A stretch of 64,000 bases of DNA, taken from contig NZ_JAJEWK010000002.1 in NCBI RefSeq assembly GCF_020687745.1, forward strand, positions 62,001 to 126,000, read 5' to 3'. Made by a program: the position numbers and the translations under genes. Shown here piece after piece: positions 1 through 64,000 of the stretch (position 1 is the stretch's first letter; the number at the start of each line of letters is the position of its first letter). The notes under the pieces were generated by a model. The model was not told the DNA's origin and ran no database searches. It worked only from the letters and a program-made list of their open reading frames with translations. Source of the DNA: Chryseobacterium sp. MFBS3-17 (GTDB lineage Bacteria > Bacteroidota > Bacteroidia > Flavobacteriales > Weeksellaceae).

Positions 1-288
1 CATGCGAAACAGTTTGAGTCTGACGGCTCTTGCGGCCAACTGTATTGTGCGGATGACCGTGTTTTCCGAGAAATCTTCTTTTCCTTTGGCTAAAACATGC
101 AGCGGTATGTGTGCCGGAATCTCATGTCGCAGTTCTCCCTGAAACAGATTCAGCGCCACGCGGAGGTCAAACTTATTGCGGTTCAGGTGGTTCAGCATAC
201 TCAGCATCACCTTTTCCACTCCGCCCATTTCCATGGAGCGATGCCGGAACAGTACTTGTATTTTTCTGTGGGTATTTTTCATCATCAT
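1..288 (-). CDS. Glycosyltransferase family 4, N-terminal part (runs off window)
   Basis: This is the first 96 codons of a gene that continues past the left edge. It begins with three consecutive ATG codons, the first directly after the TAA stop of the preceding minus-strand gene. The start of the protein reads ...VLFRHRSMEMGGVEKVML..., which has the Gly-Gly-(V/A)-E/x-K pattern seen in the donor-independent first Rossmann lobe of GT4/GT-B retaining glycosyltransferases. It most likely adds a sugar to the lipid-linked repeat unit of the surface polysaccharide made by this locus, on the cytoplasmic face of the inner membrane. The fold assignment rests on one motif and on the neighbours. Confidence 0.7.
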   Translation of the reverse strand, partial: MMMKNTHRKIQVLFRHRSMEMGGVEKVMLSMLNHLNRNKFDLRVALNLFQGELRHEIPAHIPLHVLAKGKEDFSENTVIRTIQLAARAVRLKLFRM

Positions 289-1320
289 TTAATCTGTCTT
301 TGCACCGATATTTCTGTATTGTTCTCTGAATTTTCCGGCCCACTTTTTCCATTCACCGGCCTGTGCATCGGGATGTCCGGTCTCATCCAGAAAAGATTGA
401 ATATAGCTTTCGGAGAAATCCTGCGGATAATTTTCCATAGCAGCCAGTTTGTCTTGCAGCCAGGCTTCATTCAGAATGAAGTTCATCCGGTTCACATCCA
501 GCCGGTTGCCGTATTCGTGGTAGGAGCCCGTGGCAGAAGACTGAAAAGTGGTTTTCATGGCTTCGGTGGAAAGCCGGGTAGCAAAATTCGGATTTTGGCG
601 GTGATTCCGGTAATACACCGCAGCGTTTATGAGCTGTTTCTTTTCATCCACCTGCCCGTTCATATCGTTCCAGATGCTCAGCCAGTAATCTTTGCGGTAC
701 ATACCCATCAGAATGGAGTTGAGAGCCCAGTATTTCCGGCGGCTCTCATGATCTGCCAGTCCCAGTTTATACAGAATGCTGAACAATTTGAACCGGTTAT
801 GAAAATAGGCGTTCATCAGAAAGGGCGGCGCCAGAAAAATTTGCCTTGGCCGGGCAGCGTTAATCCGGGGATTGATGCTGGTGATTTCTAAGTGTTTGTC
901 ATCTTTTTCATTGCCCAGCCAGCCCAGTTTCAGCAGGGCGATCTGGTGGGTTTTACAGTCTTCAAGCAATTCATCCAGCATCAGAGGGCGGGTAAACCAT
1001 ACGTCGTCTTCGGTCATGATGAAATACTCTGAGGCGTTTCTGGCCGCTTCAATCCACAGATTTGTGGGGATGCTGTACCCGTTAATCTGTGTTCCAGACC
1101 GAAGGTTTTCGGTAATAGCAACCTGCTTGTTCGTATGGTGTGCCGACTTCAGAATGGTGATGTTCGGGTGTTTTTTACTGATTTTATCCAGATAGTGCTG
1201 CGGAGTACCATCGTCCAGAACTGTGATGCGGTAATTACCGGAGATGTTCCGGGAGATGCTCTGTAGGCATCTGTCCAGGTAATAGGGACGGTTAAAGGAT
1301 TTAATCAGGATATCAGTCAT
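289..1320 (-). CDS. Glycosyltransferase, GT-A/family 2-like
   Basis: A 343-residue protein whose N-terminus (MTDILIKSFNRPYYLDRCL) matches the start of family 2-type GT-A enzymes. It has an LDDGTP segment near residue 36 and an acidic TEDDVW motif near residue 103, in place of the usual DxD metal and nucleotide-sugar site. No membrane segment is seen, so it is probably a cytosolic or peripheral enzyme. Its ATG overlaps the TGA of the upstream gene by four bases, and the next gene begins directly after its stop, so it is translationally coupled in the polysaccharide operon. Donor and acceptor sugars cannot be read from the sequence. Confidence 0.75.
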   Translation of the reverse strand: MTDILIKSFNRPYYLDRCLQSISRNISGNYRITVLDDGTPQHYLDKISKKHPNITILKSAHHTNKQVAITENLRSGTQINGYSIPTNLWIEAARNASEYFIMTEDDVWFTRPLMLDELLEDCKTHQIALLKLGWLGNEKDDKHLEITSINPRINAARPRQIFLAPPFLMNAYFHNRFKLFSILYKLGLADHESRRKYWALNSILMGMYRKDYWLSIWNDMNGQVDEKKQLINAAVYYRNHRQNPNFATRLSTEAMKTTFQSSATGSYHEYGNRLDVNRMNFILNEAWLQDKLAAMENYPQDFSESYIQSFLDETGHPDAQAGEWKKWAGKFREQYRNIGAKTD

Positions 1321-2126
1321 GACAGTTTTCGGAGGATTTTACTGAAAAATGTATTTTGTTTCTGGATGATGTAATGCTGAAGACTGGATATCTCCGCAAT
1401 TTTCTTTCCATAAATGGTGTCTAAATTTCTGCGTAGCAGGGTGTCCCGAAGTACACGATCCCAGTTCTGATTCAACTTTTCTTTTTTATTACTTTGTTGT
1501 GAGACTCCTTTTTCGTGAAGGCGATACAGGTAGAGCGGTTGCTCTATGAACAGAAAATTTCCGGTTTCGTACATTTTCAGGTATAAATCCTGATCCACGG
1601 CAGAGCTGAGTTCCGGATTGATGCCTTCAGTGCGTTTATAGTCTTTGATGCGAAAAACGAATAAATGCGCCACTTCAAAATTAAGGTTGAAAAACAAGGG
1701 TTTGCCATTCTTAATTCTGCGGGTTTTGTCAAAAACCTTTCCGGGTTGTAGTTTTTCACGGCAAAGGTATAGTTGGCTGTACGCTGCCACTGCATTTTTG
1801 TCAGCATTTAGTGCATTCACCATTGTTTGTACAGCGTCTGGCGTCAGTGCATCATCGGGATCTACAAAAGCGGCCATCTCCCCCTGGGCCGCGGCGGCAC
1901 ATCGATGTTTGGTATAGCCTACTCCTTTGTTTTCCTCATTGTAAAACAGTCTGATTCTGGAATCCTGATCTGCCAGTGCCTGCAGTTTTTCCTGCGAACC
2001 ATCGGTAGAACAGTCGTCTACCAGCACGATTTCTATGTGTGCATAGGTCTGTTCCCGGATGCTTTTGTAGCATTCCAGGAAGTAATCAAAATTGTTATAA
2101 TGAGCGATGAGAATGGAGAACAGCAT
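1317..2126 (-). CDS. Glycosyltransferase family 2
   Basis: A 269-residue classical GT2 enzyme. The start FSILIAHYNNFDYFLECYKSI is followed by VLVDDCSTDGS near residue 35 (nucleotide binding) and FVDPDDAL near residue 90 (the DxD-type metal site). It probably transfers one sugar onto the growing undecaprenyl-linked repeat unit. It overlaps the genes on both sides by one to four bases, so it is in one transcript with them. Its length is usual for the catalytic domain alone, and there is no membrane anchor. The linkage it makes is unknown. Confidence 0.9.
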   Translation of the reverse strand: MLFSILIAHYNNFDYFLECYKSIREQTYAHIEIVLVDDCSTDGSQEKLQALADQDSRIRLFYNEENKGVGYTKHRCAAAAQGEMAAFVDPDDALTPDAVQTMVNALNADKNAVAAYSQLYLCREKLQPGKVFDKTRRIKNGKPLFFNLNFEVAHLFVFRIKDYKRTEGINPELSSAVDQDLYLKMYETGNFLFIEQPLYLYRLHEKGVSQQSNKKEKLNQNWDRVLRDTLLRRNLDTIYGKKIAEISSLQHYIIQKQNTFFSKILRKLS

Positions 2127-3016
2127 TATTTTAATTTTTTGAGCAGGTATTTAATTGTTTCGTAGAATCCTCCATACTTAAAATAAAGTAATATCACAGA
2201 ATTTTTCAGTTCATTCTTTTTTAACGAGTAAAACGAGTAAACCTTCAAGAACTTGAGATTTTGGCTGCTGGAGAAGATGTTGCTGTATTCATTAAGAATA
2301 TCCCGGTAACATAATTCCATAGCCATTCTTTTGAAGATGTTTACATCTGGCCGCCATGAAAGTTGACTGTCATTTCGCCGGATCGCAACAAATGCTGAAT
2401 TAATGCCCATGACCGAACCTGCATCTGTAAAATCCAGGTACATCATGAATGGCACACGCCAAGCCAGAGGATAAGGTCTGAATCCCTTTCTCTCGTATAC
2501 TTCTCGAGTAAAAACATTTTCTGAAATCGATAAAAAACGTTTGTGAATCTCATCTTCCCAAACGTAATCTTTTCCGAGGTAGAGATTTGGTTGTTCCAGT
2601 TCTGTTAATGTTTTACCATCTTCAGAAACACGTCTCATTTTGAATCGTAGTAAACTAATATTATTGTTTTCTGCGATTTCCATATTTTTATAGAACTCCT
2701 CCACAAAATTGTTACTCAAGTAGTCGTCATCTGCCAGTATCATGAGCCATTTCTCATTTTCAGAAAGTTCTATGCAGCGGTTCCACTGTTCTACCAGTTT
2801 CCCTTTTCCGCCCAGATTTTCCGGAAATTTTTTATAAACCAAATTTTTATTTTGGTTGTAATTTTTTATAAGTTCCTCGGGATTTGCCTCACTTCCGTCA
2901 TTTCCGATATAGACTTTAAAATTCTGATTCGTCTGAACGGACAAACTCCTGAGGGTATCTTCAAAAAATTCGCTTTTGAAAAATGGAATGATGATGGCAA
3001 GTTTATCCTCTTTCAT
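2126..3016 (-). CDS. Glycosyltransferase family 2
   Basis: A 296-residue GT2 enzyme with IIPFFKSEFFEDTLRSL at the N-terminus, an IGNDGSE segment near residue 37 and a LADDDYLSN acidic motif near residue 95 for metal and sugar-nucleotide binding. It overlaps the following gene by one base (TAATG) and the preceding gene by 14 bases, so it is part of the same operon. Its codons are richer in A and T than those of the GT genes downstream, as is true of the neighbouring pyruvyltransferase gene. This suggests the two entered the locus together from a lower-GC source. Sugar specificity is not visible. Confidence 0.88.
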   Translation of the reverse strand: MKEDKLAIIIPFFKSEFFEDTLRSLSVQTNQNFKVYIGNDGSEANPEELIKNYNQNKNLVYKKFPENLGGKGKLVEQWNRCIELSENEKWLMILADDDYLSNNFVEEFYKNMEIAENNNISLLRFKMRRVSEDGKTLTELEQPNLYLGKDYVWEDEIHKRFLSISENVFTREVYERKGFRPYPLAWRVPFMMYLDFTDAGSVMGINSAFVAIRRNDSQLSWRPDVNIFKRMAMELCYRDILNEYSNIFSSSQNLKFLKVYSFYSLKKNELKNSVILLYFKYGGFYETIKYLLKKLK

Positions 3017-4202
3017 TTTTTAGGATGGTATTAGATATTCGCTGGAGAGATTGATAGTACAAATCCTTCTGGACTTCTGTCTTTTGACGAATCTTGTTTC
3101 CCAAAAAAGAATTTGATAAGTGAGCCTCTGCCTGATTTTTAAAATCATCTACATCCTGAATTTCCATTAATTCCGGAGGAGCCCAGCATTCCAGGTAATA
3201 TTTCAGTTTTATTTGTTTTTTGTTTAATGCTATATAGGGCAGTCCGTAACTCATTGCAGTAATTACCCCATGTAGACTGTTCCCGATATAGAGTTGCGCA
3301 TAAGCAATCAAAGCCATTATGCTTTCAAGGGAAATGTGATCAATAAAAATGGCATATTCCTTTATTTTTTGATAAATCATTTTTAGCGGAATATGGTCTT
3401 CGTGACCTTTTGCAGTGCCTATCGGACATAAAATTACTTTCATTCCGGTAGTTTCAGCAATGTTTTTAAGTTGAAGTGCTATTTCGTCAAGTTTATTGTC
3501 ACTTTTATATTTGGATATTTGGAAAAATATATATTTTGTCTGTAAAATATTTCTAATTGTTACCGGAATTTTGGATGATGTCAGAAAATCATCCTTTGGG
3601 TAGATGTCTTCCATAATGATTGCGGAATCTGGAACCAGGAACACCTCGTGATTCTGCAGTTTTTCTGATGTAAACTGAGCCGATGCCTTCTCTCTGAAAG
3701 AAATGTAATCTGCTTTTTTGAGTCGGTTTAATTTTTCTGAAGGCAAATTATATCCACCGCCCACCAAATTATAAATAACTTGAAAATCGTTTTGAAAATC
3801 AGATTTATTAATGAGAAAAGGATTATCTGAAACGCCACCAAGAAATGATCTCACCCATAGACTTTTCTTGAAGAAAAACGGGATTCTGGGGTGGCGGAAT
3901 AGTTTAAAATAAAGCGGATTGATAAATGAATAAAGGCCATTCCAGTCTGCGCGGAGACATTCGCCGCCTGCAACAATTATTGCATCTGTTTTTCCCTGGT
4001 TCAAATCTTTTTTTAGTCTTTTGTAAGAAAAAACATTAAAACCGCCTTCATCAGAAAAATCAGCCTTAACCAATCCGTATTTTTGGAAACGGAAAGTGCC
4101 CGGTGATGTTTTATTCAGGCCGTATTCAAGCATGATTGCAAAGAGCAAATCACCATAATTGAAGCGGTCCTGGGGAGCAAATATAGCTATACTTTTGTGC
4201 AT
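3003..4202 (-). CDS. Polysaccharide pyruvyl transferase family protein
   Basis: A 399-residue protein of the polysaccharide pyruvyl transferase family (Pfam PF04230 type). The N-terminus contains FNYGDLLFAIMLEYGLN, and the C-terminal half holds IGNSLHGVITAMSYGLPYIALN, the conserved Ser-Leu-His-Gly loop of the family. Known members move a pyruvyl group from phosphoenolpyruvate to a sugar, adding a negative charge to the glycan, although several Bacteroidota members have unproven activity. It lies in the minus-strand polysaccharide operon and overlaps the next GT2 gene by 14 bases. The DNA is A+T-rich compared with the wider locus. Confidence 0.85.
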   Translation of the reverse strand: MHKSIAIFAPQDRFNYGDLLFAIMLEYGLNKTSPGTFRFQKYGLVKADFSDEGGFNVFSYKRLKKDLNQGKTDAIIVAGGECLRADWNGLYSFINPLYFKLFRHPRIPFFFKKSLWVRSFLGGVSDNPFLINKSDFQNDFQVIYNLVGGGYNLPSEKLNRLKKADYISFREKASAQFTSEKLQNHEVFLVPDSAIIMEDIYPKDDFLTSSKIPVTIRNILQTKYIFFQISKYKSDNKLDEIALQLKNIAETTGMKVILCPIGTAKGHEDHIPLKMIYQKIKEYAIFIDHISLESIMALIAYAQLYIGNSLHGVITAMSYGLPYIALNKKQIKLKYYLECWAPPELMEIQDVDDFKNQAEAHLSNSFLGNKIRQKTEVQKDLYYQSLQRISNTILKNERG

Positions 4203-4222
4203 AATTTACATCTATAATATTA

Positions 4223-4789
4223 CTAGATATTGAAGATTTTCTGTTGCTGATCATTTAAAACAATAGAATTGGCCGGTACGTCTTTATGAATCACACAGCC
4301 GGCACCCAAAATGACATTATCGCCGATGGTGACGCCTTTCAGGATGATACAGTTGGCACCGGTCCATACATTATTGCCTAGTTTCACAGGTGAAGTATTG
4401 AATGCGGTTTTGGAAACCGAAAATGGTTCTTTGGTGTACTGATGATTATGGTCAAAAATTTTCAGTCCCTCTCCCAGAATACAGTTTTCGCCAATTTCCA
4501 CTTTTTCCAGACAGGCGATGGTGGCTCTGGTGATGTACGTGTCATTACCAATCACCAGCCGGCCCGATTTTTTGACCGCAATATTATTAGATTCATTGAT
4601 GGTGACTCCTTCTGCAATATGAATTTCGGCTTCTGAGGAAATATCCAGAAAGTTATTATTGCCTAGTTTAAAACTCGGGTGCACGTTGCTGGCAGGGTTG
4701 CTGCGGAACAACTGTAAATTCCGGTTCCGCAAATATCTGTTTTGCAGTGCTTGCAGGTGGATGAAGAATGCGGTCAATAAAGAATTCAT
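4223..4789 (-). CDS. Hexapeptide-repeat acyltransferase (LbH fold)
   Basis: A 188-residue protein with repeated [LIV]-G-x-x hexapeptides (GNNNFLDISS, IGNDTYI, IGENCILGEG, LGNNVWTGANC, IGDNVILGAGCV), the mark of a left-handed beta-helix. The central FDHNHQY segment supplies the histidine expected in O-acetyltransferases of the Maa/WbbJ type. It probably O-acetylates a sugar of the surface polysaccharide. I chose the ATG at 4789; a TTG three bases upstream would add one residue. A TACTTTTG promoter element lies 17 bases before it, divergent from the methyltransferase promoter, so this gene can start its own transcript for the 1-4789 block. Confidence 0.85.
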   Translation of the reverse strand: MNSLLTAFFIHLQALQNRYLRNRNLQLFRSNPASNVHPSFKLGNNNFLDISSEAEIHIAEGVTINESNNIAVKKSGRLVIGNDTYITRATIACLEKVEIGENCILGEGLKIFDHNHQYTKEPFSVSKTAFNTSPVKLGNNVWTGANCIILKGVTIGDNVILGAGCVIHKDVPANSIVLNDQQQKIFNI

Positions 4790-4805
4790 CAAATGGTAGT
4801 TTTAG

Positions 4806-4813
4806 CAAAAGTA
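4806..4813 (-). promoter_or_regulatory. Promoter -7 element for the acyltransferase gene
   Basis: On the minus strand this reads TACTTTTG, a full match to the Bacteroidota -7 consensus TAnnTTTG. It sits 17 bases before the ATG at 4789 and back-to-back with the plus-strand promoter at 4827-4834. No clear -33 box was seen. Confidence 0.55.
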
Positions 4814-4826
4814 TTAAAATTTTCTT

Positions 4827-4834
4827 TATTTTTG
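4827..4834 (+). promoter_or_regulatory. Promoter -7 element for the methyltransferase gene
   Basis: The sequence TATTTTTG matches the TAnnTTTG consensus and lies 19 bases before the ATG at 4853. It is inside a longer open frame that could start at 4793. This is why the downstream ATG at 4853 is preferred as the translation start. Confidence 0.6.
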
Positions 4835-4852
4835 CCCTTAAAACGAGCACGA

Positions 4853-5626
4853 ATGAGCGAATTATCCTCCATTGCGAGAACCTTTGCGGCCTACCTTATC
4901 CGCCCGCATCTGTACCCTGAACTGGGCAGAAAAATTTACAAGAATATATTTGACCGGAAGTCGGCCTTTAAAGGTAAAGAGGATGCCGAAGGTTGGTGCA
5001 GAAATCTGGCAGTTTCACAGCAGGATGCCGTGAAATCACTGGGCTTTGAAAATTTCGCACCGCTCACGTCCCTTTATCCGGAAGCCTTTGCTTTTGCCAA
5101 TGAGGCAGAACAGAATTGTCCGGTAAAAATGGGTGGAGCAGGTGCTCTGGATCTGATTTATTACCTGGCAGAATTTACCCGCGCGCAAAATGTTCTGGAA
5201 ACTGGAGTGGCCTACGGGTGGAGTTCGCTGGCAGCATTGCTCTCACTGAAGAACCGTGGCGGCACCCTGTACAGCAGTGATATGCCTTACCTGGGCAAGG
5301 ATAATGACCGCTATGTGGGTTGCGTAGTGCCACAGGAGCTGAAACCATACTGGAAATTATACCATTATGCGGACCGTGAATCTTTACCGAAGATTTTCGG
5401 TGAGTGTGACTCCTTTGATTTTATTCATTATGACAGTGACAAGTCTTACAAAGGGAGAATGTGGGCATACCCCGTTTTGTGGGAACGGTTGCGCAAAGGC
5501 GGCGTGCTGATGAGTGATGATGTAGGAGATAATGCCGCATTCATGGACTATTGTGTACAGCAAGGTCATCAACCGGTCATTGTTGAGTTCGATGGTAAAT
5601 ATGCAGGTTATATCATAAAGCAGTAA
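4853..5626 (+). CDS. Class I SAM-dependent methyltransferase (Methyltransf_24-like)
   Basis: A 257-residue protein. The motif VLETGVAYGWSSLAALLSL is the glycine-rich SAM-binding loop, FIHYDSDKSYKG holds the acidic metal or SAM-contact residues, and GGVLMSDDVGDN is the following strand and loop. This arrangement fits the O-methyltransferase-like Methyltransf_24 group. In this setting it probably methylates a sugar or modifies a glycan terminus. The open frame extends 20 codons upstream, but the -7 promoter element falls within that extension, so the start is set at 4853. It forms a two-gene plus-strand unit with the GT2 gene that starts one base after its stop. Confidence 0.8.
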   Translation: MSELSSIARTFAAYLIRPHLYPELGRKIYKNIFDRKSAFKGKEDAEGWCRNLAVSQQDAVKSLGFENFAPLTSLYPEAFAFANEAEQNCPVKMGGAGALDLIYYLAEFTRAQNVLETGVAYGWSSLAALLSLKNRGGTLYSSDMPYLGKDNDRYVGCVVPQELKPYWKLYHYADRESLPKIFGECDSFDFIHYDSDKSYKGRMWAYPVLWERLRKGGVLMSDDVGDNAAFMDYCVQQGHQPVIVEFDGKYAGYIIKQ

Positions 5627-5627
5627 A

Positions 5628-6629
5628 ATGGACAATCCTCTGGTCAGCATCAATATTCCCGTTTACAAATGTGAAAACTACATCATCCGGTGTCTGGAAT
5701 CGGTGAAAGCGCAGACCTATCCCCACCTTGAAACCATTCTGGTGAATGATGCCACGCCGGATGACAGCGTAGCATTAATAGAGCGCTTTATGGAAGAAAA
5801 TCCGCAGCTGAACATGCGTATCTTTCATCTGGATAAAAACAGGGGTTTGTCTGTAGTGCGCAACCGCGGAATAGAGGAGTCCGACGGCAAATACATCTAT
5901 ATGCTGGACAGCGATGACTACATTACCCCCGACTGTATTGAAAAACTTGTGGCCAATTCTGAGCTGCACCAATGTGAAATTTCGGTGGCAGAAACCATTT
6001 GCGAACAGTCTGAAACCGGCGAGCGAATGTTTTTGTTTAAAGTTAAATCTGCCGAAAAAGTGTTGAAAGGCAATGCCCTGATTTTTGAACGGTTTGTAAA
6101 AGGCGACTGGCCGGTGATTGGTCCCAATAAACTCTACCTCCGGGAGTTCATTAACCGCAACAAACTGCGTTTTGTTCCGGGGTTGTATTCACAGGACGAA
6201 CTGTGGGCTTTTCATTGTGCCGAAAAACTCAGTTCCATCAGTTTTATTGATAATGTCTCCTACATTTATTATCTGCACGGGAAATCTACCATTTTCAATA
6301 AAAAGAAGATCAATTTCGAGAATCACCAGACCATTGTGGAGTGGTTTAGCCGGTCCTTCCATACCGCGACAGACCCGGAGCGCAGAAAGTGGATCCGCAA
6401 AAAAATTGTGAATTTCAAAGATCTTACGCTCACCATGCAGTGGCGCAGCATGCGGGAAGATGGGGCGTACTGGAAACAAAATTACCGGCGGCTGAAAAAA
6501 GCACCCTCGCTCATCCTGGCAGATTATCTTTCTTCAGATTTCAGTGCCAGAGAAAAGAAGGCCAATATTTACTATAATTTACCTGTGGAATTAGGCTATC
6601 GCCTGTTTAAAAAGCGGTATGACGGTTAG
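5628..6629 (+). CDS. Glycosyltransferase family 2
   Basis: A 333-residue GT2 enzyme. The N-terminus VSINIPVYKCENYIIRCLES is followed by LVNDATPDDS near residue 39 and MLDSDDYITP near residue 90, the nucleotide-binding and DxD metal-binding sites. The C-terminal 100 residues are basic and may hold the acceptor or membrane contact. It starts one base after the methyltransferase stop, so the two are coupled. It is convergent with the minus-strand epimerase gene and overlaps its 3' end by four bases (6626-6629). Likely role is one step of surface polysaccharide assembly. Confidence 0.9.
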   Translation: MDNPLVSINIPVYKCENYIIRCLESVKAQTYPHLETILVNDATPDDSVALIERFMEENPQLNMRIFHLDKNRGLSVVRNRGIEESDGKYIYMLDSDDYITPDCIEKLVANSELHQCEISVAETICEQSETGERMFLFKVKSAEKVLKGNALIFERFVKGDWPVIGPNKLYLREFINRNKLRFVPGLYSQDELWAFHCAEKLSSISFIDNVSYIYYLHGKSTIFNKKKINFENHQTIVEWFSRSFHTATDPERRKWIRKKIVNFKDLTLTMQWRSMREDGAYWKQNYRRLKKAPSLILADYLSSDFSAREKKANIYYNLPVELGYRLFKKRYDG

Positions 6630-7315
6630 CCGTTTTCCTTTACCAGATAATACTTTGCAATCAGCATAGACAGGTATTCCATTTTTTCGGTTTCTTTGAA
6701 ATAAGATTCAATTCCGCGGATGTCTATGGAATAGGATTCCCCTTCGCTCACATAATTTTTTTGTGCCGGCATGCCGAAATGCCGTTCCAGCACCGTCACG
6801 ATTTCGTGAATGCCAAAATTGGTCTTGTAGGCAAGATTATAAATTTTATTCAGCTCACTTTGATTTTCAAGCAGATTCATGGTCAGCGTGCTCACGTCTT
6901 CCACATCTATAAGATTGCGGGATGCTTTCTGATGAATGGTCAGCGGCAGATTATTGCGGATGGCCGAGGCCAGATAATTCATCAGCAGATTGGGGTTTCC
7001 GCCAAAACCAACGGCATTGCTTACCCGTACAATCAGAAATTTACGGGCGGTCTGGCGGATGATTTCCTCCATGTGGAGCTTGTGCAACACATAAGGGCTG
7101 TCATGCTTGGAAGAATCATAAATACTGCAAGTGCTGAAATATACAAAAGTTTTACCCGGATGTGCATGCAGGGTATGCTGCACCAGATTTTTCTCGCGGA
7201 GAAACTGTGCCGGATCGGTTTCCGAAGAGTTGGATACTCCCGAAGCAAAAAATATGACCTCTGCAAGGTCTTTCTCTGCAAAAGCAGATGCGATGAGTCC
7301 GTTCCCAACAATCAT
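6626..7315 (-). CDS. NAD(P)-dependent epimerase/dehydratase, short SDR type
   Basis: A 229-residue extended-SDR-like protein. It opens with MIVGNGLIASAFA, a Rossmann dinucleotide loop, and has FSTCSIYD followed by SPYVLHK, the YxxxK catalytic pair. RASRNLIDVEDV-type sequence near residue 130 resembles the substrate loop of sugar-nucleotide epimerases. It is shorter than the usual 300-340 residues, lacking some of the N-terminal region, so activity may be altered. Its ATG overlaps the TGA of the upstream 2-epimerase gene (ATGA), so both are made from one message. It probably supplies a modified nucleotide sugar for this locus. Confidence 0.75.
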   Translation of the reverse strand: MIVGNGLIASAFAEKDLAEVIFFASGVSNSSETDPAQFLREKNLVQHTLHAHPGKTFVYFSTCSIYDSSKHDSPYVLHKLHMEEIIRQTARKFLIVRVSNAVGFGGNPNLLMNYLASAIRNNLPLTIHQKASRNLIDVEDVSTLTMNLLENQSELNKIYNLAYKTNFGIHEIVTVLERHFGMPAQKNYVSEGESYSIDIRGIESYFKETEKMEYLSMLIAKYYLVKENG

Positions 7316-8364
7316 AATCTTTCCAGTATTTTTTTCGCCGCCATGCCGTCGCCGAATGGGTTAATGAATGAATGAGTGCCGGTGTGCAGTTCCTTATAGA
7401 ATTCCGTCTTTATTTTTTCTTTGTCTGCACCTGCCAGCACACCGCAGCCACAGTCCAGCACTTCCGGTCTTTCGGTTTCGCTGCGCAGAATAATTACTCT
7501 TTTCTGCAGCGTAGGCGCTTCTTCCTGTATGCCGCCGGAATCCGAGATGATGACCAGCGAGCGGGCCATCAGTTTCACCGCTTCTATATAATTGAGCGGT
7601 TCAATGAAGTGAATGTTTGCCGGAATGTCTTCGCGGAATGTTTTAAAGATAAATTCCCGGGTTTGTGGATTCGGGTGGAGACTCCAGTGGAAGGTGATGT
7701 CGGGATTTTCTGCAGCCAGTTCGCGAATGGCCTCACAGATGGCGGTCATGTTTTCATTGAGGTTTTCCCGGCGGTGGGCCGTAATGAATACCTCGGAACC
7801 TTTTTCCGGCTGAATTTTTTCTTTTTCCAGGACGTATTTCAGAAGGTCAATGATGGTATTGCCCGTAACCGGAATGAGTTCTTCGGAAACGCCTTCTTTC
7901 AGCAGGTTTTCTTTTGCCAAAAGGGTAGGTGCGAAGTTCAGATTTGCAGTGAGTGAAACCACGCGGCGGTTGTATTCCTCCGGAAAGGGAAAGCGGATAT
8001 CGTCTGTACGCAAGCCGGCCTCTATGTGGTAAAACTTTCTTTTTTCCAGAAACGCCACCATGGCAGAAGCCATCACGGTGAACGTATCTCCCTGTGCAAT
8101 TATTTTTTCAATTTTTTCTGCTTTTACCACCTCTGCTACGGCATCAATCAATCTGGCGAGCAGGTTGGCGTTCGAGTATTGCGGCGACTGGCATTTCAGT
8201 TTGTAATCCGGGGAAAAGCCGAATAACGCTTCCATTTCCGTCAGCATACCGGTATGCTGACCGGTATTGATGGTAATGAAGGGACGGTTTCTTTTTTTGG
8301 CTTCCAGAATTACAGGATAAACCTTCAGAAACTCCGGACGCGTTCCGTAAATTATGGCAATCAT
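7312..8364 (-). CDS. wecB: UDP-N-acetylglucosamine 2-epimerase, non-hydrolysing
   Basis: A 350-residue enzyme of the WecB/MnaA family. The start IYGTRPEFLKVYPVI and INTGQHTGML are characteristic, as are FITAHRRENL near residue 195 and SDSGGIQEEAPTL near residue 275, which hold the UDP-binding and catalytic residues. It interconverts UDP-GlcNAc and UDP-ManNAc in the cytosol, giving ManNAc or a precursor of ManNAcA for the polysaccharide. Length is slightly under the usual 370-380. It overlaps both neighbouring genes by four bases. No ManNAc dehydrogenase is visible; the ugd gene in this window looks glucose-specific. Confidence 0.9.
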   Translation of the reverse strand: MIAIIYGTRPEFLKVYPVILEAKKRNRPFITINTGQHTGMLTEMEALFGFSPDYKLKCQSPQYSNANLLARLIDAVAEVVKAEKIEKIIAQGDTFTVMASAMVAFLEKRKFYHIEAGLRTDDIRFPFPEEYNRRVVSLTANLNFAPTLLAKENLLKEGVSEELIPVTGNTIIDLLKYVLEKEKIQPEKGSEVFITAHRRENLNENMTAICEAIRELAAENPDITFHWSLHPNPQTREFIFKTFREDIPANIHFIEPLNYIEAVKLMARSLVIISDSGGIQEEAPTLQKRVIILRSETERPEVLDCGCGVLAGADKEKIKTEFYKELHTGTHSFINPFGDGMAAKKILERL

Positions 8365-9152
8365 TGTGTTTTTTTAAATATTTTTTTCCATACATATTGC
8401 AAAATCATTCTGAGCGGAATTTGCTTCAGAATGGCCTCTGCTTCTATCATTTTCATGTTTTGAATGACGTTGTGAACCTCTGTTTTTCCGTTTTGTATTT
8501 CAGCAAACTCTTTCATTTTATAGTAGGCATGTACATAATCCTTGAAGGGATTCGGAGTGTTCCTTTCGTGCCAGGTTCCTACAAAATGGTGGGTGGCGTA
8601 ATTTTTTGGTAAATCTAAACAAAAATAGGTAGACGGGTAAATGACGATGCCGTCTTTTCCTTCCTGATATTCATCGCGCTGCGGATTGATGCCATATTCT
8701 GAAACCAGTAAGTCTGAGACAAAAACGGTATTGGTAGTTAAATCAAAACTCTGTTTTTCGTTATAAAATTCCAGTACCCGTTTTGGCCATGGATGTCCTT
8801 TTTCTGTGGCCCATAGGGCGGTGAAGGGCGAGCCTTTGATTTCAAATCCTGAGAAGGCACGGTGCTGCAAAAATTCGTCCAGTGGAAATTTCACTTCCAC
8901 GTCTATGTCCATATAAATCCCACCCTGTTCAAATAGCGCAAGGGCGCGGGCATAATCAGAAACGAAAGCCCATTTTTTCTTTTCGGCAGCTAATTTTACG
9001 TAGGTACAGCAATTGATATCAAAATTAGATTCATTCCATTCGATAATCTCATAGTCCGGGAGGTTTTTCTTCCAGCTGTCCAGGCAAATATAAAATGACT
9101 CGGGCTTGGCATTGCCTCCAAACCAGCAGTAATGTATTTTTTTTGGGATCAT
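8361..9152 (-). CDS. Glycosyltransferase family 32 (capsular polysaccharide synthesis)
   Basis: A 263-residue protein starting IPKKIHYCWFGG, the classical opening of GT32/Gly_transf_sug enzymes. SDYARALALFEQGGIYMDID carries the conserved tyrosine/aspartate region and the DxD motif (MDIDVEV) for the metal and the sugar nucleotide, near residue 97. Family members add galactose, mannose or related sugars to cell-surface glycans. Start and stop overlap the flanking genes by four bases, so it is co-translated in the operon. No membrane segment is seen. Confidence 0.9.
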   Translation of the reverse strand: MIPKKIHYCWFGGNAKPESFYICLDSWKKNLPDYEIIEWNESNFDINCCTYVKLAAEKKKWAFVSDYARALALFEQGGIYMDIDVEVKFPLDEFLQHRAFSGFEIKGSPFTALWATEKGHPWPKRVLEFYNEKQSFDLTTNTVFVSDLLVSEYGINPQRDEYQEGKDGIVIYPSTYFCLDLPKNYATHHFVGTWHERNTPNPFKDYVHAYYKMKEFAEIQNGKTEVHNVIQNMKMIEAEAILKQIPLRMILQYVWKKIFKKTQ

Positions 9153-10051
9153 GGTTGTTTAGCTTCAGTAAAAGGACAGACACTTAATAATTTATCCAAA
9201 TCGATTTTGGGTGATTTCCATGTTGTTTTTAACTCTTCTGCTTTTTCAAGCAATTCTAAATCGGTGAATGAATAAGGTTCGATTATTTCTTTTCCTACAG
9301 ATAAATAATAATCATGAAAAGTAAATCTCTTTAAATCTTTACGATCAAATTCAACCCAAGAGTTTGGAATTCCATAGGCATCAGATATAATTATTCCATG
9401 TAAGGAACTAGAAAAGATAAATTCACATGAATTGATACTATCAATAAAATAATTCCAGGTTTTAAAATTTTGAATATCAATAATCAAAATATCATCCCTT
9501 TTTTCTAAATCTTTTAGAATAGCACTCGATTTGTCTTTAAAATGAGGAATTATTCCAATTTTATATTTTTTCTCAATCTGAGGTTTGTAATATCTTGGAA
9601 ACAGCAAAGCAGGATCACCATAAATTTCAGGACAATCAATATTTCTATCCAAAAAATATTGCCTTGTTAAAGGACCTCTTACCGCATGAATTTTCCTAGG
9701 AAGGATTATTTCACCATTATAAAGTATTTCATCTTCTGGCCGTTGAACTCCAGCTCCCCAAATAATTGAATCAGGTTTTGTGAGCCATGTAATTATACTT
9801 CCAACACATAAATAATTGGGTCTTTTGAATATATTAAACGTATAATTTTCTTGAAGAAATTTAGCTTTAGGATTGATTAACTCCGCAATTACAATGCTTG
9901 CATCATCTCCCCAATTATGAAATACAGGCGATACAGATGATGATAATATTTTCACATTTGAACTGAAAATTTCCTTTGGTAGATTTTTAAGTTTTTTAAT
10001 CAAAATCCTTCCATTGATTTTTTTTTGTACATTTTTGTCCATGAAAATCAT
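9149..10051 (-). CDS. Polysaccharide pyruvyl transferase family protein
   Basis: A 300-residue member of the polysaccharide pyruvyl transferase family, the second in this locus. It has HNWGDDASIVIAELI at the N-terminus, GAGVQRPEDE, an AVRGPLTRQYF segment followed by YGDPALLFPRYY, and FSSSLHGIIISDAYGIPNSW, which is the family Ser-Leu-His-Gly loop. It may ketalise a sugar with pyruvate, or do a related transfer. The ATG at 10051 overlaps the ABC transporter stop (ATGA), which decides the start over the internal ATG at codon 4. The gene is A+T-rich compared with rmlA and wecB. Confidence 0.85.
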   Translation of the reverse strand: MIFMDKNVQKKINGRILIKKLKNLPKEIFSSNVKILSSSVSPVFHNWGDDASIVIAELINPKAKFLQENYTFNIFKRPNYLCVGSIITWLTKPDSIIWGAGVQRPEDEILYNGEIILPRKIHAVRGPLTRQYFLDRNIDCPEIYGDPALLFPRYYKPQIEKKYKIGIIPHFKDKSSAILKDLEKRDDILIIDIQNFKTWNYFIDSINSCEFIFSSSLHGIIISDAYGIPNSWVEFDRKDLKRFTFHDYYLSVGKEIIEPYSFTDLELLEKAEELKTTWKSPKIDLDKLLSVCPFTEAKQP

Positions 10052-11835
10052 AGTTCTTGCAGTTCAACCATCTTCTTAAATTTTAAAGAATTTTGACATA
10101 ATTCTTCATAACTTCCAGAATCTTCAATTTCACCTTCATTTAAAAGATAAATTTTATCTACATTTTTTATCGTTGAAATACGATGTGCAATGATAAGTAT
10201 AGTGAATTTACCTTGAAGAATATCAATACTATCTTTAATGTTCTTCTCTGTTTCAGAATCCAAAGCAGATGTAGCTTCATCCATAATCAGAAGTTGACAT
10301 TCTTTATACAATTCTCTTGCAATAGAAACGCGTTGCTTTTGACCACCAGAAATCAAAACTCCATTATTACCCAATTGCGTATCTTCTCCAAATTCTAAAA
10401 TTTGATAAAATTTCATCAAATCTACTTGCTTCATTGCTTTTTTAAATTTCTCCAGGTTTTCTGGTGTTTTCTGGTCCCATAAAGTAATATTGTTGAATAA
10501 TGTATCATCAAAAATTACGGGCTCTTGGGTGATGTAACCCACATTTTTACGATAAGAATTAAGATTGGAATGGTAAACAGATGTATTTTCATTAATTAAA
10601 TTTCCAGAATGAGGAATTTGTAAACCACAAATAACATTGGCCAAAGTAGTCTTACCTGCTCCACTTTGACCTACAAATGCAATAGAAATTTTTTCAGGTA
10701 TTGTGAGATTGATATTTTTTAAAATAGGTCGATTCCCAAATGTAATACAAAGATTTTCTACTTTTAAATTCCCAATTTTTTCATGAAAAATATCCGATTT
10801 ATTTTCTCGATTTGCTCTAAATTCAATCAATAAACTTTCAATAGACTCAATTCCTGCAGAAGATTTTAAAAACGAATTCCATGTGGCTTGTAGTGTGATT
10901 AAAAACCCCAATGATTTATAAAATAATAATAAACTCACTAAAATAGATCCAAAATCACTTTTAACAAATTCCAGCTGGATATATAAAACTAAGGCAATAA
11001 TACCTATTACTAAAGGCTCACGTAAACTTTCACCAATGGAACTAATCCTTGTAATTCGATAGTTCATCTTTTCAGATGTTAGAATATCGCTCTTAAGTTT
11101 TTCTTTAAAAATTTCTAATTTATTCGTCGCTTTTAAATACTTGAAATTGGCAACAGTTTGGATTATTTTCCCATTATAATCATGTCCGATATTGGATATA
11201 TTACGTGCAATTTCTTTCGTCTTTTTATTGATGAATTTATATAAAAAATTGGTTAACAATGCACCAATTGCCACCATGATAGAAAACTTCCAATTGGAAA
11301 TGGTTGCCATTATCAAATAGGTAAGCAACATTACCGTATTTTGGATTGATGTAAAATACGAATTCATGGCACCCATGAATTTTCCAGTCTCAGCAACTAA
11401 ATTATTTTGAGTTTTACCCGCATTCATTTTAGTAAAACCTTCATACGAAATTTCAGATAACCCATTCACCAATTGATACCTGATTTTAGTTTGAGCAATC
11501 AGCAATGTTTCATTTAAATAATTTGCTTTGATATAATAGAATAATGCTTTTACGCAAAACAAACCAATCATGAAAAATAAAACAACTTTTAAATTTAACT
11601 CCCATCCCATATCTGAAATAGAGTCCACTAAAAATTGTAGTTTTCCCATCGATTCGTTTTCTATTGGTGAATCTACTACCAATGCAATCAATGGAATAAA
11701 CATGGCCAAACCAAGGCTATCAAATAAACCAACTAAGAAATTAAGAAATATGTACACATAACTTCTATATCCAGTAAATGATTGAAAGTATTTGAAATAC
11801 CCTATAATTGACATATTTTGATAATTGAATTTCAT
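10048..11835 (-). CDS. ABC transporter, fused permease/ATPase (lipid-linked glycan flippase type)
   Basis: A 595-residue half-transporter. The first 320 residues hold about six membrane segments. The ATPase domain follows with Walker A GQSGAGKTT, the signature SGGQKQR, Walker B LLIMDEATSALD and the switch histidine in IAHR. This layout fits the MsbA/PglK group. Given the setting, it probably flips the undecaprenyl-linked oligosaccharide across the inner membrane; no Wzx is visible in the window. I start at the ATG at 11835, one base after the rmlA stop; a TTG at 11844 is also in frame. The gene is strikingly A+T-rich, which suggests acquisition. Confidence 0.88.
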   Translation of the reverse strand: MKFNYQNMSIIGYFKYFQSFTGYRSYVYIFLNFLVGLFDSLGLAMFIPLIALVVDSPIENESMGKLQFLVDSISDMGWELNLKVVLFFMIGLFCVKALFYYIKANYLNETLLIAQTKIRYQLVNGLSEISYEGFTKMNAGKTQNNLVAETGKFMGAMNSYFTSIQNTVMLLTYLIMATISNWKFSIMVAIGALLTNFLYKFINKKTKEIARNISNIGHDYNGKIIQTVANFKYLKATNKLEIFKEKLKSDILTSEKMNYRITRISSIGESLREPLVIGIIALVLYIQLEFVKSDFGSILVSLLLFYKSLGFLITLQATWNSFLKSSAGIESIESLLIEFRANRENKSDIFHEKIGNLKVENLCITFGNRPILKNINLTIPEKISIAFVGQSGAGKTTLANVICGLQIPHSGNLINENTSVYHSNLNSYRKNVGYITQEPVIFDDTLFNNITLWDQKTPENLEKFKKAMKQVDLMKFYQILEFGEDTQLGNNGVLISGGQKQRVSIARELYKECQLLIMDEATSALDSETEKNIKDSIDILQGKFTILIIAHRISTIKNVDKIYLLNEGEIEDSGSYEELCQNSLKFKKMVELQEL

Positions 11836-11836
11836 T

Positions 11837-12697
11837 TTATTCAATCAATCTTTTCAAATACTCCCCATAGCCACTCTTGCCGTATTTCCGGGCAGACTCC
11901 AGCAGTTGTTCTTTGTTGATGAATCCCTTTTTGTAAGCAATTTCCTCAATGCAGGAAATTTTGAAACCCTGTCTTTTTTCCAGGACCTTCACAAATTCTG
12001 AGGCTTCATGCAGGGAGTCGAAAGTTCCGGTATCCAGCCAGGCCGTTCCGCGGGACATCACGCCTACTTCCAGCGCTCCTTTTTCCAGATAAATCTTATT
12101 GATGTCGGTAATTTCCAGTTCACCGCGTGGCGAAGGTTTCAGGTTTTTGGCATATTCCACTACAGAATTGTCATAGAAATATAAACCCGGTACTGCAAAG
12201 TTGGATTTCGGGTTTTCAGGTTTTTCCTCAATGGAGATTGCTTTAAGGTGGTCATCAAATTCCACTACGCCGTAGCGCTCCGGATCGGAAACCTGATAGG
12301 CAAATACGCAGCCGCCCTTTACATTGGTTTTGCTTTCCAGTAACCCCGGGAGGCCTGCACCATAGAAAATGTTATCGCCCAATACCAAAGCCACGGAATC
12401 ATCTCCAATGAATTCTTCGCCCAGAATAAAGGCCTGTGCCAGTCCGTCCGGGCTGGGCTGTATCTTGTACTGAATGTGGCAGCCAATGGACGAGCCGTCG
12501 CCCAGAAGTTTAATGAATCCTTCCTGATCGTGCGGCGTGGTGATAATCAGAATATCTTTAATCCCTGCCAGCAGCAAAGTAGAAAGCGGATAGTAAATCA
12601 TGGGTTTGTCATACACGGGCATCAGTTGCTTGCTTACAGCAATGGTGAGCGGGTAAAGTCTGGTGCCGGAGCCCCCGGCGAGGATAATTCCTTTCAT
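11837..12697 (-). CDS. rmlA: Glucose-1-phosphate thymidylyltransferase RmlA
   Basis: A 286-residue enzyme with the nucleotidyltransferase signature [11 protein letters not shown] at residues 8-18, [11 protein letters not shown], and LGDNIFYG at the metal site. It makes dTDP-glucose from dTTP and glucose-1-phosphate, the first step to dTDP-6-deoxy sugars. Length matches RmlA. It lies between rmlB, 12 bases upstream, and the ABC transporter. No rmlC or rmlD is seen here, so the final sugar is not necessarily rhamnose. Confidence 0.95.
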
Positions 12698-12709
12698 TGG
12701 TCTTCAGAT

Positions 12710-13801
12710 TTAATTCGGGTCATTTTTGTATTGTGAAGCGTAATACTCCTGGTAGCTGCCGCTGGTTACATGTTCCAGCCATTCCTGGTTGTTCAGGAAC
12801 CAGTCTATGGTTTCAGACAAGCCTTCTTCGAAGGTTACGCTTGGTTTCCATCCCAGATCATCCGCCAGTTTGGTGGCGTCTATAGCGTAGCGCTTGTCGT
12901 GTCCGGGGCGGTCTTTTACAAAGGTGATGAGTTTTTCTGAATGGCCTGCGGGCTTGCCGGTTTTCTCATCTACCTGCCGAATGAGTTCCTTAACCAGGTT
13001 GATGTTCTGCCATTCGTTCCAGCCACCGATGTTGTAGGTTTCACCGGTACGGGCCTGGTGGAAAATCTGGTAAATAGCTTTCGCATGATCTATCACGTAC
13101 AGCCAGTCCCGGGTATATTTTCCGTCGCCATAAATGGGCAGTGGCTTTTCATTCAGAATATTGTGGATGCATAGCGGAATCAATTTTTCCGGGAAGTGGT
13201 TAGGACCGTAATTATTAGAGCAATTAGAGATAATAAAAGGCATGCCATATGTATTTCCGTAGGCTCTTACCAGATGGTCTGATGCCGCTTTACTTGCAGA
13301 ATACGGTGATTTGGGGTCATATGGCGTTTCTTCTGTGAAAAATCCGGTTTCTCCCAGCGCTCCGTAAACTTCATCCGTAGACACATGATAGAACAAGTTT
13401 GTACGCTTTCCATCCGGAAAATTACCGTGCGTGTGTTCCGTATTCAGAGTCCAGAAATCCCTACAAAGGTTCAAAAGATTGGCCGTTCCGTTTACATTCG
13501 TGTTGATGAAAGCGTTCGGGTCTGTAATGCTGCGGTCCACATGGCTTTCTGCAGCCAGGTGAATCACCGCATCGGGATGATACTTCTCAAAAACCGCCTT
13601 CAGTTCTTCGGGTTTTGTGATGTCGGCCTTCTCGAAGATATAATTGGGTTCCTGCTCTATGTCTTTCAGGTTTTCCAGATTTCCGGCGTAGGTGAGGGCA
13701 TCCAGATTGATGATATGGGTATCCGGCATGTTTTTCACAAATTCCCGCACCACGTGCGATCCTATGAAACCGGCGCCTCCTGTAATGATGATGTTTTTCA
13801 T
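12710..13801 (-). CDS. rmlB: dTDP-glucose 4,6-dehydratase RmlB
   Basis: A 363-residue extended SDR. GGAGFIGSHVV at the N-terminus is the NAD-binding loop, HVSTDEVYG carries the catalytic Thr-Asp-Glu triad, and PYSASKAASDHLV holds YxxxK. RDWLYVIDHAKAI is the substrate-binding part typical of RmlB. It converts dTDP-glucose to dTDP-4-keto-6-deoxyglucose. It is followed by rmlA 12 bases later, a standard pairing. No promoter element was seen in the 56 bases before it, so it is likely transcribed from the ugd promoter. Confidence 0.95.
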   Translation of the reverse strand: MKNIIITGGAGFIGSHVVREFVKNMPDTHIINLDALTYAGNLENLKDIEQEPNYIFEKADITKPEELKAVFEKYHPDAVIHLAAESHVDRSITDPNAFINTNVNGTANLLNLCRDFWTLNTEHTHGNFPDGKRTNLFYHVSTDEVYGALGETGFFTEETPYDPKSPYSASKAASDHLVRAYGNTYGMPFIISNCSNNYGPNHFPEKLIPLCIHNILNEKPLPIYGDGKYTRDWLYVIDHAKAIYQIFHQARTGETYNIGGWNEWQNINLVKELIRQVDEKTGKPAGHSEKLITFVKDRPGHDKRYAIDATKLADDLGWKPSVTFEEGLSETIDWFLNNQEWLEHVTSGSYQEYYASQYKNDPN

Positions 13802-13857
13802 TTTGCTATTTTATTTTTGCGAGCATTAATTTTTGTATTGCTCAAGTTTTGGTGTTT

Positions 13858-14433
13858 TTATGGTTTCAGATGTAAGACGATGGATTGTGCCAGGGACAGC
13901 GGAATTGCTTCTGCACCTCCTTCATGAACAAGGAAAACGACATCTTTGGTTTTGCCTTTCATCTTGCCTGTTTTCTTTTCATCGCCTGCAAACTCTACCG
14001 TCACATTCTCGTTAATCAAAATATCCTGCTTCGTAAGCTCACCATATTTCTTGGCTGCCATAAAGAGGTAGAGCAGAAACAAAATTGCCAGGGATATGTT
14101 GCGCAGCGGCTGGTACCATTTCTGAGAACCGAGTCCGAAGTTCATTTTGTTGTAAGACTTCGGGAAATAGCGCTGGTAGGCACGGTCTGATTTGAATATA
14201 ATATAGGTAAGAAGCAGTGAAATCAGTGTGAAAAGCAGAATTTTGTAATCGGCGAAAGGTGCAATCAGAAAATCAAAAACATCAGCATAATCAAAAATGT
14301 TGATGCCGAAAACATCATATTTCCGATAGGTGAAAAGCATGCCTATGCCAATGGCAGCAACGTATGAAAGTGCCAGAATCGTTTGTGATTCCTGCAGGAG
14401 TTTGATGTAGGGAGACTTTGCTTTGTTTTCCAT
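13858..14433 (-). CDS. Hypothetical inner-membrane protein
   Basis: A 191-residue protein I do not recognise. Three hydrophobic segments are visible: residues about 18-36, 52-78 and 112-128. They are followed by a soluble, charged C-terminal domain of about 60 residues (GKMKGKTKDVVFLVHEGG...) that would be in the cytosol or periplasm, depending on topology. It lies between ugd (30 bases upstream) and rmlB (56 bases downstream) on the same strand, so it is probably in the polysaccharide transcript. It could equally be an unrelated passenger. Nothing in the sequence indicates a catalytic role. Confidence 0.65.
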   Translation of the reverse strand: MENKAKSPYIKLLQESQTILALSYVAAIGIGMLFTYRKYDVFGINIFDYADVFDFLIAPFADYKILLFTLISLLLTYIIFKSDRAYQRYFPKSYNKMNFGLGSQKWYQPLRNISLAILFLLYLFMAAKKYGELTKQDILINENVTVEFAGDEKKTGKMKGKTKDVVFLVHEGGAEAIPLSLAQSIVLHLKP

Positions 14434-14463
14434 TTCTGAACTAATGTTGCTTCTCTTGCGCCT

Positions 14464-15777
14464 CTATCGGGCCAGTACGGTACGTCTGCCGATGGACTTA
14501 TAATGAAATCCGTGTTGTTCGGCTCTTTCCAGCGGGAACATATTCCGTCCGTCAAAAATTACTTTATGTTTCAATTTTTCTGCCATAAGGCTGAAGTTGG
14601 GGTTTTTAAACTCCGGCCACTCGGTGGCAATCAGCAGGCAGTCCGCATCCTCCAGTGCCGTGTACATATCCGGCGCATAGCTGATCTGATCTCCCAGCAC
14701 TTTACGAACGTTTTCTTCGGCTATGCTGTCGTAGGCGGTAATTTCAGCACCTTTTTCCAGCAGTATTTTAATGTTGTCCAGGGATGATGCTTCGCGTATA
14801 TCGTCTGTGTTGGCTTTGAAGGCAAGGCCCCAGAGCGCAATTTTTCTTCCCTGTAAAGAGCCAAAGTGCTTTTCTATATCATGGGTCAGAATGACTTTTT
14901 GTTCAGTATTTACATGCTCGGTAGCCTGCAGAATCCGGAAATCAAAATCTTCCTGTTTGCCACTGTTAATTAGTGCTTTTACATCCTTGGGAAAGCAGCT
15001 GCCTCCATAACCAATGCCCGGGAAGAGAAAGCGGTGTCCTATGCGGTCATCACTGCCCATGCCCAGGCGTACCATATCTACATCTGCGCCCACTTTTTCA
15101 CAATAGTTGGCAATTTCATTCATGAAGGTAATCTTTACCGCCAGAAATGAGTTTGCTGCATATTTGGTGAGTTCAGAAGATTTTTCGTCCATGAAAATAA
15201 TCGGTACGCCGGTATTGGTAAACGGCTGGTAGATTTTAGCCATAATTGTTCTGGCTTTTTCAGAATTGGTGCCCACCACCACACGCGCCGGATTCATAGA
15301 GTCTTCCACCGCAAAACCTTCGCGCAGAAACTCGGGGTTGGAAACCACGTCAAAAGGGATGTCTGTTTTAGCAGAAATTACTTCCCGCACGCGGTCTGCT
15401 GTCCCTACCGGTACTGTAGATTTATTGACAATGACTTTATAGTGGGTGAGTAATGAACCTATTTCGTTGGCCACGCCCAGTACATAGGACAGATCTGCGC
15501 TGCCGTCTTCACCCGGTGGCGTAGGCAGGGCCAGATAGATCACATCACTTTTGCTCAGCGCTTCTTCCAGGCTGGTGGTGAAGAAAAGTCTGCCGGCCTG
15601 TATATTCCGCAGGAACATTTCTTCCAGTCCGGGTTCATAAATGGGAACAATTCCGTTTTTCATTCCCTCTACTTTGTTTTCGTCAATGTCTACACAATAT
15701 ACAGAATTGCCCAGTTCTGCCAGCGTGGTGCCGGTAACCAGTCCTACATATCCGGTTCCTACAATTGTTATATTCAA
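14464..15777 (-). CDS. ugd: UDP-glucose 6-dehydrogenase
   Basis: A 437-residue enzyme. ITIVGTGYVGLVTG is the NAD-binding loop, NPEFLREGFAVED is substrate-binding, and GYGGSCFPKD carries the catalytic cysteine. It oxidises UDP-glucose to UDP-glucuronate with two NAD+, giving an acidic building block. The frame is open for 25 more codons upstream, but two TAnnTTTG elements (15803-15820) fall in that stretch, and homology begins at the TTG codon at 15777 (NITIVGTG). That TTG start is therefore preferred. This is the first gene of the minus-strand polysaccharide block. Confidence 0.9.
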   Translation of the reverse strand: MNITIVGTGYVGLVTGTTLAELGNSVYCVDIDENKVEGMKNGIVPIYEPGLEEMFLRNIQAGRLFFTTSLEEALSKSDVIYLALPTPPGEDGSADLSYVLGVANEIGSLLTHYKVIVNKSTVPVGTADRVREVISAKTDIPFDVVSNPEFLREGFAVEDSMNPARVVVGTNSEKARTIMAKIYQPFTNTGVPIIFMDEKSSELTKYAANSFLAVKITFMNEIANYCEKVGADVDMVRLGMGSDDRIGHRFLFPGIGYGGSCFPKDVKALINSGKQEDFDFRILQATEHVNTEQKVILTHDIEKHFGSLQGRKIALWGLAFKANTDDIREASSLDNIKILLEKGAEITAYDSIAEENVRKVLGDQISYAPDMYTALEDADCLLIATEWPEFKNPNFSLMAEKLKHKVIFDGRNMFPLERAEQHGFHYKSIGRRTVLAR

Positions 15778-15802
15778 AATTCGCGTTTTAAAAATTACCG
15801 CA

Positions 15803-15820
15803 CAAAAATAATCAAATTTA
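15803..15820 (-). promoter_or_regulatory. Tandem -7 promoter elements for ugd and the polysaccharide block
   Basis: On the minus strand, TAAATTTG (15820-15813) is followed two bases later by TATTTTTG (15810-15803). Both match TAnnTTTG fully. They lie 25-36 bases before the TTG start of ugd. No clear -33 box was found at the expected distance. Confidence 0.5.
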
Positions 15821-16001
15821 AGTGAAGTCATCAGGTATTTGATATGAAACACGGTCTTTTAAGATTTTATAATAGTGATGTAGTGCTGGTAAGAATGTGC
15901 AGAAGAAGCATTTCGTTTGAAAATGAACTACGGTAACAGAATGAAGAGGAGGAATTTTCTGTAAATGCTTGATGCTGTGCTGTAACTTGCCGACGTCTGA
16001 T
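15821..16001. other. Intergenic stretch between ugd and rimP with no gene seen
   Basis: The gap between ugd and rimP (15778-16108) contains the ugd promoter at its left end, and the rimP promoter and leader hairpin at its right end. In between I see no conserved reading frame, RNA gene or repeat. A 73-codon minus-strand frame covering 15867-16088 would run through the rimP promoter and hairpin and lacks any recognisable feature. Confidence 0.5.
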
Positions 16002-16032
16002 TTTGCTCAATAAAAAAAAATCCATATATTTG
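16002..16032 (+). promoter_or_regulatory. Promoter of the rimP-nusA-infB operon
   Basis: A complete Bacteroidota promoter: TTTG at 16002-16005, a 19-base spacer, and TATATTTG at 16025-16032. The predicted transcript starts near 16038, giving a leader of about 70 bases before the rimP ATG. Confidence 0.8.
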
Positions 16033-16055
16033 CAGTCGAATAACGGAAAAATGGG

Positions 16056-16081
16056 AAGGCTTCGCAAGAAAGCCTTTTTTT
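16056..16081 (+). terminator. Terminator-like hairpin in the rimP leader (possible attenuator)
   Basis: AAGGCTT (16056-16062) pairs with AAGCCTT (16070-16076) across a 7-base loop, followed by a run of T to 16081. It lies between the promoter and the rimP start, so it would be transcribed as part of the leader. Since nusA lies in this operon, it may attenuate transcription. The stem is short, so it could be only a weak pause site. Confidence 0.55.
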
Positions 16082-16108
16082 GTACCAATATCCGTTCACA
16101 GATAAAAA

Positions 16109-16576
16109 ATGAGTTTTAGAGAAGATATCGAACGTTTAATAAACGGTTTTTTAGAAGAGCGTCAGGATCTGTTTCTGATCGATCTGAAAATATCTGCCGC
16201 AGATGATGTGACCGTAATTCTGGACGGAGATCAGGGGGTAACCCTGCAGGATTGTCTGGATGCCAGCCGTGCCATAGAATTCAATATGGACCGGGATGAG
16301 CATGATTTCTCGTTGCAGGTAATGAGTGCCGGATTGAGTGAGCCGCTGAACTCTGAAAGACAATTCAGAAAAAATCTGAACAGAGATCTGGAAATCACGC
16401 TTCAGGACGGGACAAGTGTAGAAGGAGAATTGTCTGCCGTGCACGGAAACGGTATTGTGCTCATGATGCGCTACCGGAAACCAAAAGAAATCGGCAAAGG
16501 TAAGGTAGATGTGGAAGAGGAAAGAGAAATCCTCTATGCGGATATAAAGAAAGCATTGGTAGCAATAAAATTTTAA
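16109..16576 (+). CDS. rimP: Ribosome maturation factor RimP
   Basis: A 155-residue cytosolic protein needed for maturation of the 30S ribosomal subunit. The family pattern is visible: an N-terminal alpha/beta domain with VTVILDGDQGVTLQDCLDASRAIE and EHDFSLQVMSAGLSEPL (usual form V.SPG...PL), then a small C-terminal SH3-like domain ending in the acidic EEREILYADIKKA. Its position directly before nusA is the standard one. It has its own strong promoter and a leader hairpin. Confidence 0.95.
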   Translation: MSFREDIERLINGFLEERQDLFLIDLKISAADDVTVILDGDQGVTLQDCLDASRAIEFNMDRDEHDFSLQVMSAGLSEPLNSERQFRKNLNRDLEITLQDGTSVEGELSAVHGNGIVLMMRYRKPKEIGKGKVDVEEEREILYADIKKALVAIKF

Positions 16577-16641
16577 CAATATGATGGAAGCAGGGACAAA
16601 CTGGTCCGCAGTGCTTCATCTTTTATTACATAGATATAATT

Positions 16642-17877
16642 ATGAACAGTTTAGCGTTAATAGAAGCGTTTGGCGATTTTAAAGACGAAAAAAGCATCAG
16701 TAAAATCGATTTAATGGCCATTATCGAGGATTCACTGAAAACACTTCTTAGAAAAAGATATGATTCTGATGATCACTTTGATGTGATTGTGAATCCGGAT
16801 AAAGGTGACTTCCAGATTTTTCTGAATAAAATCATCGTAGAAGATGATATGTCCGAAGATGATGATCTGGAAATTGAAATTACAGAAGCTAAGAAAATAG
16901 ATCCTACCTTTGAAGTGGGAGAAGATTATACGGTAGAAATTCCGATTGCAGAGCTGGGCCGCAGAAATATTCTGACCCTGAAGCAAATCCTGGCCACCAA
17001 ATTGCAGGAGCATAACAACGCACTGCTGTATGAGCAGTTCCGCGACAGAATCGGGGAAATTGTAGTAGGAGAGGTGCATCACATCCGCAAGCAGCATGCT
17101 ATTTTACTGGATGATGAGGATAATGAATTTATTTTGCCGAAAGAAAATCAGATCCCGTCAGATTTCTTTAAAAAAGGCGAAAGCATACGGGCCATTATAG
17201 ATAGTGTGGATTTTAAAGGATCCAAGCCTCAGATTATTGTATCCAGAACATCACCCAGATTTCTGGAGAAATTGCTGGAGCTGGAAATTCCGGAAATTCA
17301 GGACGGAACCATCATGCTGAAAAAAGTAGTGAGAATACCCGGCGAGAAGGCTAAAATTGCCGTAGATGCATATGATGACAGAATAGATCCTGTAGGTGCT
17401 TGTGTGGGCGTGAAGGGATCCAGAATTCACGGCGTGGTGCGTGAGCTGAAAAATGAAAATATAGATGTAATTCAGTGGTCCAAGAATCCTGAAATTCTGG
17501 TGAAAAGAGCGCTGGGGAATATTACCGTAAATAAAATAGATATCAACCCCGAGGAAGGGTACGCCATGGTTTATACACCGGTTGAGGAAATTTCAAAAGT
17601 AATTGGTAAACAGGGACAGAACATCCGTCTGGCTTCATGGCTTACCGGTTATGAAATAGACGTGTACCGGGAAACCAGCGAAGATGATGATGTAGAACTG
17701 GATGAATTTAATGATGAAATCAGTGAGTGGATTATTCAGGAATTCAAAAAAGTTGGACTTAATACAGCGCGCAGTGTATTGGATAAAGATACCGAAGCGC
17801 TGGTACACCTTGTAGATTTGGAAGAAGAACAAATTGACGAAGTAAAGCAAATTCTGAGAGAAGAACTGGAATCATAA
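16642..17877 (+). CDS. nusA: Transcription termination/antitermination factor NusA
   Basis: A 411-residue NusA. The N-terminal RNA-polymerase-binding domain occupies about residues 1-130, an S1 RNA-binding domain about 133-200 (GEIVVGEVHHI...), and two KH domains follow. KH features include DPVGACVGVKGSRI and VIGKQGQNIRLASWLTGYEIDV. It binds RNA polymerase and affects pausing, termination and antitermination. It lacks the C-terminal acidic repeats of the E. coli protein, which is normal outside gammaproteobacteria. The 65-base gap after rimP shows no promoter, so the genes are co-transcribed. Confidence 0.97.
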   Translation: MNSLALIEAFGDFKDEKSISKIDLMAIIEDSLKTLLRKRYDSDDHFDVIVNPDKGDFQIFLNKIIVEDDMSEDDDLEIEITEAKKIDPTFEVGEDYTVEIPIAELGRRNILTLKQILATKLQEHNNALLYEQFRDRIGEIVVGEVHHIRKQHAILLDDEDNEFILPKENQIPSDFFKKGESIRAIIDSVDFKGSKPQIIVSRTSPRFLEKLLELEIPEIQDGTIMLKKVVRIPGEKAKIAVDAYDDRIDPVGACVGVKGSRIHGVVRELKNENIDVIQWSKNPEILVKRALGNITVNKIDINPEEGYAMVYTPVEEISKVIGKQGQNIRLASWLTGYEIDVYRETSEDDDVELDEFNDEISEWIIQEFKKVGLNTARSVLDKDTEALVHLVDLEEEQIDEVKQILREELES

Positions 17878-17937
17878 ACACCCGGAATCCAATTCATCAG
17901 TAACAGAACAATAAAATTTATAATAGTAAATATTTGC

Positions 17938-20757
17938 ATGCCAAAAATTAGATTAAATAAAGCGTTAAAGGAATTCAATATATCCATGTCCAGACTTGTA
18001 GAGTTTCTGCAGGGAGAGGGCTTCACGGTTGATGAAAATCCGAACGCTCCTCTGGAAGCAGCAGCGTATGATGCACTGAAAGCTGAATTTGCCAAAGACA
18101 GCGAGCAGCGTAAGGCATCCCATGAAGTCGTAATGTCTAAAATCCCGGAGGAAAAACTGGTGATAGAAGAAAAAGCTCCGGAAGTGATTAAAGCCAGAGC
18201 CTCTCTGCGCCCGGAAACAAAAATTTTAGGTAAAATAGATCTGGAACCTAAAACGCCGGAAACTCCAAAACCAGAACCGGTGGCCGATGAGCCCAAAAAA
18301 GAACCCGAAGTGAAATCTGTGCCGGAACCCGAAGCAGATAAACACGGAATTAAAATTCTGGATAAAATAGACCTTTCGCAAATAGAAAGCAATAAACCCA
18401 GATCCAAAAAAACACAGGAGAAAAAAGTGGAAAAAACTCCACCAGTACCGGAGCCGGTAAAGGAAACACCGCCCGCTCCTGCAACAGTGCAGAAAACGGC
18501 AGAAGCAGAAAAACCTGCAGCTCCACAGAAACCTGCAGAAGAAGCACCTGCCGTACCAGAAAAACATGAAACTGTATATCAAAAACTGGATGGTCCCAAA
18601 ATTCTGAAAGAGAAAATAGACCTTTCGCAGTTTAATAAACCCAAATCTGCCGGAGGCAACGCTGCCAAGAAAAAGAGAAAGCGTATAGAAAAACCAAATC
18701 CTCAGGGCGGAAATGCTCAGGGACAAGGGGGAAATCAGGGCAACAGACCGCAGGGCGGACAAGGGAACCGCAACCAGGGCAACAGACCCGGACAGCAGGG
18801 TGGCCGTGGCGGATCCCGCCGGGGTGCAGACCGCGTGATGCCGGTAGAACTTACCGATGAGCAGGTTAAAAATCAAATTAAAGAAACCCTGGAAAAACTG
18901 ACCAACAAAGGAGGCAGAAACAAAGGGGCTAAATACAGAAAAGAGAAAAGAGTCTTCCGCCGTGAGCAGGATGAACTGCAGCAGGAACTGGATGCAGCCG
19001 ACAGAACACTGAAGGTGACAGAATTTATTACCGTAGGCGAACTGGCTTCATTAATGAACGCAAGTCCTACCGAAGTTATCTCTGCATGTTTCTCCCTGGG
19101 CGTAATGGTAACCATGAACCAGCGTCTGGAAGCAGATACCCTGCTTCTGGTAGCAGACGAGTTCGGGTACAAAATTGAATTCTCAGATGCGGACCTGGAA
19201 GAATCCATTACCGAAGAAGAAGTGGACAGCCCGGAAGATCTAGAGCCAAGAGCACCTATTGTTACGGTGATGGGACACGTAGATCACGGTAAAACTTCCT
19301 TGCTGGATTATGTAAGAAAAACCAATGTAATTGCCGGTGAATCCGGGGGGATTACCCAGCATATTGGTGCCTATAACGTGAAACTGGAAAACGGCCAGAG
19401 AATTACCTTCCTGGATACGCCGGGTCACGAAGCCTTTACGGCTATGCGTGCCAGAGGTGCACAGATTACAGACATCGTCATCATTGTAATTGCAGCAGAT
19501 GATGATGTGATGCCGCAGACTAAAGAAGCCATCTCTCACGCACAGGCAGCAGGAGTACCTATGATCATTGCCATCAATAAAGTAGATAAGCCCAATTCCA
19601 ATCCGGACAAAATCCGTGAGCAGCTTTCTGCCATGAATATTCTGGTAGAAGAATGGGGCGGAAACGTTCAGTCGCAGGAAATATCCGCAAAATTTGGTAA
19701 TAATATGGATCTGTTGCTGGAGAAAGTATTGCTTCAGGCAGAAATTCTGGAACTGACCGCAAATCCGGATAAAAATGCACAGGGTGTGGTCATTGAAGCA
19801 TCCCTGGATAAAGGCCGCGGATACGTAACCACCATGCTGGTACAGACCGGAACCCTGAAAGTGGGAGATTACGTGCTGGCCGGTAAAAACCATGGTAAAG
19901 TAAAAGCCATGCTGGATGAAAGAGGGAAAAATATGCAGCAGGCAGGACCTTCTATTCCGGTTACCATTCTGGGTCTGGACGGTGCGCCTACCGCTGGTGA
20001 TAAATTCAGAGTTTTCGAAGACGAAAGAGAAGCGAAAACCATAGCAACTAAAAGAGAACAACTGCAGCGCGAGCAGTCTATCCGTACCAAGAAGCACCTT
20101 ACTCTGGACGAACTGGGCCGCCGTATTGCACTGGGCGATTTCAAGGAACTGAACATCATCCTGAAAGGAGATGTAGATGGCTCTGTTGAAGCCTTGTCAG
20201 ATCAGCTTCAGGGACTTTCTACCGAGGAAATCAGCGTGAACATCATCCACAAAGGTGTCGGTCAGATTACCGAGTCAGACGTGTTGCTGGCAGCAGCCTC
20301 AGATGCCATTATGATTGGTTTCAACGTGAGAGCGGGTGCCAATGCCAAGGATCTTGCAGATAAAGAGGAAATAGAAATCAGAACCTATTCCGTAATCTAT
20401 GCCGCGATCGATGAGGTGAAGGAAGCCATGGAAGGCATGCTTTCTCCGGAAATCAAGGAGCAGGTTATCGGAAATGTGGAAATACGCGAGGTATTCAAAA
20501 TTTCTAAGGTGGGATCTATTGCCGGATGTATGGTATTGTCCGGAAAGGTGACCAGAAATTCCAAAATCAGATTGCTGAGAGACGGCATTGTGAAGTTTGA
20601 CGGTGAACTGGAAAGTCTGAAACGTTTCAAGGACGATGTGAAAGAAGTCACCAAAGGCTACGAGTGCGGACTGAACATCAAGGGATATAACGATATAGAA
20701 GTCGGAGATATACTGGAAGTTTACGAAGAAGTTGCCGTGAAGAAAAAACTGAAGTAG
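17938..20757 (+). CDS. infB: Translation initiation factor IF-2
   Basis: A 939-residue IF-2. The GTPase domain begins with G1 GHVDHGKT at residues 446-453, then DTPGHEAF (G3) and NKVDKPNS (G4), followed by domains II-IV with the fMet-tRNA-binding C2 region. It positions initiator tRNA on the 30S subunit. The N-terminal 300 residues are low in complexity: an acidic/Pro/Lys part with three copies of a KILxKIDL motif (DNA 18220-18243, 18349-18387, 18598-18630), then a Gly/Asn/Gln/Arg-rich stretch near residues 255-300. Such extensions occur in Bacteroidota IF-2. A terminator follows 25 bases after the stop. Confidence 0.98.
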
Positions 20758-20782
20758 AAACAACCTTAAATTATACCTTTAG

Positions 20783-20806
20783 AAGCCTGCAGGAATGCAG
20801 GCTTTT
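20783..20806 (+). terminator. Intrinsic terminator after infB
   Basis: A perfect 9-base stem (AAGCCTGCA with TGCAGGCTT) closes on a GGAA tetraloop and is followed by a short T run. It ends the rimP-nusA-infB operon. Confidence 0.85.
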
Positions 20807-20846
20807 ATTAAATATAAATAAATGATGCTTATGTTGTAATTTTTAT

Positions 20847-20854
20847 TAAATTTG
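20847..20854 (+). promoter_or_regulatory. Promoter -7 element for the secreted protease gene
   Basis: TAAATTTG matches TAnnTTTG and lies 40 bases before the ATG at 20895. No -33 box is obvious at the expected distance. Confidence 0.5.
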
Positions 20855-20894
20855 CGCACAGCTATTATTAATATCATAAACTTAAAATTTGCTA

Positions 20895-22820
20895 ATGAAA
20901 AATAAACATTTGCTCATTGCATTACTGGCTTTACCGGGACTTGCAATGGCTCAGACAGATGAAGAAAAGATTAAAATTGCTTCCCATTCCAATAAGGAAG
21001 CAAATGCAAAGTTAGCTATAGAACTGCGTCAGGAAGAAGATCAGCGTATTGCACGTCTCAATGCTTTTTTGGCTGCAAATCCTAATGTCAATCCGGTTAT
21101 CAAAGATGATGAATCCGGAAAGGTGGAATTAATGGACGTACTCCCGAACGGAGAATTTGTATATGCCAAGACATATAATGATGGTTCAGCAACTACTGCC
21201 CGTGCCAAGGCACTCTATAACGGAGGTAGTTTAGGAATCAATATCCAGGGTCAGGGAATGACCGTTGGGGTATGGGATGGAGGCAGTGTGAGAGATACTC
21301 ACCAGGAATTCATGGTAAATGGTGTGAGTAAGATTCAGAACATGGACAGCAGCAGCCCATTTCATTATCATGCAACCCACGTAACCGGCACCATTGCTGC
21401 ACAGGGGCTTAATACACCAGCACGAGGTTTGGCTTTTAATTCTTCTATTAAAGCATATGACTGGAGTGGTGACATTAATGAAATGAATACCGAAGCCGGA
21501 AATGGTTTGCTTTTGTCCAATCATTCTTACGGGATAGGATCTTTGGGGTCTATTTGGTTCTATGGTGCCTATGACAGCCGGGCCAGAAATATGGATGTGA
21601 TTACCTATAATAATCCTTATTATCTTCCTGTGGTTTCTGCCGGAAATGACAGAAATGAGACCTCTCCTCCAGGATCCACGCAGCTAAGCAATAAGTTTGG
21701 GTATGATATGATTTTCGGACATGGCAATGCAAAGAATGTGGTGACTGTGGGAGCGGTTAATCAGGTCAATAATTATACCGGACCCACTAGTGTGACCATG
21801 TCTTCCTTCAGCAGCTGGGGACCGTCAGATGATGGCCGGATCAAACCAGACATCACGACGAAAGGGGTTGCTGTTTATTCTACTCTGGAAACCGCTGATA
21901 ATGTGTATGCCTCTATGCCGGGGACCTCTATGGCCTCGCCCGGTATTACCGGTGTGCTGACCTTGTTGCAGCAATATCATAATCAATTATATGGTAGTTT
22001 TATGAGAGCCGCCACTACCAAAGGTTTGCTGCTGCATACCGCAGATGAAGCTGGGTACAACCCGGGTCCGGATTATGAATATGGATGGGGCCTTGTAAAT
22101 GCTACCAGAGCAGCTGAAGTAATCCGTGATAAAAACCTTTCAGCAAACGGAAGTATTATTGAAGAAACTACTCTTGCAGCAGGAGCGACTTATACCAAAA
22201 ATATCATAGCTTCCGGTACTACTCCGCTTCAGGTTTCTATTTCATGGACAGATCCAGCGCCTGCCGCAAGCCTTGTGAATAGCGGAACAGTGGACCCTAC
22301 TACCAATTATCTTGTGAATGATCTTGATGTAAAGGTGACCGCAGCTAACGGTACCATTTATTATCCATGGAAACTGGACGGGATGGCGAATTTTGGATTT
22401 TTTAATCCTGCTACCAGAAATTCTGCGAACAATGTGGATAATTTTGAACGTGTAGATATTGAAAATCCTTCTGGACAGTATACCATTACCGTTACGCACA
22501 AAGGTACGCTTACCAACGGGCCTCAGCATTTTACATTAATTGCCAGTTCAGACGGCCTCAGCCAGCTGAGTGTTCGTGATGTTTCACCTAAGCAGAATCT
22601 GCTGGATATTTATCCGAATCCGGCTACGGATTTTGTAAATGTTAAAAATGGTGTGGATGGTTCCAGAGTCTCTGTTCTGGATATGGCAGGAAGAATCATT
22701 AAGCAGCATACACTGAAAGAAGGAAGAATAGATGTAAGTGGTCTGGAAACTGGAAATTATTTACTGATATATAAGGGGAAAGATGATGTGGATGCGAGTT
22801 TTAAATTTACTAAGAAGTAA
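20895..22820 (+). CDS. Secreted S8 subtilisin-like protease with T9SS sorting domain
   Basis: A 641-residue exported serine protease. A signal peptide (residues 1-19, ending AMA) comes first. The S8 catalytic triad is readable as Asp128 in VGVWDGG, His159 in HATHVTG and Ser345 in GTSMASP. A beta-rich domain (about 430-555) follows, then a type A T9SS C-terminal sorting domain (about 565-641: LDIYPNPATDFVNV...GNYLLIYKGK). The T9SS would carry it through the outer membrane and release it or anchor it on the surface. The ATG at 20895 is preferred to a TTG six bases earlier. It may supply peptides to the SusC/SusD system that follows. Confidence 0.95.
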   Translation: MKNKHLLIALLALPGLAMAQTDEEKIKIASHSNKEANAKLAIELRQEEDQRIARLNAFLAANPNVNPVIKDDESGKVELMDVLPNGEFVYAKTYNDGSATTARAKALYNGGSLGINIQGQGMTVGVWDGGSVRDTHQEFMVNGVSKIQNMDSSSPFHYHATHVTGTIAAQGLNTPARGLAFNSSIKAYDWSGDINEMNTEAGNGLLLSNHSYGIGSLGSIWFYGAYDSRARNMDVITYNNPYYLPVVSAGNDRNETSPPGSTQLSNKFGYDMIFGHGNAKNVVTVGAVNQVNNYTGPTSVTMSSFSSWGPSDDGRIKPDITTKGVAVYSTLETADNVYASMPGTSMASPGITGVLTLLQQYHNQLYGSFMRAATTKGLLLHTADEAGYNPGPDYEYGWGLVNATRAAEVIRDKNLSANGSIIEETTLAAGATYTKNIIASGTTPLQVSISWTDPAPAASLVNSGTVDPTTNYLVNDLDVKVTAANGTIYYPWKLDGMANFGFFNPATRNSANNVDNFERVDIENPSGQYTITVTHKGTLTNGPQHFTLIASSDGLSQLSVRDVSPKQNLLDIYPNPATDFVNVKNGVDGSRVSVLDMAGRIIKQHTLKEGRIDVSGLETGNYLLIYKGKDDVDASFKFTKK

Positions 22821-22876
22821 AGCTTTAACCTCCAAAATGATAATTATTTAAGTAAAGTCTAATAATAAAATAAATG

Positions 22877-22908
22877 TTTGCGTATGTTAAATATTATTAA
22901 CATATTTG
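22877..22908 (+). promoter_or_regulatory. Promoter of the susC-susD-lipoprotein operon
   Basis: TTTG (22877-22880), a 20-base spacer and CATATTTG (22901-22908), one base off the TAnnTTTG consensus. It lies 28 bases before the susC-like ATG, so this operon can be transcribed independently of the protease gene. Confidence 0.55.
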
Positions 22909-22936
22909 CAAAAATTAAATATTAAAATTTGTTAAT

Positions 22937-25828
22937 ATGAATGTTAAATTACGAGTATTAAGCACAGGAGCACTGTTCTTTATGGGTGCATCTGTATTCG
23001 CTCAAAACACCACTGTTGATACTGCTAAAGTTGCAGAAATTGAAGAGGTGGTGGTTTTGGGGTATAGTAGAACAGCTACTAAACCGAAGGATGTAACTGC
23101 TTCTACTACAGTTACTGCAGAAAAATTTGAAAACCGTCCGACGACCTCTTTCCTTAATTCACTGCAGGGAGAGGCTCCGGGTTTAACGGTGAACTCTACT
23201 TCCGGATCTCCAGGGTCCGGTAAAATCGACATGATTTTACGGGGGGTAGGTTCATTCAGTGCAGGTACTGAGCCATTGTATGTTATTGATGGTGTGGTTT
23301 CCAACTCCACTCAATTCAGAAACCTGAATGATGCGGACATTGAATCTGCATCTGTACTTCGTGATGCTGCTGCAACCGCTATCTACGGAAACAGATCTGC
23401 AAACGGGGTAATTGTAATTACAACAAAAAGAGGTAGATATAATTCCCCACTGAGACTTAGCTATAATGCGACTACAGGTGTGAATTTCCTTCCCATTACA
23501 AAATATGACATGATGAATGCTCAGGAAGCGTTGAAACTTGAGCAAATGTATGGTAGTGGGATGGGTGCAGGCATGACCGACGATCAGATTGCCAACTACC
23601 AGACCAATACAGACTGGAGAAAAGTGTTCTTTAACCCGGGAATTACTCAGAGACATGACCTTTCTGCCAGAGTAGGGGGTGAGAACATTAACCTTTATTC
23701 CTCTCTTGGCTATATGGATGTGGAGGGTATCGTACCTACCTCAGATTTCAAGAGATTTACATTCAGAAATAATGTGAACGGTAAATCTGCAAATAACAGA
23801 TTTAATTACGGTATGCAAACAGCATTGTCTTATTCAAAAAGACATCAGCTGGATGAAGAAACCAATACAAATATCAGCAACAACTCAATCCAGAACCCGC
23901 TGCATGGTGCTACCGGGGGGATGCCTTACCTTGCTTCAGGGCAATTCATAAACGGTCAGCATCTTTATAATACCATCGGTCAGGATTTCACTGGTGGAAA
24001 AAATATTTATGTTCTGGAAGATATTCTTAAGGGAACTCTTCCAAATGAAAGAACAGAAACTGGGATTCTGGCAAACCTGAACTTGTCTTATAAAATTACG
24101 GACAACTTTACCATCGGTAATAAAACCGGTCTTGATTACAAGCATTACGAAACCAATTTTGCGCGGGCACCATGGAGTTACCTGGCAATAGTGGTGGCTG
24201 CAGGGCAAGCAACTTCTTTTGTTCCAAATCCATATGGCGGTATCGAGGATTTTGCAAAAACCAACGAGTTTAACTTCCAGAATACTTTCAATGTACTCTA
24301 TAATAAATCTGTAGGAAATCATACTTTTGATGCCGGAGTATATTTTGATTATGTAAAAGCTCACCAAAACTCAACATCTCAGAGAAGAACAGGTCTTAAT
24401 CCTCTGAACTGGGTGTTTGGTGCAGGTACCGGTTATGTATCGCCTGCATATTTCAACTCAACAGGTGCATCTCCTGTAACATATTATGTGCCTACTGCCG
24501 GTGCAAGTGAGGTAAATGTAGGTACTCTGGCATATTTTGGAACTTTGGATTATGACTATGCAGACAAGTATGGTTTCAGTGGGGTAATCAGAAGGGATGC
24601 TACGTATAGATTTATTGATGAAAACAGATGGGGAACTTTCTGGTCTGTAGCAGGTCGTTGGAATATTGACAAAGAAAATTTCATGGCAGATTCCGGATTT
24701 GATATGCTGAAACTGAGAGCCTCTTACGGTATCACTGGTAACCAAAATATCATTGCTGGATCTCTGGGTTCCAATCCACTCTTTATTTCTCCAAACTTGG
24801 TTAGAGAAGTTTATGTAACCGGAACGGGGTATGACAACATCGCCGGTGCACTTGGATTTGGAGGCTTAACAAACCCATTGGTACAGTGGGAGGAATTTGC
24901 TTCTACCAACATCGGTCTTGATGTGAAAATGCTGAACAATAAACTGGATATGCGTTTTGATGTGTATGACAAGACTACAGATAAAGTTTATAACTCTGTA
25001 AATCTCTCTGCCGCTACAGGTTCTTATGCGATTGCCGGTAATAACGGTAAGATTCAGAACCGTGGTGTTGAAGCCATGATCAGATACGATGTTTGGAGAG
25101 GTAACGAAGGTAAATTCTCCTTGTACGCCAATACTTCTTATAACAAGAGTAAAATTATTTCACTTCTGGAAGATCAGACTTCAGGATCCATCAGAAACGT
25201 ACAGGGTGGTCAGATGTATGAATGGTATTTCGCTCCGTATCTGGGTGTGAACCCGGATAATGGTAACCTTCTATTTGAAGATATCAACGGTAACGTGACT
25301 GAAAACCTTACCGATGCAGATATGAGAGCTACGGGTAAAAATATGTTCCCGAAATGGTCCGGTGGTTTCGGATTCAATGCTGAATTCAAAAGATTCTTCC
25401 TGGATACACACTTCTCCTACCAACAAGGAGCGTGGAAGTTTGACAATGCTATGGCCTGGGTATATGCACCTGCGTCAATCGGTGAGTGGAACCAGTCTGT
25501 AGACATGCTTGATGCATGGACACCAACCAATACCGGAGGTTCTATGCCGTCTCTGTTCGCAAACAACTACTCTTCCGAAGATTATTCTGACAGATGGCTG
25601 AAGGATGCTTCTTTCCTGAAATTAAAGAATGTTTCCCTGGGGTATAACGTACCTACGGAAATGCTGAGAAATACAGTAATCAAAGGACTGAAAATATTTG
25701 TTGCCGGTGAAAATCTTGTGACTTGGTCCAAGTGGCAAGGATATGACCCGGAACCAAACTTCTCTTACTCACTGTCAGTGTATCCAAACATGAGAACGTT
25801 CAGTTTTGGTGCAAATATTGATTTTTAA
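22937..25828 (+). CDS. SusC/RagA-family TonB-dependent outer-membrane transporter
   Basis: A 963-residue transporter. After a signal peptide (cut after VFAQ, near residue 23) come a TonB-box-like EEVVVLGY and the plug domain (about 45-160) with LNSLQGEAPGLTVN and GTEPLYVIDGVV, then a 22-strand-type barrel ending in FSFGANIDF with a C-terminal Phe. It imports large nutrients across the outer membrane using TonB energy, with SusD as lid. It lacks the N-terminal carboxypeptidase-regulatory-like domain that many SusC proteins have before the plug. The susD-like gene follows 26 bases later. Substrate is unknown; the protease upstream points to peptides. Confidence 0.93.
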   Translation: MNVKLRVLSTGALFFMGASVFAQNTTVDTAKVAEIEEVVVLGYSRTATKPKDVTASTTVTAEKFENRPTTSFLNSLQGEAPGLTVNSTSGSPGSGKIDMILRGVGSFSAGTEPLYVIDGVVSNSTQFRNLNDADIESASVLRDAAATAIYGNRSANGVIVITTKRGRYNSPLRLSYNATTGVNFLPITKYDMMNAQEALKLEQMYGSGMGAGMTDDQIANYQTNTDWRKVFFNPGITQRHDLSARVGGENINLYSSLGYMDVEGIVPTSDFKRFTFRNNVNGKSANNRFNYGMQTALSYSKRHQLDEETNTNISNNSIQNPLHGATGGMPYLASGQFINGQHLYNTIGQDFTGGKNIYVLEDILKGTLPNERTETGILANLNLSYKITDNFTIGNKTGLDYKHYETNFARAPWSYLAIVVAAGQATSFVPNPYGGIEDFAKTNEFNFQNTFNVLYNKSVGNHTFDAGVYFDYVKAHQNSTSQRRTGLNPLNWVFGAGTGYVSPAYFNSTGASPVTYYVPTAGASEVNVGTLAYFGTLDYDYADKYGFSGVIRRDATYRFIDENRWGTFWSVAGRWNIDKENFMADSGFDMLKLRASYGITGNQNIIAGSLGSNPLFISPNLVREVYVTGTGYDNIAGALGFGGLTNPLVQWEEFASTNIGLDVKMLNNKLDMRFDVYDKTTDKVYNSVNLSAATGSYAIAGNNGKIQNRGVEAMIRYDVWRGNEGKFSLYANTSYNKSKIISLLEDQTSGSIRNVQGGQMYEWYFAPYLGVNPDNGNLLFEDINGNVTENLTDADMRATGKNMFPKWSGGFGFNAEFKRFFLDTHFSYQQGAWKFDNAMAWVYAPASIGEWNQSVDMLDAWTPTNTGGSMPSLFANNYSSEDYSDRWLKDASFLKLKNVSLGYNVPTEMLRNTVIKGLKIFVAGENLVTWSKWQGYDPEPNFSYSLSVYPNMRTFSFGANIDF

Positions 25829-25854
25829 TAATAAGTTACTTTAAATTAAATAGA

Positions 25855-27342
25855 ATGAAAAAAATAAAGTTATTTTTATATGTCGCCGTTGCGTCTCTTT
25901 CAATTTTATCTTGTAGAGATGCGATTGAGATTGTGCAGCCTGGTGAAATCACAGAAGAGGTGGCAATCCAGACAGTTGCTGATTTAGAGTCATTTCTGGT
26001 CGGTAACGTATACGGTGCGGTAGATACTTCAAGTGAAATTCAGTTGGGGTCTATTTTTACTGACGAAACTGCTCTTACTTCCGTAAACCCGGGTCATTAT
26101 TTTAATGATTACAGATACGGATTGATGACCAATAACGGAAATGTAGCTTCTACATGGTTGAATCATTACAGAGCCATCAACAGAGTAAACAGATTGCTGA
26201 AATCTGCCGAAAGAATTACTCCGGCTAACGCTACTGAGCAAGCTGAGTATAATTCAATCCTGGCAGAAGCAAGAACCATTCGTGCGTTCTCTTATCTGCA
26301 ACTTCAGTCATACTTTACCACAAATTTAAGAGATGATAATGCTCTTGGGGTAATGTTACTTGATGGTGTTCCGGAAATTGATGAGAACCTGCCAAGAGTA
26401 AGCAACGCTCAGATTTGGGCTCATATTGAAGATGATTTGAACTATGCGGAAGCAAACCTTCTTCCGTTGACAGATTACAAATTTGTAACGCCTCAGTTGG
26501 TTGATGCCATCAGAGCAAGAATGTATACGTACAGAGGAAATTATACGCTGGCTAAGCAATATGCGCAGCAAGTAATCAATAACAGCCCTGCGCTCACGAT
26601 TGCTACTCCTTATCAGCAGGCTACATTCCAGAACAACCCTTCATCTAACCCGTACAAAAGAATGTGGCAGGATGTAGGACAAGGGGAAATCATTTTCGCA
26701 CTGAGCCGTCCTTCAGTAGGACCTGGTGGAAATATTGCCTCTAACTGGACTACCAATACCACGAATCTTACTGGTACACCACTTTTAGGAATGAGCTATA
26801 ATCTGTTTACCCTGTTAAGTGAGCCAAATGATGTGAGACTTCCAAGTTTTGTTGATCCTACTACTTATGATGCTTCAAACACTACAGATATTATCGTGAT
26901 TGATAAGTATCCGGGTAAAGGAAATACACCGCTTAAAAACGACATCAAAGTATTCAGAGTTTCTGAAATGTATCTGATTCTTGCTGAAGCTGCAGTATAT
27001 GAAAATCAGTTAGCAATTGCTGCCGATTATATTCAGCAGGTAAGAAACGCCAGAAGATATAGTGGTACCGCTCCGCTTCCTTCATATGCAAATCAGCAGG
27101 CGGGTTATCAGGACGTACTTAAAGAAAGAAGAGTTGAACTTTGCTTTGAAGGCCACAGATATGTGGATCTGAGAAGATTGGGGGCTATTGCCGGTGTTTC
27201 CAATGACAGAAATGCTGATGATGACTACTTCAACCCGAATACACCGCTGACTTTGAGTATTACTGATCACAGATGGACTTTCCCGATTCCGAATGCGGAA
27301 AAATTAGGTAATCCTAACATCCAACAGAATCCAGGTTATTAA
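25855..27342 (+). CDS. SusD/RagB-family surface lipoprotein
   Basis: A 495-residue lipoprotein with lipobox ILSC and modified Cys20. It has the SusD pattern: an alpha-helical TPR-like body, YAFRYLQLQSYF-like sequence near residue 145 (IRAFSYLQLQSYF), and the C-terminal block FRVSEMYLILAEA, ERRVELCFEGHRYVDLRRLG and DHRWTFPIPNAEKLGNPNIQQNPGY, which is diagnostic. It sits on the cell surface over the SusC barrel and captures the substrate. It is co-transcribed with the genes on both sides (26 and 21 base gaps). Confidence 0.95.
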   Translation: MKKIKLFLYVAVASLSILSCRDAIEIVQPGEITEEVAIQTVADLESFLVGNVYGAVDTSSEIQLGSIFTDETALTSVNPGHYFNDYRYGLMTNNGNVASTWLNHYRAINRVNRLLKSAERITPANATEQAEYNSILAEARTIRAFSYLQLQSYFTTNLRDDNALGVMLLDGVPEIDENLPRVSNAQIWAHIEDDLNYAEANLLPLTDYKFVTPQLVDAIRARMYTYRGNYTLAKQYAQQVINNSPALTIATPYQQATFQNNPSSNPYKRMWQDVGQGEIIFALSRPSVGPGGNIASNWTTNTTNLTGTPLLGMSYNLFTLLSEPNDVRLPSFVDPTTYDASNTTDIIVIDKYPGKGNTPLKNDIKVFRVSEMYLILAEAAVYENQLAIAADYIQQVRNARRYSGTAPLPSYANQQAGYQDVLKERRVELCFEGHRYVDLRRLGAIAGVSNDRNADDDYFNPNTPLTLSITDHRWTFPIPNAEKLGNPNIQQNPGY

Positions 27343-27363
27343 TTATTAGTAAAATTTAATATA

Positions 27364-28167
27364 ATGAAAAAATTATCATATTTATTTAGCATGTTGATGG
27401 TTGCTCTCGCTCTTGTAGCTTGTAGAGAAAACCATACTGAGCCCGGTTACAGTGATGCACCACTGCTTCACTTCCAAAAGGCAGGAGCAGATGTAGCTGC
27501 TACAGATGTGGGCTATACTGACCATATTGTAGATTTCGGAACAATTGCGCCAGTAAATGGTACAGCTTCTGTAAACCTTGTGAAAATTGAAGGTGATGCG
27601 GTAGAAGGTGTAGATTATGAAATCCTTAATGGAGGTGTAGCACAAGTAGCTGCTGGTGCTATGAATGGAGAATTCGTAGTAAGAGTTTACGGTGCAGGTT
27701 TATCACCGGACATTGCCAAAACTTTAGTTTTCGGTCTTCAGTCATCTGCAGTTGGAAACGCAGTGTATAACCAGCAGTATAGCATCAGTATGAAGATGAA
27801 GTGTCCGCTTCCGGCTAACTTCCCGCTGGATTACAACGTATCCGTATATGCATTTAATGAGTTTGCACCTGCTCACGTTCAGACGTTGACGCCTGTTGCA
27901 GGAACAGACAATCAGTTCACAGTTGTTTCCTCTTGGGGACCCGACTTCGTAGCATGGGCTACCGGAGACGCTGGTTATGCTGGCCAGTATCTGTATCCGG
28001 GAACCATTACCATTAACTGTGGAGATGTACTGTTTACGACTTCTGCAGGTTATGGTTCTAATACCGTTGGAACTTACGATGCGGCTACCGGTGTAATCCA
28101 ATTTGATTTGGAGCAGTCACTGTTTACTACTGCATTTACTACTACTGTAACAATGACTCCGCAATAA
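27364..28167 (+). CDS. Lipoprotein of the SusCD locus, function unknown
   Basis: A 267-residue lipoprotein with lipobox LVAC (Cys20). I recognise no named family. The mature part looks all-beta, with two parts: about 25-135, which has Calx-beta-like features (VKIEGDAVEGVDYEI), and about 140-267, rich in Gly, Thr and aromatic residues. It follows susD by 21 bases and precedes a terminator, so it is the last gene of the operon. By analogy with SusE/F-type proteins it may be a surface binding protein for the imported substrate. Confidence 0.75.
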   Translation: MKKLSYLFSMLMVALALVACRENHTEPGYSDAPLLHFQKAGADVAATDVGYTDHIVDFGTIAPVNGTASVNLVKIEGDAVEGVDYEILNGGVAQVAAGAMNGEFVVRVYGAGLSPDIAKTLVFGLQSSAVGNAVYNQQYSISMKMKCPLPANFPLDYNVSVYAFNEFAPAHVQTLTPVAGTDNQFTVVSSWGPDFVAWATGDAGYAGQYLYPGTITINCGDVLFTTSAGYGSNTVGTYDAATGVIQFDLEQSLFTTAFTTTVTMTPQ

Positions 28168-28188
28168 TGAGTTCATTATCATAGTTAA

Positions 28189-28219
28189 AGGCCGCATTTT
28201 TATGCGGTCTTTTTTTTTC
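28189..28219 (+). terminator. Intrinsic terminator after the SusCD operon
   Basis: AGGCCGCAT (28189-28197) pairs with ATGCGGTCT (28202-28210), with one G-T wobble, and is followed by a run of ten T. It closes the SusCD operon. Confidence 0.88.
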
Positions 28220-28220
28220 T

Positions 28221-28228
28221 TACTTTTG
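28221..28228 (+). promoter_or_regulatory. Promoter -7 element for the porin gene
   Basis: TACTTTTG matches TAnnTTTG and lies 17 bases before the ATG at 28246, directly after the T run of the preceding terminator. Confidence 0.5.
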
Positions 28229-28245
28229 CTCTCATAACCATCACT

Positions 28246-30180
28246 ATGAGGTATTTACTTCTGATTTTTTTAGGTCTCGGAAATCTGGTCACTGCACAGG
28301 TTGTCAACAAGACCGATTCTAACCGGGTGAAGCCCGCAGATTCTGTTGTTATTGACAAAGGAACCAGAGACTCACTCACTATTTTTAAACCTACCATCTA
28401 CGATTATCAATCTTTCACTCAGTTTTCTGAACCGCAGATTATCGATACCGTGCTCAGCGCAGAAAAGACCCACGTTTTCACCCAGTGGAATAACAGGGAT
28501 AATTTTGGACGTATTTCGTTTGCCAACATAGGTGCCGGCTTTAATCCTCTGGTATATGAGGTAAATACGGAACAAAATCTTGCCCTGCTGCCTGAGAACA
28601 AGTCCTTTGGCTTTCTGGGAATAAAAGACATCCGCTATTATGATGTGAAAACGCCTACTACGACCTTCATTTATCACAACGCTTTCCGGAATGGGGCGGC
28701 TCTCAATACCACCTATACGCAGAACATCGGAAAGACCTTTAACTTCGCCATCGATTATATGGGGTTACGCTCACAGGGTTTCTACAGTGATATGCTTGCC
28801 GCGAATAATAACACACTATTCTCAGCCCATTTCAAATCCCGGAATGAAAAATACCAGGCTTTTGCGCATTTCATCCATCAGAATGTCAACAATCAGGAGA
28901 ATGGGGGACTGGCCAACGACGAACTCTATATTACCGGCGCTCCGGCTTATGATAACCGGGTGAATGCAGAGATGAATCTCAGAGGGTCCAGTTCGGTTTT
29001 TTCTGCACGCAGATATTATTTCAGTCATCAGTTTTCACCATTTGATCCGGAAAAGTTTCCGTTCAGATTGCAGCATACGATTTTTCATCAGGGAAACAAA
29101 TACAGGTACGGAGACTCTTCGCTGCAGGATTTTTATATGATCAATCAGGATGATGCAATTCCCGGATTTCCTACATCCACCGGTAAATATTCCAAGAATC
29201 TCAGCAACACCATCAGCGCCGTTTTTGATCATGAACACTTCAAACTGGATGCCGGATTACGGTATCAGTTGCTGAAAATCGGAGTCGTGGAACCGGTAAC
29301 TCTTGAATCTCTCCATGTGCCTGCAGAAGTGAAGGAAGGCCGGCTGGGAGCAGTGGCGAATTTATCTGTTAAACTTTTGGATAAAATTGCCCTGGATTCC
29401 CATCTGGAATTTTCGCGGGGCGAAAAATTCGGAAATTATTTGCGGACTCAGAATCTCTTGCATTTTGAGCCGGTTCCGGGTTATTTTGTTGATGCAAAAG
29501 TAAATTTTCAGTCTGCCACACCGTCATTCAACTATCATCTGAACAGCTCGGTGTATAAGCGTTTTAATTATTTTGTAGACGATTTTAAGAATCAGAACAT
29601 CCTGGAAATTGGCGGTAAAATGAATCTGAAGTGGTTCGACAGTCAGGTCTTTGTGAATTATTTCCGTATTGATAACTATACGGGATTCAGCGCGGATTAT
29701 ACGCCGGTTCAAAGTTCAGAGTCGGTTAATATTTCACAGATCGGTGGAGAGGCTACTTTTACCTATAAAAAGTTCCATCTGAACAGCCGGTTGCATTTTC
29801 AGAATACCCTATCCGGGAAAGAATATTTCCCTGCACCTGCATTTGTGGGTCGTGCCAATCTGTATTACCAGACGAAAGCTTTCAAGAATGCCGCAGAAAT
29901 TCAGGGTGGAGTTAAAACGTATTTCTTCTCAGAGTTTGACAGCCGCCATTATTCACCGGTGCTGAATGAGTTTGTTTTGCCGGGATCTGATGTCTTTCGC
30001 ATTGGTGGCCAGCCCGTTTTTGATGCCTATGTCAATTTAAAAGTAAAGCGGATGTTCTTTTTTATAGAAGGACAACACCTGAACACCACCATTAAAAATA
30101 ATACCATGTACACGGCACCGCATTATCCGTTTTACGATTTTCGCCTCAATATCGGGATCGTGTGGTACATCATCAGTTAA
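28246..30180 (+). CDS. Putative outer-membrane porin (Porin_10-like)
   Basis: A 644-residue protein with a signal peptide (residues about 1-17, ending VTAQ) and a long series of alternating hydrophobic strands with aromatic ends, typical of an outer-membrane beta-barrel. The order of features resembles the putative porin family seen in Bacteroidota (Pfam Porin_10): an N-terminal segment with FTQWNNRDNFGRI and a FGFLGIKDIRYYDVKTPTT stretch, then the barrel. A C-terminal Leu-Asn-Ile-Gly-Ile-Val-Trp strand ends it. Transported solute is unknown. BshC follows 9 bases after the stop, so they are likely co-transcribed. Confidence 0.82.
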   Translation: MRYLLLIFLGLGNLVTAQVVNKTDSNRVKPADSVVIDKGTRDSLTIFKPTIYDYQSFTQFSEPQIIDTVLSAEKTHVFTQWNNRDNFGRISFANIGAGFNPLVYEVNTEQNLALLPENKSFGFLGIKDIRYYDVKTPTTTFIYHNAFRNGAALNTTYTQNIGKTFNFAIDYMGLRSQGFYSDMLAANNNTLFSAHFKSRNEKYQAFAHFIHQNVNNQENGGLANDELYITGAPAYDNRVNAEMNLRGSSSVFSARRYYFSHQFSPFDPEKFPFRLQHTIFHQGNKYRYGDSSLQDFYMINQDDAIPGFPTSTGKYSKNLSNTISAVFDHEHFKLDAGLRYQLLKIGVVEPVTLESLHVPAEVKEGRLGAVANLSVKLLDKIALDSHLEFSRGEKFGNYLRTQNLLHFEPVPGYFVDAKVNFQSATPSFNYHLNSSVYKRFNYFVDDFKNQNILEIGGKMNLKWFDSQVFVNYFRIDNYTGFSADYTPVQSSESVNISQIGGEATFTYKKFHLNSRLHFQNTLSGKEYFPAPAFVGRANLYYQTKAFKNAAEIQGGVKTYFFSEFDSRHYSPVLNEFVLPGSDVFRIGGQPVFDAYVNLKVKRMFFFIEGQHLNTTIKNNTMYTAPHYPFYDFRLNIGIVWYIIS

Positions 30181-30189
30181 TTTTTTGCT

Positions 30190-31770
30190 TTGAAACTACA
30201 TCAAAAAATACCATTTATAGAAATAGACAGCATTCCGGATCTCATCAAAGATTTTCTGAGTGGTAATCTGAAAGGTGCTGAGGCTACGGCCCCCCTGCTG
30301 CATAATTATGAAGCGAAAATCAGGCAGAAACAAACTTCTTATGCTGATGAAAGCCGTAAGGTTCTAGCCACTGTTCTGGAAAAACAGATGAAGAACTTGT
30401 CCGGAAGCCAAAGCGCGAATATGGTGCTGATGAAGGAAAACACCACGTTTACCGTCACCACCGGCCATCAGCTGAATCTGTTTACCGGACCGGTGTTTTT
30501 TGTCTATAAGATCTTGCAGACCATCAAAACGGCGTCGTATCTGAAAGACCATTTTCCGGAGTTAAATTTCGTTCCGGTTTTCTGGATGGCCACAGAAGAT
30601 CATGATTTTGAGGAAATCAATTTTTTCCGGACCATGGATCAGCATTATTTTTTCAATGCAGCGTCCGGTGGAGCGGTGGGAAGAATCAAGGTGCAGGATA
30701 CCGCTTTCATTTCGCAGTTTGAAAGTGAATTTAAAGACTCCGTTTTCGGTACTGAGCTTATTTTAATGCTCAAGGAATCTTATCAACCGGGCAAAACCCT
30801 TGCGGAGGCTACCAGAATATTGGTCAATAGACTTTTCGCAGATTATGGACTTTTGATTTTGGATGGAGACGATCCGGCATTGAAGAAACTGATGATTCCC
30901 CGATTTGAAGAAGAGCTTTTTCAGCAGAAACTTTTTCAGGAAAGCAAATGTCAGGTGGATTTCCTGACCGAAAAATATGGAAAAGTGCAGGTGAATCCCC
31001 GCGAAATAAACCTTTTCTACCTTACCGCAACCCGGAACAGGATAGAAGCAACAGTTGGCGGATTCCGGATTGTGGACACTGATATACAATTCTCTGTGCA
31101 GGAAATGCGTGAAGAACTGTACAGATTCCCTGAAAAGTTCAGTCCCAATGCCTTGCTGCGTCCGGTTTATCAGGAGACAGTACTTCCCAATCTTGCCTAT
31201 ATAGGTGGAAATGCCGAAATCATGTACTGGCTGGAGCTTAAAGATTATTTTACTGCGGTTGAACTGCCTTGTCCTGTATTGGTTCCTCGCAATTCCATGC
31301 TGTTTCTTTCTCAAAAAACATTGACAAAAATTTCTAAACGAAATCTTTCGGTAAAGGATTTTTTTATGGATTTTAACCAGGTGACCGCAGCATTGCTGAT
31401 GGAAAACAATGCAATTCTGGAATTACTGAACCGGAAAGAGCGTGCTTTGACCGAATCCTTTGATGATATTAAGAATATAGCGGGCAAAACCGACCAAAGC
31501 TTCGGAAACCTGGTGCAGGCAGAAGAAGCACGTCAACTGAAATCCTACCGGCGGATGAAAAAAAGGTTGCTGAGGGCGGAGCGCATTAAACATTACGAAA
31601 TGTTGGAGCAGCTCCACCAGTTATACCTGCAGGTGCATCCGGGGCAGACCTGGCAGGAACGGAAGTGGAATTTCAGTGTATTTTATGCAGATGAAGGTCA
31701 TGCATGGCTTGATACTTGTTTAAGGGAAATGGATGTTTCCCGTTCTGAACTGATTGTGATGAAGTTTTAA
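30190..31770 (+). CDS. bshC: Bacillithiol biosynthesis cysteine-adding enzyme BshC
   Basis: A 526-residue protein of the BshC family, which adds cysteine to GlcN-malate in the last step of bacillithiol synthesis. Visible family features are TTGHQLNLFTGPVFFVYKI near residue 95, PVFWMATEDHDFEEI near residue 130 (the HxGH/nucleotide-like core), NALLRPVYQETVLPNLAYIGG near residue 320 and a long C-terminal coiled coil. It probably starts at a TTG (30190), nine bases after the porin stop, since no ATG lies near and the conserved start KLHQKIPFIEID begins there. Bacillithiol serves as a low-molecular-weight thiol in many Flavobacteriia. Confidence 0.93.
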   Translation: MKLHQKIPFIEIDSIPDLIKDFLSGNLKGAEATAPLLHNYEAKIRQKQTSYADESRKVLATVLEKQMKNLSGSQSANMVLMKENTTFTVTTGHQLNLFTGPVFFVYKILQTIKTASYLKDHFPELNFVPVFWMATEDHDFEEINFFRTMDQHYFFNAASGGAVGRIKVQDTAFISQFESEFKDSVFGTELILMLKESYQPGKTLAEATRILVNRLFADYGLLILDGDDPALKKLMIPRFEEELFQQKLFQESKCQVDFLTEKYGKVQVNPREINLFYLTATRNRIEATVGGFRIVDTDIQFSVQEMREELYRFPEKFSPNALLRPVYQETVLPNLAYIGGNAEIMYWLELKDYFTAVELPCPVLVPRNSMLFLSQKTLTKISKRNLSVKDFFMDFNQVTAALLMENNAILELLNRKERALTESFDDIKNIAGKTDQSFGNLVQAEEARQLKSYRRMKKRLLRAERIKHYEMLEQLHQLYLQVHPGQTWQERKWNFSVFYADEGHAWLDTCLREMDVSRSELIVMKF

Positions 31771-31781
31771 CCGGAAAGCGT

Positions 31782-31789
31782 TAATTTTG
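31782..31789 (+). promoter_or_regulatory. Promoter -7 element for the LysM protein gene
   Basis: TAATTTTG matches TAnnTTTG and lies 19 bases before the ATG at 31809. Confidence 0.5.
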
Positions 31790-31808
31790 TAAAGAATTTA
31801 TTGATAAA

Positions 31809-33482
31809 ATGATAAAGAAAATTTTTTTAACTTCCATGTTATTGCTTTGCGCGGGATCTGGCTTTGCGCAGAATCAGACGCATACCGTAGCCAAAGGTGA
31901 AACCGTATACAGTCTGGCCAGAAAGTATGGCATGTCTGTAAATGATTTCTACCGCTTGAATCCTTCCGTGAAAGATCAGCTGGCTATCGGGCAGAAGGTT
32001 AAGGTTATGAAAGGGGGTGCTGCTGTGCCAAAGAATGATGCGGTAGGGTATATAGAGGTTCAGCCGAAACAAACCATCTATGGAATTACCCGGCAATACC
32101 ATATTACGGAGGCGCAGTTGCGTGCTCTGAATCCGGATCTGGGACATTCATTGCAAACCGGTGAGCGTCTGGCGCTTCCGGCAGCAAACCTGCAGAAGTA
32201 TGCCGATAAAAGTACGGTACCGTATTCCGCTCCTTCCGAACCGGCCAAAGTTGCTGTCCCTGCAGTTTCCTCTAATACCTATAACACTTCGGGAATTTCA
32301 TCCGATAATTTTGTGACCTATACGGTACAAAAAGGAGATACCACCTTTGGGATCATCAATAAATTCGGCATTTCTTTGGAAGAACTGATCCAGCTGAACC
32401 CGGATTTGTCCCGGGGATTGCAACCCGGCATGGTGCTTAAGGTGAAGAAAGCAGACAAGGCCTACGTGAAGAAAGCGGGAGATGTATTGAATGTGGTGCT
32501 GATGTTGCCGTTCGGTTATGACAGTAACGACAGTAAATACCGCGCAATGTCCCTGGATTTTCTTGCCGGAGCCAAACTGGCCATTGAACGCAATGCAAAA
32601 AAAGGTCAGAAGCTCGATATTAAAGTAGTGGATGCCGGCAATGAAGCCAGTTTCAAAAATTCGCTTACACAGATCAATAAAGACAATACTGATTTGATTA
32701 TAGGCCCTTTCTTTAAGTCCAGCGTGCTGGAAGTTCTGGACTATGTGAAAGACAGCAAAATTCCGGTGGTAGCACCTTTTGCCAATTCTGATGATCTGTA
32801 TGGTTTCAGCAACCTGATAATTGTGGAAACCAATGAGCAAACCTACGCAGACCGCATCATTCAGGAAGTAAAAAGTGTGTACAGCGATCAGAAAATATAT
32901 ATAGTGGGTGAGAAGGGGAAAAACCTGCCCGGTTATTTGGCCGGTGGCCTGCAGAAAGCCCTCAGAAATCCCAACGTGGTGGTGGTAAATTCTGCCGCAG
33001 AAATTCAGGCGGATACCAATATGATGACCGGTCAGAAGATTCCGGTGATTGCGATTCTGGCCAGCGATCAGGATGCCACAGGACAGAAGTTCGGAGAGAA
33101 AATGATTGATTTGTCCCAGGGAACTGCCGGCATGAAAGCCTTCAGCATGTATTATGTGCCTATGTTCGAAAAGTATGTAGACGAACTCAGCCAGGCAAGT
33201 CTGGTGTACATTATGGACCGGAAAATCAATACCGACGGAACTTTTGAAAAAGAAATTCTTGCAGAATTTAATCAGAAATATTGCAAGAGCCCCGGTAAAT
33301 ACCAAGTAGTAGGATTTGATGTGATGAATGACATGCTGATGCGTGAAAATAACCGCGGCGAAATCTTCAGCCAGATGGGCCGGTCACAGACCCAGTTGGC
33401 TACAAAATTCGAATTTGAAAGAATACAGCGAAACGGCGCTTACGTCAATACCGGATACCGCGTGGTAAGGCTGGTTCCGTAA
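31809..33482 (+). CDS. LysM-domain protein with a periplasmic-binding-protein fold
   Basis: A 557-residue exported protein. After a signal peptide (residues 1-20) there are three LysM-like peptidoglycan-binding repeats, about residues 24-68 (HTVAKGETVYSLARKYGM), 81-126 (a divergent copy) and 170-212 (YTVQKGDTTFGIINKFGI). The rest (about 225-557) resembles a type 1 periplasmic binding fold, with VVLMLPFG, LDFLAGAKLAIE and LIIGPFFKSSVLE. It is likely periplasmic and bound to the cell wall. Whether the binding fold senses a ligand or only scaffolds is unknown. Confidence 0.85.
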   Translation: MIKKIFLTSMLLLCAGSGFAQNQTHTVAKGETVYSLARKYGMSVNDFYRLNPSVKDQLAIGQKVKVMKGGAAVPKNDAVGYIEVQPKQTIYGITRQYHITEAQLRALNPDLGHSLQTGERLALPAANLQKYADKSTVPYSAPSEPAKVAVPAVSSNTYNTSGISSDNFVTYTVQKGDTTFGIINKFGISLEELIQLNPDLSRGLQPGMVLKVKKADKAYVKKAGDVLNVVLMLPFGYDSNDSKYRAMSLDFLAGAKLAIERNAKKGQKLDIKVVDAGNEASFKNSLTQINKDNTDLIIGPFFKSSVLEVLDYVKDSKIPVVAPFANSDDLYGFSNLIIVETNEQTYADRIIQEVKSVYSDQKIYIVGEKGKNLPGYLAGGLQKALRNPNVVVVNSAAEIQADTNMMTGQKIPVIAILASDQDATGQKFGEKMIDLSQGTAGMKAFSMYYVPMFEKYVDELSQASLVYIMDRKINTDGTFEKEILAEFNQKYCKSPGKYQVVGFDVMNDMLMRENNRGEIFSQMGRSQTQLATKFEFERIQRNGAYVNTGYRVVRLVP

Positions 33483-33545
33483 TTTTTGATAAATATCATG
33501 TATAACGGCATTTAAATTTAACGTTTCTATGCAGTTAATTTTATG

Positions 33546-33553
33546 TAAATTTG
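33546..33553 (+). promoter_or_regulatory. Promoter -7 element for fabD
   Basis: TAAATTTG matches TAnnTTTG and lies 25 bases before the fabD ATG. Confidence 0.5.
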
Positions 33554-33578
33554 TCGGATTAAATTGTAAAATTAATTA

Positions 33579-34445
33579 ATGAAAGCACTTGTATTTCCTG
33601 GGCAGGGTTCACAGTTTGTGGGGATGGGAAAGGAATTGTATGATTCCCGAAAAGATATAAAAGACCTGATGGAATCTGCTAATGATGTTCTTGGTTTCGA
33701 TATTCTGTCGATCATGTTTAATGGTACAGATGAGGATCTTAAGAAAACTGAAATCACGCAGCCTGCCATTTTTATTCATTCGCTGGCTTCCTTAAAAGTA
33801 GCCGATACCTTCGGTGCCGATATGGTGGCCGGGCATTCACTGGGAGAATTTTCTGCACTGGTGGCCAATGGCGTACTGTCTTTTCAGGATGGTCTGAAAC
33901 TGGTCTCCGAAAGAGCAAAAGCCATGCAGGATGCGTGTGATGCTAATCCGAGTTCCATGGCAGCAATTCTGGGACTGGAAGATGAAATCGTAGAAGAAAT
34001 CTGCGCAGGAATATCCGGAATTGTGGTGCCTGCCAATTATAACTGTCCCGGCCAACTGGTCATCTCCGGTGAAACTTCCGCAGTAGAGGAGGCCTGCGAA
34101 AAACTCAAAACCGCCGGAGCAAAAAGAGCATTGATGCTGCCGGTAAACGGTGCGTTCCACTCACCGCTCATGCAGCCCGCACAGGACAGACTGGCCGCTG
34201 CTATAGAAAATACCAAATTCAGAAACTCTACCATGCCGGTATATCAGAATATCACCACCACAGCAGTGTCTGACCCGGAGGAAATCAAGAAAAATCTGAT
34301 TCTGCAACTTACAGGTCCGGTGAAATGGACGCAGAGTGTACAGAATATGATAAAAGACGGAGCCTTGAAATTCGTGGAAGTTGGCCCCGGCAAAACCCTT
34401 CAGGGACTGATTAAGAAAATTAATTCAGAAGCTGTTTTTTCTTAA
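33579..34445 (+). CDS. fabD: Malonyl-CoA:ACP transacylase FabD
   Basis: A 288-residue enzyme. FPGQGSQFVGMG at the N-terminus is the oxyanion-hole segment, and AGHSLGEFSALV contains the nucleophilic serine in GHSLG. The second part holds PVNGAFHSPLM with the catalytic histidine, and VEVGPGKTLQGL near the end. It loads malonyl groups onto acyl carrier protein for fatty-acid synthesis in the cytosol. It stands apart from other fab genes here and precedes a GHMP kinase gene by 12 bases. Confidence 0.96.
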   Translation: MKALVFPGQGSQFVGMGKELYDSRKDIKDLMESANDVLGFDILSIMFNGTDEDLKKTEITQPAIFIHSLASLKVADTFGADMVAGHSLGEFSALVANGVLSFQDGLKLVSERAKAMQDACDANPSSMAAILGLEDEIVEEICAGISGIVVPANYNCPGQLVISGETSAVEEACEKLKTAGAKRALMLPVNGAFHSPLMQPAQDRLAAAIENTKFRNSTMPVYQNITTTAVSDPEEIKKNLILQLTGPVKWTQSVQNMIKDGALKFVEVGPGKTLQGLIKKINSEAVFS

Positions 34446-34457
34446 AATACAATCATA

Positions 34458-35381
34458 ATGGGTAGCATTTTTTCTCCGGGAAAATTATTGCTTACTTCAG
34501 AATACTTCGTCCTGGACGGTGCTCTTGCCCTGGCGGTTCCTACGATACCGGGGCAGGAGTTTTTTTTTGAAGAATCAGCAGACGGCTGCTCCCGTGTGAA
34601 CTGGGAAGCATACCACATGGGGAAACTATGGCTGAAAGCAGTGCTCCGGTATGATGACTGGCAGATTCTGGAAACCAATCTCCCAGCTGCCGCTGACTTT
34701 GTTTTAAAAGTATTGCAGAGCATTCAGGAAATGGCTCCTGATAAATTTACCGGCAAGATTTCCTATGATTTCAGCACCAATCTTCAGTTTCCGGCAGATT
34801 TTGGACTGGGCAGCAGCTCTACGCTGATGAATAATCTGGCACAGTGGGCAGCAATTGATCCGTATGTGCTGAATGAAAAATGCCTGGGTGGAAGTGGCTA
34901 TGATATTGCGGTAGCTGCAGAACAGTCGGCAATACTATATAAAACACAGCCGGAAAGGTCCATAGAAAAAGTGCAGTTTGAACCGCCTTTTGCCGATGAT
35001 TTGCTGTTGGTTCATCTGAATCAGAAACAGAACAGCCGTGAGGGCATCAGCCTCTACCGCTCCCGTGAAAAATTAGCTGTACTGATTGACGAATTCTCGG
35101 AATTAACCACAAAAATTTACCATTCCCGAAATATTGAGCATTTCTCAGATAATATGATTCAGCATGAACGGATGGTCTCGGATTTTATAGGGATTCCCAC
35201 CGTGAAAGAGCGTTTGTTTACGGATTATGACGGATTCATAAAAAGTTTGGGTGCCTGGGGTGGTGATTTTGTACTGGCTGCAAAAAATGAAATGAGCCAT
35301 GATTACTTTAAGGATCGGGGTTTCAATCGCGTCTACAGGTGGAAGGATCTGGTTTCCAGCTCGGAGAAAAATCCGGACTGA
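34458..35381 (+). CDS. GYDIA-family GHMP kinase
   Basis: A 307-residue small-molecule kinase of the GHMP superfamily. FSPGKLLLTSEYFVLDGALALAV is the N-terminal motif 1, FGLGSSSTLMNNLAQWA is the phosphate-binding loop, and the protein carries the GGSGYDIAVA motif that names the GYDIA group of Flavobacteriia. LGAWGGDFVLAA matches motif 3. The fold is that of mevalonate/phosphomevalonate kinase, so a role in isoprenoid synthesis is possible, but the substrate of this group is not settled from sequence. It is coupled to fabD by a 12-base gap. Confidence 0.85.
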   Translation: MGSIFSPGKLLLTSEYFVLDGALALAVPTIPGQEFFFEESADGCSRVNWEAYHMGKLWLKAVLRYDDWQILETNLPAAADFVLKVLQSIQEMAPDKFTGKISYDFSTNLQFPADFGLGSSSTLMNNLAQWAAIDPYVLNEKCLGGSGYDIAVAAEQSAILYKTQPERSIEKVQFEPPFADDLLLVHLNQKQNSREGISLYRSREKLAVLIDEFSELTTKIYHSRNIEHFSDNMIQHERMVSDFIGIPTVKERLFTDYDGFIKSLGAWGGDFVLAAKNEMSHDYFKDRGFNRVYRWKDLVSSSEKNPD

Positions 35382-35412
35382 AAGGTCTGCTGATCTATAT
35401 CATTTCAATAAA

Positions 35413-35445
35413 TTTGAATAAGATGATTATATTTACTTAAATTTG
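35413..35445 (+). promoter_or_regulatory. Promoter of pckA
   Basis: TTTG (35413-35416), a 21-base spacer and TAAATTTG (35438-35445). It lies 33 bases before the pckA ATG. Confidence 0.7.
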
Positions 35446-35478
35446 GAAAAATTCAATTCGAAATAATCTTTTAAACAC

Positions 35479-37083
35479 ATGAAAAACAACAAAATTATCG
35501 AGCAACTGAATGATCTTGGGATTACAGGATATGAAGAAGTGGTGTACAATCCATCTTATGAGCAGTTGTTTCAAGACGAAAACGCAGGCACAAACGAAGG
35601 ATTTGAAAAAGCCGTTCTTACAGAATCCGGTGCCATGGCCGTAGAAACAGGTGTTTTTACCGGAAGATCTCCAAAAGACCGATATATTGTTAAGGATGAA
35701 GTCTCCGCAGATACCATTCACTGGGATGGAAAAGTAAACCTGCCTACTTCTCCCGAAATTTTTGCAAGTTGCAAAGATCTTGTAGTCAAAGGATTATCAA
35801 AAGCCAAAAAAATCTATGTAGTAGATACATTTTGCGGAACCAACCCGGATACCCGCCTGAAGGTTCGCTTCATTATGGAAGTGGCATGGCAGGCCCATTT
35901 CGTGACCAATATGTTCATCCGTCCTTCCAATTATGAACTGGAAAACTACGGTGCACCGGATTTTCTGGTCATCAACGGATCCAAAACAACAAATCCGAAC
36001 TGGCAGGAACAAGGCCTGAACTCCGAAAACTTCATTATGTTCAACCTGACCGAGAAAATTCAGATCATCGGCGGTACCTGGTATGGTGGTGAAATGAAAA
36101 AAGGAATGTTCTCTATTATGAATTATTACCTGCCCCTCAGAGGAATTGCTTCCATGCACTGCTCTGCCAATGTAGGTGAAGAAGGAGATGTTGCGTTGTT
36201 CTTCGGATTGTCCGGAACCGGAAAAACAACCCTTTCTGCTGATCCGAAGCGTTACCTGATCGGTGATGACGAGCATGGATGGGATCATAACGGGGTATTC
36301 AATTTCGAAGGAGGTTGCTATGCAAAAGTGATTGACCTTTCTGAAGAGAAAGAACCGGACATCTTTGCAGCCATTCGCCGCGATGCCTTGCTGGAAAATG
36401 TTGTGGTAGATGAAAACGGAAAAATTGATTATACAGATGGTTCCATTACCGAGAATACCCGTGTATCTTACCCTATTTATCACATCAATAAAATTGTACT
36501 GCCTTCTAAAGCCGGACATGCTAAAAAAGTAGTGTACCTTTCTGCAGATGCATTCGGGGTATTGCCTCCGGTGTCTGTTTTAACAGATGAGCAGGCTCAG
36601 TATCACTTCCTTTGCGGTTATACATCTAAACTGGCCGGTACAGAAAGAGGAATTACAGAACCACAACCTTCTTTCTCACCAGCCTTTGGTGAAGCATTCC
36701 TTTCGCTGCATCCTACCATGTATTCCAAAACACTGATTGGAAAAATGCAGGAGCACGGTGCCAAAGCATATCTGGTAAATACCGGATGGAACGGAACCGG
36801 AAAGAGAATCTCTCTGAAAGATACCCGTGCCATTATTGATGCTATTATAGACGGATCCATTGAGAACGCTTCGAAGACTGTAATCCCGGTGATGAACCTG
36901 GAAATTCCTACTGCACTTCCTCATGTATCTGAAGGCATCCTGGATCCCAGAGATACGTACGAAAATGCAGCGCAATGGGAAGAAAAAGCAAGAGACCTTG
37001 CAGCCCGTTATATCAAAAACTTCGAGCAGTATACCGATACTGAAGAAGGGGCTAAACTGGTACCTGCCGGACCTCAATTGTAA
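35479..37083 (+). CDS. pckA: Phosphoenolpyruvate carboxykinase (ATP)
   Basis: A 534-residue gluconeogenic enzyme making PEP and CO2 from oxaloacetate and ATP. The ATP-type family is shown by [12 protein letters not shown] (substrate site), [17 protein letters not shown], the P-loop [13 protein letters not shown], and [24 protein letters not shown], which holds the metal ligands. [20 protein letters not shown] is near the C-terminus. It has its own promoter and terminator, so it is a single-gene unit. Expression is likely linked to amino-acid growth, but no operator was recognised. Confidence 0.97.
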
Positions 37084-37102
37084 GAATTATTTCATATACA
37101 TC

Positions 37103-37135
37103 AACTCCCCGGAAATTTTTCCGGGGAGTTTTTTT
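37103..37135 (+). terminator. Intrinsic terminator after pckA
   Basis: AACTCCCCGGAAA pairs with TTTCCGGGGAGTT, forming a strong stem followed by a T run on the plus strand. On the minus strand no T run follows, so it serves pckA and not the Ca2+ ATPase gene. Confidence 0.9.
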
Positions 37136-37227
37136 GTGCGCTGATTGTAGCTTCCAGAAAGTTCTTATTTTCCTCTGAAAATTATATGACCCTTTCCGAA
37201 TCAGTAGGATAAAAACCGCTCATTAAT

Positions 37228-39909
37228 CTATGCGTTACCGATTCTGTGTTTCTGGCCCGTAAAGATTTTCAGAATTTCATTGGCTGCCAGTGGAATCAGA
37301 CCCAGTCCCAATACCATCAGCCAGTCATTAAGGTTCAGATACTGCAACTTGAAGGCTTCTTTCATGAACGGAATATACAGTACCATCAATTGAATAACTA
37401 ATCCGAAGATCACTGCGCCTACCAGATATTTATTGCTGAAAACACCAACTTTGAAAATGGACTTATACTCGCTTCTCAGCGCAAATGAATAAAACAACTG
37501 ACAGGTTATAATGGTGAGAAACGCCAGCGTTCGGGCATATTCATGGACTTCCTCAGGTATGTCAGCAGCGAAAGCGGAAAAACCCCGGAGATGATAGCCC
37601 AAAAGGAAAGCAACCATTGTAAGTGCAGAAATTAAAAATCCGGCCAGGATGATGCGGCGTCCGGCACCGTGCGAGAAAAAATTCTCATTGAGTGTTCGGG
37701 GTTTTTCTTTCATAATGTCTTTATCCCCGGGATCCATACCCAGTGCCACCGCCGGCAGCGTATCGGTTACCAGATTGATCCAGAGCAGCTGGGTAGCACT
37801 CAGCGGTACCGGTAAGCCCCCCAGAATCGCCGCGAGCATGACCAGTACTTCGCCCACGTTGCAGGCAAGCAGAAAAACCACTGCTTTTTTAATGTTATTA
37901 TAGATATTGCGTCCCTGTTCTACCGCTGTAATGATGGTGGAAAAATTATCATCGGCCAGAATCATATCCGATGCATTTTTTGCGGCATCGGTTCCCGTAA
38001 TTCCCATGGCAACACCTATATCGGCGGCATTGAGTGATGGTGCATCGTTCACGCCGTCACCCGTCATGGAGACTATATTGCCCCGTGATTTCAGGGCTTT
38101 GATGATTTTTACTTTATGCTCCGGTGAAACCCTGGCAAAAACCCTGTATCCGGATATGGATTTCTCCAGTTCGGTACGGGACATCCGGGAGAGGTTGCCG
38201 CCCGTGGTGGCCTGGGATATATCCGTGGCAATGCCCAGATCACGGGCTATGGCAAAGGCGGTATTTTTGTGATCTCCTGTAATCATCACGGTGGTGATGC
38301 CGGCTTGCTGCGCCAGCGCAATGGATTCCTTTACCTCATCCCTCGGCGGATCCATCATTCCCGTAATGCCGATAATCACCAGATCTTTTTCAAAATCTGC
38401 ATGTGCAATGCTGCTGTCCACTTCTTTGTAAGCCACCGCAAGGGTACGCAGAGCTTTATCCGACATGGATTCGGCAGCTTTTCGGAGTTGTGAAATATGG
38501 TCATCCGTCACCGGTTGTTTTTGTCCATTGAGTATAATTCCGGAAGCGTGCTTCATGATGCTGCCCAGTGCTCCTTTCACGTAAATCAGATGCTTGCCCT
38601 CCTTTTCATGTAGGGTAGACATCATTTTTCGGTCAGAATCGAATGCTAATTCGTCTTTTCGGGGCTGAGCGGCATGCAATTCGTTCCGGTCTATTCCCAA
38701 ATCATCTGCCAGTTGCAGCAATGCGATTTCTGTGGGATCGCCGGTACTCTCGCCATCCTCCAGCGTAGCATCACTAGCCAGAACCATGGCTTCTGCCAAT
38801 AATATTCCCTCATCAGAAATTGCCTGGTCCAAACTTTTAACACCGTCTGTAAAAGTGAATATTTCGTTGACCGTCATTTTATTTTGTGTCAGGGTACCTG
38901 TTTTGTCGGAACAAACAATATTGACCGAGCCCAGGGTTTCCACCGCCGGCAGTTTTTTGATGATGGCTTTCTTTTTGGCCATCCGGGTAACTCCTATAGA
39001 CAGTACCACGGCTACGATGGCTGCCAGACCTTCCGGAATGGCTGCTACGGCTAGCGATACGGAAGTCAGGAACATTTCAGCGAGATTGCGTCCCTGAAAG
39101 TAAGAGAGCACAAATATCACCACGCAGATGACTATTGCCCCTATACCCAGCATCTTACCAAGCCTGTCCAAGCGCAGTTCCAACGGTGTACGGGTTTCCT
39201 GATCCTGCGAAAGCAGATGGGCAATATGACCCACTTCGGTGTTTTTTCCCGTACCGGTTACCACGCCTGTGCCGCGTCCATACGTGATGAGTGTGCCCAT
39301 AAATGCCAGATTTTTGCGGTCGCCCAGTGCAATATATTCTTCGGAAAAAATATATTCGGCATCTTTCTCTACGGCTACAGATTCACCGGTAAGTGCAGAT
39401 TCATCTATTTTCAGATTGGCACTTTCTATCAGTCTTAAGTCAGCAGGGATATAGCGGCCGGCATCCAGCAGTACAATATCTCCGGGAACCAGGTCTTCGG
39501 AGTTTAACTCCCGGGTGTGTCCGTCCCGCCGCACAACGGCCTTTGGAGCTGCCATGTCCCGGAGGGCATCTATGGCATTACCGGCCTTTACTTCCTGAAT
39601 GACGCCTAATGCGGCATTAATGAAAATTACGGTACTGATGATAATTCCGTCTGTGTATTCGCCCATGAGCATCGTGATGATGACGGCGCCCATCAGCACA
39701 TAGATAAGGGCATTGTTCAGTTGGGCAAGAAAAATCCTGAAAATGGATTTCCGTTTCTGCTCCTGCAGTTTGTTGGGGCCATATTCCGAAATCCTGGCTG
39801 CAACTTCATTTTCTTTTAAGCCTGTTTCGGGGTTTACTTCCTTTTCTTTAAGGATCTGATCTGCCGTTTGCGCGTAGTACAATGGTCCTTGAGTCTTCGG
39901 TTCATTCAT
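37228..39909 (-). CDS. P-type Ca2+-transporting ATPase (type IIA)
   Basis: An 893-residue inner-membrane pump. The phosphorylation motif DKTGT holds Asp335, TGES (about 174-177) is the actuator loop, and MTGDGVNDAPSL is the hinge. The Ca2+-binding residues of SERCA pumps are kept: IPEGL in M4 (Glu293), NVGEVLVML in M5 and NLVTDTLPAVALG in M6. This supports calcium export over other cations. About ten membrane segments are visible. It starts with a cation-ATPase N domain. It is transcribed alone on the minus strand, and no metal-responsive regulator lies next to it. Confidence 0.92.
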   Translation of the reverse strand: MNEPKTQGPLYYAQTADQILKEKEVNPETGLKENEVAARISEYGPNKLQEQKRKSIFRIFLAQLNNALIYVLMGAVIITMLMGEYTDGIIISTVIFINAALGVIQEVKAGNAIDALRDMAAPKAVVRRDGHTRELNSEDLVPGDIVLLDAGRYIPADLRLIESANLKIDESALTGESVAVEKDAEYIFSEEYIALGDRKNLAFMGTLITYGRGTGVVTGTGKNTEVGHIAHLLSQDQETRTPLELRLDRLGKMLGIGAIVICVVIFVLSYFQGRNLAEMFLTSVSLAVAAIPEGLAAIVAVVLSIGVTRMAKKKAIIKKLPAVETLGSVNIVCSDKTGTLTQNKMTVNEIFTFTDGVKSLDQAISDEGILLAEAMVLASDATLEDGESTGDPTEIALLQLADDLGIDRNELHAAQPRKDELAFDSDRKMMSTLHEKEGKHLIYVKGALGSIMKHASGIILNGQKQPVTDDHISQLRKAAESMSDKALRTLAVAYKEVDSSIAHADFEKDLVIIGITGMMDPPRDEVKESIALAQQAGITTVMITGDHKNTAFAIARDLGIATDISQATTGGNLSRMSRTELEKSISGYRVFARVSPEHKVKIIKALKSRGNIVSMTGDGVNDAPSLNAADIGVAMGITGTDAAKNASDMILADDNFSTIITAVEQGRNIYNNIKKAVVFLLACNVGEVLVMLAAILGGLPVPLSATQLLWINLVTDTLPAVALGMDPGDKDIMKEKPRTLNENFFSHGAGRRIILAGFLISALTMVAFLLGYHLRGFSAFAADIPEEVHEYARTLAFLTIITCQLFYSFALRSEYKSIFKVGVFSNKYLVGAVIFGLVIQLMVLYIPFMKEAFKLQYLNLNDWLMVLGLGLIPLAANEILKIFTGQKHRIGNA

Positions 39910-40069
39910 AGACTGAGCTTGTCGGGTTCAATCTATAAAGTTAGGAATTAAAGAATTGCCAATGGAAATTTTGATATTAAATTTTTGTGATACCATGTTG
40001 GATACCGGCCATCAGGTCATCAATTTATTATTTGATGCCGGATGGATGAAAAGGGAAAATCAGGGATTT

Positions 40070-40546
40070 TTAATATACCGGGCAATCCTGAACGTTCAGG
40101 CCGGGCAGGGTGATGACTTCATGATCTGCATGTATCGTAAACTCTGCAAATTTTCCATAGATGCAGTCGCCGGATGATTCGCTGAATTCGCCGTTGCGGG
40201 CTTTGATTTCCACTCCGCTGCCTGAGAGCGTATAATGATTGTCTGTGAAATCCATGCGCGTGAGCAGATACTCTTTGTCGCCTACGGTAATTTTTCCCTG
40301 CTGGGTATGGTAATCAAAATAAAACAATGCCTGGTCGCGGATCTTAAAAACTGCACGGCCCTGCTCCGGAGCAATGTCCTGTACTGTGATGCCGGAAATT
40401 GCCGCGGAATCAGAAGCAGCAGCTTGCATGCTGTCTTCCGTCACCATCAGACTGTCTGTGGTGGCGGTGTCAGAAATTTCAGTTTTTTCTTTGGTACAGG
40501 AAAATAAAATTGCAAAAAGTGCCAAAAGCACCACATAATTTTTCAT
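40070..40546 (-). CDS. Small lipoprotein, function unknown
   Basis: A 158-residue lipoprotein with lipobox LFSC (Cys17). A low-complexity Thr/Ser/Ala/Asp linker with DSLMVTEDSM and SDSAAIS follows (about 25-50), and then a beta-rich domain of about 100 residues with two cysteines (CIYGKFAEF, NVQDCPVY) that may form a disulfide. I do not recognise the family. It lies 66 bases after aroQ on the same strand and may be read from the same transcript. The DSAA-type linker resembles that of the small lipoproteins near 61.1-61.8 kb. Confidence 0.7.
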   Translation of the reverse strand: MKNYVVLLALFAILFSCTKEKTEISDTATTDSLMVTEDSMQAAASDSAAISGITVQDIAPEQGRAVFKIRDQALFYFDYHTQQGKITVGDKEYLLTRMDFTDNHYTLSGSGVEIKARNGEFSESSGDCIYGKFAEFTIHADHEVITLPGLNVQDCPVY

Positions 40547-40612
40547 AATATAATGTTTAGACCGATGGGTTCAAGGTACCTCATCAGCAATAATTATTCC
40601 GCAGTGATTCTG

Positions 40613-41017
40613 CTAGAAACTCATGAGAGCCAGCGCATAACCTTTCAGTCCGAAACCGCTCAGCACTCCGTCAGTAAACGGTGCGGTAACAGACTTCTGC
40701 CGGAACAGTTCTCTCTGGTAAATATGGGAAATGTGTACTTCTATTTTGGGTGTCCTGATGTTTTTCAGACAATCTGCAATGGCATATGAATAATGGGTGT
40801 ACGCACCGGGATTGATGACCAGTGCCTCATAATCATTCTGCTGAAGCCGGTCAATGATGTCCCCTTCACTGTTGTACTGCGCATACAGGATTTCATGCTG
40901 CGGAAAAGTTTGTTGCAAGTCTTTCAGACAGTCCTCCATAGAGATGTGTCCGTATATCTCGGGTTCACGGGTTCCCAGCAGGTTCAGATTGGGACCGTTC
41001 AGAATCAGAATTTTCAT
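40613..41017 (-). CDS. aroQ: 3-dehydroquinate dehydratase, type II
   Basis: A 134-residue enzyme of the shikimate pathway that dehydrates 3-dehydroquinate to 3-dehydroshikimate. The diagnostic start LNGPNLNLLGTREPEIYG includes the catalytic tyrosine and the arginine of the flexible lid. INPGAYTHYSYAIADCL and EVHISHIYQRE (with the catalytic histidine) follow. Length is slightly short of the usual 140-150. A near-consensus promoter is seen upstream, divergent from tamB. Confidence 0.95.
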   Translation of the reverse strand: MKILILNGPNLNLLGTREPEIYGHISMEDCLKDLQQTFPQHEILYAQYNSEGDIIDRLQQNDYEALVINPGAYTHYSYAIADCLKNIRTPKIEVHISHIYQRELFRQKSVTAPFTDGVLSGFGLKGYALALMSF

Positions 41018-41100
41018 TGAATCACTGTTTAATAGCTGTAAAAGTAACGATTCTGTAAGTTATAAAACAAATCATATAATGGCGTCGGAGGTTGATTTGA

Positions 41101-41108
41101 TAATTTTG
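41101..41108 (+). promoter_or_regulatory. Promoter -7 element for tamB-tamL
   Basis: TAATTTTG matches TAnnTTTG and lies 19 bases before the GTG start at 41128. It supports the GTG as start, since an ATG is not available nearby. Confidence 0.5.
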
Positions 41109-41127
41109 TAAGGTAATCAGATTACCT

Positions 41128-44100
41128 GTGAAATTCCCTGCAAAAAAAATATTTAAATGGACCGGCATTGTCATCGGCAGCCTTTTGCTGCTGATTGTTT
41201 TACTGATTTTAAGTCTCAGGCTTCCTGCAGTGCAAAATTACGTGAAAGGACACCTGGTAACGTATCTGGAAAGTAAAATCAAAACTGAAGTCGCTCTCGA
41301 AAAAGTGTATGTGGGTTTTCCGAATAGTCTGATTATGGAAAACCTTTACCTGAAAGGTCAGCACACAGATACGCTACTGTATGTACGCAATTTTGATGTT
41401 GGCCTGAATATTCCTCAACTCCTGCGCAATAAAGCAGATCTCACTTCCATAGACCTGAACGGCGTCCGGGCAAAGGTAGTCCGAAACCGGGACGGCGGGT
41501 TTAATTTTGATTATATCATTGATGCATTTGCCACCGATGAGCAGGAAGAGAGCCCTTCCAAACCATTCATCATTTCCCTGGATAAAATAAAACTGCAGGA
41601 TATCGGTGTTTCTTTCACCGACCTGCAGGCGCACAATGATCTCCGTTTTTATTTTAAATCATTTGATACCCGGGTCAAAACTTTTGACCTCGAACAGAAT
41701 CAATATGCACTGAACCAAATCAATATGGATGGTCTGAATCTTCGTCTGAAGCAGAATTTACTGGAGGAAGTGGCAGCGGAAGTAGAGGAGACGGTGGATT
41801 CCCTGAATCAGAAAAAACCCATGCAACTGACGCTGCAAGGTATTAAATTTACCAATTTCAATGTGGACTACGGAGATGAAAATACCATGACTTTTGCAGC
41901 TATACAATTCCGGGAACTCAGCAGCAAAATCAAGGCGCTGGATTTGGAAAAAAATCGTTTTGAAATAGACCGGATTTTGCTGAAAGGTGCTGATATTAAT
42001 GCCCGGTTGCATCTGGCTCCGGACAATGAACAACCGGAATCTCCAGGAGCTGCATCTGCCGAAAATCCCCTTGCATTAATCCTGAATCGTGCACAACTGC
42101 AGGATGTACAGGTGAAATACAGCAATACTGCGACAGCCCGTGCCGGAAACGGCGTGGATTTTAATCATCTTGATTTCCGGAAACTTGATGTAGATCTGTC
42201 AGACTTCAGAATGGAAAACGGAACGTTTGCAGGCAAGGTAAAAAGTGCAGTCATCAACGAGCGCAGCGGACTGGACATCCGGAAATTCAGTACGGACTTT
42301 CAGTATGGAGAAAAACAGGCATTTCTGAAAGATCTTTATCTGGAAACTTCACGTACGGTGCTTCGGGATGAGGTGGTCCTGAATTATAACTCGCCTGAGC
42401 AACTCACGGCTAATCCCGGTTCGGTGCAAGTCAGTGCCAACATCCGCCGGTCAAAAATTGGTTTTGCAGATATCCTCACCTTTGTTCCTTCTCTCCGGAA
42501 TACTGCACCCTTTAACCAATACCCAAATGCTGTTCTGAATGCAGATTTACGGGCCAGAGGAACTTTAAACAACATGCTGATTCAGAATCTGGAATTGTCT
42601 GGTCTGGATAAAGCTAGAATCAACCTCGCCGGTACACTGAAAAATGCCATGCAGCCGGAACGTTTGTATTATGACGTCAACATCCGTGAATTTTCTTCTG
42701 AAGCGCGCACGGTGAACAACCTGCTGCCACCGGGAACCATTCCTCCTGATATTCAGCTGCCTTCCTTTTTTACGCTGAAAGGAACCGCAAAAGGCACCAC
42801 GCAAGATGTGAATACACGGCTGACTCTTACCTCCACGTTTGGGAATGCGGCGATTAATGCCCTGGTCAATATGCAGCAGAAGAATGCAGAAACATTCGAC
42901 GTGAAAGCGAACCTGCAACACCTGCAACTTGGAAAAATAATCAGAAATAATGAATTAGGTGCCATCACGGGACAGATTGTTGCAAAAGGCCGTAGTTTTG
43001 ACCCCGAAATAATGACGGCTGCCGTGGCAGGAAATATTCAGTCACTCACATTCCGAAATTATACCTACCGGAATATGGATTTGCAGGGAAAAATCAACCG
43101 GGGTGCCTACGAAATTTTGCTGAATTCCAAAGATCCGAATGTACAACTTACCCTGGCGGCCTCCGGGGTGTATGATGAGCATAATCCTGCGGTGAAGGTC
43201 AATGGTGATATTACAAAACTGGATGTACATACGCTCGGTTTTTATGAGGACCCGATGATTCTGGCCGGAAAAATAGACGGCGACTTCCGCAGTCTGGATC
43301 CTGATGCTTTGAACGGATATTTACTGCTTCAGAACTTTGCCATTTCAGATACCAAAGAAGTCTTTCCCATTCAGGAAATAAGGCTGGATGCAGTATCATC
43401 AGACAGCATCAATCAGATCAGACTGGCATCTCAGGTGGCAGACCTGGATGTAACCGGAAAATATAAACTCACCCAGATTGCCGGCGCTCTTCAGCAAACC
43501 ATTAACCGGTATTATACGATCCAGGATTCCAAAACACAGGTAAAGACCGATCCGGGACAATATCTTTCGTTTAATGCCAAAGTGAAAAACGATGACCTGA
43601 TCCGGAAATTTCTGCCCGATCTGAAATCTTTTGAGCCCATTACCGTTACCGGTAATTTCAATGCCGATACCGGCGCTCTGAATGTGGAGGGTCAGATTCC
43701 GCAGGTGACTTATGGCGCAAACAGTATTGCAGATGGAGTTTTGATGGTGAATAATGTCAATGAAACGCTGCAGTATGACCTGAGCGTGGCGGCGGTACAA
43801 AGTGAAAGTTTTGCACTGAACAAAGTAAGCGTGAGCGGAGATGTGGCAGATGATGTGGTGAATTACCGCATTACCACACAAGATGAAAAAGAGGAAATCC
43901 GGTTTCTGATCGCAGGAAATCTGCAGTCCATGGGAGATGTTACCCGGCTGTCACTGAATCCCGATGGTCTGAAACTTAATTATACCGACTGGGCAGTAGA
44001 TCCGGAAAATCAGATACAGTTCGGGAGTCGTGGCATTCTGGCCCGTGATTTTATGGTTTCTAATGGTCCCAGCCGTATTGCGGTACAGTCTGAAACTGCA

Positions 44101-46125
44101 ACTCCGGGAAGCCCTTTGAATATTACTCTGCAGGATTTTAAAATAGAAACCCTTACGGAAATTATCAAAAAAGATACGTTGCTTGCCCGCGGGAATATTA
44201 ATGGTACCGCACAATTGCGGAATCTGCAGCAGGATATGACCTTTACTTCTGATCTCGATATTTCTGATTTGTATTTCTACGAAAATCCGGTAGGTAATCT
44301 GGATGTACAGGTAAGTCAGAATACTGCCCAACTGCTTAATGCAGATATAACCCTCAGTGGTTATGATAATGATATGACTGTTCAGGGCACTTACCACACC
44401 GGAGCGGGCCGCTTCAACCTGAATCTGGATATGAACCGGCTACAGATGGCAAGCGTACAGGGTTTTACCATGGGTCAGCTGGTCAATTCCGAAGGCTATC
44501 TTTCCGGCAACCTTAGCATTACCGGGACTGCAGACGAACCACAAATCCGGGGCGGAGTCAGATTCAACCAGGCGGGTCTGGAAATAACCCAGACGGGAAG
44601 TGTCTTTAGGGATTTAAATGATGAAATCCGTTTTACAAACCGTGGTTTAAACTTTAACCGGTTTACACTTCATGATACCGAAGGTAATTCTCTGATTATT
44701 GATGGCGATGTGATGACGCAGAATTACCGGGACTTTACTTTTGGATTTTCTGTAAATGCAGACGACTTTAAAGTGGTAAACTCCGAAAAAGCCGGAGATA
44801 AAATTATGTACGGCGTTTTGGCTGTAGATGCAGGTCTTCAGGTGAGCGGAAATCTGGATCTGCCGGTGGTAGACGGAAGACTTTCTGTGACCGACCAGAC
44901 CAATTTTACGTTCGTGCTGCCACAATCTTCGCCGACCATGCAGGACCGGCAGGGAATCGTAGAATTCATTGACCAGGATCAGGTGGTACTGCAGCAGACT
45001 GTGAAGACGGATTCCATAGATGCGCAGTCCAGCATACGGGGCATGAATGTGAGCGTCAATATAGAAGTGGATCCGGACGCGAAACTTTCATTAATCATTG
45101 ATAAAGCCAACGGCGATTTTGTGGAGCTTCAGGGAGAGGCAGACCTTACCGGCGGCATAGACCCGTCGGGTAAAACAACCCTCGTAGGCGTGTATGAGGT
45201 TCATGAAGGAGCCTATGAAATGTCCGTAAGTTTACTGAAAAGAAGATTTGACATAGAGAAAGGAAGTACCATTACCTGGACCGGTGAACCTACCACCGCA
45301 AATCTGGATATTACCGCCGTTTACAAGACCGAAGCACCGCCCATAGATCTGGTAGAGCAGCAAATTGCAGGCATGTCTAATGCGGAGGTTAATGCGTACA
45401 AGCAAAGAATTCCTTTCAATACGTTACTGCAGATGAAAGGCGAACTTCTGAAGCCGGAAATTACTTTTGATATCACTACCGATGAAGAACTGACCTCGGT
45501 TTCCACTACCGTTCAGGATAATGTGAAAGCCAAACTGGAGATGCTGAGAAGAGAACCCTCCGAAATGAACAAGCAGGTATTTGCTCTGTTGTTGCTGAAC
45601 CGTTTCATTGGCGAAAATCCGTTTCAGAGTGAAGCGGGCATCTCAGCGGGAACCCTGGCCAGGCAGAGTGTGAGCAAAATTCTCTCACAACAGCTCAATA
45701 ATCTGGCTTCTGACCTCATAGAAGGAGTAGATTTGAACTTCGATCTGGAATCTACAGAAGATTACAGTATGGGCGAAAGAAATGAGCGTACAGATCTGAA
45801 TGTGGGAGTAAGCAAACGCTTGCTGAATGACCGCCTGAAAGTAAGTGTGGGCAGTAACTTCGGGTTAGAAGGCAGTGCCCGGCAGAATGAGGAGATGACC
45901 AATATCGCCGGAGATGTGGCCATTGATTACAGTCTCTCCAGAGACGGCAGATACATGCTGAGGGCATATCGCAAGAATGAATATCAGGTAGCCCTGCAAG
46001 GTCAGATTGTAGAAACCGGAGTCGGATTCATCATCACGCTGGATTATAACAAGTTCCGTGAGATATTTGAGCGGTCCGGGCGGAACAAGAACAGAAAAAA
46101 CAATAATCAAGCAGAAAGTAGATAA
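41128..46125 (+). CDS. tamB: Translocation and assembly module protein TamB
   Basis: A 1665-residue AsmA-like, beta-helical envelope protein. An N-terminal membrane anchor (residues about 10-32) is followed by a long repetitive beta region and the C-terminal DUF490/TamB domain, with GVYEVHEGAYEMSV, FNTLLQMKGELLKPEITFDI and LDYNKFREIF. It would span the periplasm and, with the Omp85 partner, help move or insert outer-membrane proteins or lipids. It starts at GTG. The stop overlaps the ATG of the lipoprotein Omp85 gene (TAATG), so the two are co-translated. The start of transcription is supported by the -7 element 19 bases upstream. Confidence 0.92.
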   Translation: MKFPAKKIFKWTGIVIGSLLLLIVLLILSLRLPAVQNYVKGHLVTYLESKIKTEVALEKVYVGFPNSLIMENLYLKGQHTDTLLYVRNFDVGLNIPQLLRNKADLTSIDLNGVRAKVVRNRDGGFNFDYIIDAFATDEQEESPSKPFIISLDKIKLQDIGVSFTDLQAHNDLRFYFKSFDTRVKTFDLEQNQYALNQINMDGLNLRLKQNLLEEVAAEVEETVDSLNQKKPMQLTLQGIKFTNFNVDYGDENTMTFAAIQFRELSSKIKALDLEKNRFEIDRILLKGADINARLHLAPDNEQPESPGAASAENPLALILNRAQLQDVQVKYSNTATARAGNGVDFNHLDFRKLDVDLSDFRMENGTFAGKVKSAVINERSGLDIRKFSTDFQYGEKQAFLKDLYLETSRTVLRDEVVLNYNSPEQLTANPGSVQVSANIRRSKIGFADILTFVPSLRNTAPFNQYPNAVLNADLRARGTLNNMLIQNLELSGLDKARINLAGTLKNAMQPERLYYDVNIREFSSEARTVNNLLPPGTIPPDIQLPSFFTLKGTAKGTTQDVNTRLTLTSTFGNAAINALVNMQQKNAETFDVKANLQHLQLGKIIRNNELGAITGQIVAKGRSFDPEIMTAAVAGNIQSLTFRNYTYRNMDLQGKINRGAYEILLNSKDPNVQLTLAASGVYDEHNPAVKVNGDITKLDVHTLGFYEDPMILAGKIDGDFRSLDPDALNGYLLLQNFAISDTKEVFPIQEIRLDAVSSDSINQIRLASQVADLDVTGKYKLTQIAGALQQTINRYYTIQDSKTQVKTDPGQYLSFNAKVKNDDLIRKFLPDLKSFEPITVTGNFNADTGALNVEGQIPQVTYGANSIADGVLMVNNVNETLQYDLSVAAVQSESFALNKVSVSGDVADDVVNYRITTQDEKEEIRFLIAGNLQSMGDVTRLSLNPDGLKLNYTDWAVDPENQIQFGSRGILARDFMVSNGPSRIAVQSETATPGSPLNITLQDFKIETLTEIIKKDTLLARGNINGTAQLRNLQQDMTFTSDLDISDLYFYENPVGNLDVQVSQNTAQLLNADITLSGYDNDMTVQGTYHTGAGRFNLNLDMNRLQMASVQGFTMGQLVNSEGYLSGNLSITGTADEPQIRGGVRFNQAGLEITQTGSVFRDLNDEIRFTNRGLNFNRFTLHDTEGNSLIIDGDVMTQNYRDFTFGFSVNADDFKVVNSEKAGDKIMYGVLAVDAGLQVSGNLDLPVVDGRLSVTDQTNFTFVLPQSSPTMQDRQGIVEFIDQDQVVLQQTVKTDSIDAQSSIRGMNVSVNIEVDPDAKLSLIIDKANGDFVELQGEADLTGGIDPSGKTTLVGVYEVHEGAYEMSVSLLKRRFDIEKGSTITWTGEPTTANLDITAVYKTEAPPIDLVEQQIAGMSNAEVNAYKQRIPFNTLLQMKGELLKPEITFDITTDEELTSVSTTVQDNVKAKLEMLRREPSEMNKQVFALLLLNRFIGENPFQSEAGISAGTLARQSVSKILSQQLNNLASDLIEGVDLNFDLESTEDYSMGERNERTDLNVGVSKRLLNDRLKVSVGSNFGLEGSARQNEEMTNIAGDVAIDYSLSRDGRYMLRAYRKNEYQVALQGQIVETGVGFIITLDYNKFREIFERSGRNKNRKNNNQAESR

Positions 46126-48437
46126 TGAATATATATGGTAAATATGGAACGTATATCCTGGCAGTTGCTGTTTTCTTTGCAGTGGCTTCGTGCAGCAACA
46201 CCCGTTTTCTGAAGGATAACGAAAAACTCTATACAGGTGCAGAAGTCAAGATTGAAAACGATACCTTGCCGAAAAAAAGTAAATCTGAACTGAAATCTGG
46301 TCTGGAAGATCATCTTACCCCAAAGCCCAATTCATCGTTTCTGGGTCTGAGGCCAAGACTCTATATGTATAACATAACCAAAGAGCCCAAAAAAGAAACC
46401 GGTTTCCGCCACTGGCTGAAATACAGAATAGGAGAGGAGCCGGTACTGATGGAAGATGTGGACATGGAATTCAACCGGGAAATTCTGGAAAATTATTCGG
46501 AAAACAAAGGTTATTTCAATGCGCGTGCCCGGTATGATTCTATAGAGAAAAATAAGAAAGTCCGGGTAGATTATACCGTTCGTCCCGGTGCCCGGTACTA
46601 TATCAGCAAAGTAACATTTCCCGGGGATACCGGCATTGCCAATCAGCGGATTCAGGAAATTAAGGATGAAACTCTACTGAAAACAGGAAAACCTTTTGAC
46701 CTGGATGTCATCAAAGCAGAGCGGGAACGCATAGACAATTATATGAAAGACCATGGATTCTATTATTTCCATCCGGATAATATCATTGTTCAGGCAGACA
46801 GTACCGTCACCCGCAATCACGAGGTTGAAATGTTCGTGAAACTGAAGGACAATACTCCCGAACTGGCCACCAAACCTTTTACCATAGATAAGGTAGTAGT
46901 TTTCCCCGATTATAATATTCAGGATGTACGCCGGGGTTTGTATGGTATTCCCATGAGCACAGACACCGTTACAGCCTATAATGATATGTATATTATAGAT
47001 CCCCAAAATAAGTTCAAGCCGCGGGTGTTTGACCGGGCCATGTATTTTAAAACCGGAGATTTATACAACCGTAAAGATCATAATCTTACGCTGAACCGCC
47101 TTATCAGTCTGGGAGTTTTCAAGTTTGTGAAGAACGATTTTGTAATTTCAGATTCTGCTAACCACAAATTTGATGTGTATTACCAGCTCACGCCCCGGGC
47201 GTTTCAGAGTCTGAGGCTGGAAACCATGGCAAGGAGCAACTCTGCCAATTATGTGGGCAGCGAGGTGAATCTGAACTGGACCCACCGTAATGTTTTCCGC
47301 GGTGCCGAACAGCTGAAAGCTTCTGTGTATGGTGCGTTTGATGTACAGGTGGGTGGCCCGAAAGAGGCCAATAATATTTTCCGTGCCGGGAGCCGCATAG
47401 AGCTGAGCGTGCCCAGAATCATTGCGCCGTTCCGGTTCCATTCTTCCAGCGCTTTCGTCCCCAGAACCAATATGAGCATCGGTTATGAATTTCAGAACCG
47501 TACAGAATATTATATGCTGAATAACTTCAATGCGTCTTTCGGCTATCTCTGGAAGGAAAATGCAAGAAAAGAGCATGACCTGAAGATTTTTGATGCTACC
47601 CTGGTTTCACCGGCACACGTTACCCCACGGTTCGACTCTCTGGCTGCCGGCAATCCCTATCTGAAACGGGTGGTAGAAAAGCAGCTGATCTTCGGGCCAA
47701 CTTACAGTTATACCTATACCAACACCATGCTTCCGAAGACCAACACTATTTACTATAAAGGATCGTTGGATTTATCTGGAAACCTCACCGGACTGCTTAC
47801 CGGAGCCAATGTGAAAAAAGGCAATCAGAAATATATCTTTGATATTCCCTTCAGTCAGTATGCGAAAATGGAGCACGATTTCCGTTTTTATCATAAAGTG
47901 GGTGAAGAAAGTGTACTGGCGGCCCGTGCCATTGCAGGAGTCGCTTATCCTTATGGCAATTCGGAGCATATCCCTTTCTCCAGGCAGTTTTTTGTGGGAG
48001 GCAGCAACAGTATCCGGGCATTCCGTGCGAGGGCTTTGGGTCCGGGAAGCTATAATCCGGAGACCACTTCCATATTTTTTGACCAGTCCGGAGACATAAA
48101 ACTGGAGGTTAATGCGGAGTACCGGGCAAATCTGTATAAGTTTCTGAATGTGGGTATTTTTGCGGATGCCGGAAATGTGTGGCTGGTCAATGAAGACCCT
48201 GCGCGCCCCGGCGGAAAATTTTCCGGTGATTTTCTGAATGAAATTGCTGTGGGAGCCGGCCTCGGACTGCGGCTGGATTTTTCAATCCTGGTGCTGAGAT
48301 TAGATCTGGCCATGCCGCTTCGTGTGCCCTATATGAATGAGGGCGAACGCTGGGTATTTGATAAAATTGATTTTGGAAATCCCACATGGCGCAAAGATAA
48401 TCTGATATTGAACATTGCCATCGGATATCCTTTTTAA
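46125..48437 (+). CDS. tamL: TamL: lipoprotein Omp85-family outer-membrane protein
   Basis: A 770-residue BamA/TamA-superfamily protein that begins as a lipoprotein, with lipobox VASC and Cys23. POTRA-like domains follow (about 30-400, such as GARYYISKVTFPG and YNRKDHNLTLNRLISLGVFKFV), then a 16-strand barrel (about 400-770) with FFVGGSNSIRAFRARALGPG, the conserved Omp85 motif, and a terminal strand ending in F. The lipid anchor is a Bacteroidota feature and marks it as TamL. It is coupled to tamB. It likely inserts or exports surface proteins. Confidence 0.9.
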   Translation: MNIYGKYGTYILAVAVFFAVASCSNTRFLKDNEKLYTGAEVKIENDTLPKKSKSELKSGLEDHLTPKPNSSFLGLRPRLYMYNITKEPKKETGFRHWLKYRIGEEPVLMEDVDMEFNREILENYSENKGYFNARARYDSIEKNKKVRVDYTVRPGARYYISKVTFPGDTGIANQRIQEIKDETLLKTGKPFDLDVIKAERERIDNYMKDHGFYYFHPDNIIVQADSTVTRNHEVEMFVKLKDNTPELATKPFTIDKVVVFPDYNIQDVRRGLYGIPMSTDTVTAYNDMYIIDPQNKFKPRVFDRAMYFKTGDLYNRKDHNLTLNRLISLGVFKFVKNDFVISDSANHKFDVYYQLTPRAFQSLRLETMARSNSANYVGSEVNLNWTHRNVFRGAEQLKASVYGAFDVQVGGPKEANNIFRAGSRIELSVPRIIAPFRFHSSSAFVPRTNMSIGYEFQNRTEYYMLNNFNASFGYLWKENARKEHDLKIFDATLVSPAHVTPRFDSLAAGNPYLKRVVEKQLIFGPTYSYTYTNTMLPKTNTIYYKGSLDLSGNLTGLLTGANVKKGNQKYIFDIPFSQYAKMEHDFRFYHKVGEESVLAARAIAGVAYPYGNSEHIPFSRQFFVGGSNSIRAFRARALGPGSYNPETTSIFFDQSGDIKLEVNAEYRANLYKFLNVGIFADAGNVWLVNEDPARPGGKFSGDFLNEIAVGAGLGLRLDFSILVLRLDLAMPLRVPYMNEGERWVFDKIDFGNPTWRKDNLILNIAIGYPF

Positions 48438-48445
48438 ATACTGTG

Positions 48446-49372
48446 ATGATGAAGAGAGACTGGAAATTTTACCGGGATGTTTTAAAAGAGACCTTCAAGG
48501 AATGGAATGCTTCTCCGGCAGCCAAATATTCCGCCAGTCTGGCGTATTACGCTATTTTTTCCATTCCCGGCCTGCTGATCATCATCATCTGGATTGCCGG
48601 AAACTTCTTCGGCGAGGAGGCTATCCGTGGCGAAATCAGCCGTCAGATCAGCGAAATGATGGGTCGTGAGGTTTCAAAAAGTATAGAAGACATGATTGCC
48701 GGAGCGCTGATTGATAAGAAAAATGTCTTCATGAAAACCGTGGGGGTCTTCTCACTTGTATTTGGGGCTACCACCTTGTTCTTTCAGCTTCAGCAGTCCC
48801 TCAATGAACTTTGGGATGTACAGGCGGCGCCCAAAAAGGCCGTTCTGAAATTTCTGGTAGACCGGGCCAATTCCCTCAGCATGATTTTAATTGTGGGTTT
48901 TCTGCTCATGATTACCATGGTGCTTTCCTCACTCATTAGTTTTCTGAATAATTTCATAACCCAACATTTCGGTTTTGAAACTTACCTGTTAATGGAATCG
49001 GTTAATTTTGGCGTTGGTTTCGGCGTGATTATGCTGCTGTTTGCCATGATTTTTAAAATCCTTCCGGATGTGGAAATCAGGTGGCGGTCGGTATGGACTG
49101 GTGCATTTCTGACCACACTGTTGTTTACCATCGGGAAATTCCTGCTAAGCCTGTATTTTCAAAACTTCAAACCTGCGTCAGTTTTTGGAAGTGCCGGCAC
49201 GGTTATTCTGATTATGATGTGGATCAATTATTCCTGTATGCTGCTGTTTTTCGGGGCAGAATTTACCAAAGTATATTCCTACAAACGCGGATTTGTAATC
49301 AGGCCTTCCCGACATGCCAAATGGTCTGCCGATAAATTATACCGGGATTTGCAAAAAGAAGAGCAGGTTTAG
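48446..49372 (+). CDS. YihY/BrkB-family inner-membrane protein
   Basis: A 308-residue protein with six predicted membrane segments and the family start WKFYRDVLKETFKEW...SPAAKYSASLAYYAIFSIPGL. The later motif PDVEIRWRSVWTGAFLTTLLFTIGK...YF is also typical of YihY/BrkB. Family members were once called ribonuclease BN, which is not supported. The function is not known; it is an integral inner-membrane protein. The start is one of two ATG codons in tandem at 48446 or 48449, after a GTG at 48443. It begins 8 bases after tamL and is probably the third gene of that operon. Confidence 0.88.
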   Translation: MMKRDWKFYRDVLKETFKEWNASPAAKYSASLAYYAIFSIPGLLIIIIWIAGNFFGEEAIRGEISRQISEMMGREVSKSIEDMIAGALIDKKNVFMKTVGVFSLVFGATTLFFQLQQSLNELWDVQAAPKKAVLKFLVDRANSLSMILIVGFLLMITMVLSSLISFLNNFITQHFGFETYLLMESVNFGVGFGVIMLLFAMIFKILPDVEIRWRSVWTGAFLTTLLFTIGKFLLSLYFQNFKPASVFGSAGTVILIMMWINYSCMLLFFGAEFTKVYSYKRGFVIRPSRHAKWSADKLYRDLQKEEQV

Positions 49373-49451
49373 ATGACAGGCGGATAACACGGAGCTGGTT
49401 TGTCCCGTACGTTCAACTGCACACATGCGTCGGTCTTTTTCCAGGTAATAA

Positions 49452-49484
49452 AAACAAAAAAACCAAAACTTGCGTTTTGGTTTT
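49452..49484 (-). terminator. Intrinsic terminator for the tRNA-Glu/rpsT unit
   Basis: A perfect 11-base stem (AAAACCAAAAC with GTTTTGGTTTT) around a 4-base loop, beginning two bases after the 3' end of the first tRNA-Glu on the minus strand and followed there by a T run. The plus strand has no T run after the stem. Confidence 0.85.
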
Positions 49485-49486
49485 CG

Positions 49487-49558
49487 TAGCCCGTAGGGGA
49501 ATCGAACCCCTCTTACCAGAATGAAAATCTGAGGTCCTAACCGATAGACGAACGGGCC
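49487..49558 (-). tRNA. tRNA-Glu (anticodon TTC), copy 1
   Basis: A full 72-base tRNA. The acceptor stem pairs GGCCCGT with ACGGGCT and has discriminator A; CCA is not encoded. The anticodon stem pairs TCAGA with TCTGG, with one wobble, around loop TTTTCAT, giving anticodon TTC. The T-arm has GGGTTCGATTCCC-type sequence. It lies 14 bases after the end of rpsT on the same strand and 2 bases before a terminator. Confidence 0.95.
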
Positions 49559-49572
49559 GGACTCTTTATGAA

Positions 49573-49827
49573 TTAAGCCAGTTTGTTAACGTGCTTAGTT
49601 AATTTGCTTTTAATGTTGGCTGCTTTGTTTTTGTGGATGATGTTTTTCTTAGCCAGTTTATCCACCAAAGAGATTACTTTCGGAAGTTGCTCTGCAGCTG
49701 CAGTCTTGTCTTCCTCGCTTCTTAACACTTTAATTGCCGTTCTGGCAGTCTTATGATAATATCTGTTACGAAGTCTCTTCGCAGCATTTTGTCTGATTCT
49801 CTTTAAAGCTGATTTATGATTTGCCAT
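49573..49827 (-). CDS. rpsT: 30S ribosomal protein S20
   Basis: An 84-residue basic, helical protein starting [21 protein letters not shown], the diagnostic opening of S20. It binds 16S rRNA early in 30S assembly. It has its own full promoter (49850-49880) and lies between two tRNA-Glu genes on the same strand; the downstream one follows the stop by 14 bases, so they are likely read through together until the terminator at 49452-49484. Confidence 0.98.
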
Positions 49828-49849
49828 AATTGTTTCTCAATTGTGGGTG

Positions 49850-49880
49850 CAAAGATATACTTTATTTTTAAACCCGCAAA
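49850..49880 (-). promoter_or_regulatory. Promoter of rpsT
   Basis: On the minus strand: TTTG (49880-49877), a 19-base spacer and TATCTTTG (49857-49850). It lies 22 bases before the rpsT ATG and has the ideal spacing. Confidence 0.85.
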
Positions 49881-49916
49881 ATATTTTATTAAAATTTTTA
49901 TTTTTTTCTAAACTTG

Positions 49917-49988
49917 TAGCCTATAGGGGAATCGAACCCCTGTTGCAAGAATGAAAATCTTGAGTCCTAACCACTAGACGAATAGGCC
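49917..49988 (-). tRNA. tRNA-Glu (anticodon TTC), copy 2
   Basis: A complete 72-base tRNA. GGCCTAT pairs with ATAGGCT, with discriminator A; the anticodon stem CAAGA-loop-TCTTG surrounds TTTTCAT, giving TTC; the T-arm is intact. It differs from copy 1 in the acceptor, D-arm edge and anticodon stem. The first 15 bases also encode the last four codons and stop of the GIY-YIG gene (GGC CTA TTC GTC TAG). No TAnnTTTG element is seen directly upstream, so it seems to depend on transcription from 50361-50390, through the GIY-YIG gene. Confidence 0.95.
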
Positions 49989-50219
49989 GTTATTTTTCAA
50001 AAACTTTAAACCGTCGCTGCTTTTTAGAAACTTTTCTCTCTTTCTAGCAGAACTCCAGTCTTTATGAGTTTCTGTGTAGACAATTTCCCATGGAATATGT
50101 CCTTTTGTATATCTGTTTTTTCCTCCGTTATGCTCCTTCAGTCTTCTTTCTGCATCCTTCGCCATTCCCGTATACCTTGCTCCGTCTTTCGTACTCTTCA
50201 AAACATAAACAGTAATCAT
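49974..50219 (-). CDS. GIY-YIG endonuclease-family protein, 3' end inside a tRNA gene
   Basis: An 81-residue single-domain GIY-YIG nuclease-like protein. The catalytic residues of the fold are all there: Tyr5 (TVYVL), Tyr16 and Gly18 (YTG in place of YIG), Arg26 (ERRLKEHN), His30 and Glu62 (KREKFLKS). It ends with FLKNNGLFV; codons 78-81 and the TAG stop are tRNA-Glu positions 1-15, in register so that codon 78 starts at tRNA base 1. It lies between a broken tRNA-Glu and an intact one. Small proteins of this family are often of unknown role; here a link to tRNA-targeted insertion is my inference. Confidence 0.85.
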   Translation of the reverse strand: MITVYVLKSTKDGARYTGMAKDAERRLKEHNGGKNRYTKGHIPWEIVYTETHKDWSSARKREKFLKSSDGLKFLKNNGLFV

Positions 50220-50243
50220 TTTGCATTCATTTTTTGCTTTTAA

Positions 50244-50342
50244 ATGCGAATCTCTGTTGCAAGAATCCTGCCTGGCGGTAGACAGGCCTGCCTGGCGGTA
50301 GACAGGGAAAATCTTGAGTCCTAACCACTAGACGAATAGGCC
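50244..50342 (-). pseudogene. Broken tRNA-Glu copy with a 40-base insertion in the anticodon loop
   Basis: Bases 50307-50342 match the 5' half of tRNA-Glu copy 2 exactly, including acceptor strand, D-arm and the loop through the anticodon TTC; the identity goes on two bases beyond the tRNA 5' end. A 40-base insertion (50267-50306) follows, directly after anticodon base 36. Bases 50255-50266 then match the 3' anticodon stem and variable loop exactly. The T-arm is degenerate and the 3' acceptor strand is missing, so it cannot fold as a tRNA. A good promoter lies just upstream. Confidence 0.85.
50267..50306. repeat. Two tandem copies of a 20-base repeat
   Basis: The 20-base unit CCTGCCTGGCGGTAGACAGG occurs twice in direct, gapless tandem. 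On the minus strand each unit can fold into a small stem (CCTGTC with GGCAGG, one T-G wobble) around an 8-base loop. The base composition is much more G+C-rich than the surroundings. It splits the tRNA-Glu pseudogene after the anticodon. Confidence 0.9.
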
Positions 50343-50360
50343 GTCTTTTTTTTCGGACTG

Positions 50361-50390
50361 CAAAATTAAACATTTAAAATGATTTTCAAA
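50361..50390 (-). promoter_or_regulatory. Promoter of the broken tRNA, GIY-YIG and tRNA-Glu unit
   Basis: On the minus strand: TTTG (50390-50387), an 18-base spacer and TAATTTTG (50368-50361). It lies 19 bases before the 5' end of the broken tRNA and is the only strong promoter seen before tRNA-Glu copy 2. Confidence 0.7.
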
Positions 50391-50403
50391 ATCTTTTGCT
50401 GAA

Positions 50404-51687
50404 CTATTTATTCAGCTTTTGAATAACCGAATTTTTGATGCCTTTTTCTTCAAGCGATTTCTGTAATTTCACGATGGCTTCTAGCGTTTTCTCGCTTCCG
50501 TAGGTGTAATAGAATACGCCATTAGCCTTTTCCCGCTTCACATCTTTCAGGTTCTTTAGAATGTACGAATCTGACGGCAAACGGTCTTTCCCTACATACA
50601 CTTCCAGGGTATAGGAACCGGATCTCAGGGTCTGGAACGGAACAAATCCTACAGAAGTGGCATTTCTGAAGCCGGCATCTCTTGCCGTTTTCAGGTTGGC
50701 ATCCCGCACGCTGGCCAGATTGGTCACTGCATAGTAATATTTATAAAGCCCGTTTTCTTTGATGGGTAAAATGTAGTTCAGGCCTTTAAAGGCAGGATCA
50801 CCGTAATTATATTTAATGGGCGTGCTCATCAGCAGGATACGGAAGTCATTCTTAAGCGGCATCTCTTTCTTTTCCTGTTTTTTCCTGGGCTCTTCGGCAG
50901 CAGCCACCAGATTTTTGGAAGCATATTTCAATACCGCATTGTAGATCTGAGTGGCGGTCTTCCGCTGGCCTTCATCACTGCTCAGGAAAACAGCATCTTC
51001 ATAATTGTTTACAAAGCCTGTTTCTATCAGTACAGACGGCATGGCACTCATCCGCAGGATATGAAGGTTGGCCTGCTTTACCCCGCGGGAGAAGCGGCCT
51101 CCTTTTTCAAAATTTTCTTCGATAAAACTTCCGATATGCAGGCTTCTCTCAAGATATTTTCCCTGTTGAATTTTCAGTGCGATCAGGGATTCGGGAGAAG
51201 AGGGGTCATAGGATGCAAAAACTTCACGGTCTTTGGCGTCCAGATAGATAACATCATTTTCTTTTTTGGCCACCTCCAGATTTTCACGGTTCTGATTGGG
51301 CCCCTGTACGAAGGTTTCCGTGCCTCTGGCGGTAGCACTCTTGCTGGCCGAGGAGTTCACGTGAATGGACATAAACAGGTCTGCCTTGCTCCTGTTGGCA
51401 AGATTGGTCCGCTCGGTCAGAGAAGGGTACATATCTGTTTTCCGGGTATAAATGACGCGGAAGTTTTTGTTTTCTTCCAGCATTTTGCCCAGTTTCAGCA
51501 CAATGTTCAGCGTGATGTCTTTTTCTTGCGGTGTTCCGAAATCATAATTGCGGGTAGCACCCACGTCATGCCCGCCATGTCCCGCATCCAGTACAATGGT
51601 GAATTTTTTCTGAGCAGAACTCACAAAAAATATCATTAAAAAACAGATCACAAAATATTTTTTGAAACAAAATTTCGTTATCATCAT
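50404..51687 (-). CDS. N-acetylmuramoyl-L-alanine amidase (Amidase_3)
   Basis: A 427-residue exported cell-wall hydrolase. After a signal peptide (residues about 1-26, ending SSAQ) comes an Amidase_3 domain (about 29-235). Zinc ligands are visible in VLDAGHGGHD (His), PQEKDITLN (Glu) and MSIHVNSS (His), with the catalytic Glu in LIETGFVNN. A linker and a C-terminal domain of about 130 residues that resembles an SPOR-like repeat region (GSYTLEVYVGKDRLPSD) follow. It would cut peptide stems from glycan during division. The ATG at 51687 is preferred over a TTG at 51690. Confidence 0.92.
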   Translation of the reverse strand: MMITKFCFKKYFVICFLMIFFVSSAQKKFTIVLDAGHGGHDVGATRNYDFGTPQEKDITLNIVLKLGKMLEENKNFRVIYTRKTDMYPSLTERTNLANRSKADLFMSIHVNSSASKSATARGTETFVQGPNQNRENLEVAKKENDVIYLDAKDREVFASYDPSSPESLIALKIQQGKYLERSLHIGSFIEENFEKGGRFSRGVKQANLHILRMSAMPSVLIETGFVNNYEDAVFLSSDEGQRKTATQIYNAVLKYASKNLVAAAEEPRKKQEKKEMPLKNDFRILLMSTPIKYNYGDPAFKGLNYILPIKENGLYKYYYAVTNLASVRDANLKTARDAGFRNATSVGFVPFQTLRSGSYTLEVYVGKDRLPSDSYILKNLKDVKREKANGVFYYTYGSEKTLEAIVKLQKSLEEKGIKNSVIQKLNK

Positions 51688-51706
51688 CAATTCTTAAAAA
51701 TTATTT

Positions 51707-51714
51707 TAATTTTG
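51707..51714 (+). promoter_or_regulatory. Possible -7 element overlapping the lptD start
   Basis: TAATTTTG matches TAnnTTTG but its last three bases are the TTG start codon of the lptD-like frame. Either the promoter match is by chance, or translation starts further downstream. Confidence 0.35.
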
Positions 51715-54327
51715 GCTTCTGAAATCATTAAATTTAGCAGCATCAAAAGCGCCTCCAAAAATATATTACATATTTTAATTATCCTAATTTTTAACAGTTT
51801 TTTAGCAAAGTTGAGCGCTCAAAATTCGTCTGAAAATAAGATAGTTAATGATACGGTACGCAAAACAGATACCATTAAACTTCCGGCAGAGCAACTGGCT
51901 GATATTGTGCGGACTAAAGCGGATAGTGAACGCAACGATTTTCAGCATAAAATGACCTACCTGAATAAGCAGGCACAGGTGAAATATCAGGATATGCAGA
52001 TTGATGCAGATTATATCCGGATAGACTGGAAGAAAAATGAAATCTATGCCCGCGGTGAAATAGATTCTACAGGAAAAGTCATTGCTCCGGCCATCGCGAC
52101 CCAGGGTGGCAAGCAATATGAATACAATGATTTTGTGTACAACTACAAAACCCGCCAGGCCATTGCCTATAACGCCCGAACCGAAGAGAATGAGGGGGTG
52201 ATTGTAGCTCAGAAAACCAAGAAGTATAACGATTCTGTGTTTTTTATGCGCAGAGGACTCTTTACTACAGATGAATATTTTCTGCAGAAGAAAGATACAC
52301 TGGCAGATTACCACTTGCTGGCATCCCATATTAAGCTCGTTAAAGGTAAAGAAAAGTCATCCATTGTTACGGGCCCCGTGCAGATGTACATTGAGCAGGT
52401 GCCTACACCGCTCATTATGCCATTTGCTATTTTGCCGTTTTCGGACAAGCGTTCTGCGGGAATTCTGATTCCGAGTTTTGGCGAACGACAGGATGTAGGC
52501 TTTTTTCTGAACAGCCTGGGGTATTACCAACCCATCGGCGAGCATTTTGATGTAAAACTTCTCATTGATTTTTATACCAAAGGTAGCTGGAACCTTCGGC
52601 CGGAAACCAATTATATCAAACGATACCGCTATACCGGGAACTTTTCTGCAGATATAGGCTCCACCGTACGCGGAATTAAAGGTCTGGATGATTACAGTAA
52701 AATCAATACCTACCGTATTGCATGGCGCCATTCTCAGGATTCCAAAGCGAACCCGTTGCTCAATTTCAGCGCTTCTGTAGATCTGGTGAGTTCCAAATTC
52801 TATAACAATACTATTAACAATAATTACATCTTTAACCAGAATGTACTCAATACACAACAGAATTCTACCATCAGCATTACCAAGCGATTCCTGAATCTGC
52901 CCGTCACCCTTACCGGAACCACATCTTATTCTCAGAACTTTTCTACCGGCCTGGGAGACCTGCGCTTACCGCAACTAAATGTGGCGGTGAACCAGTTTTA
53001 CCTTTTTAAACCAAAAACAGGAGTGCGGGAAGGGCTTCTGGAAAATATAACCGTGAACACCGGACTGAACTTTACCAATTTCGTGAATACCGGAGAGGGC
53101 GAAATGTTTACCAGTGCCATGTGGGAAAAAATGCAGACCGGACTCCGCAATAATATCGGACTGGGAACCAATACCACCATCGCCAAATATTTTACCTTCT
53201 CACTGGGAGCCAATATTGACAATGCCCTTACCACCAAAACACTGAACAAACAGTACAATCCCGTGACCAATATGGTGGATAATGAACTTGAAAAGCGCAT
53301 CAGCGGTTATTCCATGTTCAGCACTACCGCCAGCCTGCAGACCACCCTGTACGGAACCAAAATATTTAAGGCCGGCTCTGCCATTCAGGGAATTCGTCAT
53401 ATGCTGATGCCCAGTATCGGATTCAGCTACCGGCCGGATTTCGGCAATCCTGATTTCGGATATTTCAGAAACTATTACGATGCCTCCGGAACATTGATCC
53501 CTTATTCTATATTTGAAGGAGGAATTATCGGTTCGCCCACATCGGGAATGGAAGGTTCGCTAAATTTCAGTATTGGCAATAATATTGAAATGAAAGTACG
53601 GTCTAAAAAAGATTCTACTGGCGTGAAGAAAATTAAAATTTTTGAAGCCCTGAATATTACCGGTGGTTATAATTTTGCAGCCAAAGACCACCCCTGGTCC
53701 ACGTTTTCCGTAAATGGTCAGTCTTCATTGTTTGAAGGAAAACTGAGCCTGAACAGCAGTCTGCTGATCGATCCCTATGAAAACATCTTTCTGGAAGAAG
53801 AAAACCGGATGTTCAGAACAGAAAATTTCGGGAAGTTCAACATACAGTCCTTCAATCTTCAGCTTTCTTACCCGCTGAGTGAGGAGCTTTTCGGTGAGAA
53901 AGAAGAACTGGCAGAAAAGTATAAGATGAAAGGTGAGATCAGAAACGAGAATTATTTCTTTGATGATGATCACTACGCGCGCTTCCATCAGCCATGGTCG
54001 CTGAATGTCAATGCCAATTACGGCTATACCCGCGGTGGGTCCATGTTTGGCAGATCGGTAGCTTCTGTGGGTCTGGACGGCAGCATACAGCTTACTCCAT
54101 ACTGGAATATCAACGGATCCACGCACTATGATTTCATTACCAAAGATCTGGCCTATACACGTCTCGGGTTTTCACGGGATCAGCGGAGTTTTACCATTAA
54201 TTTCAACTGGGTGCCCTTCGGGCAGTACAAGGTTTATGATTTCTTTATCGGCATCAAAGCTAATATCCTGAGTGACGCACTGAAATACAAAGACCGCAGT
54301 TTTACACAGCCTAATGCGCCGTTTTAA
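51712..54327 (+). CDS. lptD: LPS assembly outer-membrane protein LptD-like
   Basis: An 871-residue outer-membrane protein of the LptD/OstA group in Bacteroidota. A signal peptide (about residues 20-37, ending LSAQ) precedes an OstA-like beta-jellyroll (about 70-235), with QAQVKYQDMQIDADYIRIDWKKNEIYARG, then the barrel domain with SDKRSAGILIPSFGERQDVGFFLNSLGYYQPIGEHFDVKLLIDFYTKGSW. It would insert LPS into the outer leaflet. No ATG is available at the start; TTG at 51712 is used, but it lies within a -7 promoter match, so the real start is uncertain and could be a rare codon a few bases later. Confidence 0.88.
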   Translation: MASEIIKFSSIKSASKNILHILIILIFNSFLAKLSAQNSSENKIVNDTVRKTDTIKLPAEQLADIVRTKADSERNDFQHKMTYLNKQAQVKYQDMQIDADYIRIDWKKNEIYARGEIDSTGKVIAPAIATQGGKQYEYNDFVYNYKTRQAIAYNARTEENEGVIVAQKTKKYNDSVFFMRRGLFTTDEYFLQKKDTLADYHLLASHIKLVKGKEKSSIVTGPVQMYIEQVPTPLIMPFAILPFSDKRSAGILIPSFGERQDVGFFLNSLGYYQPIGEHFDVKLLIDFYTKGSWNLRPETNYIKRYRYTGNFSADIGSTVRGIKGLDDYSKINTYRIAWRHSQDSKANPLLNFSASVDLVSSKFYNNTINNNYIFNQNVLNTQQNSTISITKRFLNLPVTLTGTTSYSQNFSTGLGDLRLPQLNVAVNQFYLFKPKTGVREGLLENITVNTGLNFTNFVNTGEGEMFTSAMWEKMQTGLRNNIGLGTNTTIAKYFTFSLGANIDNALTTKTLNKQYNPVTNMVDNELEKRISGYSMFSTTASLQTTLYGTKIFKAGSAIQGIRHMLMPSIGFSYRPDFGNPDFGYFRNYYDASGTLIPYSIFEGGIIGSPTSGMEGSLNFSIGNNIEMKVRSKKDSTGVKKIKIFEALNITGGYNFAAKDHPWSTFSVNGQSSLFEGKLSLNSSLLIDPYENIFLEEENRMFRTENFGKFNIQSFNLQLSYPLSEELFGEKEELAEKYKMKGEIRNENYFFDDDHYARFHQPWSLNVNANYGYTRGGSMFGRSVASVGLDGSIQLTPYWNINGSTHYDFITKDLAYTRLGFSRDQRSFTINFNWVPFGQYKVYDFFIGIKANILSDALKYKDRSFTQPNAPF

Positions 54328-54394
54328 GGGATAGCGGTTGACCCCGGACCGTACTGCTCACAAAGATCACCAACTATCCGCACATAGGGTCGGC

Positions 54395-54424
54395 TTGATG
54401 ATTCTGAATTTAGTTTTATATTTG
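54395..54424 (+). promoter_or_regulatory. Promoter of ridA
   Basis: TTG (54395-54397), a 19-base spacer and TATATTTG (54417-54424). It lies 16 bases before the ATG at 54441. Confidence 0.75.
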
Positions 54425-54440
54425 CACAAACATTTTTTTT

Positions 54441-54821
54441 ATGAAGAAAGTAATATCTACCGCACATGCACCTGCAGCCATCGGACCTTACGCACAAGCC
54501 AATATGGCGGGCGGTATTCTGTATATCTCCGGTCAAATTCCTGTAGATCCGGCCACCGGAAATCTGGCGGAGGGTATAGAAAAAGAAACCCACCAGGTAA
54601 TGAAAAACCTGCAGGCCATCCTTACAGAAGCCGGCCTGACTTTCAACCATGTGGTGAAAGCGACCATTTTCCTTAAAAATATGGATGATTTTGCGGTGGT
54701 TAATGAAATTTACGCGTCTTATCTGGATGCAGCACACTACCCGGCAAGAGAAACGGTTCAGGTGTCGTGCCTGCCCAAGAATGTGGATGTTGAAATTTCA
54801 ATGATTGCGCATCAGGATTAA
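54441..54821 (+). CDS. ridA: RidA-family reactive imine/enamine deaminase
   Basis: A 126-residue protein of the RidA (YjgF/YER057c/UK114) family. The pattern is complete: APAAIGPYAQAN near the start, LYISGQIPVDPATG, and ARETVQVSCLPKNVDVEISMIA with the active-site arginine. It hydrolyses reactive imine intermediates, such as 2-aminoacrylate, in the cytosol, protecting PLP enzymes. It shares one base with the next gene (TAATG) and has its own promoter. Confidence 0.95.
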   Translation: MKKVISTAHAPAAIGPYAQANMAGGILYISGQIPVDPATGNLAEGIEKETHQVMKNLQAILTEAGLTFNHVVKATIFLKNMDDFAVVNEIYASYLDAAHYPARETVQVSCLPKNVDVEISMIAHQD

Positions 54822-55297
54822 TGAATTTTTTGCGAAATACTTTTGCGGTTCTGGTAGGACTCGCAGTTGCACTGCTTTTAATCACTCTGGGAATCAGATC
54901 TAATCCTAGATGGATTACCTTTGAGGATTTTGCTCCTTTCGAACGCTGGCAGAGTTTTCTGAAATCGGTACAGCATGATGATGGTTTTTTTGCTTTTCTC
55001 CTGCTTTTTACCGGCATCGGTTCCATAGTAGGGGGCGTGGTGACCGCCATTATTGTGAAGTACGGAAAAGTAGCCTATGCGATTCTCATCGGTTTTGTAC
55101 TGCTGTTTTGTGCGGTTATGGATGTGGTCATCTTTCCGTACCATCCCACGTTCTACAAGATCTGCATCTTTCTTACTTTTTTCCCGTTCTCATGGATTGG
55201 AGGGAAAATTGTGGAAGTTATTTATGAAAGAAAAAAAAGAAGACAGCGGAAAGCAGCAAAACTGGCGGCCGGAAACGGGGATCGCCTTTCTTCCTAG
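54821..55297 (+). CDS. Hypothetical inner-membrane protein
   Basis: A 158-residue protein with four hydrophobic segments (residues about 5-23, 46-68, 76-97, 102-121) and a basic tail (KKRRQRKAAK), suggesting an inner-membrane protein with cytosolic C-terminus. I do not recognise a family. It overlaps the ridA stop by one base, so it is translated from the same message. The tail ends 18 bases before a terminator. Function is unknown. Confidence 0.72.
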   Translation: MNFLRNTFAVLVGLAVALLLITLGIRSNPRWITFEDFAPFERWQSFLKSVQHDDGFFAFLLLFTGIGSIVGGVVTAIIVKYGKVAYAILIGFVLLFCAVMDVVIFPYHPTFYKICIFLTFFPFSWIGGKIVEVIYERKKRRQRKAAKLAAGNGDRLSS

Positions 55298-55314
55298 AGT
55301 TCGCTTCGTCATAA

Positions 55315-55347
55315 AAATGCGCCTCAGATTCTGAGACGCATTTTTTT
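55315..55347. terminator. Bidirectional terminator between the ridA unit and htrA
   Basis: AAATGCG and CCTCAG pair with CGCATTT and CTGAG in a near-perfect stem around a short loop. T runs follow on both strands, so it can end both the plus-strand ridA unit and the minus-strand htrA gene. Confidence 0.88.
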
Positions 55348-55370
55348 ATGGTTATAGAAAAATCCCGGGT

Positions 55371-56888
55371 TTAGTTCGGCATGGTAAAGCCGCGGGTGTA
55401 GATCCGTCCGGATTCATCCACGAATTTTACCTGTACATTTCCCTTGTGGTTTTTCAGGATGTTTTCTACTTCTTTCTCAGAATTCACGGGTTTGCCGTTT
55501 ATTTCTATTACGATGTAATTGTCTACAATGCCTATTTTGGCCATTTCGCCACCTACTGCCACGTTCTTGGTCACCACGCCGCTGTTCAGTCCATAGTCTC
55601 TTTTGAAACGGTCATTCAGGGGTTCGAATTCGGCTCCTATTTTTTCCGAAACGCTCAGGTCAGCTTTGCTGCGCACGGTGGTATTTCCTTTCTGGTCTTT
55701 CAGAGTTACTCTGGCTGTATTTTCTTTGCCGTTTCTCAGGTAAGTCACCATCACCTGATCGCCAGGTCTTTTGCTTCCTACAGAGAGGGATAAATCTGCA
55801 AAATCTTTAATAGTGGTCTGGTCTATTTTGGTAATGATGTCTCCGGTACGCAGCCCTGCATCCTCAGCGCCACTTTTTTCGGTCACGTCTGTCACATATA
55901 CGCCGGCTCCGGATTTTAGTTTGGTGTTGTTGCGGGAGTTGTACTGAGCAATTTGCTGATCATTGGATAAGTCCAGTGAGTTTACGCCCAGGAATCCGCG
56001 CTGTACCAGTCCGAATTTCTTGATGTCTTCCACAATTTTCTTGGCAAGGTTAGCAGGTACCGCAAATCCGTATCCCTGATAGTACCCGTTCGTAGAGGAA
56101 ATAGCAGAGTTAATGCCGATGAGGTCGCCATTGGTATTTACCAGTGCACCTCCGGAGTTTCCGGGGTTAATGGCCGCATCGGTCTGGATGAAACTTTCAA
56201 TTGGATTGGTTGCATTTCCCTGACTGCCCAGAATACCGATTCCACGGCCTTTAGCAGAAATAATCCCTGCGGTCACGGTAGAGTTCAGTCCTAATGGGTT
56301 TCCTACCGCCAGCACCCATTGTCCGACTTCCACATTATCCGAGTTGGCGAAGTTCAGGTATGGCAATCCTTTCTCTTCAATTTTCAATAACGAAATATCA
56401 GTGTTGGGGTCGGTTCCCACCAGTGTGGCAATATAGCTTTTCTTATTGCTGAGCACTACTTCCAGTTTATTGGCACCGGCCACCACGTGGTTGTTGGAAA
56501 TGATATAGCCGTCCGGAGAGATGATTACACCGGAACCCATTCCGGATGGAATGTTATCGGGTCTCTGCTGGTTTCGCTGGCTGCGGTTTGGCTGTCCGAA
56601 AAACCATTCGAATATATCCTGTTCCGTACTTCTCCCGGACGTTCTGTTTGAATAGTTTTTAATGGTTACTACTGCCGGTACGGTCATTTTGGAGGCTTGT
56701 ACGAAATCATCGCCCAGTGCGGCCTGGTTAAAGCCGGCAAATGAAACATTGCTCTTGGCATTTGTAAAATATGAGGTTTGGTCTGTGGTTTCTCTGTTTT
56801 CAAAATAATGAATAGCCCCGAAGGTGGTTGCCCCAGACATTACACCAACTACTGCAAATGGCAGTATTTTTTTAAAAATATCTTTCAT
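55371..56888 (-). CDS. Periplasmic serine protease HtrA/DegP-like
   Basis: A 505-residue envelope protease and chaperone. An N-terminal hydrophobic segment (about 8-26) is a signal or anchor. The trypsin-like domain has His134 (NNHVVAG), Asp164 (NTDISLL) and Ser245 (GNSGGALV), forming the catalytic triad. Two PDZ domains follow (about 290-385 and 405-500), the first with KSGAGVYVTDV. Length fits the DegP/DegQ type. It degrades or refolds misfolded envelope proteins. No -7 promoter was found with a perfect match directly upstream; a TAnnnTTTG variant is present. Confidence 0.95.
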   Translation of the reverse strand: MKDIFKKILPFAVVGVMSGATTFGAIHYFENRETTDQTSYFTNAKSNVSFAGFNQAALGDDFVQASKMTVPAVVTIKNYSNRTSGRSTEQDIFEWFFGQPNRSQRNQQRPDNIPSGMGSGVIISPDGYIISNNHVVAGANKLEVVLSNKKSYIATLVGTDPNTDISLLKIEEKGLPYLNFANSDNVEVGQWVLAVGNPLGLNSTVTAGIISAKGRGIGILGSQGNATNPIESFIQTDAAINPGNSGGALVNTNGDLIGINSAISSTNGYYQGYGFAVPANLAKKIVEDIKKFGLVQRGFLGVNSLDLSNDQQIAQYNSRNNTKLKSGAGVYVTDVTEKSGAEDAGLRTGDIITKIDQTTIKDFADLSLSVGSKRPGDQVMVTYLRNGKENTARVTLKDQKGNTTVRSKADLSVSEKIGAEFEPLNDRFKRDYGLNSGVVTKNVAVGGEMAKIGIVDNYIVIEINGKPVNSEKEVENILKNHKGNVQVKFVDESGRIYTRGFTMPN

Positions 56889-57099
56889 AGTCTAATATTA
56901 TTTGCTTTCTGTTACACAAATTCTATGCTATATCAGTCAGAGAAATTTCCTGCTTGTTTCAGTTTTAACGTAAATTTAACAGCTTTTCGCTTATTTTAAA
57001 GGTTACGACAGACATTTTGGTACTGCGCATACGGGTCATTGTTTTTATCAATCATGAAATTTATGTCATTTTGGCATAAGTATCAAATTTTAAATACCT

Positions 57100-57107
57100 T
57101 ATCTTTG
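57100..57107 (+). promoter_or_regulatory. Promoter -7 element for the U32/ferredoxin genes
   Basis: TATCTTTG matches TAnnTTTG and lies 21 bases before the ATG at 57129. The rest of the 240-base gap between htrA and this gene shows no further feature. Confidence 0.6.
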
Positions 57108-57128
57108 CAAAAATTTTCAGAATAAGCA

Positions 57129-58376
57129 ATGACGAAAAGCGGAAAAATAGAATTAATGGCACCTGCAGGGGACTTTAGCGCACTGCAGGCCGCATTGGAT
57201 AATGGCGCAGACTCGGTATATTTCGGGGTCGAACAACTGAATATGCGTGCACGTGCCACCATGAATTTTACTATAGATGATCTTCCGGAGATTTCCAGAA
57301 GATGCAAAGAGAAGGGGGTGCGCACCTACCTTACGCTCAATACCATTATTTATGATCATGATTTATCGATTATAAAAACCCTGCTGGATCAGGCAAAAGC
57401 GGCAGACCTTACCGCCGTAATCGCGATGGATCAGGCGGTGATTGCCTATGCACGTCAGATCGGGATGGAAGTTCATATTTCTACCCAGATTAATATTACC
57501 AATATAGAAACTGTGAAGTTTTACGCACTGTTTGCAGATACCATGGTCATGTCCAGAGAATTGTCCATTACGCAGATTAAAAAAATCTGTGATCAGATTG
57601 AAAAAGAGCAGGTAAAAGGTCCGGCCGGTAATCTGGTAGAAGTGGAAATCTTTGGTCATGGGGCTTTGTGCATGGCGGTTTCCGGTAAATGTTATCTGAG
57701 TCTGCATTCGCATAATTCATCTGCCAACAGAGGAGCGTGTAAGCAAAACTGCCGCAAAAAATATACGGTGATAGATCAGGAAACCGGGTTTGAAATAGAG
57801 CTGGACAATGAATACATGATGTCTCCGAAAGACCTATGCACCATCGGATTCCTGGATCAGATTGTGGATGCAGGGGTGAAGGTGCTGAAGATTGAGGGCC
57901 GCGGACGTGCACCGGAGTATGTGGCTACCGTAACAAAATGTTACCGTGAAGCCATTGATGCAATAGATGAAGGTACTTTCTCTCAGGAAAAAGTGGATGC
58001 GTGGATGAAACAGCTGGAAACGGTGTACAACAGAGGTTTCTGGGATGGTTATTACCTGGGTCAGGAACTGGGCGAATGGTCAGATAATTCAGGATCCAGT
58101 GCAACACAAAAGAAAGTATACATCGGTAAGGGACGCCATTTCTATCCGAAATCCAATGTGGCAGAATTCCTGATTGAAGCCTATGATCTGGCTGTCGGAG
58201 ATAAAGTTCTGATTCAGGGACCTACTACCGGCTCTCAGGAAATGATTCTGGAATCCATGCAGGTAGATACCAAACCTGAAGCGGAAAAAGCTACAAAGTC
58301 TGACGTCATTACCTTCAAAACGGATTTCCGGGTTCGTCCGTCAGATAAATTATATAAAATTGTTGCGAATAACTAA
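57129..58376 (+). CDS. U32-family protein, TrhP/YegQ-like tRNA uridine hydroxylation
   Basis: A 415-residue peptidase-U32 family protein. IELMAPAGDFSALQAALDNGADSVYFGVEQLNMR is the family start, and VEIFGHGALCMAVSGKCYLS is the U32 signature with its two cysteines, followed by NRGACKQNCRKKY with two more, the likely iron-sulfur ligands. Members of the TrhP group form 5-hydroxyuridine at position 34 of tRNA, using prephenate and an Fe-S cluster. This length, with C-terminal extension, fits that group. It overlaps a ferredoxin gene by one base. Confidence 0.9.
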   Translation: MTKSGKIELMAPAGDFSALQAALDNGADSVYFGVEQLNMRARATMNFTIDDLPEISRRCKEKGVRTYLTLNTIIYDHDLSIIKTLLDQAKAADLTAVIAMDQAVIAYARQIGMEVHISTQINITNIETVKFYALFADTMVMSRELSITQIKKICDQIEKEQVKGPAGNLVEVEIFGHGALCMAVSGKCYLSLHSHNSSANRGACKQNCRKKYTVIDQETGFEIELDNEYMMSPKDLCTIGFLDQIVDAGVKVLKIEGRGRAPEYVATVTKCYREAIDAIDEGTFSQEKVDAWMKQLETVYNRGFWDGYYLGQELGEWSDNSGSSATQKKVYIGKGRHFYPKSNVAEFLIEAYDLAVGDKVLIQGPTTGSQEMILESMQVDTKPEAEKATKSDVITFKTDFRVRPSDKLYKIVANN

Positions 58377-58606
58377 TGGTCATTGTCACGCTTCAACGGG
58401 ATAAATGCATCGGGTGTAACTACTGTGCTGAATTTGCACCGGAGTTTTTCCGGATGTCTAAAAAAGACGGAAAGTCGGTACTGCTGAAAACCACAGACAA
58501 GAAAGGGTTTTATACCCTGAAGACGCCCAATCATGAGGCTTTTGAGCCTTGTGAGAAAGCGGCCAAGGCCTGTCCGGTGAAGATTATTTCGGTGAAGGAA
58601 ACCTGA
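58376..58606 (+). CDS. Small ferredoxin
   Basis: A 76-residue single-cluster ferredoxin. Cysteines are at CIGCNYC (residues 11, 14, 17), EPCEK and AACP, an arrangement for one 4Fe-4S or 3Fe-4S cluster. It shares its start with the U32 gene stop (TAATG), so it is probably made in step with that enzyme and may be its electron donor. That pairing is my inference. A terminator follows 24 bases after the stop. Confidence 0.88.
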   Translation: MVIVTLQRDKCIGCNYCAEFAPEFFRMSKKDGKSVLLKTTDKKGFYTLKTPNHEAFEPCEKAAKACPVKIISVKET

Positions 58607-58630
58607 TTGTAAAATATTTTTCAATATGCA

Positions 58631-58657
58631 TAGCGCTCTGATCGAGCGCTATTTTTT
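58631..58657 (+). terminator. Intrinsic terminator after the ferredoxin gene
   Basis: TAGCGCTC (58631-58638) pairs with GAGCGCTA (58644-58651) around a 5-base loop, followed by six T. It separates the U32-ferredoxin unit from the 5-formyl-THF cyclo-ligase gene. Confidence 0.88.
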
Positions 58658-58669
58658 GTACATTTGAGT

Positions 58670-59242
58670 ATGAAAAAATCGGAACTGCGGAAATTATACC
58701 TCCAAAAACGCAAGCAGCTGACCAGAGACGAGGTACGGCAAGAGTCAGTAAAAATATACCACCGCTTCATGGCGCAGTTTCAGCCCAAAGCAGGACAGAA
58801 AGTTCACATATTTCTTTCGATTGCGAAATTTAATGAGGTGGACACAGGGTTTTTCATCCGTTATTTTCTGGAGAATGACATCCGGATATTCCTGCCTAAG
58901 ATGATTGGCGACAAAATCATTGCAGCAGAGTATACCCGGGACACGAAAATGGAAGTGAACAGCTGGGGAATTGCAGAACCGGCTTCTGATGAAGACAGCG
59001 GAATTACCAATTATGATTTTATCATCACGCCATTATTGTACTGTGACCCGAATGGCAACCGGGTAGGGTACGGCAAAGGCTATTACGACGGATTTTTTGC
59101 ATCTGTAAATCAGGAATGTCCCAAAATAGGCGTGGGATTTTTTGCGCCTGATGTGCAGATTGAAGATGTTTCAGAATCAGATGTCGCGCTGGATTATCTT
59201 GTGACTCCTGATGAAATCGTGTCGTTCAAAGGTTTTTCGTAA
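58670..59242 (+). CDS. 5-formyltetrahydrofolate cyclo-ligase
   Basis: A 190-residue enzyme that makes 5,10-methenyl-THF from 5-formyl-THF with ATP. KKSELRKLYLQKRKQLTRDEV is the standard N-terminus, and RVGYGKGYYDGFFA is the conserved ATP and folate loop near the C-terminus, preceded by FIITPLLYCDPNGN. The ATG at 58670 is used; a TTG six bases earlier is also in frame. A TACATTTG element (58659-58666) ends only three bases before the ATG, which would give an almost leaderless message. Its 3' end overlaps that of the convergent lipoprotein gene by 49 bases. Confidence 0.93.
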   Translation: MKKSELRKLYLQKRKQLTRDEVRQESVKIYHRFMAQFQPKAGQKVHIFLSIAKFNEVDTGFFIRYFLENDIRIFLPKMIGDKIIAAEYTRDTKMEVNSWGIAEPASDEDSGITNYDFIITPLLYCDPNGNRVGYGKGYYDGFFASVNQECPKIGVGFFAPDVQIEDVSESDVALDYLVTPDEIVSFKGFS

Positions 59243-59772
59243 AAATTCAGAAAGAAAAATTTAAACTCTTTTTTAAACTGAATTTCTGCCGGAACCAGGA
59301 TATACTGTGCCTCACGGTCAAATTTGCCCAGGCTTTGGTTTGCCTGGTTGAAGTATTCTACCTGAAATTTGGCATAATTTAAAGTATCCTCCTTATAATA
59401 GCGATCCAGTACTTCAAAGGAATTAATCCGGGAATTTTTTACCTTAAGGCTGTCCAGTTCTGTAAACAATGATTTCACCGTAGTGGAATCCGGTTTATAA
59501 AAATAGCCCAGGATCTGGTTATACATGGCCGCATCTATTTCAGTGTCCTTGTTTCCGGAGTTGTAAAGAATAGATAATTCCAGCACTTCACGCACTTTCT
59601 GGCGCGTAATTTTGTTAATGGACTGCAGGGTATCCATCTTTGCAGACGGGTAACTGGTGGTGTTACTGTTGTATTTTACCTGCTCCAGAGAGAGGTTTTC
59701 CTGCTCTTTTTTGCACCCCGTAAACAGTGCAAGCATAAGCCCGAAAAGCAGTAATTTATTGATTCTCTTCAT
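59194..59772 (-). CDS. Lipoprotein, function unknown
   Basis: A 192-residue lipoprotein starting MKRINKLLLF with lipobox FTGC (Cys20). The mature domain is charged and mainly helical, without a family I recognise. It begins inside the last 17 bases of the upstream transmembrane gene, so the two are translated together, suggesting a shared envelope role. The start was set at the ATG at 59772, which yields the signal; an ATG ten codons upstream would precede it with a charged stretch. The 3' end overlaps the cyclo-ligase gene by 49 bases in the opposite direction. Confidence 0.72.
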   Translation of the reverse strand: MKRINKLLLFGLMLALFTGCKKEQENLSLEQVKYNSNTTSYPSAKMDTLQSINKITRQKVREVLELSILYNSGNKDTEIDAAMYNQILGYFYKPDSTTVKSLFTELDSLKVKNSRINSFEVLDRYYKEDTLNYAKFQVEYFNQANQSLGKFDREAQYILVPAEIQFKKEFKFFFLNFYEKPLNDTISSGVTR

Positions 59773-60937
59773 CTTCGTTGATTTTGAATTTAATGGACAC
59801 AATTTTTCCTTTCTCGCGCTTCATTTCAATCACCGAAAGATTACGCAGGGAAGTTGTGGGAGTTGTGACCAGGGTTATATATTTTTGTTTATCCAGCGTT
59901 TCTATGCCGTACAGGTCACTGTCATAAACCTGATAAATCACTGCATCATCACTGATGCGGTTTTCCAGCTCCCGTCTTTTTTGTTTAATAAGGCTGGTGG
60001 CCTCCGACGGGTCGCCGGAGATGTCTTTTTTGGAGAAGTAATACACCGCCATTTTATAATCATCCGGTTTCAGTTCTATGTTTTCTTCCCGTGGAGCGGT
60101 TTCCAGATTACGGTTGATTTCCAGATTTTCGTAGAATGGCGAACTGATCTCCATATGCAAGGCCTGATCTTTGGTGGTATATTGAAAGCATTCGCCCGGT
60201 TTCAGCCGGTACAGAATAGGGGATTCATTTTCCTTGATGACCTTAATCTCGATCGTGTTCTGGATAGGCGTATTACGGTCTGCATCTGCAAAACAATAGG
60301 TGAAAGTGGTGCTGAACAGCTGATCTCCGAAACCCAGGAGTGTGGCCAGCAATCCCAGGACGATGGTGGCTCCTCCGAGTATATATCTTTTTACAGATTT
60401 GCGTATTGGTTTTTGCTCCGTGGTGTCATAGGTGTCAAAAACTTCGTCACTTTTAATAACTTGTTGATTTTCAGATGTTGATTTTTGTAAAATCGTTTTT
60501 TCAGGACTTTTTGATGCTGTTTTTTCACGATTTTCCGGTTTTATGGTATCTGCTTCGGCCACAAGTTCTGCCGGCTCATCTTCGGGGTTGGCAACCTCGC
60601 TTTTCGGCGGTTCATTTTCCAGTTCTTCCAGAATTTCATTCTCAAAAAGATGCTTCTTTTTAAAGTCATACCATGACACGTAACCCGCATAAACACTAAG
60701 AATATTCAGCATGTCAATTCTGGGAGTCTTACTTACGGGTGATGTTTTGAAATAGGTATAAAAGGATTTTTCACTGATGTTTCCTTTGCTGATTTTCCGG
60801 AGGTCCTCCTGGAAGTAGGTAATATCAATCCCTTTCCATTTCGAAATATCTTCGCTGGAAGGGGTGTTGTTTTTTAAAAACTGAGCCTGAACTTCGTTTT
60901 TAAGCTGCTCAAAGTGCAATATGTCTAAATTTGACAA
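59756..60937 (-). CDS. Single-pass membrane protein with N-terminal HTH-like module
   Basis: A 393-residue protein. Residues about 1-85 contain ISKGNISEKSFYTYF and PRIDMLNILSVYAGYVSWYDF, which resembles an N-terminal helical module common in Bacteroidota regulatory proteins. An acidic linker leads to one membrane segment (about 188-208), then a beta-rich periplasmic domain (about 215-390). The start is TTG at 60937, as no ATG lies nearby. It has a full promoter 62 bases upstream and is coupled to a lipoprotein gene by a 17-base overlap. It may be a membrane-linked sensor; this is not proven. Confidence 0.7.
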   Translation of the reverse strand: MSNLDILHFEQLKNEVQAQFLKNNTPSSEDISKWKGIDITYFQEDLRKISKGNISEKSFYTYFKTSPVSKTPRIDMLNILSVYAGYVSWYDFKKKHLFENEILEELENEPPKSEVANPEDEPAELVAEADTIKPENREKTASKSPEKTILQKSTSENQQVIKSDEVFDTYDTTEQKPIRKSVKRYILGGATIVLGLLATLLGFGDQLFSTTFTYCFADADRNTPIQNTIEIKVIKENESPILYRLKPGECFQYTTKDQALHMEISSPFYENLEINRNLETAPREENIELKPDDYKMAVYYFSKKDISGDPSEATSLIKQKRRELENRISDDAVIYQVYDSDLYGIETLDKQKYITLVTTPTTSLRNLSVIEMKREKGKIVSIKFKINEDEENQ

Positions 60938-60998
60938 ATCTTCTGTTTTTAGTTTAATTACCTGATAATCAGTAGTGGTTTTTTGTAAAAACGGTTTA

Positions 60999-61030
60999 CA
61001 AATATATTACAATTAATTTTCTGAAACAAA
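60999..61030 (-). promoter_or_regulatory. Promoter of the transmembrane/lipoprotein pair
   Basis: On the minus strand: TTTG (61030-61027), a 20-base spacer and TATATTTG (61006-60999). It lies 62 bases before the TTG start at 60937 and is back-to-back with the -7 element of the Ala-rich lipoprotein (61045-61052). Confidence 0.75.
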
Positions 61031-61044
61031 TTTATTTCCTGCAA

Positions 61045-61052
61045 TACCTTTG
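61045..61052 (+). promoter_or_regulatory. Promoter -7 element for the first Ala-rich lipoprotein
   Basis: TACCTTTG matches TAnnTTTG and lies 65 bases before the ATG at 61118. A -33 box would overlap that of the opposite promoter. Confidence 0.6.
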
Positions 61053-61117
61053 TACTGTTCAAATAGATGAACCGAAGCAAATTTAAGAAAACCAAAACAA
61101 CAAAATTATTATTTATT

Positions 61118-61444
61118 ATGAAAAAATCAATGATCGTAGCAGGTATGGCTGCACTGGCTCTGGTAGCATGTAAAAAAACTGAAACCGTAGAAACTGAAAA
61201 CGCATTCGAAGACGTAGTAGATTCTGCTGCTATCGTGGCCGATTCTGCTGCCAATGTTATCGATTCTGCTGCTACAGTAACTGTAGACGCTGCTGCCGAT
61301 GCGGCTGCTGCCACTACTGCTGCTGGTGCAAACGCCGCTCAGAATGCTGCTGAAGGTGCTGCCGATGCTGCTACAGAAGCTGCAAACGCTGCTGCTGGTG
61401 CTGCGAAAGATGCAAAAGAAGCGGTGAAAGACGCAGTGAAGTAA
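61118..61444 (+). CDS. Small Ala-rich lipoprotein
   Basis: A 108-residue lipoprotein with lipobox LVAC (Cys18) followed by KKTETVETE, then three DSAA repeats (about 35-60), and a very Ala-rich, probably helical tail with regularly spaced Asp, Glu and Lys (AADAAAATTAAGANAAQ, AKDAKEAVKDAVK). This tail resembles LEA-type or apolipoprotein-like amphipathic helices. The ATG at 61118 is chosen because the signal starts there. A longer frame from 61067 would put a basic stretch before it. It is paralogous to the next gene over the first 25 residues. No function known. Confidence 0.75.
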   Translation: MKKSMIVAGMAALALVACKKTETVETENAFEDVVDSAAIVADSAANVIDSAATVTVDAAADAAAATTAAGANAAQNAAEGAADAATEAANAAAGAAKDAKEAVKDAVK

Positions 61445-61480
61445 TTCATGTGAAAATATTGTGCGGGAATGCGAATTTTA

Positions 61481-61511
61481 TTTGCACATGTGAATTAAAA
61501 ACGTATTTTTG
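61481..61511 (+). promoter_or_regulatory. Promoter of the second small lipoprotein
   Basis: TTTG (61481-61484), a 19-base spacer and TATTTTTG (61504-61511), an ideal Bacteroidota promoter. It lies 54 bases before the ATG at 61566. Confidence 0.85.
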
Positions 61512-61565
61512 CACGCGAAAAATTAAAACGTAAAGATTTAACAATTTAAATAAATTAGAAACATT

Positions 61566-61787
61566 ATGAAAAAGTCATTATTTGTAGCTGGTATCGCAGC
61601 TCTTGCTCTTGTAGCTTGTAAAAAAACTGAAACTGTAGAAACTGATGCTACTTTAGACTCTGCTGCTATCGAAACTGTAGATTCTGCTGTTATCGTTGCT
61701 GATTCTGCTGCTATCGTTGCTGATTCTGCTGCTGCTGTAGCTGAAGATGCTGCTGCTACTGTTGATTCTGCTGCTTCTGCTCAGTAA
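61566..61787 (+). CDS. Small DSAA-repeat lipoprotein
   Basis: A 73-residue lipoprotein with lipobox LVAC (Cys18) and the same KKTETVET start as the gene before it. Residues about 30-70 consist of Asp-Ser-Ala-Ala and Ile-Val-Ala units; at DNA level three 21-base repeats run from 61680 to 61742. Codons are nearly all GCT, GAT, TCT and GTA/GTT, the pattern of strongly expressed genes. With the ideal promoter and the terminator after it, it is likely a highly expressed surface or periplasmic lipoprotein. Function unknown. Confidence 0.78.
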   Translation: MKKSLFVAGIAALALVACKKTETVETDATLDSAAIETVDSAVIVADSAAIVADSAAAVAEDAAATVDSAASAQ

Positions 61788-61809
61788 TCAATTTACACAG
61801 ATAAAAAAG

Positions 61810-61838
61810 ACCGCTTCTCCCAGAGAGGCGGTTTTTTT
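61810..61838. terminator. Terminator between the lipoprotein gene and the RNA methyltransferase gene
   Basis: ACCGCTTCTC (61810-61819) pairs with GAGAGGCGGT (61823-61832), with one T-G wobble, around a 3-base loop. T runs follow on both strands, so it can serve both convergent genes. Confidence 0.88.
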
Positions 61839-61858
61839 ATGCCTGATCCGCTGATTCG

Positions 61859-62623
61859 TCAGGGATTTTTCTGCCGTAAAATTTCGTAGCAGGTAATGGC
61901 CACTGCATTGCTCAGGTTCAGAGAGTCTATGGTGCCCGACATGGGAATCAGGGTGTTGATGCCTTTTCCTGACCAAAAAGCGGATAACCCCGAATGTTCT
62001 GTACCGAATAAAACAGCAGAGCGCCTGGTGAGATTCCGGTCCTGCAGTCTTCCTGACTCATCACTCATCATCGTGGTGAAGATTTGAAAATCATTTTCCT
62101 GTAAGAAATCATACACCTCTTCATTGGTGCTTTGATAAATATTCATCCCAAAAAGGCACCCCACACTGGAACGGATCACGTTTGGATTGTAGAAATCTAC
62201 TTTTCCTTCGGTCACAATCAGGCTGTCAATGCCAAAAGCTTCGCAACTCCGAAGTATGGCTCCCAGATTTCCCGGTTTTTCCATTCCTTCCACAATGATT
62301 ACAGCTGAATCTTTCTGAGGCCGTAAATCTGTCAGGGTTGCTGTCTTTTCGTCATAAATTCCGATAATCCCTTCTGTTTTGCCCCGGTAAGCGAGTTTTT
62401 CGTAAATTTTATCGCTTACGTAATTGATTTTTCCCGGAGGAATAGCCTGGTCGTAGATTTGTTCACAGATAAAAAAGGCTGCCGGTTCGTACCCGAATCG
62501 TTGGGCACGCTCATTTTCCTGGCGACCTTCTACGGCAAATACGCCGGCTTTTTTTCTGAACCGGTTGTCGGTAAGCAGGCGTTGAAGGTATTTGATGTTG
62601 TCATTTTGTATGCTTTCTATCAT
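61859..62623 (-). CDS. TrmH/SpoU-family RNA 2'-O-methyltransferase
   Basis: A 254-residue SPOUT enzyme. An N-terminal substrate-binding domain (about 1-95, FAVEGRQENERA) leads to the trefoil-knot domain with EKPGNLGAILRSCEAFGIDSLIV (motif 1), LFGTEHSGLS (motif 2) and IPMSGTIDSLNLSNAVAI (motif 3), the SAM-binding set. It would methylate a ribose in tRNA or 23S rRNA; the target cannot be told. Its ATG overlaps the stop of rmuC by three bases, so they form one unit. Confidence 0.92.
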   Translation of the reverse strand: MIESIQNDNIKYLQRLLTDNRFRKKAGVFAVEGRQENERAQRFGYEPAAFFICEQIYDQAIPPGKINYVSDKIYEKLAYRGKTEGIIGIYDEKTATLTDLRPQKDSAVIIVEGMEKPGNLGAILRSCEAFGIDSLIVTEGKVDFYNPNVIRSSVGCLFGMNIYQSTNEEVYDFLQENDFQIFTTMMSDESGRLQDRNLTRRSAVLFGTEHSGLSAFWSGKGINTLIPMSGTIDSLNLSNAVAITCYEILRQKNP

Positions 62624-64000
62624 GCCTCTTCGTTTTCGTCATTTGGTTCCAGCAGGTTTTCGTCAGAGTCTTCATTGGCCCGTTCCAGCATCGCTTCCGG
62701 AAGTTGCTTGGCGGTTTTGGCTCCCAGTTGTTTTAGCTTTTGAACGCTGCCTACCAGATTTCCCCGGCCGGTGGTCAGCTTCTTCATGGCGTTTTCGTAA
62801 TCGCTCTTGGCATCATCCATTTTCTTGCCTATTTTAAGTAAATCAGCTATAAATCCCTCGAATTTATCGTACAGCGCACCGGCTTGTCTGGCAATTTCCG
62901 CCGCGTTTTTATTATGGGTATCGCGCTTCCATACGTCGGAAATCAGTTTGAGGTAGGCAATCAGATTGGTAGGACTCAGCAGGATGATGTGTTTTTTGTA
63001 TGCGTAATTCCACAACTGGGGGTCGGCTTGCACCGCCGTAAGGAATGCCGGCTCTACCGGCACAAACATAATAGTAAAATCCAGAGATTCCTTCAGGTGG
63101 TCATAGCGTTTCTCGGCCAGCGTGTCAATATGCCGTTTCATAGCGCCGATGTGCAGGGACAGATTTTGTTTGCGCTGTTCTTCATCTTCAGCTGAAATCA
63201 TCCGTTCATAGGCATTCAGTGAAACTTTGGAATCAATGATGACCAGTTGGTTTCCAGGCAGTTTCAGCACGAAATCCGGTCTTTGGTTTTCGCCGTCTTC
63301 TGTTTTGATATTAAATTGAGAAAAATATTCCCGGTCTTTGGTAAGACCGGAGTCTTCCAGAATTCTTTCCAGAATCATTTCGCCCCAGTCGCCCTGGGTT
63401 TTGGTTTGTCCCTTCAGAGCAGTCGCCAGGTTATTGGCTTCCTGGCTGATTTTAGAAGTCTGATCCATCATGATTTTGATGGTGTTGTTTAATGAAAACC
63501 TTTCCCGGGTTTCATTTTCATACACTTCATTGACCCGTTTTTTGAAAGATTCCAGGTTCTCGCCCAAGGGTTTCAGTATTGAATCCAGATTTTCACGGTT
63601 GGTCTCTGTAAATTTTTTGGTTTTTTCTTCCAGAATTTCATTAGCCAGATTTTTAAATTCATTTTTGGCCGCCTCCTGTATTTTAGTGATTTCTTCTTTC
63701 TGGCGTTCCAGCAGTTGCTGCAGATTGTCATTTTGTGCGGCCAGTTGGGATTTGACTGCAATGAGTTGATTTTTTTCCTCCTGCAAGGCGTTGATTTCGG
63801 CCGTTTGTCTTTTGTTCAGTTCAGTCTGTTCAGAGATTTTCTGATTCTGTGCATTATTTTCCGCGTGAATCACTGCCATCTGTCTTTCCAGGTCGGCCCT
63901 CAGATCAGAAAGTTCGCGGTTGTTCATTTTTTCTGAATCGTAGAGTCCGTTCAGTTCGTTCGTTTTTTGGGTGGCATTTTCCAGATCCGCGTTCAGTTTG
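62620..64000 (-). CDS. rmuC: RmuC-family DNA recombination protein, 5' end outside window
   Basis: The frame is open from its stop at 62620 to the window edge (at least 459 codons), so the ATG at 63927 need not be the true start. It has a long N-terminal coiled coil, then the RmuC core: GDWGEMILERILEDSGL, PDFVLKLPGNQLVIIDSKVSLNAYE and FVPVEPAFLTAVQADPQLW, followed by a C-terminal helical part. The PD-D/ExK-like core suggests a nuclease-fold protein that limits recombination between inverted repeats. A trmH-family gene follows, coupled by the ATGA overlap. Confidence 0.93.
   Translation of the reverse strand, partial: KLNADLENATQKTNELNGLYDSEKMNNRELSDLRADLERQMAVIHAENNAQNQKISEQTELNKRQTAEINALQEEKNQLIAVKSQLAAQNDNLQQLLERQKEEITKIQEAAKNEFKNLANEILEEKTKKFTETNRENLDSILKPLGENLESFKKRVNEVYENETRERFSLNNTIKIMMDQTSKISQEANNLATALKGQTKTQGDWGEMILERILEDSGLTKDREYFSQFNIKTEDGENQRPDFVLKLPGNQLVIIDSKVSLNAYERMISAEDEEQRKQNLSLHIGAMKRHIDTLAEKRYDHLKESLDFTIMFVPVEPAFLTAVQADPQLWNYAYKKHIILLSPTNLIAYLKLISDVWKRDTHNKNAAEIARQAGALYDKFEGFIADLLKIGKKMDDAKSDYENAMKKLTTGRGNLVGSVQKLKQLGAKTAKQLPEAMLERANEDSDENLLEPNDENEEA

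Follow-up and report, generated by a model that had tools for sequence, protein, structure and literature searches.

A 354-bp block carrying a free-standing GIY-YIG nuclease gene interrupts and restores a tRNA-Glu gene in Chryseobacterium: a probable minimal homing element

Comparison of broken, intact and empty tRNA genes gives good support for placing the GIY-YIG open reading frame (ORF) of this stretch of Chryseobacterium sp. MFBS3-17 (the window, 64,000 nucleotides) in a 354-bp block that sits in a tRNA-Glu gene after nucleotide (nt) 36 and restores that gene. We consider it probable that the block is a minimal mobile element, in which a free-standing GIY-YIG nuclease, encoded within ~0.35 kb, inserts at a set position, here called X, within a tRNA gene and heals that gene. 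The insertion point in tRNA-Glu is immediately 3' of the anticodon, and the block consists in order of the palindromes, a tRNA remnant, the ORF and a new nt 1-36 segment of the tRNA, which continues into the original nt 37-73 (Table 1). What remains upstream is a broken tRNA-Glu (50247-50342) interrupted by two 20-bp palindromes between nt 36 and nt 37. Because the block carries the missing tRNA half, the host retains a working tRNA. The earlier note on this DNA overlooked the broken copy and the two palindromes directly upstream of the ORF, and the start that it gave, 49917, falls one base within the 3' end of tRNA-Glu at 49916. The ORF list places no recombinase gene in the 354-bp block, the only gene of GIY-YIG size being the ORF itself, and no group I ribozyme core lies between the tRNA halves, nt 36 and nt 37 being parted only by the 40-nt double palindrome.

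Table 1. Features of the tRNA-Glu locus, in positions of the window
Feature	Position	Strand	Basis
Promoter-like site of the original tRNA-Glu gene (TTG, 18 nt, TAATTTTG)	50361..50389	-	Motif match; empty sites have equivalents ahead of tRNA-Glu
Broken tRNA-Glu copy, nt 1-36 (end of the left flank)	50307..50342	-	Identical to the intact gene
Palindrome unit 1, CCTGTCTACCGCCAGGCAGG, immediately 3' of tRNA nt 36	50287..50306	-	Repeat comparison
Palindrome unit 2, identical to unit 1	50267..50286	-	Repeat comparison
Broken tRNA-Glu copy, nt 37-56 (90% identical), after which the match ends	50247..50266	-	Repeat comparison
GIY-YIG ORF, 81 aa + TAG, catalytic residues intact	49974..50219	-	ORF list, domain match, alignment, structure model
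Overlap: codons 78-81 + TAG = tRNA nt 1-15	49974..49988	-	Sequence and ORF list
Block-borne copy of tRNA-Glu nt 1-36, restoring the tRNA	49953..49988	-	Broken versus intact copies; G192/G191
Intact tRNA-Glu(UUC)	49916..49988	-	tRNA call
Whole inserted block, 354 bp	49953..50306	-	Broken versus intact copies; empty sites in G001-G003 and G191
rpsT (ribosomal protein S20), conserved neighbour that served to locate empty sites	49573..49827	-	ORF list
Second tRNA-Glu(UUC) gene, uninterrupted	49486..49558	-	tRNA call

The boundaries of the block are reproduced in other genomes. All three congeners (G001-G003) carry one uninterrupted tRNA-Glu before rpsT at the corresponding place, and the same place holds an empty tRNA-Glu in nearly all of about 30 further genomes, the exceptions being G192, which is occupied, and G287, which holds a decayed remnant; among the genomes checked, only the window's genome (G000) and G192 are thus occupied. 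Particularly informative is the same-genus pair of G191 (empty) and G192 (occupied), whose flanks are 95.8% identical: homology on the left stops at tRNA nt 36 and on the right begins again with nt 1 of the intact tRNA; deleting 321 bp from G192 yields the empty G191 allele at 96.4% identity. The G192 block has one palindrome unit where the window has two. The pair shows either a gain or a precise loss of the block.

The 81-aa protein matches the GIY-YIG domain PF01541 in a profile search (E 3.8e-14), with no match to PHROG or NCBIfam models, and residues Y5, Y16, G18, R26, H30 and E62 are invariant across an alignment of 44 proteins. In the structure model (mean pLDDT 96) the final helix stops at residue 76, with confidence dropping at the extreme end, such that the 81 residues comprise a single catalytic fold and a 5-residue tail, with no separate DNA-binding region. 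Characterised GIY-YIG homing enzymes possess a DNA-binding module, and SegB of the T-even phages is larger than the catalytic domain alone. That the 81-aa protein is the catalytic domain alone, lacking a region of the SegB type, counts against homing, as a lone catalytic domain offers no explanation for specificity towards site X. The copy in G192 is 89% identical and the ORF appears to be under purifying selection, omega between the two copies being about 0.02-0.04 with dS near saturation. Synonymous divergence between them is as saturated as in host genes, so that dN/dS gives no date for the insertion and a recent transfer between the two copies is unsupported.

Relatives were gathered by a protein-only scan of GTDB genomes, which returned 80 loci, and a survey of the order, with relatives in 51 of 395 genomes, added more. 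Of the scan loci, 75 had 150 nt or more on each side, and in 62 of these a same-strand tRNA lay within 100 nt of the ORF, as compared with 28 of the 916 other ORFs in those loci (3.1%); a tRNA on the opposite strand was that close in only 1 of 147. Two mirror layouts emerged. Class A (n=71) runs from a 5' tRNA fragment, usually through a palindrome, to the ORF and the intact tRNA, and a 5' fragment of the same tRNA lies upstream in 59 of these 71 loci (1/71 in the reversed control). Class B (n=27) runs from the intact tRNA through the ORF and a palindrome to a 3' fragment, with a fragment of the same tRNA downstream in 25 of 27 (reversed control, 1/27). The ends of the class A fragments cluster, 26 of the 59 falling at nt 21-22, and in tRNA-Glu here X lies at nt 36/37. 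At L116 (about 1424-1900) a 5' fragment of an rfbB-like dTDP-glucose dehydratase gene is followed by the ORF and then by the complete gene, a layout at a protein gene that indicates that healing is not restricted to tRNAs.

The relatives cover many tRNA isotypes and phyla, including Bacteroidota and Patescibacteria, and the target tRNA follows the protein tree, requiring 57 changes where shuffling gave a mean of 79.8, with none of 200 shuffles as low, on a tree of 83 columns in which many forks are unresolved and near-copies contribute to the clustering of targets. A group directed to tRNA-Leu(CAA) spans Bacteroidota and Patescibacteria. Target specificity thus appears to be inherited with the protein and to be common to distant hosts. 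Ten genomes have tandem arrays, with 2-8 copies whose spacing is mostly 359-388 bp. One of these genomes is the congener G002, where tRNA-Met is followed by a class B array (L134, 1200-2350) of three GIY-YIG copies; its palindrome is TCCGCCGCGGCGGA, and a 16S rRNA gene lies a short way downstream. Relatives at other sites, with no tRNA neighbours, comprise L013, L014, L016 and L138-L140, of which L014 and L016 (G217) are two near-identical copies with differing flanks. The well-supported pair L144 and L148 lies about 140-700 nt from a tmRNA gene in place of a tRNA, and a search for a flanking duplicate at these two loci found none. The 20-bp palindrome is also dispersed at non-tRNA places (L154-L172, in G255, G260, G261, G264, G279, G283, G287 and G292), in G255 and G260 within a longer repeat.

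A plasmid or phage vehicle is unsupported: the protein has no match among PLSDB plasmids, phage records contain only distant matches (46% identity or less, 79% coverage) in 11 records, and 9 matching loci were found among 2.9 million viral contigs. One of the viral contigs carries a relative 9 nt before tRNA-Arg(ACG) (L235:1289-1596); either host DNA or a copy borne by a phage could explain it.

The earlier note had centred on the end of the ORF, whose terminal GGC CTA TTC GTC TAG is tRNA-Glu nt 1-15, with codon 78 starting at tRNA nt 1, and the sequence and ORF list bear this out. It also suggested looking for the same overlap in related genomes: the tail, GLFV followed by the stop, is kept in the same register in G192 and in the decayed G287 copy, so that the in-register overlap is not a product of chance, and the loss of the frame in close relatives, which would have refuted the note's reading, did not occur. 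The ORFs of distant relatives also abut or enter the downstream tRNA, in other frames. Among the 71 loci with a downstream tRNA, the stop lies within the tRNA in 46, with all three frames represented and 42 of the stops being TAG, and the ORF ends before the tRNA in the other 25. The internal stops fall at tRNA nt 8-10 (21 ORFs), 21-23 (13), 13-15 (2, as in the window) and a few other positions, and the register that begins exactly at tRNA base 1 is confined to the tRNA-Glu lineage. Neither the conserved domain of the 44-protein alignment nor the predicted fold includes the tRNA-coded tail. As tRNA sequence directly follows the conserved domain in the class A block, these 46 ORFs end at whichever tRNA stop lies in their frame, and as all three frames are used the overlap follows from the layout of the block; it would seem to be a side effect of a compact block with half a tRNA at its end. 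C-terminal tails of this kind, SRSSAG and SGSSVG among them, are encoded by the tRNA in L029, L032, L034, L093 and others.

The proposal that a single transcript carries both ORF and tRNA also gained support. The only match to a Bacteroidota-type promoter (TTG-N18-TAnnTTTG; -7 box TAATTTTG at 50368-50361) upstream of the intact tRNA precedes the broken copy, the next match, at 49857, belongs to rpsT, and at empty sites the same promoter type stands just before the single tRNA-Glu. Given this arrangement, the intact tRNA-Glu and the ORF are likely co-transcribed, in which case RNase P cleavage at the tRNA 5' end would remove the last four codons and the stop, and it is plausible that RNase P processing and translation are mutually exclusive on one transcript.

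The block, its breakpoints, the empty sites, the recurrence and the tandem arrays are all apparent from sequence comparison, and a homing mechanism is likely to underlie them. We infer that the nuclease would cut an empty, intact tRNA gene at or near X and that homologous repair from an occupied allele would copy the block in. The carried part of the tRNA would rebuild an intact tRNA at one end of the block, while the other end would retain a broken copy marked by the palindrome. In the broken copy the palindrome disrupts X, which persists in the restored tRNA; re-cutting at X and unequal repair would consequently give tandem arrays. It counts against homing that, with the presumed target kept in the intact tRNA, self-cutting would have to be tolerated, and that the model gives no reason for the palindrome, which in some relatives also lies outside tRNA genes. 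Recombination between the tRNA duplicates may in turn remove the block cleanly. The lack of a stop codon of the ORF's own would follow from a block that ends directly in tRNA sequence, which would also place ORF and tRNA on one transcript. More tentatively, and with the balance of our judgement slightly against the full statement, these loci may represent an undescribed class of minimal bacterial homing elements that crosses phyla, in which GIY-YIG nucleases of 80-90 aa invade essential genes for non-coding RNA, the tRNA genes, heal them with a carried RNA half and borrow conserved tRNA nucleotides as a stop, the one transcript then being contested between tRNA maturation and nuclease synthesis. 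In the open-access literature we found no earlier description of this combination in bacterial chromosomes.

A different weight would fall on the overlap if it were a selected switch, with RNase P processing destroying the nuclease mRNA and keeping synthesis low. Likely co-transcription and conservation of the overlap in G192 and G287 would fit such a switch, as would the harm that self-cutting would do to the host, overexpression of SegB being inhibitory to growth of E. coli (PMC13096335), and a switch is compatible with the homing block as an added layer. However, the overlap is absent from 25 of 71 comparable loci and from all loci with the tRNA upstream, its frame and length vary with the tRNA, and the tail that it encodes is not part of the predicted fold, and we therefore regard a selected switch as rather unlikely. 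Still less probable is that the unit which moves is the palindrome, with the nuclease acting in trans as RAYT proteins do for REP sequences and the link to tRNA secondary. Within the family, the palindrome is indeed strongly enriched in genomes with the ORF (6 of 9 versus 7 of 311 without it; Fisher p 1e-7) and it falls exactly at X in many loci. Yet in the window's genome (2.64 Mb) the CCTGTCTACCGCCAGGCAGG palindrome is present only at this locus (at most 2 mismatches), its sequence varies between clades while the layout stays constant, genomes with dispersed palindromes are often without the ORF, and GIY-YIG enzymes are not known to join strands. That the palindrome is not tRNA-specific in all genomes weakens a pure REP/RAYT-like model, and an RNA role for it is unsupported, since folding of the broken tRNA region gave nothing beyond shuffled sequences (z -1.4).

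Two further readings were weighed. Integrated elements classically attach at tRNA genes and in many cases restore them, so the duplication could be the attachment-site repeat of a tyrosine-recombinase element shrunk to one passenger gene. We think this very unlikely, as the block is devoid of a recombinase, the same minimal block and gene recur in many phyla and also at a protein gene, and most loci restore the 5' side of the tRNA (71 versus 27), whereas classic integrated elements restore the 3' end; a non-exhaustive look saw no larger ancestor with both this GIY-YIG gene and an integrase. The remaining reading, a host housekeeping gene for a UPF0213/Slx1-like repair nuclease lying by chance in tRNA operons, draws on purifying selection and on the closest solved relatives by sequence, the UPF0213 proteins (1zg2, 1ywl) and SLX1, which have the GIY-YIG domain in common with the 81-aa protein and are not known to be either mobile or linked with tRNA genes. 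A patchy ORF, found in 9 of 320 genomes of the family and in decayed copies, argues against a housekeeping role, which would also leave the flanking broken tRNA copies and the tandem arrays unaccounted for; we give this reading hardly any credence.

Under the homing block that we prefer, the nearest experimental precedent is SegB of T-even phages (T6), a free-standing, intronless GIY-YIG homing endonuclease that cuts within tRNA genes and drives tandem segmental amplification, in which the tRNA 5' region recombines homologously with the segB 3' region (PMC13096335). Common to both systems are a GIY-YIG nuclease adjoining tRNA genes and tandem copies. SegB is phage-borne, whereas the block described here is chromosomal, encodes 81 aa and is almost absent from phage, viral and plasmid records; a broken tRNA half, a restored half and a palindrome, all present here, are not described for SegB. 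For the carried replacement gene end, the nearest precedent is provided by the fungal mitochondrial mORFs, for example in Allomyces atp6 and Glomus atp6, atp9, cox2 and nad3, in which a free-standing endonuclease ORF is inserted in a gene together with a replacement gene end and the displaced native end is left as a duplicate (PMC3630166). The mORFs are mitochondrial, occupy protein genes, replace the C-terminal part and encode LAGLIDADG or GIY-YIG enzymes; the present block, in contrast, is bacterial, occupies tRNA genes, usually replaces the 5' half and has a junction palindrome. Bacterial tRNA genes also contain group I introns with homing endonuclease genes, which likewise combine insertion in the anticodon-loop region with a nearby nuclease gene (PMC3984707). 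Unlike them, the block, at ~0.35 kb in total, has no room for a ribozyme, and a DNA duplicate rather than splicing restores the gene.

Should the homing reading hold, the block would rank with the smallest protein-coding DNA elements that spread themselves, and would show how a selfish nuclease can inhabit an essential RNA gene without killing its host. It would further account for the numerous GIY-YIG genes next to tRNAs, and the broken tRNA copies, that Bacteroidota and Patescibacteria genomes contain, and database proteins of this family can be expected to carry isotype-dependent, tRNA-coded tails. The locus raises two testable questions, namely how a lone GIY-YIG domain selects where to act within a tRNA gene, and whether the neighbouring mRNA is limited by RNase P processing.
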